From: Rhexocercosporidium sp. MPI-PUGE-AT-0058
Taxonomy: Eukaryota; Ascomycota; Leotiomycetes; Helotiales
Direction of reading: 5' to 3'
DNA: 64,000 bases
NCBI GenBank assembly: GCA_020746875.1
Contig: JAGTJL010000028.1
Location: 388,131 to 452,130, forward strand
This document shows, piece after piece, positions 1 through 64,000 of the stretch. The translations under genes and the position numbers were made by a program. Below the pieces are notes generated by a model. That model did not search any database, had not been told where the DNA came from, and was given only the letters and a program-made list of their open reading frames with translations. Every line of letters starts with the position of its first letter. The first letter of the stretch is position 1.

Positions 1-96
1 TCCCCTTATTCGTGATTCGTGGTCATCCTCTCTTTGCTTAACCTTAGTAAAGCTTGCTGCTGGCTGTTGCGTCCCATTGTCCAGCATTCTGGTGGA

Positions 97-1227
97 TCAA
101 ATATCATTTGCGCAATGAAACGTCTCGTATACACAATCAACTGGCGTGTAAAGAGAGTTTCCCAGTATCGTTTTGATGCCGATTGAGCCATAGGTGTAGG
201 AATTAAAGTCTCCAGTGAAATTGCCTTTGAGCTTGATGACTCCTGGATCCCTATCGGGCATAGAGAATTGAAGCCGATACGTATAGGCCATGGTGCAACT
301 ACTCTGATCATTCTCCATCAGTCTTTCACAGGTGAATTTGGGCTCCTTCCCATATTCGAAGTCCATATTGGATGGTTCCCATCCTTCATGCTCGTGTGGC
401 ACTCGTAACAAGATTTCCACGTTGCTCCACGAGTAGATCACTTTGTAGAAAACGGTTGTGACTTTCTTGGTCGACATCATTTCTTCCTCGTCTTGAATCC
501 TTTTCTTTGTGGCGCGACGGCCAGATTGTCGCTGGCTTTTCAGGTTCTGGCAAACAAAATCCTCTGCTTTCTGTTTGCAGTCAATAGCAACTGTAGATAC
601 GTATTGTTTGCTGCAGCTACCGTCAACATCCCCGTCAACGTGCATCATGAGTTCGTCACGCGTCTTAAATTTTGTTCCACAGCCTTCCCAGGATGTTTTC
701 TTTGAAGGTTTAACCGACGGATTGCGATACCGACAAGTCCAAGTACCCGGTAAATCTCTAACCTTGTAAAATCCCAAAGTATTCCACCTGACAACAGCTA
801 TCAAATTCTGAGACACATTCTTGTAGCATTTTCCACCAGTTGCCTTTAAATGAGCTACAAGACCATCCTCCCTTGCAAAGGCCTTACCGCAGCCCCAGGA
901 TTGATCGAATATAGAAATGGATATCATGCCTTGGCAGACAAATTGCTTCTGCTCGTCGTGTATCAATTCATGACGGGCTCTGTCTCTGAGTGTCGCAAAA
1001 GCTTTGGAACAGCCGTCCTGCCGCCGACAAATAAACTGGCGTTCGTTGGTGTGACTCCGACGAGTATGTTCGTTCAAGGCGCCGCGCCGTGTGAAGCGTT
1101 TGGAACAGAGAGGATCTGCGCATGGATACCGAGCCGGTTCTTTGGTTTGTCGTGTGGTTTCTTGGGAAGGCTGAGCCGGCTCAAGAGACTTAGTTTGATC
1201 TCCTGGAACATAGATCGCTGAGTCCAT
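97..1227 (-). CDS. C2H2-type zinc-finger protein
   Basis: Single open exon of 376 aa. Four zinc-finger-like units are visible. Finger 1 has C36, C41, H54, H59. Finger 2 has C67, C73, H86, H90. Finger 3 is a C2HC variant with an enlarged first knuckle (C98, C113, H126, C134) followed by the WGCGKAF pattern seen in many fungal C2H2 proteins. A weaker unit has C165, C183, H196, C205. A basic stretch (SGRRATKKR) near residue 236 could be a nuclear-localisation signal. The C-terminal third has no motif I recognise. The family usually binds DNA in the nucleus as a transcription factor; the target is unknown. Its 5' end faces the alternating 12-bp array that begins about 350 bp upstream, so the two could share a regulatory interval, but nothing proves it. 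The first ATG fits the start. Confidence 0.8.
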   Translation of the reverse strand: MDSAIYVPGDQTKSLEPAQPSQETTRQTKEPARYPCADPLCSKRFTRRGALNEHTRRSHTNERQFICRRQDGCSKAFATLRDRARHELIHDEQKQFVCQGMISISIFDQSWGCGKAFAREDGLVAHLKATGGKCYKNVSQNLIAVVRWNTLGFYKVRDLPGTWTCRYRNPSVKPSKKTSWEGCGTKFKTRDELMMHVDGDVDGSCSKQYVSTVAIDCKQKAEDFVCQNLKSQRQSGRRATKKRIQDEEEMMSTKKVTTVFYKVIYSWSNVEILLRVPHEHEGWEPSNMDFEYGKEPKFTCERLMENDQSSCTMAYTYRLQFSMPDRDPGVIKLKGNFTGDFNSYTYGSIGIKTILGNSLYTPVDCVYETFHCANDI

Positions 1228-1576
1228 TTTGAGACTGATTCAATCGGGGCTCTGGTCGAAGGGATCGAGGTAGGATGTTGGAAAACTTGTTGCGAAACTG
1301 ATTTATTTTAGCCTTATTAAGTTTCGCTCGGGATAAGCTATACCTTTGAGAGCTTCACAAGCATTTACGCCTCGATTTCCCGACTCTTCAGATCGATGAT
1401 CTAAAGGTCGACTTAAGGATTTGAATTCGCCCTGCATAAAGAAGGCAGATACCTTGGTGAGATCAAGGAAGGTGCTTATGTTTTCCCTACTGAGAAAGAT
1501 AACTCTAGATATGGGCTAGAATGGGACGCATATCTCTAGCCAGCAAGCTCTTCAGGGAGACGATGCACATCCAGTA

Positions 1577-2934
1577 TTTGCGTCGCCTTGATCAAAGATG
1601 TTGCTCACCGACACAGGTTTGCATGTGTGGCTAATATTTACTCAGCCCAAGGCGACGCAGGCTGCAGCGGGAGGATACTCGTACCGGGGATTGGCCTTCG
1701 GAGTACATGCTACGACAGGGTCTCGGGATTTGTGCCTCAAGGCGGCAGGGTTCGAAGCATTTGGCGCGAAACTACTCGCACACTAAGTAGCGCGTGGCGC
1801 ACTGATGAGAGAGACGGGGGAACAGGGGAGGGCCAGGGACCAAGTGGGTTGTGCTCCGTTGTTCATCACGACTACTGCTGTCCTCCCATCTGCGTCGCCT
1901 TGAGCTCATCGGCATTGTCCCCGCCATATGCACCTCTAGCGACCATGGATTTCAGCCGTGCATGTGGCTTGCATGGACCGGAACAACTTTCCTCAAGGCG
2001 ACGCTCTTGTTACTTGCTATACATTCAGCATTTGCGTCGCCTTGGCATGCTGGGCATAGAACTAGATGATCTACACTGCCCAATTATCTTGATATTGCTC
2101 CACCATAATCTCATGGGTGGGAACAAGTGATCCAGAAGTCTACCAGAAACTGCTGGGGAGCTGTGTCCAAGGCGACGCAATGCTCTGCCGAACCACAGGA
2201 CAACATTCTGATTGGCCGGCATTTTGACTACCTCCCTCTTCAACGTGGAACCTCCCCGTGCTAGGTATTTGCGTCGCTTTGAGCCTTTTGATATATGGGA
2301 GCAGACGATCCATGTGAAATAGAGTCTGCATGCTGCGCCTACCGGTCCTTGGCAATGAGACAAGGCTGTACGATTCTTGTACCGTACTTCGCCAACCTCT
2401 CTGAAGGCGACGCACTCCAGGTTGTCGATCTGAACAGACTATGAAGGGCCAATAATCATATTTTGATCCACTTCTCTACGCTTACCTGTACAACATGCGT
2501 CGCCTTGGGTGCCCCGTTTGAGGACCACCCCTCGGCAGGTACGGAGATAGCCTGCACTTGACCTGGTCAAATCCCTTCTAGAAGGCGACGCATCTCCCCG
2601 GTTGAGACTCTGAGACCTCTGGTACCAGTATGTCCCCATGAATATACGAGTTGAACAATAGCTTGCCGTTTTTGCGTCGCCTTGGATCTCCCAACATCGG
2701 AACCAGCCGCTCGGCAGCTTCGTCGACGACCTGCACCAGACTGAGTGAAATGATCTTTGGTAGAAGGCGACGCATCCACCAGACCAGGTCTCCAACGAGG
2801 TATTCTCCGCAAGCCTACAGTTCGAAGTCATCCCTCGTACACTTTGCGTCGCCTTGAAGTCTCCGGGTATCGTCTTCGTCGCCACGTAGATATGGCGGTG
2901 ATGTCTGTTCTCAATGGACAAATATGGCGACGCA
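1577..2934. repeat. Alternating inverted 12-bp motif array
   Basis: The motif TGCGTCGCCTTG and its reverse complement occur 14 times in strict alternation. Forward copies: 1579-1590, 1891-1902, 2033-2044, 2270-2281 (one C>T), 2496-2507, 2673-2684, 2845-2856. Reverse copies: 1648-1659, 1994-2004, 2168-2179, 2403-2414, 2581-2592, 2763-2774, 2926-2934. Reverse copies 4-6 start GAAGG instead of CAAGG; the last keeps only 9 bases of the core. Five of seven forward copies are preceded by TT. Spacers inside forward-reverse pairs are 57-123 bp. Those between pairs are 28-90 bp, apart from one of 231 bp that holds a degenerate copy near 1738. Spacers look unrelated to each other, have mixed base composition and show no RIP signature. 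No long reading frame spans the array. Its function is unknown. Confidence 0.9.
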
Positions 2935-3132
2935 GATAGTCCTTTCTGGACCTTTACAACGCCGCCCAGCAGGAGTTTCTACTTAAGCTGTGGTTCCCCA
3001 GCTATCATTTTGATACCCCAACACTCCACCAGACTTCTGTGTATCGCAAAAGTGCTAAATCCTACTCACGCCAGAGACACACTCACACAGAGACTGCACC
3101 AACCCAAAGCCCTATTCCACCCTATTAGCACA

Positions 3133-3811
3133 ATGGCTGACAACATCTGGACACCTGAAATCATTGCTACTATCGTCTACCGAGTAATTATGATCCTTGT
3201 CAGCCTCGCTTTCATCTGGAGGGAGTACCGCCACGTCCGTCCGCAACTCGATGGTACGACCTCACTCATTCTCTTCGCACTCACTTGGATGCAGAAGAGC
3301 TAACAATTCTTCGACAGAAGAACAGCTTATCAGCATTCTTGTCCAAAGGCAAAGCTTTTCTCCAGCTGTTGCCCTAACTTCAGGCCGGCAGGATGATGTC
3401 GTTAACACTCACCCAACACCAAGGCTCCGAGACCACTTCAGAACCAATTCGAACAACATAGTTGCATCGGCACTTGGACTTGATCTCGGTGGAACACCTC
3501 GTGATGTTACAACAACCGCTCCTTTGAGAACATCGACCGCTTCTTATCCACATACGATATCAAGCTCTGGACTTGTCCATGCACCAGGCCAGCCGGATAT
3601 CACAGGGGTACTGCCCTTGCGTCAATTCTGCCAGACTGCCGCTCGCCCACGCCCAGTCTCGAACTCCATACCCGATCATGGCGGGGGAAACGGCACTGCC
3701 GATATACACATGCGTCCGATCCAACATCATCAACGTTCCCTTTCCAATACATTGACTGCTTATGCACCAGAACGAAGCGCCACCGCTAAGAGCGAGAGAA
3801 ACGACGAATGA
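3133..3811 (+). CDS. Uncertain small membrane protein, possibly decayed
   Basis: An ATG at 3133 opens a peptide with one strong hydrophobic segment (IIATIVYRVIMILVSLAF). A plausible intron at 3254-3317 has a GTACGA donor, a GCTAAC branch site and a CAG acceptor, and joins in phase to an open frame ending at 3811. The spliced product would be about 204 aa. The C-terminal half in this frame is low-complexity. The other two forward frames also give protein-like pieces over 3500-4004, for example FENIDRFLSTYDIKLW in one and a stretch ending at 4004 with NRFSLFRLAHEG in another. Either further introns exist or the gene has frameshifts. I do not recognise a family. Confidence in the first exon and membrane segment is moderate; confidence in the 3' structure is low. 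Confidence 0.35.
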
Positions 3812-4085
3812 ATGGCGGGACATTACTTCGTTCGAAGACATCGTACAAGACATTATGAGTTGGAATTGGACGAAAAGGGGGTATGGGTTGTATAATAGAT
3901 TTTCTCTCTTTCGCTTGGCTCATGAAGGGACATTGAGGCCAGACATATACCTCAATACGAAAAGATTCAAAAAAGACCCCTTCGACGTGGACGAAGATGT
4001 TTAATTCTCCGCGTCGTATCAGTCCCTTCTACTTGTGTTTAGCCTCAGCCTTGCTTTCGATGACAACGATTTGGGATCGTTTGAT

Positions 4086-4944
4086 CTAGAAAGAAAGTCC
4101 AGAGTTCTTGATCACAAAAGCTGCAGCTGCACGTGCGTCCATTCCATACTGGCGCAGGAATCAGGAGTTAGCACGGATTTCTCAATTCATAAATCAAAAC
4201 ACTCATATCAGTGGGTATGGGTACTCACAGTGTGATGAGGCGCAAGGACCACAATTCCACCCTCGCAGATATTGTCCCCCGCATGACAATAAGTCACGAC
4301 TTTCGACGCTGGGATATTGGTTACGGCTGTCCCATTGAATGGATCACCGAACATGACCACTACGGATATTCAGTATTGATTATAGCATCTTGCCGCAACT
4401 TTCCAAAGGTGGAAACCTACCTGATGATACTTTCGCAGCTGTGGCTGCGCTCAATAATTTCGCCGAATTATGCACAAGTTGGGCTCCCTGACTTCTCAAG
4501 ATCAGCACAACCCGGCATTCATCCCACAATGCTCTAGAAAACATACCTATACCCACTCATAACGACCTTCGTCTGGGGACACTGTGTAAATGCCTGCTCC
4601 ACAAGCGCCGCCATCGTCCGACTCCCACTCGCACTCCCACCGGCCAAGAACCCAAAAATATCCGCAGAGTAATTCACGCCCTGGGCAGCCAGATTCGTGA
4701 TCCCGGTGATATTCGCGACGGCTTGGAAGAACGGCGGACCGACATTCTCGCCTACGTTTCCCGGGGAGACGGTGCCGCGTGCGAAGATTATGGTGAGGGC
4801 TTTGCAGGGGGTGCCGTTTGTGAGGTCATTTTGCGATGTTAGTGTTAGGTCTGTGGCGCGTTTGACGAGGGAAAGATCGAGGGGTGAGGAAGATGCGAAG
4901 GGGAGGAGGGTTAGAAGGGCGATGATGGGGGTGGGGAGAAACAT
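4086..4944 (-). CDS. Cutinase (serine esterase, CE5)
   Basis: Secreted cutinase that hydrolyses cutin polyester and related esters outside the cell. Four exons on the minus strand: 4944-4547, 4491-4421, 4359-4229 and 4148-4086, giving 220 aa. All introns have canonical donors (GTATGT, GTAGGT, GTGAGT) and AG acceptors. The start at 4944 was chosen because it begins a signal peptide (MFLPTPIIALLTLLPFASS). The nucleophile motif GYSQG is split by intron 1 (Ser133 codon AG|T). The Asp lies in HAGDNIC (Asp185), and the His in APHHTYG is probably His198. The Ser-Asp-His spacing matches the family. Paired cysteines flank the core. Length is normal for cutinases. No frameshift is seen, so the gene looks functional. 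Cutinases act in plant-surface penetration or saprotrophic cutin use; which applies here is unknown. Confidence 0.92.
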
Positions 4945-6893
4945 GGTTGGGGATTTTGAGGGTGTCTCCTTTGTTGGAAAGGCCACAGAGGGGAGAATAC
5001 ATATTGTAAGAAATTGGTTGAAGTGCAAGTATATACTTGTCCAACAACCACGCAATAATTCTTCCACCTACTATACATCTCGTGACTGATACCTCGATGC
5101 GGTGAGCAAATACAGAATTTTACCGGAGAACATCAACGCGGGGTAGATGCAGTGATGGCAGTCGACTTCCAGATGAAGATTTCCTCCGACACAACAAGCT
5201 CGGTAGAACTTGAAGAAGCCCTCGTGACTCCCTCACAGAGAACTTCCATTGGACAATGCGTCGTCGCGTCTGATTCTCCCACCGCACAGCGCAATATATC
5301 AACTTGATATACCGGTCTACTTGCAAGGAGCATCGGACAAAAACACAGTTGAGGATTGCTGAATGACAACTTTTTGTAAATGACCAAAGGGCCGCATGAA
5401 CAATTGAGCTGAAAGAAACATTTGCCAAGCCCGAGGTACGATTTGCACCAATAGTTTGCTTTTCTCTTTCCTTCAAAAGCATTGTAAATCTAAGGGACAA
5501 CAATGCAGCACAATAGCTTTGCTATGATGGGCCGAACAATATGCGTCGCAACTTGCAACAGTGAGAAGGAGATGGTGAAGGAGGCGACGGCACAGAGGAG
5601 GTCTTATCGGAAATTTCGGACTTGGCTCTGAATGCGAACTGGCATTCCGGCCATCCGGAAGGGTGACGAGAACTTATAATAAGCATGACAACGCAATCAA
5701 GCAAAAGCATTACCTACGCACATCGTGACATTGCTTTCGGACGTTAAACACCCAGCGAAAAGCAAGAGATGCGCCAAAACCCTTTCTTTTCCTCGCCATA
5801 CTGCAGGGACAGCCCCCCAAACCAATTTCCTATTTCGCGCTGTAAGATAAGCCAGGAAAAGAAAACATCACCCAATGTCATTCCGCATGCCCTCAACTCG
5901 CCACGAGACACAGCAAAAAACAAATAAGACAAAGCTAGGAGATTAGGTAAACTAAATTACACTTCGCGTACCTGACGATTGTCACCGTGAGTCAACACGA
6001 CGACGAATCTTGTTTTCCAAAGAAGAAATTCCGCTCCAACGTCAGCGCTGCTTGGTTGGCATTCCTGCCAATGGTTCAAGATGAGTTGCGGTCGTTCTTA
6101 GAAGTCGACGGCTCGTAGCCGAGCATCTCGCTAGAGCCCCTTCGTCCCCTCGAGGAGGATGGTTGTGCGATATAGGACTTCGCCACGTGATTGTTCCGAG
6201 AGGCACAATACCACCAGCTACCCAGATTGTGCGCAGATCAACACCATTCTGATTTAGGCGTGATGGGGATTTAAGCTTGATGCAAAGCGGAATACGGGCT
6301 CCTCAAGTTCCTGGACTTGGATGAAGGTGTTTGCTGATCTTCTGAAGCAGTAGCTCCTCAGCAGCTCCTCTCGTTCTCACAAGAACGAGCGCGACGTGCC
6401 GCTCCCCCAGGAACGCGCTGATGTCGAACATCATGTGGCGCTAGCAGAGGGGAAGGGTTCGAGATCGCCGGCTGGTTTGTTTGCCCAGGAGCTGCCAAGC
6501 GGCTATTTTTGATCCCATCTATAGACTATTTTCGATAGTCGATGCTTCCCCAGAACGTCAGGTACGCGACTCGACAGGATGCCCAGCACTCAAGATGGGA
6601 GAGATACGCAATAACAACCCGCAAGAAGGGAAAAGAGCAGAATAGATATGAGATTTTGACATTTGGTTGGAGACAGATGGGGAAATGGATGTCATTAACG
6701 ATTATGTTCTTGATCGGGGAGTGTTTCCCACTCATAGCATTGGCTTTGAGGGGCAATTTGGGTCTTCAGCGCAAGTTTCTCTAAGTCTCCCTTGGTGCAA
6801 TTCAGCCAAGCAGACCATCGTGAAGCTACGAAGTTGGTATGACAGAGCCCGAAATTGCATCTTTTAGACATGCTTGGGGCGGACAGCCAGAAG
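4945..6893. other. Intergenic, no gene recognised
   Basis: About 1.9 kb without a convincing coding region; open frames here are short and lack protein-like composition or domain motifs. A partial copy of the array motif occurs at 5542-5549 (TGCGTCGC), followed by GGCGACG at 5583-5589 in the opposite sense. The last few hundred bases are probably the promoter region of the CHRD gene. Confidence 0.5.
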
Positions 6894-6899
6894 TATAAA
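6894..6899 (+). promoter_or_regulatory. TATA box of CHRD gene
   Basis: TATAAA lies 134 bp upstream of the start codon at 7028, followed by a pyrimidine-rich leader. The distance suits a fungal core promoter with a leader of roughly 100 nt. Confidence 0.5.
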
Positions 6900-7027
6900 C
6901 ACCCCATCCTCTCCTGTCCCACGCCCTCTTCGATCTCCATCCTTCATCCATCGCAGTCGACTTTCACTTGCATCTTTTTGCACCACATTCTTTTATTCTT
7001 TTCGAGGACTTTCGTTTAGCCATCACC

Positions 7028-8358
7028 ATGAAGTACAGCTACACTTTCCTGGGCCTTGCCGCTCTCGCCTCTGCCCAAGAGTTCACCTCCACCTACAATG
7101 TCACGGCCACCCCAGCCGAGGTCATCAACAACGCTGGCGTATCTGTCCCAGGCCCAGTCGGCGCCAAGGGACAATTCAACTACGCTATCAACTCCAAGAC
7201 TGATGTCATCTGCTACGACATCACTCTAGAGGGTGCCGTTGGCAACTACATGTCCCCCGCCAAGACCGCAACTCACATCCACGAGGGTGTCAAGGGCAGG
7301 GCCGGCCCACCTCGCATTGCATTCCCCAACCCAGTTGGTGATGACAACTACCGTCACATCGAAGGATGTTTGATCGGTCCTTTCACTACCGGTATCAGAG
7401 GCGCTGACAACATCACTGATACTGGCGCCGGCTTCAGGCTCTCTCAGATCGAAGCCAACCCAGCTGGATTCTTCACTGATTCCCACACCGTTCTCTTCCC
7501 CGCCGGTGTTGTCCGAGGACAACTCGACTTCAAGTTTGAGATCATCAAGCCCCAGCCAGAGGGATATCCTTCAGTGCCAGCTTACCCAGCGACAACCAAG
7601 ATGCCGGAGTACCCAACAGATGATGGTCACGAGATGACGACTGCTACATACACCAAGACCCATGAAGTCACCATCTCCAAGTGCCCCGAGAGTGTCTACG
7701 ACTGTCCGTACAAGACAAAACCAGTAGTGACGAAAACCGAGGAAGTCTACACCGTAAGCTGAACTTCCTCCTGTCTTTGTAACGTTCTCACACCTTCCAG
7801 ACTGTCTGTCCCAAATCTGAGGCTCCATACTACACCAAATACCCAGAGGCCGACAAGCATTATGATTATGAGATCAAGACGGAGTGTGAGACCAAGCCAG
7901 TCTATGAGACCAAGACATACTACAAGACCCTTAACCAGGACAAAGACCAGTATTTAACCAGAACGATCGTGTCTGAGTACCCAGCACACACTACCGAGAT
8001 CAAGTATGAGACTATCGTGATCAGCAAGCCAGGACAGCCTCACCCGGACTATGAGACCAAGACCATCAAGACTGAGTACCCAGTTCACACTACTGAGACC
8101 AAGTACGAGACGATCTCCAAGCCTGCTGTTGAGACTTACCCACCCGTCTACGAAACCACTCAGGAAGAGGCCAAGCCATCTAAGCCAGTTTATACCATTG
8201 AGACATACCCTGTCAACAATCCAACCACCGTCGACACCTACCACCCGTCCGGTACAGGTTCCGTCTACCCACCTTATACTACCTACGTTGCCGCTGCTGG
8301 ATCCAACAAGGTCGGAGGTCTCTTGATCGCTGCTGGTCTTGCTGCCGCTCTCTTGTAA
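7028..8358 (+). CDS. CHRD-domain GPI-anchored surface protein
   Basis: Two exons, 7028-7753 and 7801-8358, split by a 47-nt intron (GTAAGC donor, CCAG acceptor), giving 427 aa. Residues 1-17 form a signal peptide cut after ALASAQ. A CHRD domain follows (about residues 25-165), with the THIHEG core and VVRGQLDFKFE at its end. The rest is a Pro/Thr/Tyr/Lys-rich stalk containing repeats around YETK and two near-identical units, EYPAHTTEIKYET and EYPVHTTETKYET. The C-terminus (SNKVGGLLIAAGLAAALL) is a GPI-attachment signal. The product is therefore probably a cell-wall or plasma-membrane surface protein. The molecular role of CHRD domains in fungi is not established. A TATA box precedes the gene. 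Codon use is C-ending and biased, which suggests good expression. Confidence 0.88.
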
Positions 8359-10700
8359 ACGAGCATTGCACTTCTTGGATAGCATTGTTCCCGCATAGGC
8401 GTATACGGGCAGTGCAAGTATTGACTCAGGCGACTCGCCTGGCAGGATTGTATAGTCACATTTCTCTTCTTGTACATACTTCATGATACACTCTCGTCGT
8501 TTCTCTTTCGACGGATGCTTGATCTGGGATGCCAATAGGAAAAGCAGAAGCTTTTAATTCTTAATATTCAATGCTTTTCTTGACCTTGCTGTCTCAAATC
8601 GTGATTTGAAAGCGTGATAATTGCAAAGAATGATTCTCATACGTACTCCGTTATCGTTAGGAAGACTAAGAATCTTTCACCCCGCACTCTAAAACACGTG
8701 CAAAAGATATGTTAACGACTATCGCTCCTTACAACGAATGAATAGATTTATACTTGTACAAATTTGTAATTGCACTAGTGTTCAGGTACGTACCTCGGTA
8801 CCTAGGCATTTGAATCAACTACCGGAGTCACATGATCGCTTCGAGTAGCGAGAAAGTATACATATGTTTACTTTACCTCATTATAAAAAGAGAACAACCT
8901 CCTCTTCGTTTCCCTCTGTCTCTACGTCAAGTTTGTACATCTGTGTTGCTTTGTGATCGGTACTTTGCCTTAATGCCCGTACTCGCGATTCTCTATCTTG
9001 TTCCAACAAGCATCCCCTAATCACATATACGTTTTGACCGCCCAATCTATTGTTGTGTTCTTACTGTCACCTTATTCTCCCGTTACTGCGTGAACTTTGA
9101 ACGCTTCTTTTGGCTGGTTAACATTGGAAGGTCCTACCAAACGACAGGGGATCTTTGTCTAGATCTTTGAGCAAGCAACTTCTCTCTTTCTTCTTTGGGA
9201 AACTAATAATTGTCTGCATTTGAAGCTCTCTTGGTCTTCCAAAACTCTTTCTAACGACAAGAAACATAGGTGGCACTCTAGCTAACTTTCTCGTGCGCAC
9301 TAAATCATCTTCTCAGATCAACACGTGCCAGTACTCTTGGTGAACCTCTTCGAAAACACCTCAACTCCTTGGATTGGGACAAGATTCTAGCGCCAATCAC
9401 GCGATTAAACCCGTGAGGTAGACTCCTCTTATTCTTTGTACCTCAGCATACCTCCCATGAGATGATTGAAAACTTGTTTCAAACACTGGTTCGTCTTCGA
9501 ACAAGTGCAAGGGAATCATCGACTCTTCTGGGCTCAATCTGCCTCTTTCCCGTTCCTCGAAGGCAGAATGAGGGTCTTGAAACATGGTTAGGCTGCCAAA
9601 ATAGGCACAATTTACAAGCATGGCCACACAAGCATTGAATTCTCCGTATTCGGGCACCGTCACCATTACTTCCCGTCCCCATATGACACAAACCCTGCAG
9701 ACCAGCTCCTCACTGGACTCTCAAAGCTGAAAACAGCCTTGCCCAGTAGTATTAGCCACTCAAACTCAATGAATACCTTGTCTCCGTGCTCGGAAACCTC
9801 TTTTGGTCTTCCGCTTGCCCGTCCACGCATGTCATTTTGGCCGCGCCACGCTCTCAGCAGCCACGTAGATCAAATTAAGGCTAGGCAAGGGACCTCCCTC
9901 CCCTTCCATAGAATGTTTTATTCACACGTACAGATCTCTACCGCCCTCCGCTGGGGATTTCTGTTATTTAGAGTGCAACCACCAGCTACGATGGACAGTT
10001 CTAGCCTAAATCATAAGCATCTACATCATCTCCACCCGGTGCTAAGTACTGTGACAGCTGTCTGCGATGTCCTTCGTTCCTAGGAGCCCCGCTTATTGTA
10101 ATTCACGGAATGAAAACCCGTAATCGGCTGTCTTTGCTCACGCAGCTGCCGACCGGAGTAGTAATCTCATACCCAGCACTCCATTGGGAAGCTCTAATCT
10201 ACTTCTAGCTAGTCTATAGTACACATTGGAAGCTTTTCATTGGCCTGGGTACTTTGTGGCCTGTCAAACTCGGCTCGGTTGCTCTCCAGGAAGCGCTGGC
10301 TCGCCGATAAGCGTAGATATCCCAAAGCGTACTTTCTAAAATAGGTGAAATGAGACTCCGATCGTGCAAGGCAGTGATTACGAGAATCTTCTGTGACTTA
10401 CTTTCTTCCTATCTCGGACTGTGGTTTAATCCTAAATCGGAAGAACACGCAACAGGGGAAGGCTCTGGAAAACTACTTAAGATCGCCCTCCTCTCTCCCC
10501 TCCCAGCCTTTCTTTTTCTCTTCCTTCAGTATCGTCCAAGTTCTCGTTTCCGACCTGAAGACATCCGTCTGTCAATGTCCTCGGGAAAACTCACTTTCTC
10601 GATCTTCAGCAAATATCTCCGCCAGCCGTTTCGCTCCCTCACATCTCCTCATCACGACTAACGCGTCTCTCCCACAAAAGATATTCGTAAATCAGCAAAA
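8359..10700. other. Intergenic, at most one doubtful ORF
   Basis: About 2.3 kb without a supported gene. One minus-strand frame (9666-9397, 89 aa) has even composition and could be a short hypothetical protein, but no motif, signal peptide or partner exon supports it. The pyrimidine-rich stretch near 10480-10700 is probably the promoter and leader of the next gene. Confidence 0.4.
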
Positions 10701-11747
10701 ATGGTACGTCTCCCTTTCTCTCTGAAGCCTTACAACCCAAGTCACCCTTCTCATTGTCATGTCGTCACACTTCTATCCACAAAAGGTTGAGAAGACACTC
10801 TGACGTTGCCCTTTGCTAGTCTGATATGAGAAATAATCTCCCAACTCAATGGAAACATCTCGCCGATCTCGATAGAAACTGGTTTGGAAATGTAAGTGTC
10901 CTTCGCCCAAGCTCATTACACAGGACATCAAGGCTGATTATGCTCGCAGCCATTACCACGATGCAGACCAGGCGTATGTATTTCCCGTGTCCTTCATTCC
11001 TCCTATTCCTAACACCCTTCATGACATGCGCTAAATTAGTGACGTGATATGTAGCTTACCCCCACCAAGTGGACCATCGCTGCGATGGCCTACCGTGGAA
11101 CAGCAGCCGCCCGCCAGCTTGCACAGATGGTCGTCGTCCGTAATCTGGACTTGAGGATGGATGATAAGGGATTTCCCAAGGATGAAAGTGCTCGGCAAAT
11201 CCTCAGCTGGCAGAACTTCTTGCAACCCGGTGGTGAGAATTACGACATCATGGATGAGTACCATGATATCCAGAGCAACATTCTCGTAGCCTGCATGGCA
11301 CAATGTGTCGGTACTCTGTCCCACTCCAACTGCACTGGTGGAAACGGAGCGCATACCAGCTGCACCAGATGTGCCCGTGGCTTTGGACCATTTGATACCT
11401 GCGTCTATGTCGGCCCTGTCGCCCCCGGCTCCCCTCTCTTCTTGAAAGGATCATGCCCCTCTTGTTTCTACCACGGCCATGGCGAAGGTTGTAGCTGTCG
11501 CCGTAAGTCATTACTAGGTACTGCGCAACGTTCTGTTACTGATCTACGATAGCTGGTGTCCTTGATGGCACTTGGAAGCAAATGTCTCAACCATCAGCCA
11601 ACGGAAACAATGCAGGTAGAAATCTCTCCCCCCAAGAGTTTCCTCGACTTCAACTGACAGATTATAGGTGGCAGCGGACCCAATAATGGTAGTGGTAGTG
11701 GCAGCGTTTCCGGCACCAATGGTCAGCGCATGATCACGATGTCCTGA
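10701..11747 (+). CDS. DUF3716-like cysteine-rich protein
   Basis: Six exons: 10701-10703, 10820-10891, 10950-10973, 11055-11502, 11553-11615, 11668-11747, giving 229 aa in one phase. The core (about residues 125-178) has the spacing CTRCARGFGPF, a second Cys in DTCVY, then GSCPSCFYHG and GCSCR. This matches the Cys pattern of the fungal DUF3716 family. Members often sit in larger nuclear-type proteins, but their function is unknown. There is no signal peptide. The tail is Gly/Ser/Asn-rich. The first exon would be only the ATG; starting instead at the ATG at 10826 would remove the need for it and lose three residues. Exon 3 is only 24 nt. Introns 1 and 3-5 have consensus-like donors and AG acceptors. 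Exon 3 was chosen over a 32-nt intron alternative because it keeps an intron of normal size and stays open. Confidence 0.72.
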
Positions 11748-12644
11748 GTTGATGATTTGACACTGGAGCAATTTTTGCGTGGCGTTACAGAAAATGGGAT
11801 GGATGATGGCGATTGCAACTGGCTCTGAAAATGTTGCTGTGTTGTCGGTTTTGTTCCTTTGTAACTTTCTTGCATCTTTGTGGCGATGGCATGGCATAGC
11901 ACTTTGCTTGGAGCGTTTGTTTTGGTTTTTGTTCTTGCAGAATTCTTCGCTACTCGAAGTTCTCCCTGCATCAATAACTAGCAGGCCACAAATCCAAAAC
12001 AATCTCTAAAAATAAGCCGTACAGAGATATCGTTCTCAATCTCAAGTTGTGATGTGCCGTTTCCCCAGTCGGAGGACAAGCTGGCCACGTGACAATGTCT
12101 GCTTTTAACAGGTGACTTTGAATGTCTTATTTGGGTGCTGAGTATTACAAGGTCAAATATAGCTTCGAACATACACTGACGTGAGGATTTTGTGTCGATT
12201 TTATCATTATCCTTCGTTGAGAACACTATATGTAACATTATTATTAACAGATGGCATTGGAATTGAAGCGGAAGACTGGGGTGAGACAAGGAAATCGTAG
12301 GAGAACAATTACTCATTTTCGCTCTTACAATACTTCTTGACAACTTAAACGACAGTCCATCTACTTACTTAAAAGCTTCAAAAATGCCATATTCTGGTTC
12401 CTGATGTCAAGCCAGTCATCTTGCCTCCAGTCATTTGCTAGTGACTGGAGCATCTGAAGATTCAAGTTAGAGAGTAAAGAGATCGAAGGAAACGACCATA
12501 TTCTGCTCTCAGGCATATATTGAGTTGAAATCAACATCCGAATCTTGCAATTCTCATTTCATTCTGTATTTCGAAACAGGATGAAATCTTTGGTCTTAGA
12601 TTAGAATCTCATGCCTATGATCACGACGACAAATCCCATTTCAT
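11748..12644. other. Intergenic between convergent genes
   Basis: Downstream regions of two convergent genes. Only short open frames are present and no RNA gene or repeat was recognised. Confidence 0.5.
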
Positions 12645-13811
12645 TCATACGTTCAGCAACTTCTCAACCTGAGCCGTAATATCGTAAAACGGGAAGTCCG
12701 TTCTATTCCCCGCCAAAGTCCCAGGTACTGTTGGGTCTCCGAAAGGAACCACGACCATATACAAGCCATCTCCCACCTGCACCGCCGCAGTAGCTAATTC
12801 GCTATCTGGGAGATTCTTTGGCACCGTTCCCAAGAACTCGGCTTTATCCCACTTCCCATTCTTGCTCCTCAACACAGTGATGCCAACCCCATCTTCAGCT
12901 ACCAAGAGAACAGTCCCCTTGTACTTTGGAGGAAGGTAAATTGCATCACTGAAAGAGAGAGTGTAGTTTGCCGTCAGTGGTACAACCACAGGTTTCCCAG
13001 TCGAGGACCGCATGTCGAATTTCAAGATGCGACCACCGTCATTGTCGTTCGAGAGGAGTGTCCAATCTTTGACTGCCAGACCGCCAACTCCGGTGCGAGA
13101 GGTATTAACGGGCTGAGACACATACCATGGCGTGACTTTCGGTGCTTTCTTTCCCCTCATTTTGTCCACTTTCAAAATACTTCCTGAAAATGTGCCAACC
13201 ACATACACATTTCCGTCTGGATCTTGTTCGACATCCTGGAAACCGCCGTATTTACCATGTGTGGTATCTGTAAGGTTGACTTTATACAGGAGTTCTCTAG
13301 TCTCGGGGTCCCAGAGAAGTATGAGGTTCGTGCCAGAAACATCAGGTGGTGTTGTTTGGAAAGCCGCTGCGGCGTCGACGACGATTGAGAGCAGACCAGT
13401 TCTTTTGTCGATGCCGACACCGCCAATGTGGTACTCCGGGTTGTGAGAAATTCCTGGGAACTCGATGATATCTACCATCTTGTCTTTGTAGGGATCGTAA
13501 ATCCCGACTGAGGAATTGAAGAGATCGCTATAGTCATGTCAGTTTTGGACTCCTGTAAATTGAGATGAACAATTGGAGTTTTGAGGAGATGCAAATGAAG
13601 ATGATAGCAGAACTGACCCAATGTAAAGCAGGCATGAGACGAAGTCAAAATCTGCATTTTCGGGATACAATTGATATTGCTTGATTGTGAAAGTGCCGTT
13701 GAAAGGCGGGCAAGATCCAAGTCCGTAATTCCCTCCATATCCACCCCCAGGAAACCCCAGAACCTGGCGGATACCAATTATCGCCAGTAGTAATCTCGAC
13801 AGATTGAACAT
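12645..13811 (-). CDS. Tri14-like secreted beta-propeller-type protein
   Basis: Two exons on the minus strand, 13811-13618 and 13527-12645, with a 90-nt intron (GTCAGT donor, TATAG acceptor) splitting a Gly codon. The product is 358 aa. A signal peptide (LSRLLLAIIGIRQVLGF) follows the ATG at 13811. Family landmarks are YQLYPENADFDF, SSVGIYDPY, IEFPGISHNPEYHIGG, GGFQDVEQDPDGNVYVVGTF and LLSNDNDGGRILKFDM. These agree with proteins annotated as Tri14-like, which resemble SMP-30/NHL propellers. Tri14 was named from the trichothecene cluster of Fusarium, where its biochemical role is unresolved; homologues outside any such cluster are common. No other trichothecene gene is visible nearby, so no link to toxin production can be inferred. 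It looks intact. Confidence 0.85.
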
Positions 13812-15474
13812 GATGCCGCCTGTTGTGGTGGGTACGTGATTGAAAACTGGCCGAGGACTTCCACACCTCGATCTGTTCTCGGCTGAAGTCAATCGAGTCC
13901 AAAAAGTTCAAACTATCATCTCTGAATCATAAGAAAGAAGGAAACGGGGTTCTTATACACCAAATATTTCTGTACAGAGTGTTGTGAACTTTGACATCGA
14001 CACCATATTTTAAGTTCTGTGGTGAAGGTCAGCAGTGCTGATGGGCTGTACCTAGCCTGCATGACATCCCATGTCCATGATACCGCATATGGCAAACGCT
14101 GCCGCATCGTTTGTGCGGAAGCTGGATAAATTCGGAATTTCTGGGGTGGAAAAAATGCTTACTCGTGACCTCGTAAAAAGGGGCCTATCGCATTGTCGCC
14201 TCGATTTCTGAATACGACCAAGCATAGAGCCAGAAATGAGCCTTGGCACAAAATGTGGAGATTTCCTAACTCTAGAATAGACTTTATCACGTACTTAACT
14301 CTCCACTTATTGCTGCGGTTACACTTCGTAAGGCAATTGAATAATGCTGGCAGAAGAGCGCTTTTAGACAGATGAGTGATACCTTTGGGTTTCTTTGGAA
14401 GTGACTTCGGAAAGTGGCTGGCCTTGACGAAGTTTGGCCGTGGGCATGCAAATAAATAAGCATGCAGCTAACAACTGCCGGTCGAGTACCTGAATAAGAT
14501 TGCACTATGATGCTCCAATCATAGAATCGTACAGCCCCTGAACATTCCCGATTTCTAGTACCGAGAATTTGATAGAGTTTGGAAGACACTTTCCATGTAT
14601 TTAATTCTACTGAACTCTAGCCCTAGGCGTTCAGGTCAAGGAAAACATTGCTCGCCCACTTGGGAGCTGCGGCACAAACGTTAACACCTCTGCATAGAAT
14701 AGTCAAGGCGATTCAATTTCAGGATGGAAAGATATGCAGCACCTCGGGTAGAACCATGTCACTAGAATTTCGTGACAGGACACGTGGTTGTCGTGTGACG
14801 TTTCCCAAAGCATGTCTCCTCGACCAGTAACATGCTACGTGGTGAGGAGCCAAGGAGTCGAAACTGTAACACAAAGAGAAAGGCCACATTAGAAAGGCAA
14901 ATAATAAGAAGTTTAGACCTAGCATATTCAATACCTGCTCAGCATGAAAGTTCATTCAATTGCCAAACTATCCTGCCATGACGGCGCGAAATTTTATCCA
15001 CGTTGATGGTGGTGATTCAAGCATCAATGTTCTACGATCTCCTTTGCTGATATTCCCACGATACGATGTTTTACTAGAACCCGCGGCAAGAAAAAGTGAT
15101 GAGATCCGCACCTTTTGATCAACATGCAGCAGAGGAGCTGTGTGAGAAAAGTGACAGGAAAGAATAGGTTGCTTGCCCTGAAGAATCAAGAGAGGTTATG
15201 CAACATGATGCAGAATTATGTAGCTTGTCGAGCTGTGTAAACAAATTCATGAGAGCATGCGTCACTGAATACTGCGAAGAATGCCTCAAACGGTTGGTAA
15301 GACGAGCTGATTAAAAGGACAAAAATCTGTACCGTTCTCAAGGTTCACGGCAGGGAAAATACTTTGATGCAGAAAATAATGACAGCCAAACCTCGAATCA
15401 AGATTGTATTCTACGTATAGTGCTGTGGTCCAGATCAGGCTGCAAACACGTATAAACGCGTGAAACATGTTTAG
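13812..15474. other. Intergenic, no gene recognised
   Basis: About 1.7 kb separating the Tri14-like gene and the permease. Open frames are short and unconvincing on both strands. No repeat or RNA gene was recognised. Confidence 0.5.
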
Positions 15475-17154
15475 TTAGCGGTGAGTAACCTTCCTCTCAT
15501 ACCATCTCGCAGGAGGATACACAAGCAGGGTGATCGCACCCGAGAGGAAAATCCCAACATCTCCACCATAGGGACCAAACTTCAAAGCTATTACTCCGAC
15601 ATACCAAGTCTGGGACATCCCTGGCACACCACCGCCCAAGTATCCAGCCAAAAGCGCTGCGACAGCAGCAAGTCCCCACGGGAGCTTTCCAGGAACATCC
15701 CAAACGTTCAGATCGTAGCCTTCAGTGCGACGGAACCATTTGTCTTCAACCAGGAGGATGAAAGTGAATGAGATTGTCCAGTATCCAAGTAAAGAGACAA
15801 AATTGCTGACGATAACGGACAGATGCTCACGACCTGCAATGGCGAGGACAGCGATCACGAGTGCGTTAAAAAATGACCAAATGAAGCGGGGGATGGCGTG
15901 GAAGTAGTGACCCAAAAGTTGGAGACTAAGTCCTGAGGAGTAATTGATGGCGATGTTGTTTCCGAGCACGGAGAAAACGAGGAGGACGAGGCAGAATTTG
16001 GAGAAGCCCATTGGGTGGTAGGATTCACGGAGGAGTCCTCCGAGACCATGATCTTCATATGCTTCAGCCAAGAGGGGGTTGGCTAATTTGTTGGTGATCG
16101 CTGCGTTGCCCAAGCAAGAACCAATGACTGTAGTGAAGATAGTCGGGATGGAAATTCCGAAGAGGGTGAGGAAGAAGATTTTCCAAGACTTGGTGGTGGC
16201 GGGGTAGTTGCAGTAGTAGTCTGAAGCCATTGAGCACCATCCAGATGAGGAAGAGAAGCAGATAGCCATGAAGGAGAGGAACGATCCAGCAATCGAGAGA
16301 CTGGTTCCTTCGGATGGGAGGCTACCATCGACTTTGTCTCCAACTTCGGCCATGAGAATGATTAAAAGGATGAATGTCATGATCCAGGAATATTTCTCGA
16401 ATGTGTGAATCAAGGCAAATCCAAATATTGATATCACGTAAGAGATGACGGCGATTATTATGCATCCTACGGCGAGGGGCATGTTGTAGTTTGAAACGGC
16501 AGCCAGAATTTGTCCGACGACTACCACGTTGACGACTGCGAACCCACCTCCAATGACAACATTGAGGACTGAGCAAAGTTTGGCGCCGTAGAAGCCGAAA
16601 GAATATCGCGACGAAGCAATTTGACGCAGACCGAGCTAGCGGAATTTAGAAAGTGTCTATCTCGTAGAATTGAAAAGAAAAATGCTTACTTTAGGACCGA
16701 GAGTTCCAGTAAAAGAGGTACATAGGGCACCGAGAACAGTTCCAACGACAACAGCCGCGATAGATTGATTCAGCGACAGGCCGAACTCAGGACCGAGCAT
16801 TCCCAACGGAACGGTTCCAACATGGCATGTCATGGACCACCAAAGGAGAAAAACATTGAGAATGGACGGCGGTTTCTTATCCTCTTCATGAATTCGATCG
16901 ATTCCCTGTGTCTCAATCCCCATTTTCTCATCGAGCCATTCTTCGCCTCGACGCATAGAGCGAAGAATGCCTTTCTGCTGCTGCAGATCTCGAGCCACAA
17001 TCACATCTTGCGACCCTGTTTCGACATCGTGAGTGGCAGCTCCTTCTCCCTTGAATTCCTTATCTGAGCCTGACTCTAGGTCATGGTTATGAGGATGCTT
17101 GATATCGTGAACGTGCTTCAGATCGGCCTGATGGCCGTGAACAAAGTCTGACAT
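15475..17154 (-). CDS. NCS1 purine/cytosine permease (Fcy2-like)
   Basis: Plasma-membrane symporter predicted to import purines, cytosine or a related nucleobase with protons. Two exons, 17154-16690 and 16635-15475, with a 54-nt intron (GTAAGC donor, CTAG acceptor) after LGPK. The product is 541 aa, the usual length for the family. The hydrophilic N-terminus (His- and Glu-rich, about 1-100) is cytosolic. The first membrane segment begins at PSILNVFLLWWSMTCH. About 12 hydrophobic segments follow. Family landmarks are the PLGMLGPEFGLS and FTGTLGPK turns in the early helices, the SYSFGFYGAKLC region and the later SSSSGWCSMASDYYCNYP loop. The tail ends YPPARWYERKVTHR. No frameshift. The exact substrate cannot be read from sequence. 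Confidence 0.93.
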
Positions 17155-19650
17155 GTTGAAGTCAACCTTTCAAGAAACGAGGAGGGATGGAAGAAACTGG
17201 CCAAAACTGGGAAAGAGAGATCCAGACCCCTCTCTATGTACTCTGTCCCATGCAACCTCCATGCTTTGACAGGCTCCAGAAACAGGACTACGGAAGTAGA
17301 AGCCCTCTCACAAGCGAATCACGGCCTCGTACACAGCAAGATCAGCCGGGGCCTCGTGCAACCAGATAACGATATCTGTGTATCGTGCTTACAGAGCGAG
17401 GGTTCACCACGCAAAAGAGATAACGGATACACAACTAAACTTTATCAGGCAGGTCAAAATTCTTCTGACGGCGAATTGCGTTGAGCTAGAGTCGCAAGTG
17501 GACCGAATGGTGGGGAACTGTAACGGAGTGGCCGCCCAGAAACGCCCCCCTGATAGCGGCGGGCGCTGGTCGCCAATGGATGTCAAATTTGGGAAGCGTG
17601 GCGTTTTCAAGCTTCCTTGGTAGTTGAGCTCTAATTCCTCGATCTTCGTTCCATATTCGGTTGGTAAGCTTGCTGCTCTTGCTCAGGTGCTAATCACCCT
17701 CGGCTCAAGCTCGGCTCAGCCAGCTTACCTGAGCTGTCCGAGCAACCCGAGCAGTCCCTGAGCAGTCACTTAAGTAGCTACTAAGCAGCTCTTCAGTTTT
17801 CTGGCCGGCTAGCAGAGTTCGTATGGGCCCAAATTTTTTTTTTTTGGGCAAACAGCCCAGTTTCCAAAATAGCCCAGTTTTCAAAATAGAAACCCTCTTA
17901 GGGTGACACGTTGGACGATGGGCTACCCCCTGGATGAGCAGTACACAAGGATTGGTACGAATCTCCCTGTCAGTCCTAGGATCTGAGTTTGAGCACACGC
18001 TTCTAAATTCCAGAGGTTTGTTAGGCAAGAGTGAAGTTTATATATTATCGCCCTGTAAATAATAAGTATAAGATTATTAAGATACGACTTTTATAAAAAA
18101 GATATAAAATATCTTATAAAAATATTATAGATCTTTAGTTTTAGCTTATTTTATTAATAAATAATACAAATATTAATTATCAAAAGTAGTGAGTTTTGGT
18201 GTAAAAAGGGTAACGGAATAGGGGGGGCGAAATGGAGGGGTGGGATGTTAGCCCGTACTGTTGCCATCTCGTGCATTTGTTGCTCTGCGCCGCGCCGCGC
18301 TGGAGCGGGTTTTGGTTAGTGCTTGCGGCCTCGAAAGCCATAAGACACGTCCTCGACCCCCCTTCCAAGTCCCACCCCATGCTATCTCATCGTCCCAATC
18401 CCAAAGGAATCTCTGCTGCCACTTAGATATAGATATAAGAAGATTAAGAAATTATGTAATAAAGAAAGTAGTAACTAATTCCTTATTCGCGAGTAATATT
18501 AAACTAAGAGTCTTAAACATATCTCGTATTCTAGTCTAGTATTAGCTATGATATCTTATACCTTAGTATCAAAGCATCGATTAATAGTATTAGCTCAATT
18601 TATTAGAGTAATATTTATTTTAAAGTTCCCCCTGCTCGCTGGCGCTCTCACCTTGGGCAGCCAAGGAGGAATCTAGAGATGTCGACTTCTCGAGCCTAGC
18701 ACGGCCCAACAGCCAGCAGCTAGACGCAATGGTACACACATGCTGTGTAGAGGGCTAGGAAGTATGAACGATCTCGCTTTCCAGCGCAGATTCTGCGAAA
18801 GCTGAGGGGGCAGCATAAGGATGCTTCAATTACGTTCATGACTTGGGAGGATATGAAGGGGAAAGTTCGCGGGTAGCAAGGTATTTTCTGACTATGTGGA
18901 AGTGATCAGAGAGGTTTTGCTGATACTTTGTAGTTGCGAAGATTGCTAAAAACACATGGAGGGCGAAGTCGAGAAGACAGCCGAGGAGAAGTAATGAGTG
19001 GATAATAGGCAAGATTTCTTCCAACACCACCCTGAATGAGGTCCGGAGCTAACTTCTCTAGCTACGGCTGTGAGAAAGTAACCTGGACGCGGTAAAGCTG
19101 TTGCGATAGGATGGAGTATAATTGAGTCCTCCGTACGGTATCTATGTAGGAGTTTCTCGGACACTATGGCCAGTTGATTTCAACTCACTGGGCTTGTCTA
19201 GATAGGTTGTTGATCGTTCTCCCTTTTTGCGTAGCGATGGGGATGCTTGTCTGGCAATTGAGAAATTGTAGGAAAGAACACAGCTCTGGCTGCTGGCTTT
19301 AATGAATGACTTGACACTGGTCAGATCCCATGATCGTATAGTGACTGTGTCGTTCCGTCGATTTTGTCTCTCGTAGACTTGCGAGTGAGTTTGTCCAGGA
19401 TCCTCACTTTGCCACTATAACGACCGAACGAGCAAGATTGCGTTTTGAGCAAATTACATTCTCATCATAGACGTCGTTAGACTTCAAAAACGCTCTCCGT
19501 AAGCCCACATTTCTTTCACAAGTTTGCATCGCAACCAAGCATAAGGTCAAAGTGATGTTCCCCCTTTACAACGAGGTAAAAATAACCGCTCCAACGCCAT
19601 CGCATTTGAAATACAGTAAAAATATCATGCATAATTATTCAAGCCTCTTG
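17155..19650. other. Repeat-rich intergenic DNA with AT-rich blocks
   Basis: No gene recognised in 2.5 kb. 17640-17770 is rich in GAGC/GCTC words (CTCGGCTCA, CTGAGC), resembling 32930-33060. 18030-18200 and 18420-18640 are strongly AT-rich with TTA/TAA runs, as in RIP-mutated debris, and are separated by a GC-rich island at about 18230-18420. Sharp composition steps like these suggest small insertions. Confidence 0.5.
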
Positions 19651-21229
19651 TTACAATAATTTTCGCTCATAGGTAGACCGCGCGTATGTGGACTTCGGAC
19701 TTGGGTGCGATGATGACTGACTGAAAATCGAAGGAATTTTCTTAGGAGAAGCGTCCAGGTTGACCCGATATGACGAGTCTGTTTTGACACGATCGAGTAT
19801 CGCTTGAAGCTGCTTGTGTAGCTCTACAGCGTGGATGCGGTCCTCGTAGTGAATCTTCAATAGGTTCTCGTCGACAATGTCAACGATTGCCGACATGGGG
19901 GTGCGGCGACATCGCTCATCAGCTCGCAGACCATCCATCGCCTCAATGACTTTTGGATGTACCTCCCACTTTTCCCATTCTTCCGAAATTTGGCGGTCGT
20001 GGGACCACTTGAGGCGGTAATATTGGTACTCGTTGGGGTCGAGAGAGCCAGTAAAGTTTGTGATTGCTGTGAAGTCGTATAAGAGCCACACGATGAACTC
20101 GAGTATGATGCAGCCCATCGACCAACAATCGTATCGACGCGACCTTGCCAACTCATTCGTAGCCTCCGGGGCCTCGTATGCTCGAGTCGATACCGACGTA
20201 ATCGTCTTGCCTCTGGCGAAGCCAGTTTTCTGGGTGTGTGTTCGTGCGATGCCGAAATCCGCAATCTTCAAGATGCGGGTGCCATTTTGGGTAAAGTAGA
20301 GGATATTCGCAGGCTTGAGGTCTCCATGACGACAATTGATCTCGTGGAGAAGCTCCAGGGCGTGCGCCAGGCCGACCATTTGTTCGAGAGACCACAAGAA
20401 GTCATCTGGTCTTTTTAAAAAATCGCGTTTCCAGAATTGTGCCAGATCCCCGCCGTCTGCCCAGGGGAATATGATGCATGGAACTAGATCGCAGATAGCC
20501 AGATGCTTCACGAGATGGTCGTACTGTATGTTCTTGGAGCGAATCGTGTCCAGGATGTTCTTCTCCCGGTCAAAGTCGGATACCCGGGTAAATTTCTTGA
20601 TGGCTACATACATTGGCTTCCCCGAGTGTGCCTTTAAGTTGTCGTTAGTTGACCGAAATGGGCGATGGAAGTTGATGTCAACGTACACTGATAGCGCCTT
20701 TGAAGACGGTGCTAAATTCGGTTTTAGCAAGCTCCTCGCAAGAAGCAAACGCTGGTTTGAGTGCGCAATGCTTATTGAGTGGAATGTTTGTCACTGTCCC
20801 GGCATCGTGATCGAGCTCCATGGTTGGCTTTAGGACCCTCCACTGCTTCTTGAGAAACGCGCCAACATCTCGTGGTGTGCAAGTCGCAAATGACCTAAAG
20901 ACCTTAATACGGGAGGCAGACTGGATATCGCGACCATTTTGAGAAAGGGGAAGATCTCCATCTGTGAGGTCTTCTGCCAGTAGACTCTCGATGATTTTTT
21001 CTAGGCGTGTCAGTATGCAGATGGCGATGACTTTCTTTGCCTGTTGAATTCTGTTCTCGGCATTGCAATCCCAGGATGGAATCCATTGGTTCACGCGTGC
21101 CTCAGTCAGCAATTCCTTCACTGCTGGCAACGTAATCTTTTTCTCGAAGGATTCCAAGTTCCCGATGTACTTCTTGCCAGTAAAGGGACATGTCACATTC
21201 GGGCCAAGCTCGCCAGGCAGAGATGTCAT
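19651..21229 (-). CDS. Protein kinase-like protein with fungal N-terminal domain
   Basis: Two exons on the minus strand, 21229-20687 and 20631-19651, joined across a 55-nt intron with GTACGT donor and a CTAAC branch site. The product is about 507 aa from the first ATG. The kinase domain starts near residue 170 (STVFKGAIS, a degenerate Gly-rich loop). It has VAIKKF (Lys193), HGDLKPANIL (Asp285), ADFGIA (Asp306) and the EAPEA segment, so catalytic residues are present. The N-terminal half (about 1-165) resembles the N-terminal region of the kinase-HET gene at 25.5 kb, with a helical stretch followed by a VLKPTMELD-like hinge. Here the protein ends after the kinase with a Ser/Pro-rich tail and has no HET domain. 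Another 5' exon upstream (open frame near 21560-21321) is possible. Substrate and pathway are unknown. Confidence 0.8.
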
Positions 21230-22173
21230 CGTGGGCTTCCGCAAGGAATGACTGGGGCATATGTTGTGATATCCTGTACTCCCAGAAAGCCAGTGTTGTA
21301 ACAGAGCTTACTTCGATTAGCTACTTTGCGATTTCGGTCCCACCTTTATGTCTGATTTCTGGTCGCCCGACTGCGGCTCCTAACTGACATACTTTCGTCA
21401 TCTGTCCGAGGTCGAGGGATCGGAGACTGCTGGGAACTCCAACCAGGAGCGCAAACTCGGTGTCTGAAAGTGTTCTAGTGCGGGTTTTCCAGCTCCAGCC
21501 TCTCTCTATCCAGTTCAGGCTGAGGGGGGAGTGAGAACGAGTGTGGTAGCCCGGGACCAATCACTGCCGCAGCGCATGTTTTGTGACTGCATGTGATGGC
21601 TGCAGCGGGCGACCACTCAGGTTTCCAAGCACTCGCCCTGCCGCATGTGGTGGGGTAATGGAAGGAGAGGGATGTTGGAGTGAGATGGGATAAGATAAAA
21701 TGGGCCAATGGGATGGGTTGGGGTGGAAGCACTGCAATCATGCAAGTGAACCTCCCTCCCTCCCTCCCTCCCTCCATGAAGCCATCCGAACATGGTCCGT
21801 CCCGATCGCAATGCTCCTCCCCAACTTCTTAGAATGGAGGGTTGCACCTACCTAGAAATGCCTCTTTTGATGTGGCTTGTTGGTGATCAATAAAAGTCAG
21901 TGTCCTGAGCGGCGTCCCACTCCTTGGTCAGCATTTGCACAGAGAAGAAAAATGAGGATATGTGCCGGCTGGGACGGCGACAGCATTGCATTTTATATGC
22001 TGTTCGAAGCGAGGGGTGGAATGAGTCCATTTTGGCTGTGGTGGCCCTAGGTAGGGAGGACACATAGTCTTTCTGACCTTCAAACGAGAACGCCGAACAC
22101 AGAACACGATCAAATCATAACGGCAAGTCTAATAGAACAATGCAGGAACGTAAGCGCCATCATACTCTTATTA
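21230..22173. other. Intergenic with simple repeat
   Basis: Upstream of the kinase-like gene. A 25-bp (CCCT)n-type tract lies at 21751-21775. A possible extra 5' exon of the kinase gene lies around 21321-21560 on the minus strand. Nothing else was recognised. Confidence 0.45.
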
Positions 22174-22578
22174 TCAGACTCTGGAAGAGTACATCTTCGA
22201 CTGCGCGAGAGCGTCTCCGTCAGCAGCATCAAACGGCATATGTTTTTCGAGAAAGCCTGCAAAGGCTTCGAGTCCTTCCTCCGACCCTGGAAATTTGACC
22301 GCTGCGAAGCCCCCTCGATTCTTCTTCGGTTGTTGGAACAAAGCCAGATTGTACCACCTCCAGAACAAGTATTTCTCCTTGTCCTCATCCGTCTTCTTTC
22401 CCAGATTACGCTCATCTAGCGTGTGAAGTCCATTCCCCGAGTGCCATTGCACCTTGCTCGGGCCGCGTACTGTTCTCCAGGAATGGAACGTGCGGCATTG
22501 GTTCCTATTTGATGCCACTGCGAGACGCACTGTGAAGTGACTCTCCATCAGCACACTCAAAGGCTCGTTGGGTGCCAT
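22174..22578 (-). CDS. Hypothetical protein, 134 aa
   Basis: Single intronless frame beginning with an ATG at 22578 and ending in a proper stop. Composition is balanced (charged, aromatic and hydrophobic residues evenly spread), with a central segment KYLFWRWYNLALFQQPKKNRGG and an acidic C-terminal part. There is no signal peptide or membrane segment and I do not recognise a family. It could be a real small cytosolic protein, but it lies between a kinase gene and transposon debris, so a chance frame is not excluded. Confidence 0.45.
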   Translation of the reverse strand: MAPNEPLSVLMESHFTVRLAVASNRNQCRTFHSWRTVRGPSKVQWHSGNGLHTLDERNLGKKTDEDKEKYLFWRWYNLALFQQPKKNRGGFAAVKFPGSEEGLEAFAGFLEKHMPFDAADGDALAQSKMYSSRV

Positions 22579-22821
22579 CAGTATGACAGAGTCGACTCAA
22601 AGCTTCTGGCCGAGGAAGAACCACCACCAGCCCACCTTGGAAGCTTGTCCTGCCTGCTGTGTTAGCACAACTCTATTGATACTTCAGATAGGATCGAAGG
22701 CCCTACCTGAATGTGACAAGCTGGATAGAGTACCTGACTCTGCGAAGGAGGGGATTTGTAGCTATATCCAATAGCCCCTTATGCGTTGACGGGAGTCGTA
22801 AGGTATTGATGAAACTGGTGC

Positions 22822-23422
22822 TAGATACACGTATTACAGTAGTTTTCAGAGTATCCTCGATTAGTATTTCGTGTAACTCGTTGCTTTGCTGTACGTCCTT
22901 TAACCAAGAATGTAATTTCATCGGACCAAAGGGTCTTGAGCCATTCGATAGTCTAGAAGATATGAGCTAGACCCCAAAGAAGGCGTCTAGTAACTTGAGC
23001 GAGTATCAAATACGGCTTTTGGCAAGAAACACAGCGATAATAGCCCCTTTGGTGCATCTTGCGTTTGAGTGTTTCGACCGAGTAACCTAGCCCTAATTCC
23101 CCCTTAACTTCCACCAGTTCATTATTCGATGCTTCCAACTCTCTGCGCAGTATAGAATAACCGTATTAGTCTCTTGACAAGATACAAGATACGGAGGTCC
23201 TCTGCGGCCAGGGCGAATACGTTCGGGTGGGTAGCTTAGAATCTTGCGGATTGTACTCTCCCTAAGAGGTTTGCCTTCAGGATTCTCATATCGGCGCTGC
23301 AAGTCGCAAATCGGGACCCTTCCATACCAGTGGAATTGGCGCATTGCATCCTTATGTTTCGTAGCTATCTCATAGCCTTTTTTATGATGCCAATCGTCGA
23401 GTGGGGGGTTTGTTGGAGCCAT
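22822..23422 (-). pseudogene. Dead Tc1/mariner-type transposase fragment
   Basis: Minus-strand remnant of a DDE transposase. It begins at 23422 with a helix-turn-helix part (HKKGYEIATKHKDAMRQFHW, then LRESTIRKILSYP), runs into LGLGYSVETLKRKMHQRGYY after a frame change near 23100, and continues to LWSDEITFLVKG, the segment with the second catalytic Asp. The frame stops near 22822, so the C-terminal half is gone. The frameshift and truncation make it non-functional. No matching terminal inverted repeats were found next to it. Confidence 0.75.
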
Positions 23423-23520
23423 ATTAGCTGGATTAATCGTGGAGGGTGAGAAAATCAGTAAAATGCCCTCTAGCGCACAGACCCATGGTCGAAGGCTCGT
23501 TATCTACTGACAGATTCAAT

Positions 23521-23538
23521 AATCAGGCAGCACAAAGC
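23521..23538 (-). repeat. Retroelement 3' tail-like repeat, copy 1
   Basis: AATCAGGCAGCACAAAGC is repeated identically at 24846-24863. On the minus strand both copies read GCTTTGTGCTGCCTGATT; copy 2 continues into a GATT repeat. A shared end followed by a short tandem tail is what the 3' end of a LINE or SINE looks like. Nearby at 23634-23660 is a B-box-like GTTCGAATCC. Classification is tentative. Confidence 0.4.
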
Positions 23539-24475
23539 GGGCGGCTGGAGAGGTAGCTGGCACTGCCTCTCTGGTGAGCACCTGCTGTGTATACTCTTCT
23601 CACGGCCAGAGTCGAGGAAGACAGCTTGTGCAGGCAAGTTCGAATCCTGCGGCAGCCAACCTATCATACTCAAGATAACAGCGTGGCTAGGAGGATAATG
23701 GATTTGCGAGTAGCGACGGCAACCTCGAAAGCGACTGCGACTCGATCTCGGTTTGTCCTTTGGGCATGACAGTTCACGCGCGGCTCCGGTCATAGTGGCA
23801 GATAGGATTGTGCTAGGGAGCGACCACGGGCGGTGGTCAGCATAAGAGGAAGTTGGCTGCTGTAAAGCGTTCGTGCAAGCCGGCGGCAACTCCTCAGGGT
23901 TTTCCTACCTTAACACAGCTTTAATTGGATCACCCAGATCTCAGATGCAGTAATATTATACACAGTACAACAAAACAAACACACAGCACGCACTATTCTG
24001 CTGATTTGAGAGAACATCACTATTTCCTGTGACCGCAGTCCTGCCCGGGCGGGTTCTCGAACCCTTATCGAAAGAACATCGCTAATTTACAGAGCACACA
24101 GCAGGTACTTGGCCCACACAGGGCACACAGTCACACGATTTAGAGAGTCAAAGGTTTACGGGATTTTGGAGTTGTAGGGGTATAGAAGAGGCGACTTGGA
24201 CGAGAGAGAACGTTGTTGGGAATGTTTTTCCTTGTGAGGACCGGTGGACCAGGGGTCGTGGAATCACGGTTGCTGTGGCTAGCGGAGTCGCAATATAGCT
24301 TCACTGTAGTTGTATTTTACTAGGTATTTAGGGTCCGCAGACACAGGAGGATAGTTAGTCGCTGAGTCAGAGCCTTATACCAAAGCTATAAACAAAGCAC
24401 TTCTGTCAACCTTTATGTATATATACGTAGATAGAAGCCAGACCACTCAGTGGAGAAGGTTGCTGGTCATACGGA
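23539..24475. other. Intergenic, repeat-derived
   Basis: No gene recognised. The stretch between two retroelement-like tails and the MITE contains short tandem-like words and a B-box-like sequence but no coding signal. Confidence 0.4.
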
Positions 24476-24711
24476 GGTACAGCGGTTAAGTGTGGTAATA
24501 GCACTAGCAGGGGGGTCCCTTGCCCACTGATTTCAACACTTCATAACTTTACAACCACGCATTCAAAAAATTTTATTTCAACGATAGAATGGTCTTTAAA
24601 AGAATCTCTACTTGTAGTTACTTTTTTATATTTTTTTTGTGCGTTGTTGCGTTGCAGGCGGAGTTATTCTAGACCCCTGCTAGTGCTATTACCACACTTA
24701 ACCGTTGTACC
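24476..24711. mobile_element. MITE, 236 bp with ~40-bp inverted repeats
   Basis: The left end (24476-24517) and the reverse complement of the right end (24672-24711) agree over about 40 bp, with one substitution and a 2-bp length difference in a G run. Both ends contain GGTTAAGTGTGGTAATAGCA. The interior is AT-rich and has no reading frame, so this is a non-autonomous DNA element. A clear target duplication was not resolved; similarity continues weakly outwards (TCATACGG versus TCGTACGA), so the true ends may lie a few bases further out. It sits 1 kb from the Tc1-type fragment but does not match that fragment's visible sequence. Confidence 0.8.
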
Positions 24712-24830
24712 ATCGTACGAGTGTGATGAAGTGAGTTGCGTTTCCTGAGGTAGATGCAGTTCGGCAACTGGTGCCAAAGCTGGGTCATTCCGGCATAGCT
24801 GTCCAAACGGATGGCTGGAACCGTGTATGA

Positions 24831-24863
24831 ATCAATCAATCAATCAATCAGGCAGCACAAAGC
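24831..24863 (-). repeat. Retroelement 3' tail with (AATC)n, copy 2
   Basis: (AATC)n at 24831-24850 joins GGCAGCACAAAGC, giving on the minus strand ...GCTGCCTGATTGATTGATT. Upstream on the minus strand (24885-24905) is TTGCTCAATGGTTAAAGC, which resembles a pol III A box, so a SINE is one possibility. Length and 5' end are not defined. Confidence 0.45.
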
Positions 24864-25498
24864 CACACTGATGCATACCGGCTTTAACCATTGAGCAACG
24901 GGCCAGCAGACACAGTTCAAAGGCTGTGTAACCCAAACCAAGTGGGCTATGATTCGAGAATTCCACTGGTCGTCGTACGCAGAGACCTTACTAACACCCC
25001 GGTCTGCATTTATGTACTTTCTGATTCGCTGTATCCCCACTTCTGTATTTCCTAGCAGATGCTCTGCATTTGTCTGATAGATAAGAGGATGTCACGACTA
25101 GATATAGTTCAGAAGGGTGAATTGTCCATGTCCCATCATATCTTCCGCCATCCCAGCGGACCCTGCCATGTCTCGTGCATTTGGACCCTGCTCTTGGCCT
25201 CGATCCTTGCTCCAAGTATGTAGCTCCACTCGGAATTCTTTCTGTACCCCAGTGCTAATGCGGAAGATCGAAGACTATCACAGGGTTCCTCGGTCCACGC
25301 GAGAAGAAACCAGCCACCCTGATTCCTGAGCCGTCAACCCCCCAAAACACCCGAGAAGACACACAAACTCACCAAGCTTCCTACAACGAGGAGCCGAATG
25401 ACCGAACGCACGAGCCGCACGATTATTATAGCTTCTCTGAAGATTCATCCTTGCCGAGTCGCTCGTCTACGAGCCAGATAATTCTAAAAGAGCAAACC
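24864..25498. other. Upstream region of the kinase-HET gene
   Basis: The reading frame of the next gene stays open upstream of its first ATG back to a stop near 25257. It might be joined by an intron with a GTATGT donor at about 25217 to an ATG at 25128. This would add a 5' exon; evidence is only the consensus splice sites and phase. Confidence 0.35.
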
Positions 25499-28400
25499 AT
25501 GCCATCAGAAGCCAAGATAGATATGTCTGCGGACACGCTTAAGGGCGTGCTCACCAACATCAGGGCGGTGACGGTGTCGAAAAAGAAGAATAATAAGAAG
25601 TTTATTCCAGAGACTCTCTTGGCGAAAGTTATGAATCCCACGGCTGTGAAGGGAGTTCTTGAGGAGCAGAGGAAAAAATTAGACCTCAAGTCCACCGTTA
25701 CTATCGACAAATTGGCCAACTTCTTTAGCAAAGAAGCGTTCAAGATATTTGCAATCCTCGCAACCAATAATCTCTTCGGCTTGGCCGAGCACTTTTGGCA
25801 GCATGACTTCCAGAACGACTTGCTTCCAGTCAGAAAGAGGTGGTTGAATGATAATGATGATGATGATTGGGAAATCGAGTCATGCATAGATGGAGACCAA
25901 ATTGTCGCTGAAATCCGCGAGCAAATCCAAGCCAAAGTCCACCAGGTTTTCTCTTGGGGCGACAACAGTCCATGGGGCGAAACGGATAACTTGGTCAGAC
26001 AATTCTGCGACTTTTGGCAATGGGAGTTCGTCCCTCCAGTTTTCGTCGAAGACAGATTTCGGTATGAGTTTCCAGATGAAATCCACTTACCCTTTACACG
26101 TATTGGAGAACAGAAGCAGCCGAAATCGGACACCTTTTATAGCTACGTGCAGGAGATGAGTATCCATGCAGATCACCTTCCAAAGGCTCTTGTAAGACAC
26201 CTCAAACTTCTTGTGAACTGAAAGTAAGGTTTCTATATTCACTGACCTATTGGTAGGAAACTGCTATGGATGATCAGAACAATCATCGTGTTGCTATTAA
26301 GCAGCTGAAGCAGTCGGGCCCAAACTTCAAGAAGGTGGCCGCAGACGAAGCCAGCGTTCTCGAGATAATGCGAGAGCTCGGAGAGGAACACCACTTAATC
26401 AAAGCCATCGCGTACTACCAGAAAGGAGAGGACCTCCACTATTTCATATTTCCCTGGGCGGAACTAGGAAATCTTTGGGAATTTTGGACTTCGAGAAATA
26501 AAAGCCCCGAGACAGACCCAGACTATATGATCTGGGCATTGACGCAGCTCACAGGCTTGGCTAGCGCCCTTGAAGCGCTGCACCATATGGCTACTGATAC
26601 TGACGTCAACTGCCGTCACGGCGACCTAAAACCCCTCAACATTCTCTGTTTCAAGACAGAAGATGGTGGTAACCACAATCCGAGACTGGTTATCACCGAC
26701 GTCGGCCTCGCCAGAGTTCATAACGAGGCGACCCGCGAGCGTGGTAAAACTACAACTGCGGCCTGGACTATCAGGTACGCAGCGCCAGAGCTCGTAGTTG
26801 ACTCTAACACGACTCGATCCCGACGATTCGACATTTGGTCCTTTGGATGTATTCTACTAGAATGCGTCGTTTGGCTCTTATATGGCTCCAAGAAGCTGTT
26901 GGAATTTGCTCACGATCCCGAGGAACCGTTTTACGAACTTTTACCTCCAGCACCCGGCTTTCAGACGAGAGACCTATCAGCTCGACATCTGGAAGTCGAG
27001 ATCAAGGAGAAGAAGACTCTTCAGGTTCATAGTAGAGTTCAATATTGGATCACCTACATCAAGAAGCACGATTGGCGCTATTCTAAAGGGACAGCACTTC
27101 AAAAGTTGGTTGACCTGATCGTCGATAGGATGTTGAAAGTGGATCTTGGTCCTTTGGGCCCTGCTGACAGAGACAACTCTATTCCATCCACCAGAAATCC
27201 CCCCTCATCCCCTAATACACCAGGCCAAATAGTAACAGAAACTATGACGAAAGAGCCGATTCCAGCTTCCCAGAAGTCTATCCCAGTTATAACGAAAACC
27301 CTCGTCGGTGAGCAAGACTCAACTTTACAACTACCTCCCCCAAGTATCAAACGTCTTAGAAAGGCTAGAACCTGGGGCCGAAAAGGAAAAGCTACGAATC
27401 ATCTGTCTCGCGATCCACAGTATCGTGCCTATGCTCCAGAAGTAAAGGAGAAGTTGGAGGCTATTCTTGAGGAATTGGAAAATGGGAATATCGAGGCGTT
27501 TGGAAGTAAGCCCTCAAATGAAACAGCAGCGGCCCCGGGACCTTCACCGGCACCCATCGTTGGAAACGCTGGTGGTCTCGGAATTCCTGGCGAACCTGAC
27601 CGCACCTGGGTATGTGAACCTTCTTTAGACTACGATATCACTTCATTTTCTAATTCTGTCTTAGCAAAATGTGAGCCTCTAATTAGACTTTGATCAATTC
27701 ACTGTCGTCGCTAACGAACTTGTCCCTTGAAAAGGAAGTAAGCTCATAGGATACTGTGGTTTGCTTGATACTAATACTCATCCTCCTTCTCTCTAGTACG
27801 TAAGTAACACCAGGTCATGCAATCGAATTAATTAGGAAGTTTAAAAGGCTAATTTTTGATTTTCGCCCTATTTTGGCTGAGCAGAGAGTAAGTCCCTTCA
27901 CGCTAATAATAACTGTGATTCCCATTTGGCCAACATATTTACTAAACGGCCGCCTATTCCTAGTTTGTGAGTATTTCAGTGACGGCACTCATTTGAGCTC
28001 TGTGACTAATTTACCTTCCAACAGACTGTACGTCGATTATCAAGTCCTGTTTTATCAATTTTGAAGTAGCGAGCTACTTATTTCATGGAAATGCCATCGC
28101 TGACCATTCTTTTTACAGCCTGTTAGATACCTCCCTTCTCCTTTCCACAGGCGCAAGCTAAAGTACCTCCAGCTAACCGATAACTGGGATTATGCCCCTG
28201 ATGACACTATTGCTAGAAAAGTTCTTACCGGCCTTTACTCAAAGACAATATTACCCTTATTCCGCGAATCTTCTAAACTTTGTCACCGCTGCATTAGTTT
28301 GAGATTATGGTCTCTTAATTGTACTTTTGTGGACTCGCTCGCGGGACTAGAAGAGAAGGCCAACACAGAGGGATGTGAACTATGCAGCTTGCTTTTACAA

Positions 28401-30215
28401 GGCCTTCAGGTTCGGATAAAAAGACATTCCGACTTCGTCCGCTTCGCCAGAATTGGTTCATACTTAACCATTGATGATGGTCAAGGCCAAGCTTTCGCCA
28501 ACCTCTACAAAATGCCAGGTGTGTGCAGAGCTTAATAAGGCTTAATTTGTCTTTGCCACTGCTCACAATCCAACAGGTTTTCAAAATGATGATTTGCAGA
28601 GTATTCAGCTGGGGCTTTCCAGACTGCCTAGTGCCGGCAGCGAGACGCATTACAAGATCCTGAGAGAATGGATTCGCTCTTGCGACAGAACCGATCAATG
28701 CTACCCGAAACATCTTGACTTTCTCCCCACACGGCTTCTGGACGTCAGCAGTAGTGACTCCAAAACCATCAGGCTCCTGGACATAGGGCGAGGCAACACT
28801 GTGCCGAGAAGATACATTGCTCTATCCCACCGTTGGGGTTCGCCAGAACATAACACCAAGTTCTGCACTTACAAGTCCAACATCGAGGATTTTAAACTAG
28901 GCATTAATATAAGCCGGCTCCCAAAGACCTTCCAGGATGCCGTCAACGTCACCCGTGGTCTGGGTCTGGGATACCTTTGGATAGACTCGTTGTGTATTGT
29001 CCAGGACGACGAAAACGACTGGGAGGCAGAGGCCAAACTTATGGGGCGCGTCTTTAGTTCAGCATACTGCACTATTGCAGCCAGCTGTGCCAGCGGGAGC
29101 AGCGACGGGTTCCTCAAGCCAAGGCAGGGGAGAAGAACTGTCGTAATGCAGGGGCCCCAAGGAGACGAGATCTTTTGCGTATGTGAGGCTATCGACGACT
29201 TCTACCGAGATGTCGACCAGGGTGAGCTAAATCAGAGGGGCTGGGTCCTGCAGGAGCGAGCACTGTCACGACGGACAATCTACTTCACGGAGACCCAGTC
29301 GTACTGGGAATGCGGAGGAGGCGTGCGGTGCGAGACAATGACAAAGATGAAAAAGTACGTTATTACCTTCTCTCTCCTTCTGGGGACGAACTGTAATACC
29401 CAGGCTCCTGCCTCTATCTATAAGAACCAACCTATTCTATTCGCTTTGAGACTCAGTGCTAACCTATCTCCCTACCCAAAAGCCGCAAAGCATCGTTCCT
29501 TGGCGACTCCAACTTCCCCAATTCTGCCGAGAAATATGTCAAAGGGATGCGAATCGAGCTCTTCCAAGACCTCTATGAGCGCTACTCTCGATTAAACCTC
29601 TCATTCCCTTCAGACCGCCCCATCGCGATCAAAGGCCTTGAGTCCCGACTTATCGACACCTTCGGCACTACCGGTGGCTATGGTGTCTTTGACAAATACC
29701 TACACCGTTGTCTGCTTTGGCAACGAGCTGGCAAAGCACTGAAGCACATCGAAGCCTTCCGTGGTGGTAAATTAGTGCCGTCTTGGTCGTGGATGGCATA
29801 CGATGGTCCTATTCGCTATACCACCGTTCCTTTTGGCGAAGCTTCGTGGAATGGGGATATTACGTCACCTTTCACTAAGACTGGGCAGGCTCTGAGAGGA
29901 AGCGAACATGAAGGTGACGGTATTTCCACATCGATGCTTGAGTTAGAAACGCCAGTCTGGGATATCTTTGATACAAAAGACGGACAGATCATTCTGGACA
30001 ACCCGTCTCGTACCATTGATCAAGCTCTGCAGTGCGTCGTTGTTGGAAATGACAAGACAACGAACATAAATGGGCGGCAGGCGTATTATGTTTTGTTGGT
30101 TCTCTTCATTACAAACATCAATGAAAATCATGTGTATGAGAGGGTTGGAGTAGGTGTCTTGGATCGGCGCCACATTGCTCTTGATGGTAAACAAAGAATG
30201 GCTAAGATTCGATAG
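25499..30215 (+). CDS. Protein kinase-HET domain fusion protein
   Basis: I read this as one gene. Exons: 25499-26191, 26257-27609, 27665-27670, 27735-27737, 27797-27799, 27885-27887, 27964-27966, 28025-28027, 28119-28518, 28577-29354, 29483-30215. The total is 1325 codons plus stop with phase preserved at every junction. Residues 1-231 are a helical N-terminal region also seen in the 19.7-kb kinase. A kinase domain (about 232-500) has VAIKQL (Lys246), CRHGDLKPLN (Asp354) and AAPEL (Glu409). DFG is replaced by DVG (379-381), so activity is uncertain. A low-complexity linker reaches Trp682, then microexon residues 683-689, then NWDYAPDDTIARKVL (711-725) and a Cys-rich stretch (LCHRC, CELC). The HET domain follows, with YIALSHRWG (902-910) and LWIDSLCIVQDD (946-957). 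HET proteins control heterokaryon incompatibility and cell death on non-self recognition. The alternative is two adjacent genes. Confidence 0.75.
27610..28118 (+). other. Seven consecutive introns with 3-6-nt exons
   Basis: Introns 27610-27664, 27671-27734, 27738-27796, 27800-27884, 27888-27963, 27967-28024 and 28028-28118 (55-91 nt). Donors in order: GTATGT, GTGAGC, GTAAGC, GTAAGT, GTAAGT, GTGAGT, GTACGT. Branch candidates: TCTAATT, GCTAACG, ACTAATA, GCTAATT, ACTAAAC, ACTAATT, GCTGACC. All end in AG. The exons between them are CAAAAT, GAA, TAC, AGA, TTT and ACT, all in phase 0, adding Q-N-E-Y-R-F-T between the kinase half and the HET half. Nested splicing (stwintron-like) of the same block is an alternative. 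Confidence 0.7.
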
Positions 30216-30404
30216 TCCGATCACCTAGAAAGGAGACTCTTGTCTTCGAGAGACTTGGCATAATTAGACTTGAAAAGACGATAGGACTTTCAACTACAAC
30301 TTGTAAAAGTTCCAACGAAGTTTTGAAACTAAAATCCAAGATCCCATCTTTATATTCGCGTTTTATTCCGATTTATTTGTTGTTACTCCACCAACTAGAA
30401 GTAT
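30216..30404. other. Convergent 3' flanks
   Basis: Short interval between the kinase-HET gene and the bestrophin-like pseudogene on the opposite strand; AT-rich, with no feature recognised. Confidence 0.4.
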
Positions 30405-31395
30405 TTACCAGTCGAAAGTCCCATACACAATCCCAACATCTGCTAGCACTGTCGTACTTCTAAGTGTAGATCCGTTCATACTACTGCTTCTATTCTGAGG
30501 ATGTACTATAATATCATCTAAATCTAAGCGCAAAAGATTACAATACCGGTCAAAAGCTAAATCGTTCGGTCCTTCTCCCCATGGCTGACATGGACAATGA
30601 TTAGCAGAATGTTCTCACTTAGTCGAAAGTGCACTATCTTTGAATATGAATGATCAAACTCACGTTCTCAATTTCTAGTCCCGCCTCCGCAAGTGCAAAA
30701 AGCGCATATGCCGTAATTATCATCACGGCGACACTGCACCATCCGAGTTCACCCCACAGCTGACTCGGCAGCGCAAACACGAGTATCCATAAAATACGTG
30801 AGACGGCGATATTGTATCCGAGAGGGATCGGGGTTCTCAGGAGACGCTCACAAACAGAGATGACGCTTGTGAAGCCATTAATGTGAGGGAGGAAATGAGT
30901 GAGAACCTGGGTGCCCATGACACCGGGTGACATGAGACGGTAGCTTTCCACGATAGAGGAAAGCTGCAAAGTTAAAGTTACTGGATGTTTGGTTGCTGCA
31001 TAGTTGTACTGGAGTCAATATATTAATGCGAATTGGAGGAGCAAAGCAGTGGGGAGACTGACGTTTGGTAAATGGGAAAGCAGTTTTTCCAGATCGGTGC
31101 ATTCACTCCATTCTCTTTCCTCGCGAAGATGGTGTTTTAGAGCTGCTGCAAGTATATGTACACAACTTGTCACTTCCAATTTATCAGGTACCTCGTTCGA
31201 ATTTTCCGTCTCCTTTGCGGAAGGAAGCGGGTCATGCAGCCATGTTGTTCGTGCGAAAGATCGTGAATCGGCGGATAGTTTGTCCCATTGTATCGTCTCT
31301 CCCACCAGCGGCTGTAGGACTATTGCTTGTAAATATGATAGCGAGACCGACTATGAATCTCGTGATTTGGAGGAAAGTCACCTGTTCTGAAGCCG
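30405..31395 (-). pseudogene. Bestrophin/UPF0187-like channel, frame-disrupted
   Basis: Minus-strand exons 31063-30964 boundary upward, 30963-30664 and 30584-30405 are well formed. Introns 31062-30964 and 30663-30585 are canonical and in phase. The product shows SFARTTWLHDP, CERLLRTPIPLGYN, LGWCSVAVMIITAYALF and EIENPWGEGPNDLAFDRYC, the last being the family's C-terminal signature. Upstream, the segment FIVGLAIIFTSNS, the hallmark Arg-Trp-Trp box (SYSRWWERR, 31292-31315) and TIQWDKL lie in three successive frames. Each switch fits one missing base (about 31289 and 31314). Bestrophin-like proteins of this family are membrane anion channels. With two frameshifts in the conserved core this copy is probably dead, unless the sequence has errors. 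The first exon start was not identified. Confidence 0.7.
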
Positions 31396-32458
31396 AATGC
31401 TGACAAGCGGGATACTAGAGGAACTCGACTTCGGTCTTCTTGGTGATCCCTTCAGATTATGCGCCGGGTTGTTATCGTCGACAATATAGAGTATTAACTC
31501 GCCATTTTGGAATATCTAGCTATTATAAGTGTGCCTTTCTTTTTTCGACTTACTCTTTACAACCTTCAGTCTTTCCTGAGTAGCGGCAACACTTGGAAGC
31601 ATCTGGACAGCTAAGTTCGATTCAATCGAATGGCTCCAACATAATGATCCAGATACTGTTTAGTAGACAATGAAATGAAACATATTTAATTTAATATTTG
31701 GGAAGAGTCAAGTTTGGAAGTGACGAAATTGAGGTGCTTGCCGATCGATGCCCAAGGACAAATCACGTAATGCCCAACCTCATATTTATTTTGCTACAAT
31801 ATACGACAGAAAAATGATACATTACTTTGGAGTATCTACCGTTCTGGCTTCAACAGAATTTTTAGGAGTCTAACGCATGGCGTTACAAGCGATGAACCAT
31901 TGAAGTCTGATCTTACAACTCATGGCAGCGTTGAAACCGCTTTTCTGTTTCCTTGTTCTGGCTCGAATGACCCCGGACGTCCATGTATCATTTCTCGATG
32001 GGTTATTTACATTCGAAGCATCTGATGTATTTGCATCACGGACATTCTGGCCTTTGATTCACAATCTTATTATGATTTTCTCGATAACACTGCACAGTAT
32101 TAGTTTTTGATTCCCATAATCCCTCCATCAGGTTCTAGGAAGCACTTACAACGTGACATTCCCAAGAAATGACAAGTGTACGATCATAATGTGCTGGCTT
32201 TGGGCTATTGGGTGAAATTGCTTTGGGACTTGCTATCTTGGGGCTGGGCGTGAGGCGACGATGTAAATGCGATTTTCTACAGTAGTAGAAGGGTGACGGG
32301 ACTGAATCCAAGGCTAAAGCACAAGGCGAAGACAGTGTCTATTGAGAATCTAAAGGTAGAGATCTAAGAGGGTGGAGGGTGAGGACGAAACTGACCCCTT
32401 ATCACTTATGTATAAGCGAATATTGATCTAAAAATAGCTCCGGGGGAATCTCAGTCGC
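31396..32458. other. Intergenic, AT-leaning, no gene
   Basis: No convincing coding region. A short plus-strand frame at 31922-32110 has no support. Composition is AT-leaning. Confidence 0.4.
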
Positions 32459-32820
32459 GGCCATATATTTCCAATGCCTCGACTTTCTAGAGTATTATTT
32501 TACATGGCTCAACAGCCAAGCTTACATGCCGCTTTATATAGCTCAACTTAAACTTGTTCGTACTAAAAATCAGCTTCACTTACTCGAAGGAGGGAGGTAT
32601 ACTCACTCGAAAGGCAAAAGGAAGTATATTTAAAGGAAGCACACTTAAAGGAACAACGTGAAAATACTATTAATTATGCAAATGGCCTTATTTTTGGCCC
32701 TGTTGCTATAATATCTTCTCGCGTCACGTATATCGCGTTATACAAAGCAGCATGTAAGCTTGGCTGTTGAGCCATGTAAAATAATATTCTAGAAAGTCGA
32801 GGCATTGGAAACATACGGCC
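32459..32820. mobile_element. Mutator-type MITE with 9-bp target duplication
   Basis: A 362-bp element. Its ends form terminal inverted repeats of about 75-80 bp, starting GGCC and sharing CCAATGCCTCGACTTTCTAG and then TTTTACATGGCTCAACAGCC. The few mismatches between the arms are transitions. CTCAGTCGC is present directly before (32450-32458) and directly after (32821-32829), a perfect 9-bp target-site duplication. Long inverted repeats plus a 9-bp duplication are the signature of Mutator-like elements. The interior has no transposase, so it is non-autonomous. The intact duplication argues that insertion was fairly recent. Confidence 0.9.
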
Positions 32821-32829
32821 CTCAGTCGC

Positions 32830-35007
32830 AAGGGAGCCAAAATGGGATCTGTGCTTAGAGACAAGATGAGCAATGTATAATCAAGTATTAAGGGAGCCAG
32901 AACGAGCCCCTTTAGGAGCTAGAATGGCCTCTTAGCGCATGCTCAGGCTAAGTCTGCCGTGTGCTCAGGTTGCTCTGGCCGAGCTCTGGCCGAGCTCTGG
33001 CCAAGCTCAGGTATACTCAGGAACGCTCACTCTCGGCTCAGGTTAAAACGGCGGCTGCTCACATCCAAAGATTAAAATAGAACCGGAAAAAAAGAGTTGA
33101 CGCTGACTTATGTGATAGCGGTTGCAACCAGAGATACGGGTCTTGAGAGTTGAGGGGGCTAGCATTGAGCTCCTTCAAGTCTAGATCCCAAACCATCTCC
33201 TTGAAGTGTCTGGTGTCTGCGATTCTGTAGATGAGAAATTAAAGCTCAGTGTAAGAGCAGGAGAAAGGTCCAACGAGTAAGCTATGGACTGCAGAAAATC
33301 CGAAGGAGTTGTCGGAGATTTGGGTCTTTCGCAAAACAGTTCAAGCCACGCAATCGCTAAGGCCTACCAAGCTCTTCCTCCTGCTAAGCTCAAAGCTTAA
33401 CCACCTGCCAAGATAGACAAGTCAACGATATGAAATGGCAGGACATAAGAAAGGGGGAAAGGCATTGGAGCGTCGGGAAGAATTTTTGGTTACACTGACT
33501 TGGGTTGTCAGATAATTGCTTACAAGACTCGCGGGTTGGACTTAGGGGCGGAACACATACGAAGTAGATGTTGTTTGTACTCGCAGGATTCGCCACTCGG
33601 AAGAGAGTTTCCATCCAGTCCGTGGCTATCGGAAAAGTAAATCTGAGACGGCCGGGGTGCTGTGGGATACCTGGAACTGGGAATGCTGAGCATATCATCA
33701 CGTGTACGCAAGATACTTTGCACTTCAAATGGTGATTGGTCCGATGAAAGAATCTTGTGGTCTAGATGGGCATTGATCCGTTCTAAACATCACAAGATTC
33801 AAAATGTAACAGAAGCGAAAGATAAGGCGGAAATATCCTAGCATCCTCTAGGCAAGGAGGACAGTGGGACTGACAATCGAGCAAATATTTAAAGAGATAC
33901 GCTGATATAATACGGCAACAGCTGGCGCAACATAAGGAAAATGATAATGTGTTAGCAAAATTTGAAGTGTGCGAAAAAGCCGATGAAAAGTCGTTTTCAA
34001 AGGTCTGACTAAGTCTCAAGGAAGGATCTTCAGATTGGCTGCCTCCCACGTGATACTAGCCCTGTCTCTACGGATAACATTTTTGGTTTCTCGAGGCTTC
34101 TTCTCCACTCCAAGTTGTTAAAGAGACATTTATATTCTGATTCGAACACTCTGAGTCGAATTGTATCATATAATACGCGGCAATCGGCCATGAGTTAGTG
34201 TTCCAGTGAGGATTAATGCTGCAAGATTTTGACATGCACCTTTTGTCGAATCAAAAAGCAACGCCGGAAAAAAGGCTGGGTAATTCATTAAATGTGATAG
34301 CGTCTGCTACTCATCGTATCCGGCTGTTGAAAGGGAGCTTGCGTTTAATTCGAGCGGGCAAGAGCACGCAGTCTTTCATCGCTGGGGAAAATGCTGCGTT
34401 TTTATTCAGAGTTTCGAGGTTGCTGATTAGAACTTGACTGTATTGATTATTTTGGTGGGAAGGGTGATGAGCTAGAGTGAAACATGTACGCAACACGAAA
34501 GATCTTTAGCTATGATTTGTTTTGATCAATGTTGACTTCGCTTCACAAGGCGAGATTTGCTGGGCGCCAAGCAGTGCGTGTCTTTGACAGCCCCATGACT
34601 AGGAGTAATAAGAATGGAGGAATTATTCCTGAGAAAAAGCCCAGAAAAAATATGATAGCAAAATTGACGACAAATGGCCAGGCTTGACAGCGGCATGTGC
34701 GATATAAATTTCAAGTAACATGTCACTGAGGTTCAGGCGAGGGCTAAGTCTTCATCTGATCGCAAACGGTAGCGCGAGGGAGCCGATTGAGACTTCTATA
34801 CGACCACTAAAAACAATTGGTGCATGTACCGAGTATTAAGCATATCAAGATAGGAGGGTCAATTTCTATTGTTTTTATACAAGCTGCGACGACAATGTAT
34901 TTCCCCTCAACTCCCACCTGCTGAGTAATGAACTTACCGTCATGATATTCGGTGACCGTAAAAAGTCTATCGTGCTGCCATTCAAGTCAATCAACAGCAT
35001 CCCCGGA
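32830..35007. other. Intergenic, repeat-like 5' part
   Basis: 32930-33060 is rich in GCTC/GAGC words (GGCCGAGCTCTGG twice in tandem, then GCTCAGG) and resembles 17640-17770. 33400-34870 holds only short unsupported frames. No RNA gene recognised. Confidence 0.4.
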
Positions 35008-37245
35008 TTAAAAAGCAATGTTCCACCACTTCTTCCACCACGGCCACGTGGCCTGGATAGCCCTCTCCTCGGCAAGAATAGCAGGTAAATCCATCTCCCT
35101 CCTCCCACTTGTAACATCTATATCAGCCAATTTCTTGAACTTCGTCTTCTTGATGACCTTGAAGCCGACATAGAAGAGGATAACAATGGGCATTGCGAGG
35201 TATGCTTCGAAGAACCCTTGTGCGATTTCGGTAGGCGTTTCTGAGGCGTAGCCGACGGGCCAAACGGCTGTCCAGAATTGGGCTACGAGGATGAGCATGT
35301 TCATCATAAGACCGAGCCAAGAGCCGTAGTAGCCTGGCTGGGAGGTGAATGCAAGTCTGTAAGCACTGGGTTAGCCCACCTGTTGGGGAAGAACCGAGAC
35401 GCAGGGAGTAATTTCGGGAAAGGTTGAGAACTCACTCGTCCAATGTATGTCCATTATACTTCCACGCATGTCTGAACCGGATATGACAAGCACATATACT
35501 GGCCCAGGTAAAGATACTGCTCAGTCCACTGACAGCTAACATCCAATTGAATGCCTGTACTCTAACATCTGTACCAGCTGCAACAATGAAACACAGTAGA
35601 CCTATTGCACTAGCTATGATGATACTGACCAGCGGCCGGCCGGTGTTGTCGATGTAGCCAAGTATCTTTGGAGCTTGTCCTCGATCTGCGAGAGCTGCCA
35701 TTGTACGGGATGAGCCATACACAGATGAGTTGCCGACGCTAAGAACGGCGATGAGGATCACGACGTTCATGATTGAGGGGACGACTGAGATGCCGGCGTT
35801 CTTGACGGCAATGACGAAGGGCGAGGCATTTGCGTCTTGCGAACCTGTACCGTTGAGAAGGTCTGGGTCGTTGTAGGGGACGAGACATCCGACGATGGTG
35901 AGAGAGACCATGTAGAACTGAGCAGCACCAATCAGTCAAACATCCGGCGAAAAGTGGGGAGAGTTTATTCGAAGCCCCGATCCTCAAGTTTGAGATGCGA
36001 GAAAAGGGGAATGCCAAGGATGAACTAACCAAAGTAATTCTCCAAAAGACTTGCTTGACAGCACTCGGCAAACTCTTCCTCGGATTTTCCGTCTCGGCAG
36101 CCGTCAAACCAACTAGTTCAGTACCTCCAAAACTGAAAGCTGCAGTAACAAACACACTGCAAAGTCCTTTGAATCCATGATGAAATGCTCCTGGATTGTA
36201 CCAATAACCTGCACCCAAGTAGCCTTGAGGGGAACCTGGGACGCCACCAGCTGCAATAATGATACCAAGTATAATGAAACCGATGACCGCTACGACTTTG
36301 ATTATGGAAAATACGAATTCTGCTTCTCCGTATCCCTTGACGCCGAAGAAGTTTATGAGGACGATCACGAACCAGAAAAGGACGACGAACGCGGCTGGCG
36401 AGGTATCTTTTGCGCCGGGCCAGTACGAGACCGTTATCGAAGCAGCTGTGAGTTCGAGGGGGAGGGTAACGAGCCAGTTTAGGGCGTAGCTGTAAAGTCT
36501 TCAGTCAGCATGGACTTTGTATGTTTTCTCCGCCTCGTCCTATCTCTCAACACCCTGATCGTTCTCCCCAGGGGAGCAAGAAAGGTAGACTCACTTCCAT
36601 CCCATTGCAAATCCCCAGGCGGGATCGATGAACCTGCTCGAGTAGACTGAAAATGCGCCAGCAATAGGGAAAGCGACAGCCAATTCTCCCAAGGCGTGGA
36701 CGGTACAGTAGAGCATCATGCCAATGAGTCCATATGCGATGATCAGAGATGCAGGACCACCTGTCGCGAGTGCAGAGCCAGAACCGACAAAAAGACCTGT
36801 GCCTGTAATGGGAGAAATGATCAGCGCACGTTCATTTACGCAGTTCTTATCAAACATAGTATGTATATGCACCTATCTAGGAGAACTTGAGGCTGAACTA
36901 GAAATGAAAGGACGAACCAATACTGCCGCCAATAGCAATCATCTGAAGATGCCTCTCTTTCAATTTCATCGCAAGCGCTGGCTCAGCAGGAGGCTGGTCT
37001 GGTAGAGGTCTTCCCTCTAGATCGGTCGCCTCTGTCACAACCCTCGCGTTGGGGTTGCGTTTGAAGCTCTGCAAAGTAAAAGCAGAGAAGAAGCCTTCAT
37101 GATGCTTTGTGACGCTGCCGCGACGTATCTGAGATTCCTTGTCATAGCCATCGTTGTTGACTCGGACGGGAGAAGAGTTGTCTGAGGATTTGGAAGTTTT
37201 GAGAGCGGAGCCCTTTTCAATGTCTTCGTGCATTGGTTCTGCCAT
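35008..37245 (-). CDS. Amino-acid permease (YAT/APC family)
   Basis: Plasma-membrane proton-coupled amino-acid importer. Five exons on the minus strand: 37245-36918, 36802-36595, 36489-36030, 35917-35436 and 35356-35008. All four introns (79-115 nt) are canonical and in phase, giving 608 aa. The ATG at 37245 is the first in frame. The cytosolic N-terminus (about 1-95) is followed by the family signature LKERHLQMIAIGGSIGTGLF, then 12 predicted membrane segments. Other landmarks are GPASLIIAYGLIG, LGELAVAFPIAGAFSVY, AAFSFGGTELVGLTAAETENP and NSSVYGSSRTMAALADRGQAP. The C-terminal tail ends with WPWWKKWWNIAF. Intact. Broad-range or single amino-acid specificity cannot be told from sequence. Confidence 0.95.
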
Positions 37246-40200
37246 CCTGACTTTGGAATACTCACGCAGAGTCAATTCGGAAAACTAGGTCGAGGATGCT
37301 GAAGCATAACGGGGGAATAGAAAATGGGACCGCTGGGAAAGATGTGACCATATGATGAGCAAGTGAAAATCAGGGTCCAATTCCTTATCTCCACAAATAT
37401 GGCATGACACGCAGACTTTATCAACATCAAGATGCGAAGTCACACGAGACCGACTTGCCAAGTGAGCTTGGCGGTCTTAGCTATCTACCAGAGGAGCTTG
37501 GTGGAGCATAAGCTTTCGCGACCAAGATAAGAGCCCGTGAGGCTTTACGCCTCGTCCCGTCGTGGGTCAGAAACTGTAGATCTTGGCGCATGCTACCAAT
37601 CGTTTGAATTGTCCTCGCAAAAGATCATGATGTTCGCCACTTACAAAAGACTCTCCTCCAATGATAGTCCAAGCCACGAAAGTGTCCACTAGATAAGAGT
37701 TGAGAGAGTTGAAGGATGATGATATTTGCAATCGTGATTTGCCAATTCCACTAGCAAAAGCAGGATGGGCCTGTCTCTGATCTGCAGGCATAGGTGCACT
37801 GCATCCCCCAACACGCCACAGACGTAGGCCAAAATCCATATCGTTTCTTCTTGTGGCATAAAGTGTGATGGAATACAAGGATTGAGCTCTTGATCCGCAA
37901 GCCATTTACGGGGATGCTGGGCATCGTACCATTCCGGTTGAATATTCGCTGATTCTGCTCGTGTCTCTCAGTCTTATGGAATTTTAATTTTTTGGCTGTG
38001 GTAGTAGAAATCTCAGGTCATGGCCCGCCTCTTGCTCATCGATAACTGTAAGGATCGAAGAAGAAAATTTCAACAATAGATTTTTGATATTGGGGGTAAA
38101 GCAGAGAAGCGCGAGGCCAATTTCTCCAGACTGTATACATTTTTCCTTGCAAGCAGAGCAAAGCACAATCAACTTGGAACGCAGCTTATCGCCCATATCA
38201 TGCATGGAAATCAGCCTGTGCTCAGCCTTACGCGGGCTTCCATGATGGATATAGAACCCGCCTATAGCCCACTGCAGCAGGGAATAATGAAACTGCAGCA
38301 AAGAGTACTATCGAGCCCAGACACCGCAGAACTCGGAGTGACCGAAGAGTATGCGAGATAAGGAAAATAAAACAAGTAAAATCGAAATAAGCCACGGCTA
38401 GGCAAGGCATAACGAGACAACTTTGAAGAATTAAATGTTTACCATTGAAACATTGAGTGGATTGTCGTTCAGGACAAGAACAGACAAGCAGAGGAGATGT
38501 ACAATTTTCAGGGGAAGTGATATTACCTCGCGACATTGGCTCTATTATACGCATTCCACGTGGCAGACATCACTGGCATACGTAGAGTCGTACTTCGTGT
38601 GGTAGATGGAGAGTATTTCCCACGGGGTTCGCGCGATCTGTTCGGTTCCCGAACAAGGAGTTGTTGACAGAAGCTAGGTTTGCGCGATGTCAAAGGGTAT
38701 AGATATCCTGAACTCACCACTTCGCGTCTCGTTTCTCTTATATCCCATCTTAGTCGAGAAAAGGTATTCCAAGCTGCGTTGCGGTACGGCCTTACACAGG
38801 CCAATGTTGTTCGTGCAAGGGCTGATGATTGAGATCATTGTCCCCCACAGGTAGGTTACCCATGACCCCCATGACCCGGAGCCCATCCAGAGATTTCTTC
38901 CACTTGTTCGAGCTATAAATTCTGGCGTGGAACACCACAACATATCCCAGGACCAGAGCCATCGAGACATCAGCCAATTACATGGCTTCCTATTTCTCCT
39001 GTTCCCCTCCACCGACCATGCCAGATATCGACTCGACTATCGTTCGCAGATTCGTAGAGTCGGTTTCGAAAGCATCTGATGCTCGCAGAATGGCAGAGGG
39101 TGATGTGGGAATCAATGAGGTTGTGGTGGGCGAGGTTGAAGTGTCGTGAAGCTTGACAAATGAGAAAATTTCAGGGGTTTTAGTCTGGGTCGGCTGATGG
39201 GGGACAAGCCACTCCACTGTTAGCGGTACTCCACAGATCTGAACTCTCCATAAGTCTTAATCAGAGCTACATATTCACTTAATGACATTAAAAGAAGTTC
39301 AATTTGAATTTTCGATTTAGAGTAGCTATTATCCATGATATCTTTAGTCCAGAACCATAACTACTTGATCATGAGGTTCTCTGCACGAGCGGGGCTTGCG
39401 AGCATACCCAACCTTATCGCGAAATCACACCCCTACGATTCAAATATGAATCACAAGAGCGAAGAATTGACATTTGCGTGAGATGTATACTACGATAAAC
39501 ACGTTTTTGCTAACCCTTATACAGACCCCGATCTGCGAGAGCCTCGTCTGAAAATGTTGCAGTCCATTTTGGCTTCTAAGTTCCAATGTCAACAAATCCA
39601 TCCACAATCTAACAATTCACCACATCTACCAATTCCCCCAGAAGCCTCTTGTCAATTGCAGTAGCTTTATCAAGTCCACTCTGCGTTACTGCCTGCGGGT
39701 TGAAAATCTATCGAGCCGAGGTCCTACTGCCAAAATCTATTTACCCCTCCGCGATGTCAATAAAAGGATCCATAGGAGGATGACGGAAAATGACCCATAC
39801 GAGCGAGCACCAGCTTCCCGCTTGATAGCACCACTCTGCTGGCTGACCTTGATCTTACTCCCATAATCAACTCCGCTCCCATTCTTGCGTTCCCATCGTA
39901 GCAATCAGCTTCCCAGCCTGGTGTCGGTCTTGCTCTTACTCCAGGGCAAATTTACCCCGCACTTACTCCTAACTAGAGAGCGCTGTAGCGAGCACTGTAA
40001 AACCCCATCACCAGCAGTTCACACATGAGAAAGTTTTAAGTGGAAGGAATGCAAGGTGGTTGAGATCGCAATCTCCACTCAAAAAAACTATGGATGGGCA
40101 ATGACGAGATCCAGTGATAATCTACCAATTTTTTCCACGCATGTCTGCATTACCTTGGACTAGATTGGTGTTCCACAACAAGCTAAGCGATTCATCTCAG

Positions 40201-40774
40201 GAGCAGGCTCCGGACATATTGCCGATTGTAGAATACAATGCAAAAGGAAGCTAGTGGGGTATGGTAGCAAGTCAAAAGTACTCGAATGAGTCCAAGAATC
40301 AAGGCATGCGGCTGCTGTCAAGTGAAGCACTCGCCGCCTGTTCGAGACCCACCGGGCGCTGGATATTTCCGCTTTCGGTTGATGACCCGATATACTTTAT
40401 CCACATCGTGGAACGAATCTTGGGGAAGAGGAAGGGATGTGCACTACGATTTAATGATGAGGATCGTGAGGTCGTGAGCTCTCATGAATCCAACTCAAAA
40501 CCTCGGTGGCTCAGTAGAGCGACTTTTGGAAAGACAATAGCGAGAAGATTCTTGCATGAACAACGACTGAGGAACGAGATTCTACAACTCTCATCAAGCC
40601 TCGCGTGAACAGATGGTTATACATCAACATCGACAGTGCCCGCTTGGTCCCAGCAAAGGACTTAAACTTCTGGGCACACATGTGTTCCCGAAAGGTTTCT
40701 CCTTCTCCATCCTATCTCCTGTCTCTCACATCCAACCTCGGTCATTACCGCACACCAGCAAATCTCAGCAAAAC
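37246..40774. other. Long intergenic interval, no firm gene
   Basis: About 3.5 kb. Two abutting minus-strand frames (39217-38990 and 38977-38792) have partly protein-like composition, the second with a hydrophobic start (VSMALVLGYVVVFHARIY). No consensus intron joins them, so they are not called. A plus-strand frame at 40261-40608 is also unsupported. No transposon ends or RNA genes recognised. Confidence 0.4.
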
Positions 40775-41719
40775 ATGAGAACACCTTGTTTCAGCACAAC
40801 AGCCATCACCACCGCCCTCATCAACATCAGCCTCGCCACTTCATCCAGCTCCTGCTACTACCCCAGCGGAGCCCTCGCACCAGACGTACCATGCGACACC
40901 AGCACAACAGGCCACAGCGCATGTTGCGGCAAAGGAGTAGAATGTCTCTCGTCAGGTCTGTGTTTCGATGAGGGTGTTATCTCGAGAGGATCGTGTACGG
41001 ATTTAGATTTTGCAGATGGGGCATGTGCCGAGTATTGTACGGATCGTGAGTGTAGCTGCTACTATTCTCTCTTTCCCTCCCCCTTGGTTTAATTTTCTAT
41101 TAGAGATTTCTTGTTAGAAGAAGGATTTTAACTCGCGCTGTGATGTATAGATAATCCTACGGGTGGAGCGCCCATCATCATCAACCAATGGGCATCAGAC
41201 AACAATGTCAGGAAACTAAAGTGGTGCTGTGGTTTTCCGTTCGAGAATAATGGGACGTGTAAGCAGAGTGCGGCGATACGTGTCACGGCTGGGACGGTTG
41301 TTGCTATTGCGGGAGGGAGTGCGACTTCTACTGCATTCATATCTGCATCTAGTACGGCTACTTCGATGGGCGTGAGTTCATCTTCGGCGATACCCACAGA
41401 GGACGCTTCAAATTTAGACGAGAGTTCAAGTTCGGAAGAGAAATGTAGAGCGAATAAGGATGTGGCTATTGGAACTGGACTTGGTGTCCCGCTATGTCTT
41501 GCGGCTTTAGCTATGATGGGGTTGTTTCTGAGAGAGAGGAAGATGAGGAAGAAGGAGAGGTTGGAGGGAGATATGCAGCGAGGTTTGCATAGCGGATATG
41601 GGAATCTTCATGAAGGTCATGTTGGTTCTGGTGCGGTTTCTGGTGTGCCGATAGTTGTAGATGATCGAAAAGATCTGGTGGAGATTGATGGTGGGAGGAG
41701 GGTGAAGGAGTTACCTTAG
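40775..41719 (+). CDS. Cys-rich single-pass membrane protein
   Basis: Two exons, 40775-41045 and 41151-41719, with a 105-nt intron (GTGAGT donor, TATAG acceptor), giving 279 aa. The ATG at 40775 starts a signal peptide (TAITTALINISLATS). The extracellular part has about 12 cysteines (CYYPSGALAPDVPC, ACCGKGVECLSSGLC, ACAEYC, KWCCGFPFENNGTC). A Ser/Thr-rich stalk follows, then one membrane span (VAIGTGLGVPLCLAALAMMGLFL) bordered by RERKMRKKER, then a cytosolic tail with acidic and basic clusters. This architecture is common in ascomycetes, resembling WSC/mucin-like surface sensors, but no function is assigned. The two cysteine blocks are on different exons. Confidence 0.82.
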
Positions 41720-42210
41720 TTGTGAAGGGGGAGGAGGAGGAGATGTTGGGTTGTGGAGAGGGTGGTTGGAATACTTTGGGCGGATGTTGATGTTTCGTTG
41801 AGAAGCGCCTTTCAAGAACGCATGGATTGTTCTGGCTCAGATCTTTGGGTGTTCTGGTGCTACTCGTATCATAAACCTGACATTGAGATTATTTCAAATT
41901 CCAATAGGAGCAAACGCAAATAGCTTCACGTAATTATCAAGCCAATCTACAGAAAACAGACCTGGCAATTGAGCCCGGCAAAGGCGAGGGGAGAAAAGAC
42001 ATATTGATAGCCTTACGACTAACAAGTGGAATGAACAGGGTACGTGTCCGAAAAACCAACATAAATGTATCTAAAATTCATAGATCAAAGGCTCGATGTA
42101 TTCCGCTTTCTCATCGGAGAGGAATAAATGAATACTCCTACAGCGACCTTTTGCAAGTGCTGCAGCCAATCCTAATTGCAGCCTATTGACATCTAAGAAA
42201 CCCTCATTGA

Positions 42211-42250
<40 letters not shown>

Positions 42251-43536
42251 AAAAATTCCAGGATCTATCTCTCTCTCTACCTTGAATAAGAATATCGACA
42301 CTAATGCGCATCTCTCCTAATTAACGTGGCTTGAGTGCCCGAGTGGTTCTCCAATCCCGGCAGTCGGCTAGCTTGTTTACATGGGTTTTGGCTAGGCCTT
42401 TGTAGAATGCCATGCTGCAGCAATAGCGGTTTCTACTTCCCGGTTTCTTTCGTGGGGATCCTGCTCACCTGGGCTCTGACTGCAATAGCTGTCGATCTTA
42501 GCACTGGTAGGAGTAGCTTTAGGTTTGGCTGGCCGGTGCAGATACCCCTCCGTGTGGCGCAAACAGTGGCGGTGAGAAGTGGCACAGCTGCTGATTCGTC
42601 TTCACTTCATCTTCTCATTTCGAGGTCCCAACTTCCACACATCAACTCCATCAACCAACAGTCAGATATTGCACATCCTTTCTCTCATCTCCTTTACTCT
42701 CCCAATGCTCATCTCCACCTTCTCATCAAATAGATGAACTATCCCCCTTCGTCAATCTCACGTCAAGCAAAGCTCTTGTCCCGCGCCTCCATCCCGCATG
42801 GTACTAATTAACTCCCGCGTATCTCACTTACGCTTGTATTTATCCTCAACCAAGGCAGCTCCGATTACGAACTCTCCGTTCTCCAACCATAAGCTTCACA
42901 AGTCCCTCATTCTGGACTCAAGCTCCCAACTAAACTCTAGTGGACCCGTACTCCAACGGCTTGGGAACTGCAAGGTTGCATTAGACTCGCGCATGTGCAG
43001 AAGATAAAGCCCAATGAGGTAGATAGAGACGATCTCACAATGCAGGTCCTGTTTCCCTGGCACAGCACGGGGTATGACGAGATGTGATATAGCAGTAAGG
43101 GGTTACCAGTTTTATTCATTTTCTTCTTGTGAACTTGCTCTTGTTCTTTTTGCTGTTATCAGTTTGAACTGCTAGCGCGCAAGCCGAGTTGTTGATGTCG
43201 TCGTTGTCGCGCCTTCCTTTGTCCGCGCGACCTCAGCTCGTCAACATCACGAACCACAACATCTTTGCCTTTTACTTCTTCTCGCCACCACATTCTCGTA
43301 ACAGAATTCTTCTGGACAACATCACTTTTGCATTGCATTAATTTTCCTTTGGAGTATTCTTTGTGCGCTACAATCCGCGCGTTTGCTTGACTCGGCCCTG
43401 CATCTCTTTGCCACCAATTCCATTTGCTGCTCGGCCTCTATAACACTCCTAAAGCGCAAGTTGCCTCAATTTGCGGCTGCAACTCTGCCTATTCATTGCT
43501 CTTGAACTCAATCCCGAGTATCAATAGACCATCGAC
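41720..43536. other. Intergenic; promoter region of GH72 gene
   Basis: Contains the (GAAA)n tract at 42209-42255. Around 42334 a GCCCGAGTGGTT string recalls a tRNA D-arm, but no cloverleaf can be built. The last 300 bp are pyrimidine-rich, as in a fungal promoter and leader. Confidence 0.45.
42209..42255. repeat. (GAAA)n microsatellite
   Basis: About 11 tandem GAAA units ending in a short A run. Length is likely to vary between isolates. Confidence 0.95.
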
Positions 43537-45583
43537 ATGTTTGGGTATCTCTTCGCCCTCCCATTGCTAGCATGCTTGACCCTCCCGGCCTCTGCTCTCC
43601 CCACCATCACCGTCAAGGGCGCGAAGTTCTTTGCTGGTGGTCAGCAATACTTCCTCAAGGGTGAGAATATCCCAAGCACTCAGAAATCCGATCTAATTAT
43701 TTAGGTGTTGCGTACCAAGGTACTCCAAACGATCCCCTCGTCGACACAAACCAATGTCAGCTCGACGCCAAGTCCATGCAATCCATCGGCACTAACTCAA
43801 TTCGTATCTACCATGTTGATCCAAACGCCGACCACGATGGATGTATGTCTGCCTTTAGTGAGGCCGGAATCTACATCTGGTTGGACCTCGATACCTTCGA
43901 TACCCAGATCGTTCAAGCAACCCCGACATGGACCAAGGAGCAATTCGCTGCGTTTGCCAGGGTCATGGACGAATTCCAACAGTATGATAACCTGGGAGGA
44001 TTCTGGATTGGAAATGAGGTTATCGATAACCTTGGGGGATCGCCTTCTGCACCATACATCAAGGCCGCTGTTGCAGACATGAAGTCCTACTTGTCTGCCA
44101 AGGGTTATCGCTCAATCCCTATCGGATACTCTGCTGCTGATGTGAGTACACTAGAGAACAATGCTTCTTTTTCCCATGCAGAATTCTTCTATTCTCGAAA
44201 CACAGGTCTCCTAGTCTCCAATTCCTTCTAGATCCAGAGCTAATCTGTTCCCTTTACCTAGATCGCCGAACTTCGCCCTATGCTACAGAATTATCTTGCT
44301 TGCGGTGAGCCAAACGAGTCAATCGATTTCTATGGTCTCAATTCCTACGAGTGGTGCGGTGCTGCTACATACGAAAATTCCGGATACGCTGGTCTTCAAG
44401 CCATGGCTGTTGGATACAATCTCCCTATCTTTTTCTCCGAGACTGGCTGTAATGTTGGTGGGGAACGCACTTTCAACGATCAGAAGGCTATCTTTGGTCC
44501 AGAGATGATTGATACCTGGTCTGGAAGTATTATCTACGAGTGGGTTCAGGAAACCAACGACTACGGTATTGTGGACTACCCCAATGGCGAGATATATAGT
44601 GGCGCTCCAATTCCGATTCAACCCGACTTCAACAATCTAGCAACTGTTTGGAAGAACATCAATCCAGCCGGGGTAGCAGAAGCAAGCTACAATCCTACAT
44701 TCAGCCCACCACCTTGCCCAGGTGCTTCTGGAGGATGGACTGTCAGTGGAAATGTCCCTCTTCCAAGACTCGACTCAAGCATCATCAAATTGGTCGCAGC
44801 AGGTCAATCAGACATCAAGCCATCCACGTCTAAGGTTGCTCCTACTAGTACATCTGCGGATTCTACAGGTATGCCTACAATTCTTTCAACTCCTAGCAGT
44901 TTTTCAACGTTCGGGTCTTCCACCTTGGCGTCATCATCTCCAGTCCCTTCTTCAATCAGCATGTCGACGATTTCTTCAACTCTTGTTACGTCATCCTCCA
45001 GCATTGATCTCAAGAGCTCTTCGTTGACCACCACTGCTTCTGCAAATGTAAAGACTTCGGGCTCTTCAGGTACGTCCTCTCTCCCAAACACTTTCATCCT
45101 ATTTTCCATTCTATTCCATCTCGTCGGCCCTCGATTGGGGGCTTGACTCATCATGTTCTTTCCTTTGCAGATACCCCAACTCGTTCCATGAGTGTCTCTT
45201 CTCTTTCGACTGCCACTCGATACCCAGCCGTTCCTTTCGAGCCACTATTTACCACGTGTTATATGGCTGGATATTGCAGGACTCTGATGCTCGATTCTCT
45301 AAGTCAAACATGGACTCTAACGGCGGATGCCGAAGAAACAGATACCCCTCTCTCCCCTCAACCAACAAACTCGCTTTCTCTAACCCAATCTACGACTTCT
45401 CCCACTAAAACTACCGCAAACAACGCAGCTATGAAATCTAAATCTGCCGCGGCCGCATTGCGAGTTACAACCCCGTTGGAGTGGATCAAGCATGGTGATT
45501 TTATGGGTGCACATGGCGGAATTGTGGGCTTGGTTATCATCAGCATCTCACTGGTCCTCGTCATAGGATCTTTTTTATCCTAA
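43537..45583 (+). CDS. GH72 beta-1,3-glucanosyltransferase (Gel/Gas type)
   Basis: Cell-wall enzyme that cuts beta-1,3-glucan and transfers the new end to another chain. Exons 43537-43660, 43705-44141, 44262-45069 and 45171-45583 give 593 aa. The signal peptide ends near LTLPASA. Then come FFAGGQQYFLKGVAYQG, NSIRIYHVDP, the acid/base Glu in FWIGNEVID, and the nucleophile Glu in IFFSETGCN followed by SGSIIYEWVQE. The catalytic domain ends near PPPCPGASGGW. No CBM43/X8 cysteine module follows; instead there is a long Ser/Thr-rich stalk. If the last intron (45070-45170, GTACGT donor) is retained, the protein ends at 45146 with a GPI-like tail (SSLPNTFILFSILFHLVG). If spliced, it continues to a different hydrophobic end (IVGLVIISISLVLVIGSFLS). 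Both ends are plausible. Confidence 0.88.
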
Positions 45584-45606
45584 CCTGGAGGACCATCAGC
45601 TTCAAT

Positions 45607-45921
45607 GTGAAGGGTTGGCACGAGGGAAGTGTTGGCTGGGGATTTGATGACCGTGCGACACAGGATTTCATGAGTACTAACAATGAGAATATGGATACTG
45701 TCGGTGTTAATATGGTAGATTTTGATGGATGCGAGTGGCGAGGGGGACAAATGTCTGACATGGGGAAAGTTTTCCGGAAAGCAAAGTTGGGGAGGGAGAG
45801 GGTGGATGTGAATGTCTTGAGCAGTGTTGGACGTGTGAAGGGTGGTATTGTGAAGCAAAAACGAAAAGGAACAAGGAGAAATAGGGCAAGGGATGTCGAG
45901 TGGGCGAATGCTTGTGATTGA
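45607..45921 (+). CDS. Doubtful basic ORF, 104 aa
   Basis: Open frame 24 bp downstream of the GH72 stop. Its composition is protein-like, acidic first and then strongly basic (VKQKRKGTRRNRARD). It could be a cytosolic tail belonging to the preceding membrane-anchored product if another intron is removed around 45510-45600; a CCTAACC branch-like site and an ATCAG acceptor are present there. I could not find a good donor, so it is listed as doubtful. Confidence 0.25.
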   Translation: MKGWHEGSVGWGFDDRATQDFMSTNNENMDTVGVNMVDFDGCEWRGGQMSDMGKVFRKAKLGRERVDVNVLSSVGRVKGGIVKQKRKGTRRNRARDVEWANACD

Positions 45922-48167
45922 TCAACTTGGATGATTGATGATTCGATCGATCTTTTCCGTTGGATGCTGATGTACATGGTACGCGACTCGCATGATGCTT
46001 AGAGTATACAATAGATAGAGAGACGTGTATTGTTTAATTGATAATTATTCACGAAGAGCCTGGGTTTTGAGGTGATTTAGTGATGTGTAGAATATGGGGC
46101 TCAAGTCCTTGGGACTATATGGGGGCGTGGAAACTTGATAGGCGTTGAGGTTAAAGAGGGGGTGAGAAGCCTAGCTCTTATGACTTCATAGATGGAGGTC
46201 AGAGTGGATATCTGAACTACCACTGATATTTACTAGAATAAGAGGGAGAGTATAAGTATAAATAGCGATCTCTTTCTGACTGGGGCTCAGGTACATGTAT
46301 AAAAGACACCGCCTCCTCCCGACTGCGAGTTCCTGGCGTGGGACAGGTCTAAGGAATTGGAGAACGCTAGACTTGGATGGACGGATCCGGTAATTAGATT
46401 CCTCGGTATGCTTTTTTCCCCCTCGAGGTGTAGACTGTTCACAGCTTTGTCGAGATCGTGGATTTGCGGCTGTGTGTTTAGGAGGGGTGTGGTTGAAGGT
46501 TTGAATGGAGGGGAGGAAGGAGAGTATTTGTTGTCACTTTTTGAGTTATTGTCATTCAGCTTCTCTCACTTGATGTATGGTACGCCGAGCAAATGAATAT
46601 AAGGAAGAGAGAAAGAACGGTTTGAGATGATTTTGAGATGATGTGGTGCTGAAGTTATTTATCATTTCATCAAACTTAATGGACATCATCAGAATTACGA
46701 ATCAGTCACAAACTAGTGACTTTTTCTTCGGGCCAGTTTTTACCGCTACTGTAGAGGAGCAAAATTGAACAATTTTAGTGGAAGATTAAATAGGAGGAGA
46801 AAGGTAGCCAGCCTCGCTTTGCAAATCCGAAACATCACTGGCAGCAAAGCAGGAGTGAAGTCAGTGGAGCAAGAGACGGTATCAAATCTAGCTTCCTCGA
46901 CAGAGAATAAACTAGTCAACTCGAAGCTGTCGAGCGCCACATAATCGCGCTGCAGCTACTTCCTTGTAAGATCTGTGACTATTGCAATTGATTCTGTCCC
47001 GGATAATCTTCGTCTGTTCGGAGACTTCATCGTAGTTGATAGGGGACGAATTGTGCAATGGAAAGGGTAGAACATGTCATTGTGATTTCTATTGTCAACT
47101 GAGCTTTGTGCAGGGAGTTTAGGTTGTTAGCTGTGGACAAGGTCAAAGGCTACAGACATCTGGATTTTGGTTGGTGGGATTCAGGCTTTGGTGCACGGCA
47201 AACACATTTCAGAGTCTACCACATCTACTCATGATTTGTCAAGGCTAGCGGGTATGTGTAACTTCGAGTTATCGGGTTGCCTCAACAGCCAGCGCGGTTA
47301 GGCAGGGAGCATGACTTTAGGGGGACTCCAAGAAGGATCAAGCTTGGTCTCTGTAATGTGAGGGAGGAAATGATTGATATGCTACCAGTTTTTCCCGAGG
47401 AAACCTAGACGGAAGAGTAAGCTAGAATTGATTTTATGAAGCTGTACTACTGGTGACCCGTTCTTACTCCTGCTGGAGCTTTCCATTAAGATATTAGCTT
47501 GTCATGCAGCCACGCGCGCTGAAAAATTTGTAGTTGACCGCCAACAATCCCAGTCTCCCCCTTTGGCCCTTTGGGGCTCGCCTATTGTCGCGCTTCCCCG
47601 TTTGCTCCCGAGAGCCAAGCAGAGCTCCTTCGGTGTGTCATTGTTATCTATCTATTTCACATTGGATCAAACAAATGTGCTTCAGGAATACCATCTTGGC
47701 CAGAAAACAATCATCTGGCGCATGCGACTCCAAGTGGTGGCCGCGGAGCTTTAATCTCCCCCATCTATTAAAAGCCAGGCTTGCATTCAAATCGAATGAT
47801 TTTCCTAGGCGCTTTGCGGCCAAAATATCGCGGCCGCGGTTCCCCAAACACCAAGATCTTGGGTTGACGCGGGTGGTTCTACCATTGGCCTGCTCGTCGG
47901 CGGCACGACTGGGGTTTGGCTGGGCTGGCGAATCAACACAATGTAAGCTCACAAGCATTGGCAATTATCCTGGCTACGTATTGGTTCGCTTCACTCTCAG
48001 ATGCAGATCATCTTTTTATTTTTATCTGTAAGCCTAAAAGTCAGCCAGAGGTCAGCCACCCGCTGATGTACGGAGGAGTACTTCCTTGCACTTTATCTGC
48101 TTTGCATCTCACTCCTCCGAGTTTTTCTCAACTCATCCAGAAATCATCAATCTTCGAAACGACCGAA
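45922..48167. other. Intergenic, no gene recognised
   Basis: About 2.2 kb. Overlapping plus-strand frames at 47534-48031 are mutually exclusive and have no motif. No repeat recognised. Confidence 0.45.
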
Positions 48168-48711
48168 ATGAAGCTCAACGCTGTCCTTTCCGTAGCGACG
48201 ATATCCAGCAGCTGCTGTGCAGCCACCCAAGATGAAAAGTGTGTTCCATCCCATTCTTGACCCCGCGGCGGGGCAATACACCAGGACCATCAACTAACTA
48301 AACTCCTCCCACAGCCTCGAGAAGCGTGCTGGAACATGCAGTATCGGAATAGGACGACAGTTTGCAGATATTCACTGGGATGTTACTGTCTACAACGTCC
48401 CACAACCTAAACCACAAGATGTAAACATCGTAGCAACTCTCAAGAACGCCAAGATGGACAAGGGCGAATCTCTCTCAGTGTCTTGGCCACCTCATACCAT
48501 CAACATCACGAACGTCGATAATGCTCCGGTCTTCACGTACAACGAACCGAATTTGAAGGGATCATTCGTGGATTTCGCACCTGGCGAGACGAAGGTGGAA
48601 TTACAGTTTGAGATTGGAACGACGAAATTCACGACGGATAATTGCTCGGCTTCGAGTGTGGTATTTTCGGCTGGGAGGGAAGGATGGGCTTGCAACTTCC
48701 CCTGTCCTTGA
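48168..48711 (+). CDS. Small secreted protein, 155 aa
   Basis: Two exons, 48168-48238 and 48315-48711, with a 76-nt intron (GTGTGT donor, CACAG acceptor) inside an Asn codon. The signal peptide (KLNAVLSVATISSSCCAA) is followed by NLEKR, a Kex2-type Lys-Arg site, so the mature form may start at AGTCSIGIGRQ. The mature part has a few cysteines and a beta-rich look, ending REGWACNFPCP. I do not recognise a domain. Secreted cysteine-bearing proteins of this size are often effectors or surface proteins, but nothing here assigns a role. The 5' part of the second exon was taken to be coding because the frame and phase agree. Confidence 0.75.
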
Positions 48712-50066
48712 TTACGATGACGATATATGATGTGGGCTGTTGGAAGCGTTTGAAAAACAATGATGGTGTTTGGGAGTTAGGATCGGATTGGATTGGCGGA
48801 GAACCGTCACATAAACTGTAATCTTACATTGGGATCAGACATGGCAGAAATATACCCTGTTGCTATGCAGTATTCATGCCTCTCGTTTCGTCGAAGTACT
48901 TAAGATGATTTCTAGAGCAATTCTTCAAAGTTATCTCATCACTGCATCCACAGAAACGAAGACTTCGTCGGCGTGAATTCAAAAGAGCCGAATGCAAACA
49001 TTGGTCTCTGTTTTGAATATCCCTTCTCTCTCTCCCACCCAACTCGTCGTTCAACTTCCGGTCATGAACGGGAAGCTATTGTGTTTCCAGTGATTAAAGA
49101 CCTCTTTGACTGTTTGTTGATAACCTCAATACGACATGCAATTCGGAATTGTGTGATTATAGCCCTTGCCATAAAATTACTTTCACAAAGTAAAATATTT
49201 CAAGATTGTCTGCCCTGAATCTAGTTCTCCGGAGCCTTGAGGAAATCCCTCGGCCTCAGCCAATTGCTAATGATCGCAATCCGTCAGAATCTCGGCCTGG
49301 ACTCTCGGGTGCAGCCAGACTTCTTCCCCCAAGCAGCTTCACCAACTCTTGTCCAACCACTCCGATTGGGCAGGCTTGTCTCTTCAGGTCATCAGAAATT
49401 GTTTGCTTCATAGACACCCGAGCAGTCAAGAGCAGTTATTGCAGTAGTAAATAGAACCTTCCCTTCAGGGAGCAAACATGATCTTCATGATCGGGCTTAA
49501 GTAGAACAATCTCAGCCCATCAGGCAGTGCCGTGACGTAGGAGGAGATTCAGCAATATCCCGCCGCTTTCTTGGAAGGGGCCAGAGCCATACCTCAGGAT
49601 GTAACGGCTCACAAGTCAGCTAGCATGATGAGCCACATAGAAGGGAACATGAGCAGTAATTTCTTCCGCGTAAAACACATCATGGCCCCAATCGCCTCTC
49701 AAAGCACAGACTGGAAGGGCACCTTTTATAAGAACCATACTTCTCTGCTCGTTATCTTACAACAAGCAAAGACGATCAACCATTTTAATCCAAGTTCACA
49801 CATGTATCACTTTCTTGGTAAGCACTGTCTCAACGACGCCCTGAACGTCTTAGCTCAGTATCTCGGTCGATGCTTCATTCCAACATAATAGAAAACTCGC
49901 AGCAAACAATTCCTAGCCTAGCCAGCTGTTAACATGGACTGCACATACATCGCCAAAAGCCACGCCTTAGACCCTGAACAATCCTCGAACCTTCTTATCT
50001 CACGAGAACCACTCTAGCTAATTATTCGGGAAAGGGAAACTAGCCCATAACAATTGAAAATGAGCA
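48712..50066. other. Intergenic, no firm gene
   Basis: Contains only short frames. The longest (49571-49888, 105 aa) has no motif and no partner exon, so it is not called. Confidence 0.4.
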
Positions 50067-50312
50067 CTACATAAGGACACACTCGTCTTGGTTATCAATC
50101 CGCATCATACGTGGATGTTCGACGTTGCCACAGTCGCTCCCACAGGGGCCACAGTGCCAATACCAGCCGAGAGAATTGCAAGAGCAGCAATCTGTACCTC
50201 AAATATTAGCCTCATATTATTATTTAGCTTCTCATAGGACTGAGGACTTACGCCATATGGAGCAGCCGAAGATGCGATAACTGATGGTTACGTTTTGATA
50301 CGACGGAGCCAT
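50067..50312 (-). CDS. Tiny Cys-rich protein, 61 aa
   Basis: Exons 50312-50252 and 50191-50067 on the minus strand, with a 60-nt intron (GTAAGT donor, GCTAAT branch, ACAG acceptor). The second exon in this phase encodes CCSCNSLGWYWHCGPCGSDC, then NVEHPRMMRIDNQDECVLM, giving eight cysteines in 61 residues. There is no signal peptide, so it is predicted to be intracellular. Another phase of exon 2 is open only briefly and lacks cysteines. The Cys spacing suggests a metal-binding knuckle, but no named family is assigned. It faces away from the Cys-rich gene at 50704. Confidence 0.55.
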
Positions 50313-50703
50313 GTTGCGTTCTCTTTGTACTGTAACTGAAAGCTTGTTTTCTTCTTTATCGAATTTTCCTTCTTACATTTTTCTATTATGTGGACATTTT
50401 TTGATGTGATCAGCTGTACTTTGCAATAAAGCGTTCTATTCTATTCAATCAGACTTCTTGTCCGCATCAAAGAGTCATTCTTCTGTTGTTGCCTCTTGAA
50501 AAACGAGAATACGAAACAATGGCATTGTTCTTGGCGGCGAACACTGTTACCTAAGTGATCTATCAGGTTAAATATCTAGAAGTGCTCCGCTCCAAGTTCT
50601 ACTTACTCCATACCAACCAGAACTTGTACACCAAAACCCTTCAGTCTACACCCTACTACCCTACCACCTCGCTACACAACTACTCAACCCAACACAAGAA
50701 AAG

Positions 50704-50874
50704 ATGTGCGAAAGACTTGTCCAACACCACGCCTGCGGCAGAGTCGTGGACGCCTTGCAGGTTATCAAATGCTACAAGCCGGGATGTCCTGGCGTTACGA
50801 AGACGTCATACATGAATGACCTGCCTTCCCGGTGTGGGCAATGTGCTGTCTGTCAATGTATCGATGCTCAGTAG
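50704..50874 (+). CDS. Small Cys-rich MC-HxCG protein, 56 aa
   Basis: Intronless 56-residue frame starting MCERLVQHHACGRVV and ending RCGQCAVCQCIDAQ. It belongs to a type common in filamentous ascomycetes, in which MC...H.CG is followed by single cysteines and a final CG.C pair. The role is unknown; the His/Cys spacing suggests zinc binding. A leader of direct ACC/TAC-rich sequence precedes it. There is no signal peptide. It is divergent from the 61-aa Cys-rich gene, with about 390 bp of shared promoter space. Confidence 0.7.
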   Translation: MCERLVQHHACGRVVDALQVIKCYKPGCPGVTKTSYMNDLPSRCGQCAVCQCIDAQ

Positions 50875-51854
50875 GTGGGTAAAGTACTTTACGTCAGTAA
50901 AGAGGAGAGAGAAGCCTATACAAGCGGGCTAATAGAGAAAATAAATGAGCGAATAAACTGAACTTTGAAACGAAATAAAATGTTGACTCAATAGCCAAGT
51001 GATGATTTGATAGAAAGGAACCTCTCTTATCCATAATAGGTTCCGATGAGGTGCTCAAAGAGTCAATATGGACTCCGCGGCGAGGAACTGGGTGTTGGCA
51101 TACGAGATCTTGCCTTGGATTCGCTTGCAGTATCTGCCAGAGGATGGAATCGTTCTTTGATTTGAGGATCCGAGTGAAAGCTTTCTTCTGCGATTTGTAT
51201 CTAGCAAGAATATCTAACGTTCATCCTTGTGTGCCGAAAAAAAATGATAGGTAATTTAACTTGAAGTATCTTAAAATCTATGCATACCATAATATCTACT
51301 ATAATTTTTATCACTTATATTCTGTAGCCACTTCTAGACACCCTAAAGCCTTTCTACTGAAAAATTGTATTTATATCGTCGCCCTCACGCCTGATTTGCA
51401 AAGAGTTTCCTTTTTTAGTAAAATAACGTCTATCCCTGTGTCGAGAGACGCACCCCGTGACGAGACAAAACATAGGTACTTCAGATTTGCCAGGCTCTAA
51501 ATTCATAGCCTTAAAACTCTACATACTTTCCAGAATAATTATATTACGTGCGCTTCCCGACCACTCCTGAACTAGAAACTTCGAAAATTATGATCGCGTC
51601 GTCACTAAATTCCCGATCTGAAACAGACCCCTTTTTCTAGTGTAATCGGGCCTATCAGCTTACAACATCAGCATTGAGCATATTTCGCCTTATAAACTCA
51701 TAACTTAGTTGGATCTGATGTTCAAGTTTACCCTACGAAAATAAGAAGTTATTATCAGCCTTATGCCGATCAGGACGTGCTATGACACTCAATATCGCCA
51801 CATGGATCGGTACCCCCCAAAATAAGCGAGCAACGGCTCTAGGGCAATTTACGG
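50875..51854. other. Transition into AT-rich DNA
   Basis: Composition falls from about even to AT-rich near 51240. No supported gene. Confidence 0.45.
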
Positions 51855-53529
51855 TAACGTGGTTTATCACCGAGAGGCGCACTTTTCCTTGGCATAAGAC
51901 TTCAAATACTAATAAATTAATTATAATAAAGTAAATTAACTAAAACTACTCTGAATTTATTAAAGCAATTACTTTATAATATCTTAATAAGTTCGTGTAA
52001 TATAGCCAGTCTCTTTGCAGACTTTATAGTATTTTACAGCCGGCTGACCCTCCTTGCGACTATTCCGTATTATACGTATATCGCGTCGTACTTCTTTCTT
52101 TGCTTTCTTGCGGGCTATTATATCTTGCGTATCTTTTATTATAAATGCGCCTTTTTAACGAATACAAGTCTTTTTCGCCTTACGCGTTTGCTAAATATTT
52201 CATTAGCTGCTGGAAGAACGCGTACTTCGGCAAATAAAAAGGTTATTTCATGCGCTATTCGCTTTGTACTCTTTATTAAAGCTTTAATTATCTCGAAAAG
52301 AAGAGTTGGCGAGCTCTTTTAATAATAGGTAATCCGGTTTCGAATAAGAACTGTTTATAAAAGAGCTTTAATAAGGTTTAAAGGAGTCTAAAAGACTTAA
52401 GGGTCGATATCGGTAAGAAGGGTCCGCGGGAGAATTAGAGTTCTTAATTTCACGTTAAGCTTTAAAAGTATTACTTACGAGTCGAAAGGCATAAGGCTAG
52501 CTTTACGGAACTTAGCTTAATAATTTTAAGTTATTATTAATTCTTTAAATACTGCCGTAAAGGCTAAGAAGAACTCAACTTTTGTAATATAATTAATATA
52601 AGCCTTAATAAAAGTCTCGATCTGCCGGTTATACGCCCGCTTTAAGATATTAAAATACCCGACGTTAAGAAGCTAAGTGAGATAAGAAGAGTAAAGAAGT
52701 AATCCGAGAGTTATAATATTATATGCCTTATAATACTTTTAAAATTCGGCCGATTCGTGACTCTTATACTTATTAAGAACTAGTATTCGGTAAGGACCTT
52801 TTACTCGAGTAGCAGTATATTTATTAAAGTGTTTTATTTAATTTAAATTTATTTTCTTATTTGTTCATTTATTCTTCATCGACTTAATAACTCAGTCGCG
52901 TGAGAAGCCGCCTTCCGTATATTAGTTCGCGAGGTAATTCTTTTTTTAAATAACTAAAAACAAGAGTATATAATAGCTTTTGCTATTAATATAAGTAATC
53001 GCTGTAGCTTATTCTCGATTTCCTGGCTAAACTTCCTTGCTTCTGCCACGTCGATCTGCCCGAGTAACGATTATTATAACGTAAATAATACTTATTAAAA
53101 AGCTTATTTCGTCGAAGTTATAAAAATTAAAGTCCGTAATCTCGTATTTTGCCTTTATATTCTTAACTAGCCGGAACCACGCGCTTAGCGCGTCAAGATC
53201 TTCGTATAAGGCCTTTTAGAAGTCGTAAATACAAGTAAAACGCGTCTTTAAGTCTAGTTAGCGTTATATAAATCGATGCGCCTAGAGCTTGCCGACGCGT
53301 CCTCCTCCCTTCGATTCTAGGATATAATTCGCTATATCTGCTATACTAGTAAGCCGGGGTGCAAATCTTTTTAAATTTAGATCGAGTATATATTAAATAA
53401 TTACTTGCTCTTTTAACTTAAAGAGTTTATAATAATTAAGTTGTATTTCGCTGCGAGGGGTTCGGCCGGTTATTCTTTTGCAAAGTATTATTTGGGATAC
53501 TTTATAAATCTTTGCTGCAAACCGATAGC

Positions 53530-55370
53530 TAACGTCGAGCACCCCCCTTCCGCCTACCTCGCGTAATATTAGCACTCTTTATTTAATACTTAATAATTTT
53601 ATTTTACGTTAACTTTTATATAAGAAATTATAAAGCCAGAATCTCTTTTTAATTTTAGTTCTATTAATATAATTTGACGATTTTTAGTCGTAATTTAAGC
53701 CGCTTAAATAGCACGTATTATCGTAAACTTAGAATTTAAGCTAGTTTAGATTTTCTTTTTTTTCCTTAACTTCAATTGCTTTAATTACTTTTTTAATTTT
53801 TTAATTTTTATATTTACTTTTCTTAATTTATAATATTTTTTATTAAATTCTTTTATAATTTTCTTAAAGAGTAAACGCTGCGTCTGATGCTAATTATGTA
53901 ATTCCCTTATTAAAGTGCGTATTTGTAAATAAAAATCTTTTATAGCTTTAGGAGTTTATAACTAAATAAAAGTGCTAGAAGGCTCGGGAGGTGATATTAT
54001 TATTTTATAAGATTCTTAAAGAGCCGGAGCTATCGATTTATTACTATTTTTTAATAATAACGGGCTTATTAAGGGTTTCGCTAAAAATATCGGTTATAAT
54101 CTATTAGTTTTTTATTTAAATTTAATATTAAAAAGAGTAATAATATCTCGGCGTGTTTTTAATAGTAAAGAAGGAAATTGCGCTTGTTAATTAGCGTGGA
54201 ATTAATTAAAGAACTTAATTTATATAATTCCTTTCGGTAAGCGCGCTTTAATATAAAGAAAACCGTTAAATTTAAAGATTATAAGATATATAATATATAT
54301 ATAAGTAAATATAATAGAAATATATTATTTTTAAGGCACTTTTAAAGGAATTCCGTAGTCTTATAGCTCCCGTGGCTGTTTAAAATAAAGAGTCTTATTA
54401 AATGATTACGTAGTTATATTTAAGGGATAAATGCTTTCTTTAACTATTTAAAAGCCGTATTATTAGTTGTTTATTTATTATCGGTTATAATAAAGTGCCA
54501 ATTATTAAATACGTTTAATTAAGACGAAAACTATTATTATTACACCGATTTTCCTTTATAAATTGTAAGAAGTTATATAAAGACTCCGGTTATAGAGATA
54601 TATTTAATAATTAACGTTTAAATACGTAAGCTTAATTGTTTTTTTTTTTAAATCTTGCGCTTTTCGGCGTGCCTTATAACGAATTTATTAAGACCGTAGC
54701 TTTTTATAATACCGGTCTCGTCTATATTCCATCGTTAATTAACTAGAATAGCCTTAATAGCTGGGATCTCTAGTTTTTGAAACTAAGGCTTAATAACTTC
54801 GGAATAAGCGCAGTTAAAATATATAAAATCAATATATATTTGCTTCTTCGTCTTTAAAATAGGATTCCGTGCCAAAAACTTGTAAATCTAGTGTTTTCCA
54901 AGTAATAAATAGTTTCTTTAAAGAATTAAAAGTCTCTTTTTAAAAACCTTAATTTATATATGCGTAATTCCACGGTTAAGAGATTCCTACGTCAAAATCT
55001 AATTAGTTAATCGATTTTCTATTACCGTAAGTAGCCTTTGCAAGTAGTTAGCACCTTCCTGGCGTAATAAAGTAATTGCGTTGCGGTTACGAAGTATAGA
55101 CTTCGGAATACTTTACTTAAGCAATGCCTTTCACAAAGACTTATCATTTGCGATTTCTGCAAGCGCAAATATAACGTTATACTCGGTATATTAAGGCTTT
55201 ATAATAAGAGTAAGTTATATTCCAAATTTGAGAAGAATTAATTAAAGAATTAAGGAGTAATTAATTATTTAAGTTAGTAGGTAGATATAGCGGTGAGTTA
55301 AGCGAGGTAGGCGGAAGGGGGGGGGGGGGGGGGGGGGGGGGGGTAGGCGTAAGGGGGGTGCTCGACGTTA
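53530..55370. mobile_element. Nested inverted-repeat element
   Basis: The left arm at 53530-53562 starts TAACGTCGAGCACCCCCCTT, followed by CCGCCTACCTCGC. The right arm at 55302-55370 is the inverse, with an inserted copy of the GGTAGGCG...GGGGGG unit and a run of 27 G. This places a 1.8-kb element inside, and later than, the larger 51.9-55.5 kb element. The interior is RIP-decayed and non-coding. Confidence 0.6.
55317..55343. repeat. Homopolymer of 27 G
   Basis: Uninterrupted G run inside the right arm of the nested element. It is probably an expansion of the shorter G run present in that arm, and its assembled length may be unreliable. Confidence 0.9.
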
Positions 55371-55539
55371 AGTTTTTTTAATATCCGAATAGCCTTAATA
55401 ATTAGAATAATTCGAGCTTTAGTTATATGGATTTCTATTTGTAATTATTAAGCTATCGCGTCATAAAGGTATGAGGTAGGATGCTAAGGAAAAGTGCGCC
55501 GCTCGGTGATATGCGCCGCTCGGTGATAAATCACGTTAT

Positions 55540-56190
55540 TCATAAAATCATGGTAAAGTGTGACTTGGCCCACATAATACACACACACAATTTATTAACG
55601 CCCGGCGGCTAACCCGATAGGGCAACTATTACTAATATACAAGTACATTTCCGAAAGTGAACTCTTAACTCCTTGAGCCCTTACATCGCCTGTTTCTTGC
55701 TTCTGCCTTCTCTCTTCTGACTTCTCTCTACCCCATAATACAGTCGCTTACAGAATCGGCTTCCCCTCCAAAGTCGTAAAAGATTATGAGCCCCTCCTAC
55801 CAAAAAAGGCCCGGTGTATCATCCTCCTCCTAGAACGAGCTAGGTAATTACCCCCACGAAATGATTTCCGCTTTTAACAGCAATTAGTGCCACCCCACTC
55901 TCCCATGTCGAAAGCGCTAGACCTGAAGCCTGGCAATTGTTCCTGGTTCAGCTGGTGCGTGGCAGATTTTTTCAAAAGTCAAGATTTAACCCTTCAAACA
56001 TTCAAACACCAATAAGGCTGAACATCTGAAAATTAACGCTCCATCTACATAACCCTGCTCGAGCGGTTCCATAGCATACAAAGATTTTGAAAGTCGCTTT
56101 GTTAATCTGGCGTCGCAGTTCTGTGAGATAGCTGAGTAAGTAGCCCGGCGGGAATTTGCACCGAAAATAACTAAATTTGTCAGCCTTACC
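55540..56190. other. Promoter side of the HET gene
   Basis: Composition returns to normal at about 55580. Contains short CT-rich stretches; no gene recognised. Confidence 0.45.
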
Positions 56191-58352
56191 ATGGCACATA
56201 CCACTCATACAGTTCCATTTATTGCCGATTTTAAATACCCATATTTGTTACTGCACAGCTGCACCTATTGCAAGAGAATTATCATCGACTCTTCTGCACC
56301 GGATACCGTACATCTGCGTAATCATGCAACATTCGTCAACCCTTTCAAGTTCGAGTACGCGGAAATTGTTCAAGCAAGTAATGATGGCTGCACATTTCTA
56401 TTGCCAGTACTGGACGCCATCCAAAGTCAAAGCCAGTCACTGGACACCTCGAGTCCGCATTCTGGGCTGCTAGCGGCTGGTACACTCTTCATAGATATTC
56501 ATATCAAGTACCAGGAAGCGAAAGGAACAGTATCGGAGTTTACGAATGTAAGCCAGGCAAAGGTTTACTGGCGACAGGCGAACAGAAATGTATCGCCAGA
56601 ACAAGGGAACCCTGTGGTTCGATTTGGTGATTACATTATCTCTGCAGAACTTGGTAAGCAACCAATATGCATCAAAACGTAAAACAAGTCAGCATAGGTT
56701 AACAAAGCTAATTTGACTTAGATGATAGAGCCGCCACTTATATTAGTCAACGACCCCAATATCCATGGATAAACACTGTATCAACCTTCACGGCTATTAA
56801 GGAATGGCTTCATATTTGCAACACTCGCTCCAAATGTCTTCAAGTTCCTGATCTCAAAGATTCCACTAGACTCAGCCGCGGACCATCTAGAATGATCCTG
56901 GTAGGCAGAAGTGACTTGCAAACTGTCAGAATCGTCAGCCCGAAGAATAGAGTCAAGTATATCGCCCTATCATATTGCTGGGGAGGAGACAGCTCTATGA
57001 GATTGACTCGGGCTGACCTGGACACTTGGCAACAAGCTATTGTGATAAGTCAACTTCCAAAGACACTGCAAGATGCTATTATATCTACACGTCTCCTTGG
57101 GTTTGAGTATCTCTGGGTAGATCGACTTTGTATTGTTCAAGATGACCCGGAAGATATTCATCAAGAAATTGCAGCCATGCCCGAGGTTTACCGGAATGCT
57201 ACGCTCACCCTCTCGGCATCATCAGCACAAAGTAGCGATGAAGGGTTCCTGCACACATCGCCAGCCACTTACCAAAGACTGGACCAAAGTCTAGTCATGT
57301 TGCCTTACCGTTGCCCAGATATGAGCTATGACCGTGCAATATTGACTAGACTAACGGACCAGGATAATCCATTGGACGCAAAGTCACCAGTGGATCGTCG
57401 AGCATGGACAATGCAGGAACAAATGCTTTCAACACGCCTCATCCAGTTTGGATCAAACGGAATCCACTGGATTTGCAAATGTTCTTCCGTCAGACATTGG
57501 CATGATGGCATAGAAGTAAGAACAGAAGCCAAAGAACAAGGCAAGTTTTATCAGCCGAGAGACATGGATTTTGACTGGGCATGGGCGTATATCGTAGTCA
57601 ACTATACCCAGAGAGCACTCAGCGTCCAAACGGACAAGTTGATAGCTCTGGCAGCAGTTGCACAAGATATTTCGATACGTGTTGATAAGCCGACCCGATA
57701 TCTAGCCGGTATTTGGCAGCATCAGTTGCCCAATAACTTGATGTGGTGTGTTGACGGCAAGAATAAAGGGCTACGGCCATCATCTTATCGGGCTCCGTCA
57801 TGGTCGTGGGCAGCTGTTGACGGTCAAATCAATCCTGATTATTTTGGATGGGATACATCTTACGCAATTTATCTTACTATCAGAGACTGTGCTGTAACTC
57901 CGGTGTCGCCAATGTTACCATACGGATCAGTAGCTGCTGGCTATATCTCAGTACGTGGCCGGTTAAGGAAGATGAAACTGAACCTGGAAACAAAATATCT
58001 GCAATCATCAATGGAGAATGATGGAAAGCTTGCTCGAAGCATACTTGATGCTGCTGATGAAACCATTCCTCGAGATCCTACAGGTGGATGGCTACTTGTC
58101 TTCTGTTTGGAAGTGGGATGCAAATTCAGCGACGCGGAGGACGATGAGGAACCCCAGCCATGTGCCTTTGGCTTGATACTTACCCCAGCTTCGGACCATG
58201 CTTCTAGTGGCTATTTCGACGAAGAAGCAGAAACGCCATTCCCAAGAGAATCGGTCTTCCGACGGGTAGGCATATTTGACAGTGAAAACCTGGGAACGGC
58301 CAAGACAATTTCTTTTGGAGATTGCCCAGTTATGCATATCAAGATTATTTGA
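56191..58352 (+). CDS. HET-domain protein
   Basis: Two exons, 56191-56653 and 56722-58352, with a 68-nt intron (GTAAGC donor, GCTAAT branch, TTAG acceptor), giving 697 aa. The N-terminal part (about 1-150) contains a CTYC pair and is typical of HET proteins with a variable leader. The HET domain begins after WLHICNTRSKC and contains YIALSYCWGG (234-243), LPKTLQDAI and EYLWVDRLCIVQDD (283-296; Arg replaces the usual Ser). WTMQEQMLSTRLIQF and, later, APSWSWAAVDGQI follow, which are the standard downstream HET blocks. HET proteins trigger incompatibility or cell death after non-self contact. The gene looks intact despite lying 650 bp from RIP-mutated DNA. Confidence 0.92.
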
Positions 58353-61300
58353 AAAACTACGGGTTGTTGAGAGCAATAAATAACCGATCCCTAAGACAAG
58401 ATTGAAGCTGTTAACAAACATGGTTCATTTCGAGTGTGAGTAGCCACGCCTCATCCTCGTACGAAATTTCGAGATCCACTTACAGGCAAATCAATGCACT
58501 TAATAGTAACTAGTAGTAACTTTGAGTGTTTATACTTGGGGCTAGATATTTGCGGGCTGATTTCATTGACTACTTAGAATGTATCTGGCGTTGCTAATTG
58601 ATAGTCTGTGCACAAAGTTTTGTATTTGGTTGCAAGAAGGAGACCGATTTTGCCGTGTGGCTGATAGACTTTGCCGACATTTTCCGCTTCCCGACATACT
58701 CCGAGAAGCGCCATAAGCCACTTTTTTGCACCAATCGAGCGCTATTTTGGCCCAAGTCCAATACTAATATCTGCCATAATATCCGTCATCGAAACTTCCA
58801 TTGCGATATATTTGACTGCCCACCTTTTGCATACCTTAATAGCTCTTTCCCAACTCATAAGACAACCCTTTCTACTTAATACAATGAACCTCCACGATTT
58901 TCAGCTCTGGTCTACTAGGAATTCCGCTCTATTAGAGATCCTTACTTTGATATCGCGCCAACTTTCCAGTTGAGTCTGAGTGGAATGCCCGGCTCGAGTG
59001 CAAGGATATTCGAAATAGAAATAGCACGACGAGACTGCGATCCCCCGCGAAGACACCTATAGCAGTTCAGAGGATGATAGCGTAGCAGCGACTGCAAGCA
59101 CGGCGGTTTACATAATATACGGATATAAGGCAAATCAAGCACAAGCACGACAAGCAAAGGCAAAGGAAACTAAGGCCAACTTCTATTTCTATTTGCCTGA
59201 TTGTACGTCCATCCTGTTATATCTAACTATTATTATTATTATGCCAAATGATTAACGAAGACCAATAATTCCCATATAATAAAGCAATCGCGAAGCCAGC
59301 GCGGGCTACTTCATTTAAATTCAATTAAGGACTAATCCATTAGTTTTGTCCCTTATACAGCAGTCTTATCGTCCGCATCCTCTGATAATACATCCGCGCC
59401 TCTAGGGCTCTCCATAGTTTTGGCATAATATCATCTTCCGTAGCGGGTGTTCTAGTAGTCTATACTACTGAGGCTCTGGCTGATTCTAGCAAGAGCGCTT
59501 TGTTTATCCGCGCCACCTTGATACTTGGCTCTGGCGCATCTGCCTCTAGCAGATCACTCTTCCGCTTTCGACCGCGCTTCGCCTCCGGAGTAGCAGCATC
59601 TGCCTCTGGTATAGCACTTTAATGCTTACGGCTGCGTTTGCCTTTACCTTTAGCTTCTTTAGCAATATCTTTTTTAGCACGCTTTACTCGTGCTTCATCA
59701 AGGTCTTCGTAGCTCATAACCCTTACCGTACCTAATATTAACGATTTAGTTTTCCGTCGAACTTTAGTTTCATCGTTAAATATAATCAGGAATCGAACCT
59801 GGTTATCCTACAAGGCGCCCTAAGCAAGAGATATCTGGCCGGCCTTAACGAGCTTCTGTACGTGTCTTTTGTAAGTTCCTTTTACTTGCGTCATCGAGTG
59901 CATGAGTATCTTATTTAATAATTAAATTTTATAAAAACAGAAGGGCCTCTGCTAATACTAGCGTTACAGGCGTTTGTAATATTATATTTTGCGGACGAGC
60001 ACTTACTTTTATTTTATCGACTGTCGGAATATTTAAGTCTGTAAGAGGCTTAGTTATATCTTTGAGTACTTTCTCTGGATTTAACGGGAATAAACTATTA
60101 GTAGCGAAACTAGCTTTGATATTCTTTAATATAAATGCTTTTTCCTTTATAAAGCTAAAAAAAGCGGTGAAATATTATATGCCGATTATATTTATTCTTC
60201 TTCGCTTAAGTCGATTAACTTAATTATAATACGCTGCTTTTAGTAAGGCGAATACTGCGATATCATAAAGCTGGAGCTTATATATAACGACAGGTATGCT
60301 TCGGCTAAGTCAGGGGTCCGGAACAGGTCCGACCCTCCTCCGGCTCCTTATATATATGCCTCCCTTCTATATATTAGCTCTATAGTTTTTATATTTTAAG
60401 TATTAAGTCTATTTTTACGTTTAAGGCTCTTGCGTCGTTATATTATATAAAAACTCTTTTACGTGCGTTTAAAGTATTTACTACTGCTGCTGCTGCTACT
60501 ATTCCTTTTGCTACTCGATTGGATTAAAGTCGTTGATTTTATTATCGATACTATTTACTTATATTTACTCTTTATACGTATTTTTACTTATATACGACTC
60601 CTCCGTATCTAGCCCGTTACTTTTAATATTATATAATATTTTAAAATTAAACCTTTTTTAATTTCTTTCTTTAATATAGACTTTTAATAATAACTATAAG
60701 CTCTCCGCTAGTAATTCACCGACGAGCTCGCTTATAAGGACTCTTAAATCGAAGCTCTCTCTTCCATAGTCGCTTCTTTTTAAAGCTCTTTAGCTTAAAT
60801 ATTACATACTTAAAGAGTATAATTTATTAAGGAAAAGGAAAGATATAATTTAAATAAAAAGAAAAAGTTATAATAATAATAATCATTATTATTATTAAAG
60901 AATATTACATTAAAGGCTATCTTAAATACAATAAGAGGCAGCTCAGTCACGTGACAAATAAACCTCTAAGGTTAACTGTCGGTGTAACTGTACCGGGACA
61001 TATAATAATAAAGTCACCTAAATAAATATTAATATTATTAAGTGATTTTAAAAGTATTATAAAGTGTATTTTTCTAAAATAAGAGTAAAGCTCTTTATAT
61101 ACCGGTCCAGAACCCCACTAAAACCCCACCGTTTCGGCCTTAAGCTAGAGTTTTATATCGATAAGAATCCCTATAAATTAATATAAATAAAACTTCTTTT
61201 AAAAAAACAATAAGAGTTATAAACGTAAAAGAAAAGAGTATATAAAAAAATAAAAAATAAAATATATTAAGAAAAGAGGCCGTAGTAATAAAATAAAAAA

Positions 61301-63162
61301 GCCGAACTCTATTAGCAAACAATAGGTAGCTAAGCGAGGAGCTCGACTAGCCACTAAAGTGCTTGCTATTGTCGATTAATTATAAATATAAGGAAAAATC
61401 TCTCTTAAAAATTGACTTAATCTCTTAAATAACTACATTAATAAAGTCTATACTCTTAAATTATTAATTTATATGAGAACGAAATACTAATAAATTTTAT
61501 AAACTTAACAATAATAATAATAATAATAAATAAGTTATTATTAATTTAAGATTAATTTAATGTTAATTTAATAATAATTTAAATGTTAATAAATAATATA
61601 ATGTTAATTCCCGTTCTTACCGGTGCCCTCTAGGCTGCCTACCGTATGTACTGCCTCCGCTGCGCCCGCCTTATGACGACGATTCCGTCGTATAATTGCC
61701 TCTTTTATAATAAGAAGGAGAAGAAATGCACTTATTGCGTAAAATAAAAGATTTTTTACGTCCCCGTAAGTTATAAAATCTTAAAATTAACTCTAAAAAC
61801 AATTCGTAAAGGCTCCGTGTTTGACATATGACTTAACTCCTTTAATACGTAGGTAAGGAGTTCTTTATCCTCTTCGCTGCTGTAGTAGTAAAGGATAAGG
61901 CTATTATGGTCGCCGCCGCGACCGAAATCGATTCCGTTTACTTAATTGCCTCGGCGGAGGCGCTAAAGACCGAAAAGGAGGCGTTAGTAGCGTTACTAAA
62001 GGAAACTCGTATTCTCTATAAAAGGTATTTAACTTATTAAATAACGTTAATATAAATACTTTTAATTTTAACTTAATATTTAATTAATATTAACGCTTAA
62101 AGACTTTATTAAAGTTTTCTTATTACGTAATAATAAAGGCGGCGAAAAAGCGTCGTTAGAGAGATTTTAATACGGGAGGAAATAAGGACGAGGCGGAGGA
62201 GAAGGATAATAAGCCTGCGGCCGAGCAGGAAATTACTCGCGCTAAGCGCCGTCGTCTTCGCCGCTCGTCGTTTTAAAGGCCTTATTTCGGATTGACTTTA
62301 TAATTAACTCTTTATAATAATACTTTCTTTATATTTTTATATAAGAGTAACCTCTTATAATAAAACCGGCAGCTAAGTCCTTATTAAAGTGTCGTTATAA
62401 AACCGCTTATTAATGCTTTAAATTAAAAAGTAAATAAAAAATTTAATTATCGTTTCTTGTTTTGTAAATTAAAAGTAATATGAAATATGATATAAAAAGA
62501 GCGTAAATATATAAAAAAAAATTAAAAGTTAAAGAAAAACTACTACTTTCTGAAACGACACTAAAACTAGTCTGAATTACCTCCGGTTAGCCTTTAAATC
62601 CAACCCTTTATTTTAATAATAAAAGAATTTAAATTAATTAATTTTTAAAAAGCCTTATTTAAATTTACTTTAATTATTATATTAATAAGATTGCGAGTTT
62701 TATTAATCTATCTTATCTCCGTTAACTTTTTGCGTTCGTACGACTGTCAAATAGCTATTATATTAATTATTAAACGTTTTTCTTTTATTATGCCGAATTT
62801 AATAATACATTTATATAACGAAAGAAAGTCTATATAGACGACGGTAAGGAGGCGTAAAAGGCCGAGCTTATTAGTTATTATAGCAACGGTAGTCGACACA
62901 AAAATAAATATATTAATATTTATTATTATAGCGTAAAACTTAAAAATAAAAATAATACGTGTTACCCTTTTATATTTCGTTAAGTTAGCGTGGATAATAT
63001 TATCACGGAATATAAACTTTAAATTCCCTTCCGTTTTAATATTAATTAATATTAAAAACCCGATTTATAAACTTAAGTCTTTATTATTAATAAAGGAGCT
63101 GTTAACAAAGGCGTATACCTTAACGGACCGCAAATTAATAAATATATACCGCAGGCCTCTCT
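58353..63162. other. AT-rich decayed repeat tract
   Basis: About 4.8 kb with strong AT bias, increasing from about 59200, and no intact gene. GC-richer patches at 59380-59720, 60300-60350 and 61620-62280 look like less mutated pieces of older elements. TAA/TTA density and broken frames fit RIP. No terminal repeats were resolved here. Confidence 0.6.
61620..62280 (+). pseudogene. RIP-decayed Cys-rich protein remnant
   Basis: Plus-strand fragments in changing frames give YCLRCA, KKCTYCVK and a spaced Cys pattern. After an intron-like AT gap come KEALVALLKETRILYKRY and an acidic, then basic, tail (KDEAEEKDNKPA, ITRAKRRRLRRSS). This resembles short fungal zinc-knuckle proteins with two CxxC pairs. 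In-frame TAA codons and loss of frame show it is dead. Confidence 0.4.
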
Positions 63163-63475
63163 TGTGAGAATAGGCGAGCCAATCAGAATGAGGAAGCGCA
63201 GTAGGTGAGGACACGTGATCAAAGACAAAGTAGAATTGATTGCTTGCTTACTTGAAGAGCTAAAAGAGCTCTACGGTAATTATATACAAAATAATAGCTT
63301 CTCTAAAAGCTTCTACGACTACGTAACTAATTACGTAGCTTATACGAGCTACGTAATTGAATACGAGCGTAATTTCCCGGAATACAAAGGTAATTTCCGG
63401 GCCGCGTAAGCAATAGAAACTCCTTCGGCTATTCTAAGGTAAAATCGGCACGAGTTACCGAAGTGAAATCCAACA
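63163..63475 (-). repeat. Ty1/copia LTR, 313 bp
   Basis: Begins TGTGAGAATA and ends ATCCAACA on the plus strand, i.e. 5'-TG...CA-3'. On the minus strand it starts TGTTGGATTTC and is preceded by the purine-rich AAGAGGGCG (63476-63484), a polypurine tract. It lies directly downstream of a copia RNase H fragment in minus orientation, so it is that element's 3' LTR. The 64-codon frame inside (63215-63409) is not a gene. Confidence 0.65.
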
Positions 63476-63649
63476 CGCCCTCTTAATAAGTGACGTAATA
63501 GCTTTATAAGCTTATATATAAGCTAGCTTTAAAGCAGAGCTTATATTTACAAGAACAGAGTAAATACATGAAATAACCCTTTACGGAGGGTAGGCCAGAT
63601 GTAAAGAGAAAGAAATACAAATTACAATCTCGTTTCCTCCGCTTTAGCC

Positions 63650-64000
63650 CTATTCGGCTAGTCTTAAAAGCCTTATGAATTCGATGAATTTAGGCTTATC
63701 TAGCGGCTTCGTAAAGCCGTCGGCTTTTTATTTAGACCCTCTTATATAAATTAAGTCTATTTCGCCTTAATTTATAAAGTCGCAGACGTAATAGTATTTA
63801 ACGGCAATATACTTAGTTCTCTCGTGGAATTGAGAGTTATTAGCTAATAAGAGAGCGCCGTTATTATCCGTATAAACAAGGAATCGTTCCTGTATGTAAT
63901 AGCCTAATTCGGTTAGAAGCTGTTTTATATAAACAGCCTCTTTAAAAGCCGAATTAATAGCCATATATTCGGCCTCGGTCGTACTTTAAGCTATAATATT
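63650..64000 (-). pseudogene. Ty1/copia RNase H fragment with stops
   Basis: The 3' end of a copia polyprotein on the minus strand, running off the window. Recognisable are TEAEYMAINSAFKEAVYIKQ, FLVYTDNNGALLLANN, RTKYIAVKYYYVCDFI and, after a stop, GEIDLIYIRGSK and DGFTKPLDKPKF, ending RLLRLAE plus the natural stop at 63650. At least three in-frame TAA codons interrupt it, one where the family normally has Gln after FIN, consistent with C-to-T change by RIP. The D of YTDN and the D of KADGF are still visible. Confidence 0.85.

Follow-up and report, generated by a model that had tools for sequence, protein, structure and literature searches.

The window analysed here is a stretch of 64,000 nucleotides from the ascomycete Rhexocercosporidium sp. 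MPI-PUGE-AT-0058, a fungus of soil or roots, belonging to the contig that we refer to as C21. Near its start, the intergenic region between two divergent genes is filled by an array of short sites, and both genes are transcribed away from it (Table 1). The plus-strand gene was modelled by eye from its open reading frames (ORFs), with one intron at about 3254-3317. Farther along the window are two protein-kinase-like and two HET-domain ORFs (19651-20790, 26257-27693, 28546-29595 and 56712-58352), as well as a run of 27 G at 55317-55343. GC content drops to 0.30-0.34 at 52001-56000 and 60001-64000, near the contig end, as expected of repeat-induced mutation or of a chromosome end.

Table 1. Features of the array and its neighbourhood, in window coordinates.
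Feature	Position	Strand	Remark
C2H2 zinc-finger gene	97-1227	-	376 aa; Crz1-like fingers; array neighbour
Possible decayed site R0	1519-1530	-	putative; 3 mismatches; orientation as alternation requires
Site F1	1579-1590	+	exact
Site R1	1648-1659	-	exact
Stretch of 139 bp in R1-F2 spacer	1742-1880	+	95% copy on C7; read as insertion
Site F2	1891-1902	+	exact
Site R2	1994-2005	-	one mismatch
Site F3	2033-2044	+	exact
Site R3	2168-2179	-	exact
Site F4	2270-2281	+	one mismatch
Site R4	2403-2414	-	one mismatch, common to R4, R5, R6
Site F5	2496-2507	+	exact
Interior D5	2508-2580	+	diverged relative of D6
Site R5	2581-2592	-	one mismatch
Site F6	2673-2684	+	exact
Interior D6	2685-2762	+	diverged relative of D5
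Site R6	2763-2774	-	one mismatch
Site F7	2845-2856	+	exact
Site R7	2923-2934	-	two mismatches
Second neighbour gene	3133-3811	+	ORFs; no Pfam match

Between positions 1579 and 2934, TGCGTCGCCTTG is present in seven forward (F) and seven reverse (R) copies whose orientation switches strictly from each to the next, as an earlier sequence-only reading of this DNA had described. That reading spoke simply of copies, which holds for the eight exact sites and is slightly loose for the other six, five of which have one mismatch and one of which (R7) has two. Letters 2-8 and 11 are invariant in all 14 copies, letters 1, 9 and 10 are the same in 13, and letter 12 in 10; deviating letters number 1/84 in the F copies and 6/84 in the R copies. 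The gaps are 57, 91, 123, 121, 73, 78 and 66 bases from F to R, and 231, 27, 90, 81, 80 and 70 bases from R to F, so that the spacer range, previously put at 28-231 bp, is 27-231. The spacers had also been called unique, which is not true of all of them: 1742-1880 is copied on another contig (C7) and in part on a third (C9), and units 5 and 6 have related interiors.

The array is not a product of chance, as the sequence-only reading had maintained. With up to two mismatches, 17 matches are found in the window, whereas 100 shuffles gave 3.89 on average and never more than 9; those outside the array lie at 68, 1075 and 14704. For 14 independent sites, the probability of strict alternation is 1.2e-4. 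The dismissal of a CRISPR array was likewise correct, the direct repeats and similar spacer lengths of such arrays being absent here. The array is absent from the output of Tandem Repeats Finder, and no helical phasing of the sites is significant (P 0.32, 0.81 and 0.66; 0.076 with the 139 bp subtracted). Upstream of F1, the possible site R0 scores 9.1, compared to 15.9 for the lowest array copy, and is outscored by four other places of the window outside the array. It should be noted that TGCGTCCCATT occurs at 68 (plus strand, 68-79) and, reversed, at 1519-1530; both places are array-site-like, possibly by chance. In addition, the sequence at 1737-1744, TCAAGGCG, is the start of an R-like site that breaks off at the beginning of the 139-bp stretch; another site may have been interrupted there by the insertion.

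In order to determine how common the motif is, as the sequence-only reading had proposed, the whole genome (62.7 Mb) was searched. Exact copies are not common elsewhere: the 12-mer is found at 11 places, eight of them in the array, and the same pattern read backwards at two. The remaining three are single places on contigs C6, C6 and C13, two of which sit within long open frames (659 and 408 codons). With at most one mismatch there are 239 places, the first 100 of them listed and 13 of the total being array copies, vs. 130 for the backwards pattern. The pair pattern, namely GCGTCGCC followed after 50-80 bases by GGCGACGC, occurs at three places in the genome, all in the array, and never when read backwards. 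No comparable array is present in 14 other loci (138,644 bases), which were chosen for other reasons and give no genome-wide base rate, and no fungal or other counterpart was found in the open-licence literature. A chimeric assembly artefact was considered and appears unlikely, because a DNA search of limited sensitivity matched nothing in the spacers to other parts of the genome except the 139-bp stretch. The array is real, rare and unusually orderly.

A coding gene over the array was also considered and appears unlikely. The motif copies fall in differing frames, and the two longest ORFs of the array (196 and 179 codons) have no Pfam match; no homologue was found for the 179-codon ORF, and the 196-codon ORF has only a C7 protein, by way of the common 139-bp stretch. 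With these two ORFs as queries, no annotated gene was found to cover the array; such a gene, like a motif abundant throughout the genome, would have spoken against the sequence-only reading. A point against the non-coding reading is the length of the two ORFs, which exceeds that seen in shuffles (P 0.02 for the 196-codon ORF; 0/300 for the other). Codon preference, a weakly separating measure, is mostly low over the array, with a single 120-base window (2640) at 0.20, like the flanking genes. A tRNA scan with the bacterial setting found none.

Origin of the alternation

The reading that we favour, with somewhat less than even confidence, is that the array consists of putative protein-binding sites in a promoter shared by the two genes, alternating because an inverted pair of sites was duplicated. 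The sites would form a row for a sequence-specific protein within the promoter region of the divergent pair; we infer both the binding and the identity of the binder discussed below. Of the three readings offered from the sequence alone, namely transcript hairpins, a row of sites for a DNA-binding protein and DNA inversion, the second fits best, with the binding itself still putative. The array has the many near-identical short sites in noncoding DNA that define a homotypic cluster, with all 14 sites being intergenic.

The ancestral unit would have been an inverted site pair (F, spacer, R, spacer; about 170-180 bp) that was duplicated in tandem, after which the spacers would have drifted and the sites would have been kept by purifying selection. 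Since each unit carried the inverted pair, the alternation would have been inherited rather than achieved site by site. A total of 210 spacer comparisons were made, in which D denotes the F-to-R interior of a unit and I denotes the R-to-F spacer. Interiors D5 and D6 proved to be related (0/5000 shuffles; Gumbel p 1.6e-5 with 210 comparisons). Their aligned letters are identical at 47/71 positions (66%), while the F and R sites of both units agree at 24/24, for which P is ~5e-5 at the interior identity. Sites conserved above their spacers, as in homotypic clusters, are found in D5/D6 only.

Several smaller resemblances fit a shared descent of copies of the same type. R4-R6 have C at position 12 in common, R5 and R6 have a 16-mer in common, and 10 of the 12 letters upstream of F1 and F3 are alike. 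The three letters upstream of the site are ATT-like in the F copies (leave-one-out 16/21) and not in the R copies (5/21; Fisher p 0.0008), a signal with a chance of 0.0013 for any three adjacent columns of 16. The long R1-F2 gap is readily brought into line with the others: its 231 bases minus the 139-bp stretch leave 92, within the range of the other gaps. The stretch matches C7 at 132/139 positions, and part of it matches C9 at 62/67; the matching positions are 1501-1639 in the C7 locus (L010) and 1501-1567 in the C9 locus (L011). About 295 bp are common to these two loci at 96%, and the DNA in which the C9 copy lies is AT-rich; parts of the C7 locus have apparently been copied elsewhere.

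Other results speak against this reading. Detectable homology among unit pairs is confined to units 5 and 6, and same-orientation comparisons on average (z 0.21 for D-D and 0.17 for I-I) are no better than the controls (0.50 for D-D reversed and 0.37 for D-I reversed). Nor would a simple tandem origin account for a borderline similarity between D3 and reversed I5 (2/5000 shuffles; corrected for 210 comparisons, about 0.07). Furthermore, binding by a protein is not favoured by the lack of helical phasing, nor by the absence of an exact-site regulon elsewhere in the genome, where the three remaining places include two in long open frames. A palindromic super-symmetry of the whole array was considered as well and discarded, the pairwise comparisons having no consistent centre. 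On the sequence evidence, the array resembles a tandem series of two-site units that has decayed, and we infer that its origin was a seven-fold tandem one. The earlier statement that this is not a normal tandem repeat is thus half right: the array is not an ordinary one, but it does resemble a decayed tandem repeat of two-site units.

Hairpins, repeat decay, inversion and introns

In the hairpin explanation, which we consider unlikely, the plus-strand transcript would be a row of stem-loops with F arms pairing with R arms, serving as protein platforms or small-RNA precursors. Any F is able to pair with any R, and the predicted folds of whole units are better than those of shuffles (z -1.85 to -5.20 for the seven units on both strands). 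It also agrees with this explanation that the F arms deviate less than the R arms, the single F change giving a G-U pair on the plus strand, and that the F-only upstream flank gives the array strand specificity. However, the z-scores of the units come from their 12-bp arms; interiors alone fold like shuffles (z -1.55 to 0.91), as do the R-to-F gaps (z -0.76 to 0.84). Matched flanks or compensatory changes, which would mark a stem-loop array, were not observed. With 4, 8 and 12 flanking bases, F_i/R_i flank pairing ranks 2310, 625 and 3307 of 5040 orders, R_i/F_i+1 pairing ranks 2185, 2990 and 2510, and pairing on the minus strand ranks 2623, 1517 and 3299. Of the plus-strand arm pairs, 77/84 are Watson-Crick, 2 are G-U and 5 are broken, with 7 broken on the minus strand; doubly changed pairs number 0/84. 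When the region is folded as a whole, the lowest-energy structure does not keep to neighbouring partners: on the plus strand F6 pairs with R6, and the other sites pair farther away or on the gap side. A 12-bp stem is short for Dicer. No Rfam family matches the array, either in the window at the gathering threshold or in 1200-3200 with permissive settings; sub-threshold matches to SNORD23 and SMAD5-AS1_2 on the minus strand were read as chance. Judged from sequence and predicted folds, a fixed hairpin row is unsupported, and the transcript-hairpin proposal is disfavoured by the absence of a flank preference between neighbouring arms, the lack of doubly changed pairs and the shuffle-like interiors.

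It is distinctly unlikely that the array is a decayed satellite-like or functionless repeat in which chance or recent gene conversion has preserved the 12-mers. The confinement of the array to one locus would suit such a repeat, and so would the weak signs of ongoing decay, namely the possible older copy at 1519 and the one insertion, but the unchanged sites of D5/D6 at 66% interior identity are hard to explain without selection on the sites, and gene conversion is not known to work habitually in tracts of precisely 12 letters in the two orientations. Sites for recombination by which the intervening segments are inverted, as in bacterial shufflons, are a very improbable explanation, even though alternating short inverted sites are the shufflon hallmark and are plainly present. 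By reasoning, any F x R inversion would leave the alternation intact, and the borderline similarity of D3 to reversed I5 points in the same direction. Repeated inversion at many sites should nevertheless spread the F flank to R copies, whereas the flank is found on F only, and R and F copies differ at position 12. No recombinase or transposase family was matched by Pfam among the 34 window ORFs of at least 150 codons (a few of them trimmed to their ATG, and one scanned in two pieces), and the tyrosine recombinase gene expected near a shufflon is not among them. With the F-only flank, this leaves the inversion proposal disfavoured.

A scarcely credible alternative is that the seven units are hairpin-closed introns of one spliced gene, of the introner-like or stwintron type with terminal inverted repeats. 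GT or GC does lie 5, 8 or 11 bases 5' of each F, AG lies 1 to 23 bases past each R, and the implied intron sizes are fungus-like. Against this, the donor consensus has G at position 5, which is found in 0/7 of the GT donors in reach; D1 alone has, as judged by eye, a good branch site; none of the three frames is free of stops in spacer I4 or in I5; and the two longest ORFs led to no array-spanning protein. According to the published account, introner-like families are dispersed over many genes, and symmetrical fungal introns or stwintrons have terminal repeats of 45-55 nt and many genomic copies (PMC8469720). Dispersed similar copies in other genes were not found here, the array being at one locus apart from the 139-bp stretch. 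Taken together, fixed hairpins, inversion sites and introns are all disfavoured.

Candidate binder and comparison with known systems

If the sites are bound by a protein, the likeliest binder is the neighbouring Crz1-like C2H2 regulator, which we put forward as a candidate only and a rather doubtful one. It would control its own gene, the divergent neighbour, or both. The protein has several C2H2 fingers and homologues in Leptodontidium and Cadophora; its best relative in the same genome is a C12 protein (E 1.5e-21; next 1.2e-5). We take the C12 protein to be Crz1/CrzA, and the neighbour itself not to be Crz1. By the finger code, the neighbour presumably retains the contacts to the third G (finger 3), to GC (finger 2) and to the third G (finger 1), from which NNG-GCN-NNG would be predicted, and presumably lacks, through loss, the arginine that would contact the 5' G, a position occupied by A in the motif. 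The motif fits NNG-GCN-NNG, but so do 3.0% of random 12-mers and 6.4% of shuffled motifs, making this a weaker test than the core below.

The Crz1 site has been published as GNGGC(G/T)CA for yeast and as GGAGGC(G/A)C(T/A)G for Candida, where Crz1 also binds to the promoter of its own gene (PMC6942403). The reversed motif CAAGGCGACGCA (C-AAG-GCG-ACG-CA) includes AGGCGNNG in the register of the Crz1 site and fits the published site. It also has the core AGGC(G/A)NNG, to which 0.46% of random 12-mers, 0.40% of the 12-mers in the window and 1.1% of shuffled motifs conform. In place of the 5' G of GNGGC the motif has A, and the array site was for this reason not filed as a calcineurin-dependent response element (CDRE). 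The least conserved letter, 12, falls outside the nine-letter footprint of three fingers, but so do the conserved letters 1-2 and the conserved flank of F. With 12 conserved letters, or 15 in F, the site is longer than this footprint, and this speaks against a three-finger protein as a full explanation.

A further proposal, which is long on speculation and decidedly unlikely, is a one-locus module: a dedicated C2H2 protein, derived from Crz1, would have the 14-site array to itself, and bound F and R sites would pair and fold the promoter region into loops. If this were true, the F/R asymmetry would mean two kinds of site per pair.

Strict alternation at such number and fidelity is unusual for a promoter. 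The adjoining gene could encode the array's own binder, in which case one gel shift could pair protein with site. If the duplication reading is true, a promoter has grown by copying an inverted pair of sites, and the alternation is a fossil of that history. A caution also follows, namely that alternation alone is no evidence for hairpins or DNA inversion.

Several known systems can be compared to the array. In the bacterial shufflons (Rci/sfx of R64), short asymmetric sites alternate between differing segments; the array is like them in all of these respects and unlike them in having no recombinase family found nearby, distinct F and R flanks, and a place in a fungal nucleus. The subterminal TnpA sites of plant En/Spm elements are 12 bp long, occur in both orientations and are bound by the product of a nearby gene. 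The array likewise has 12-bp sites in both orientations and a putative binder encoded close by, whereas it has no terminal repeats or transposase that we could find and is single-copy in the genome. With introner-like elements and symmetrical stwintrons it has in common short elements, inverted ends and an ascomycete host, and it is set apart by its repeats of only 12 letters, its single locus and its poor splice signals. Homotypic clusters of transcription-factor sites in promoters are usually mixed in orientation and quality. The array differs from them in that its 14 sites are strictly alternating, nearly without degeneracy and confined to one locus, and resembles them in having many near-identical short sites between divergent genes, with spacers drifting freely. 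Compared to the published Crz1/CrzA sites and autoregulation, it has A in place of the 5' G of GNGGC, a longer motif and a far higher copy number, and shares the core AGGC(G/A)NNG, the Crz1-like fingers of the neighbour and the position upstream of that gene. A looping module, finally, would resemble parS/ParB or CENP-B arrays rather than an ordinary regulon.
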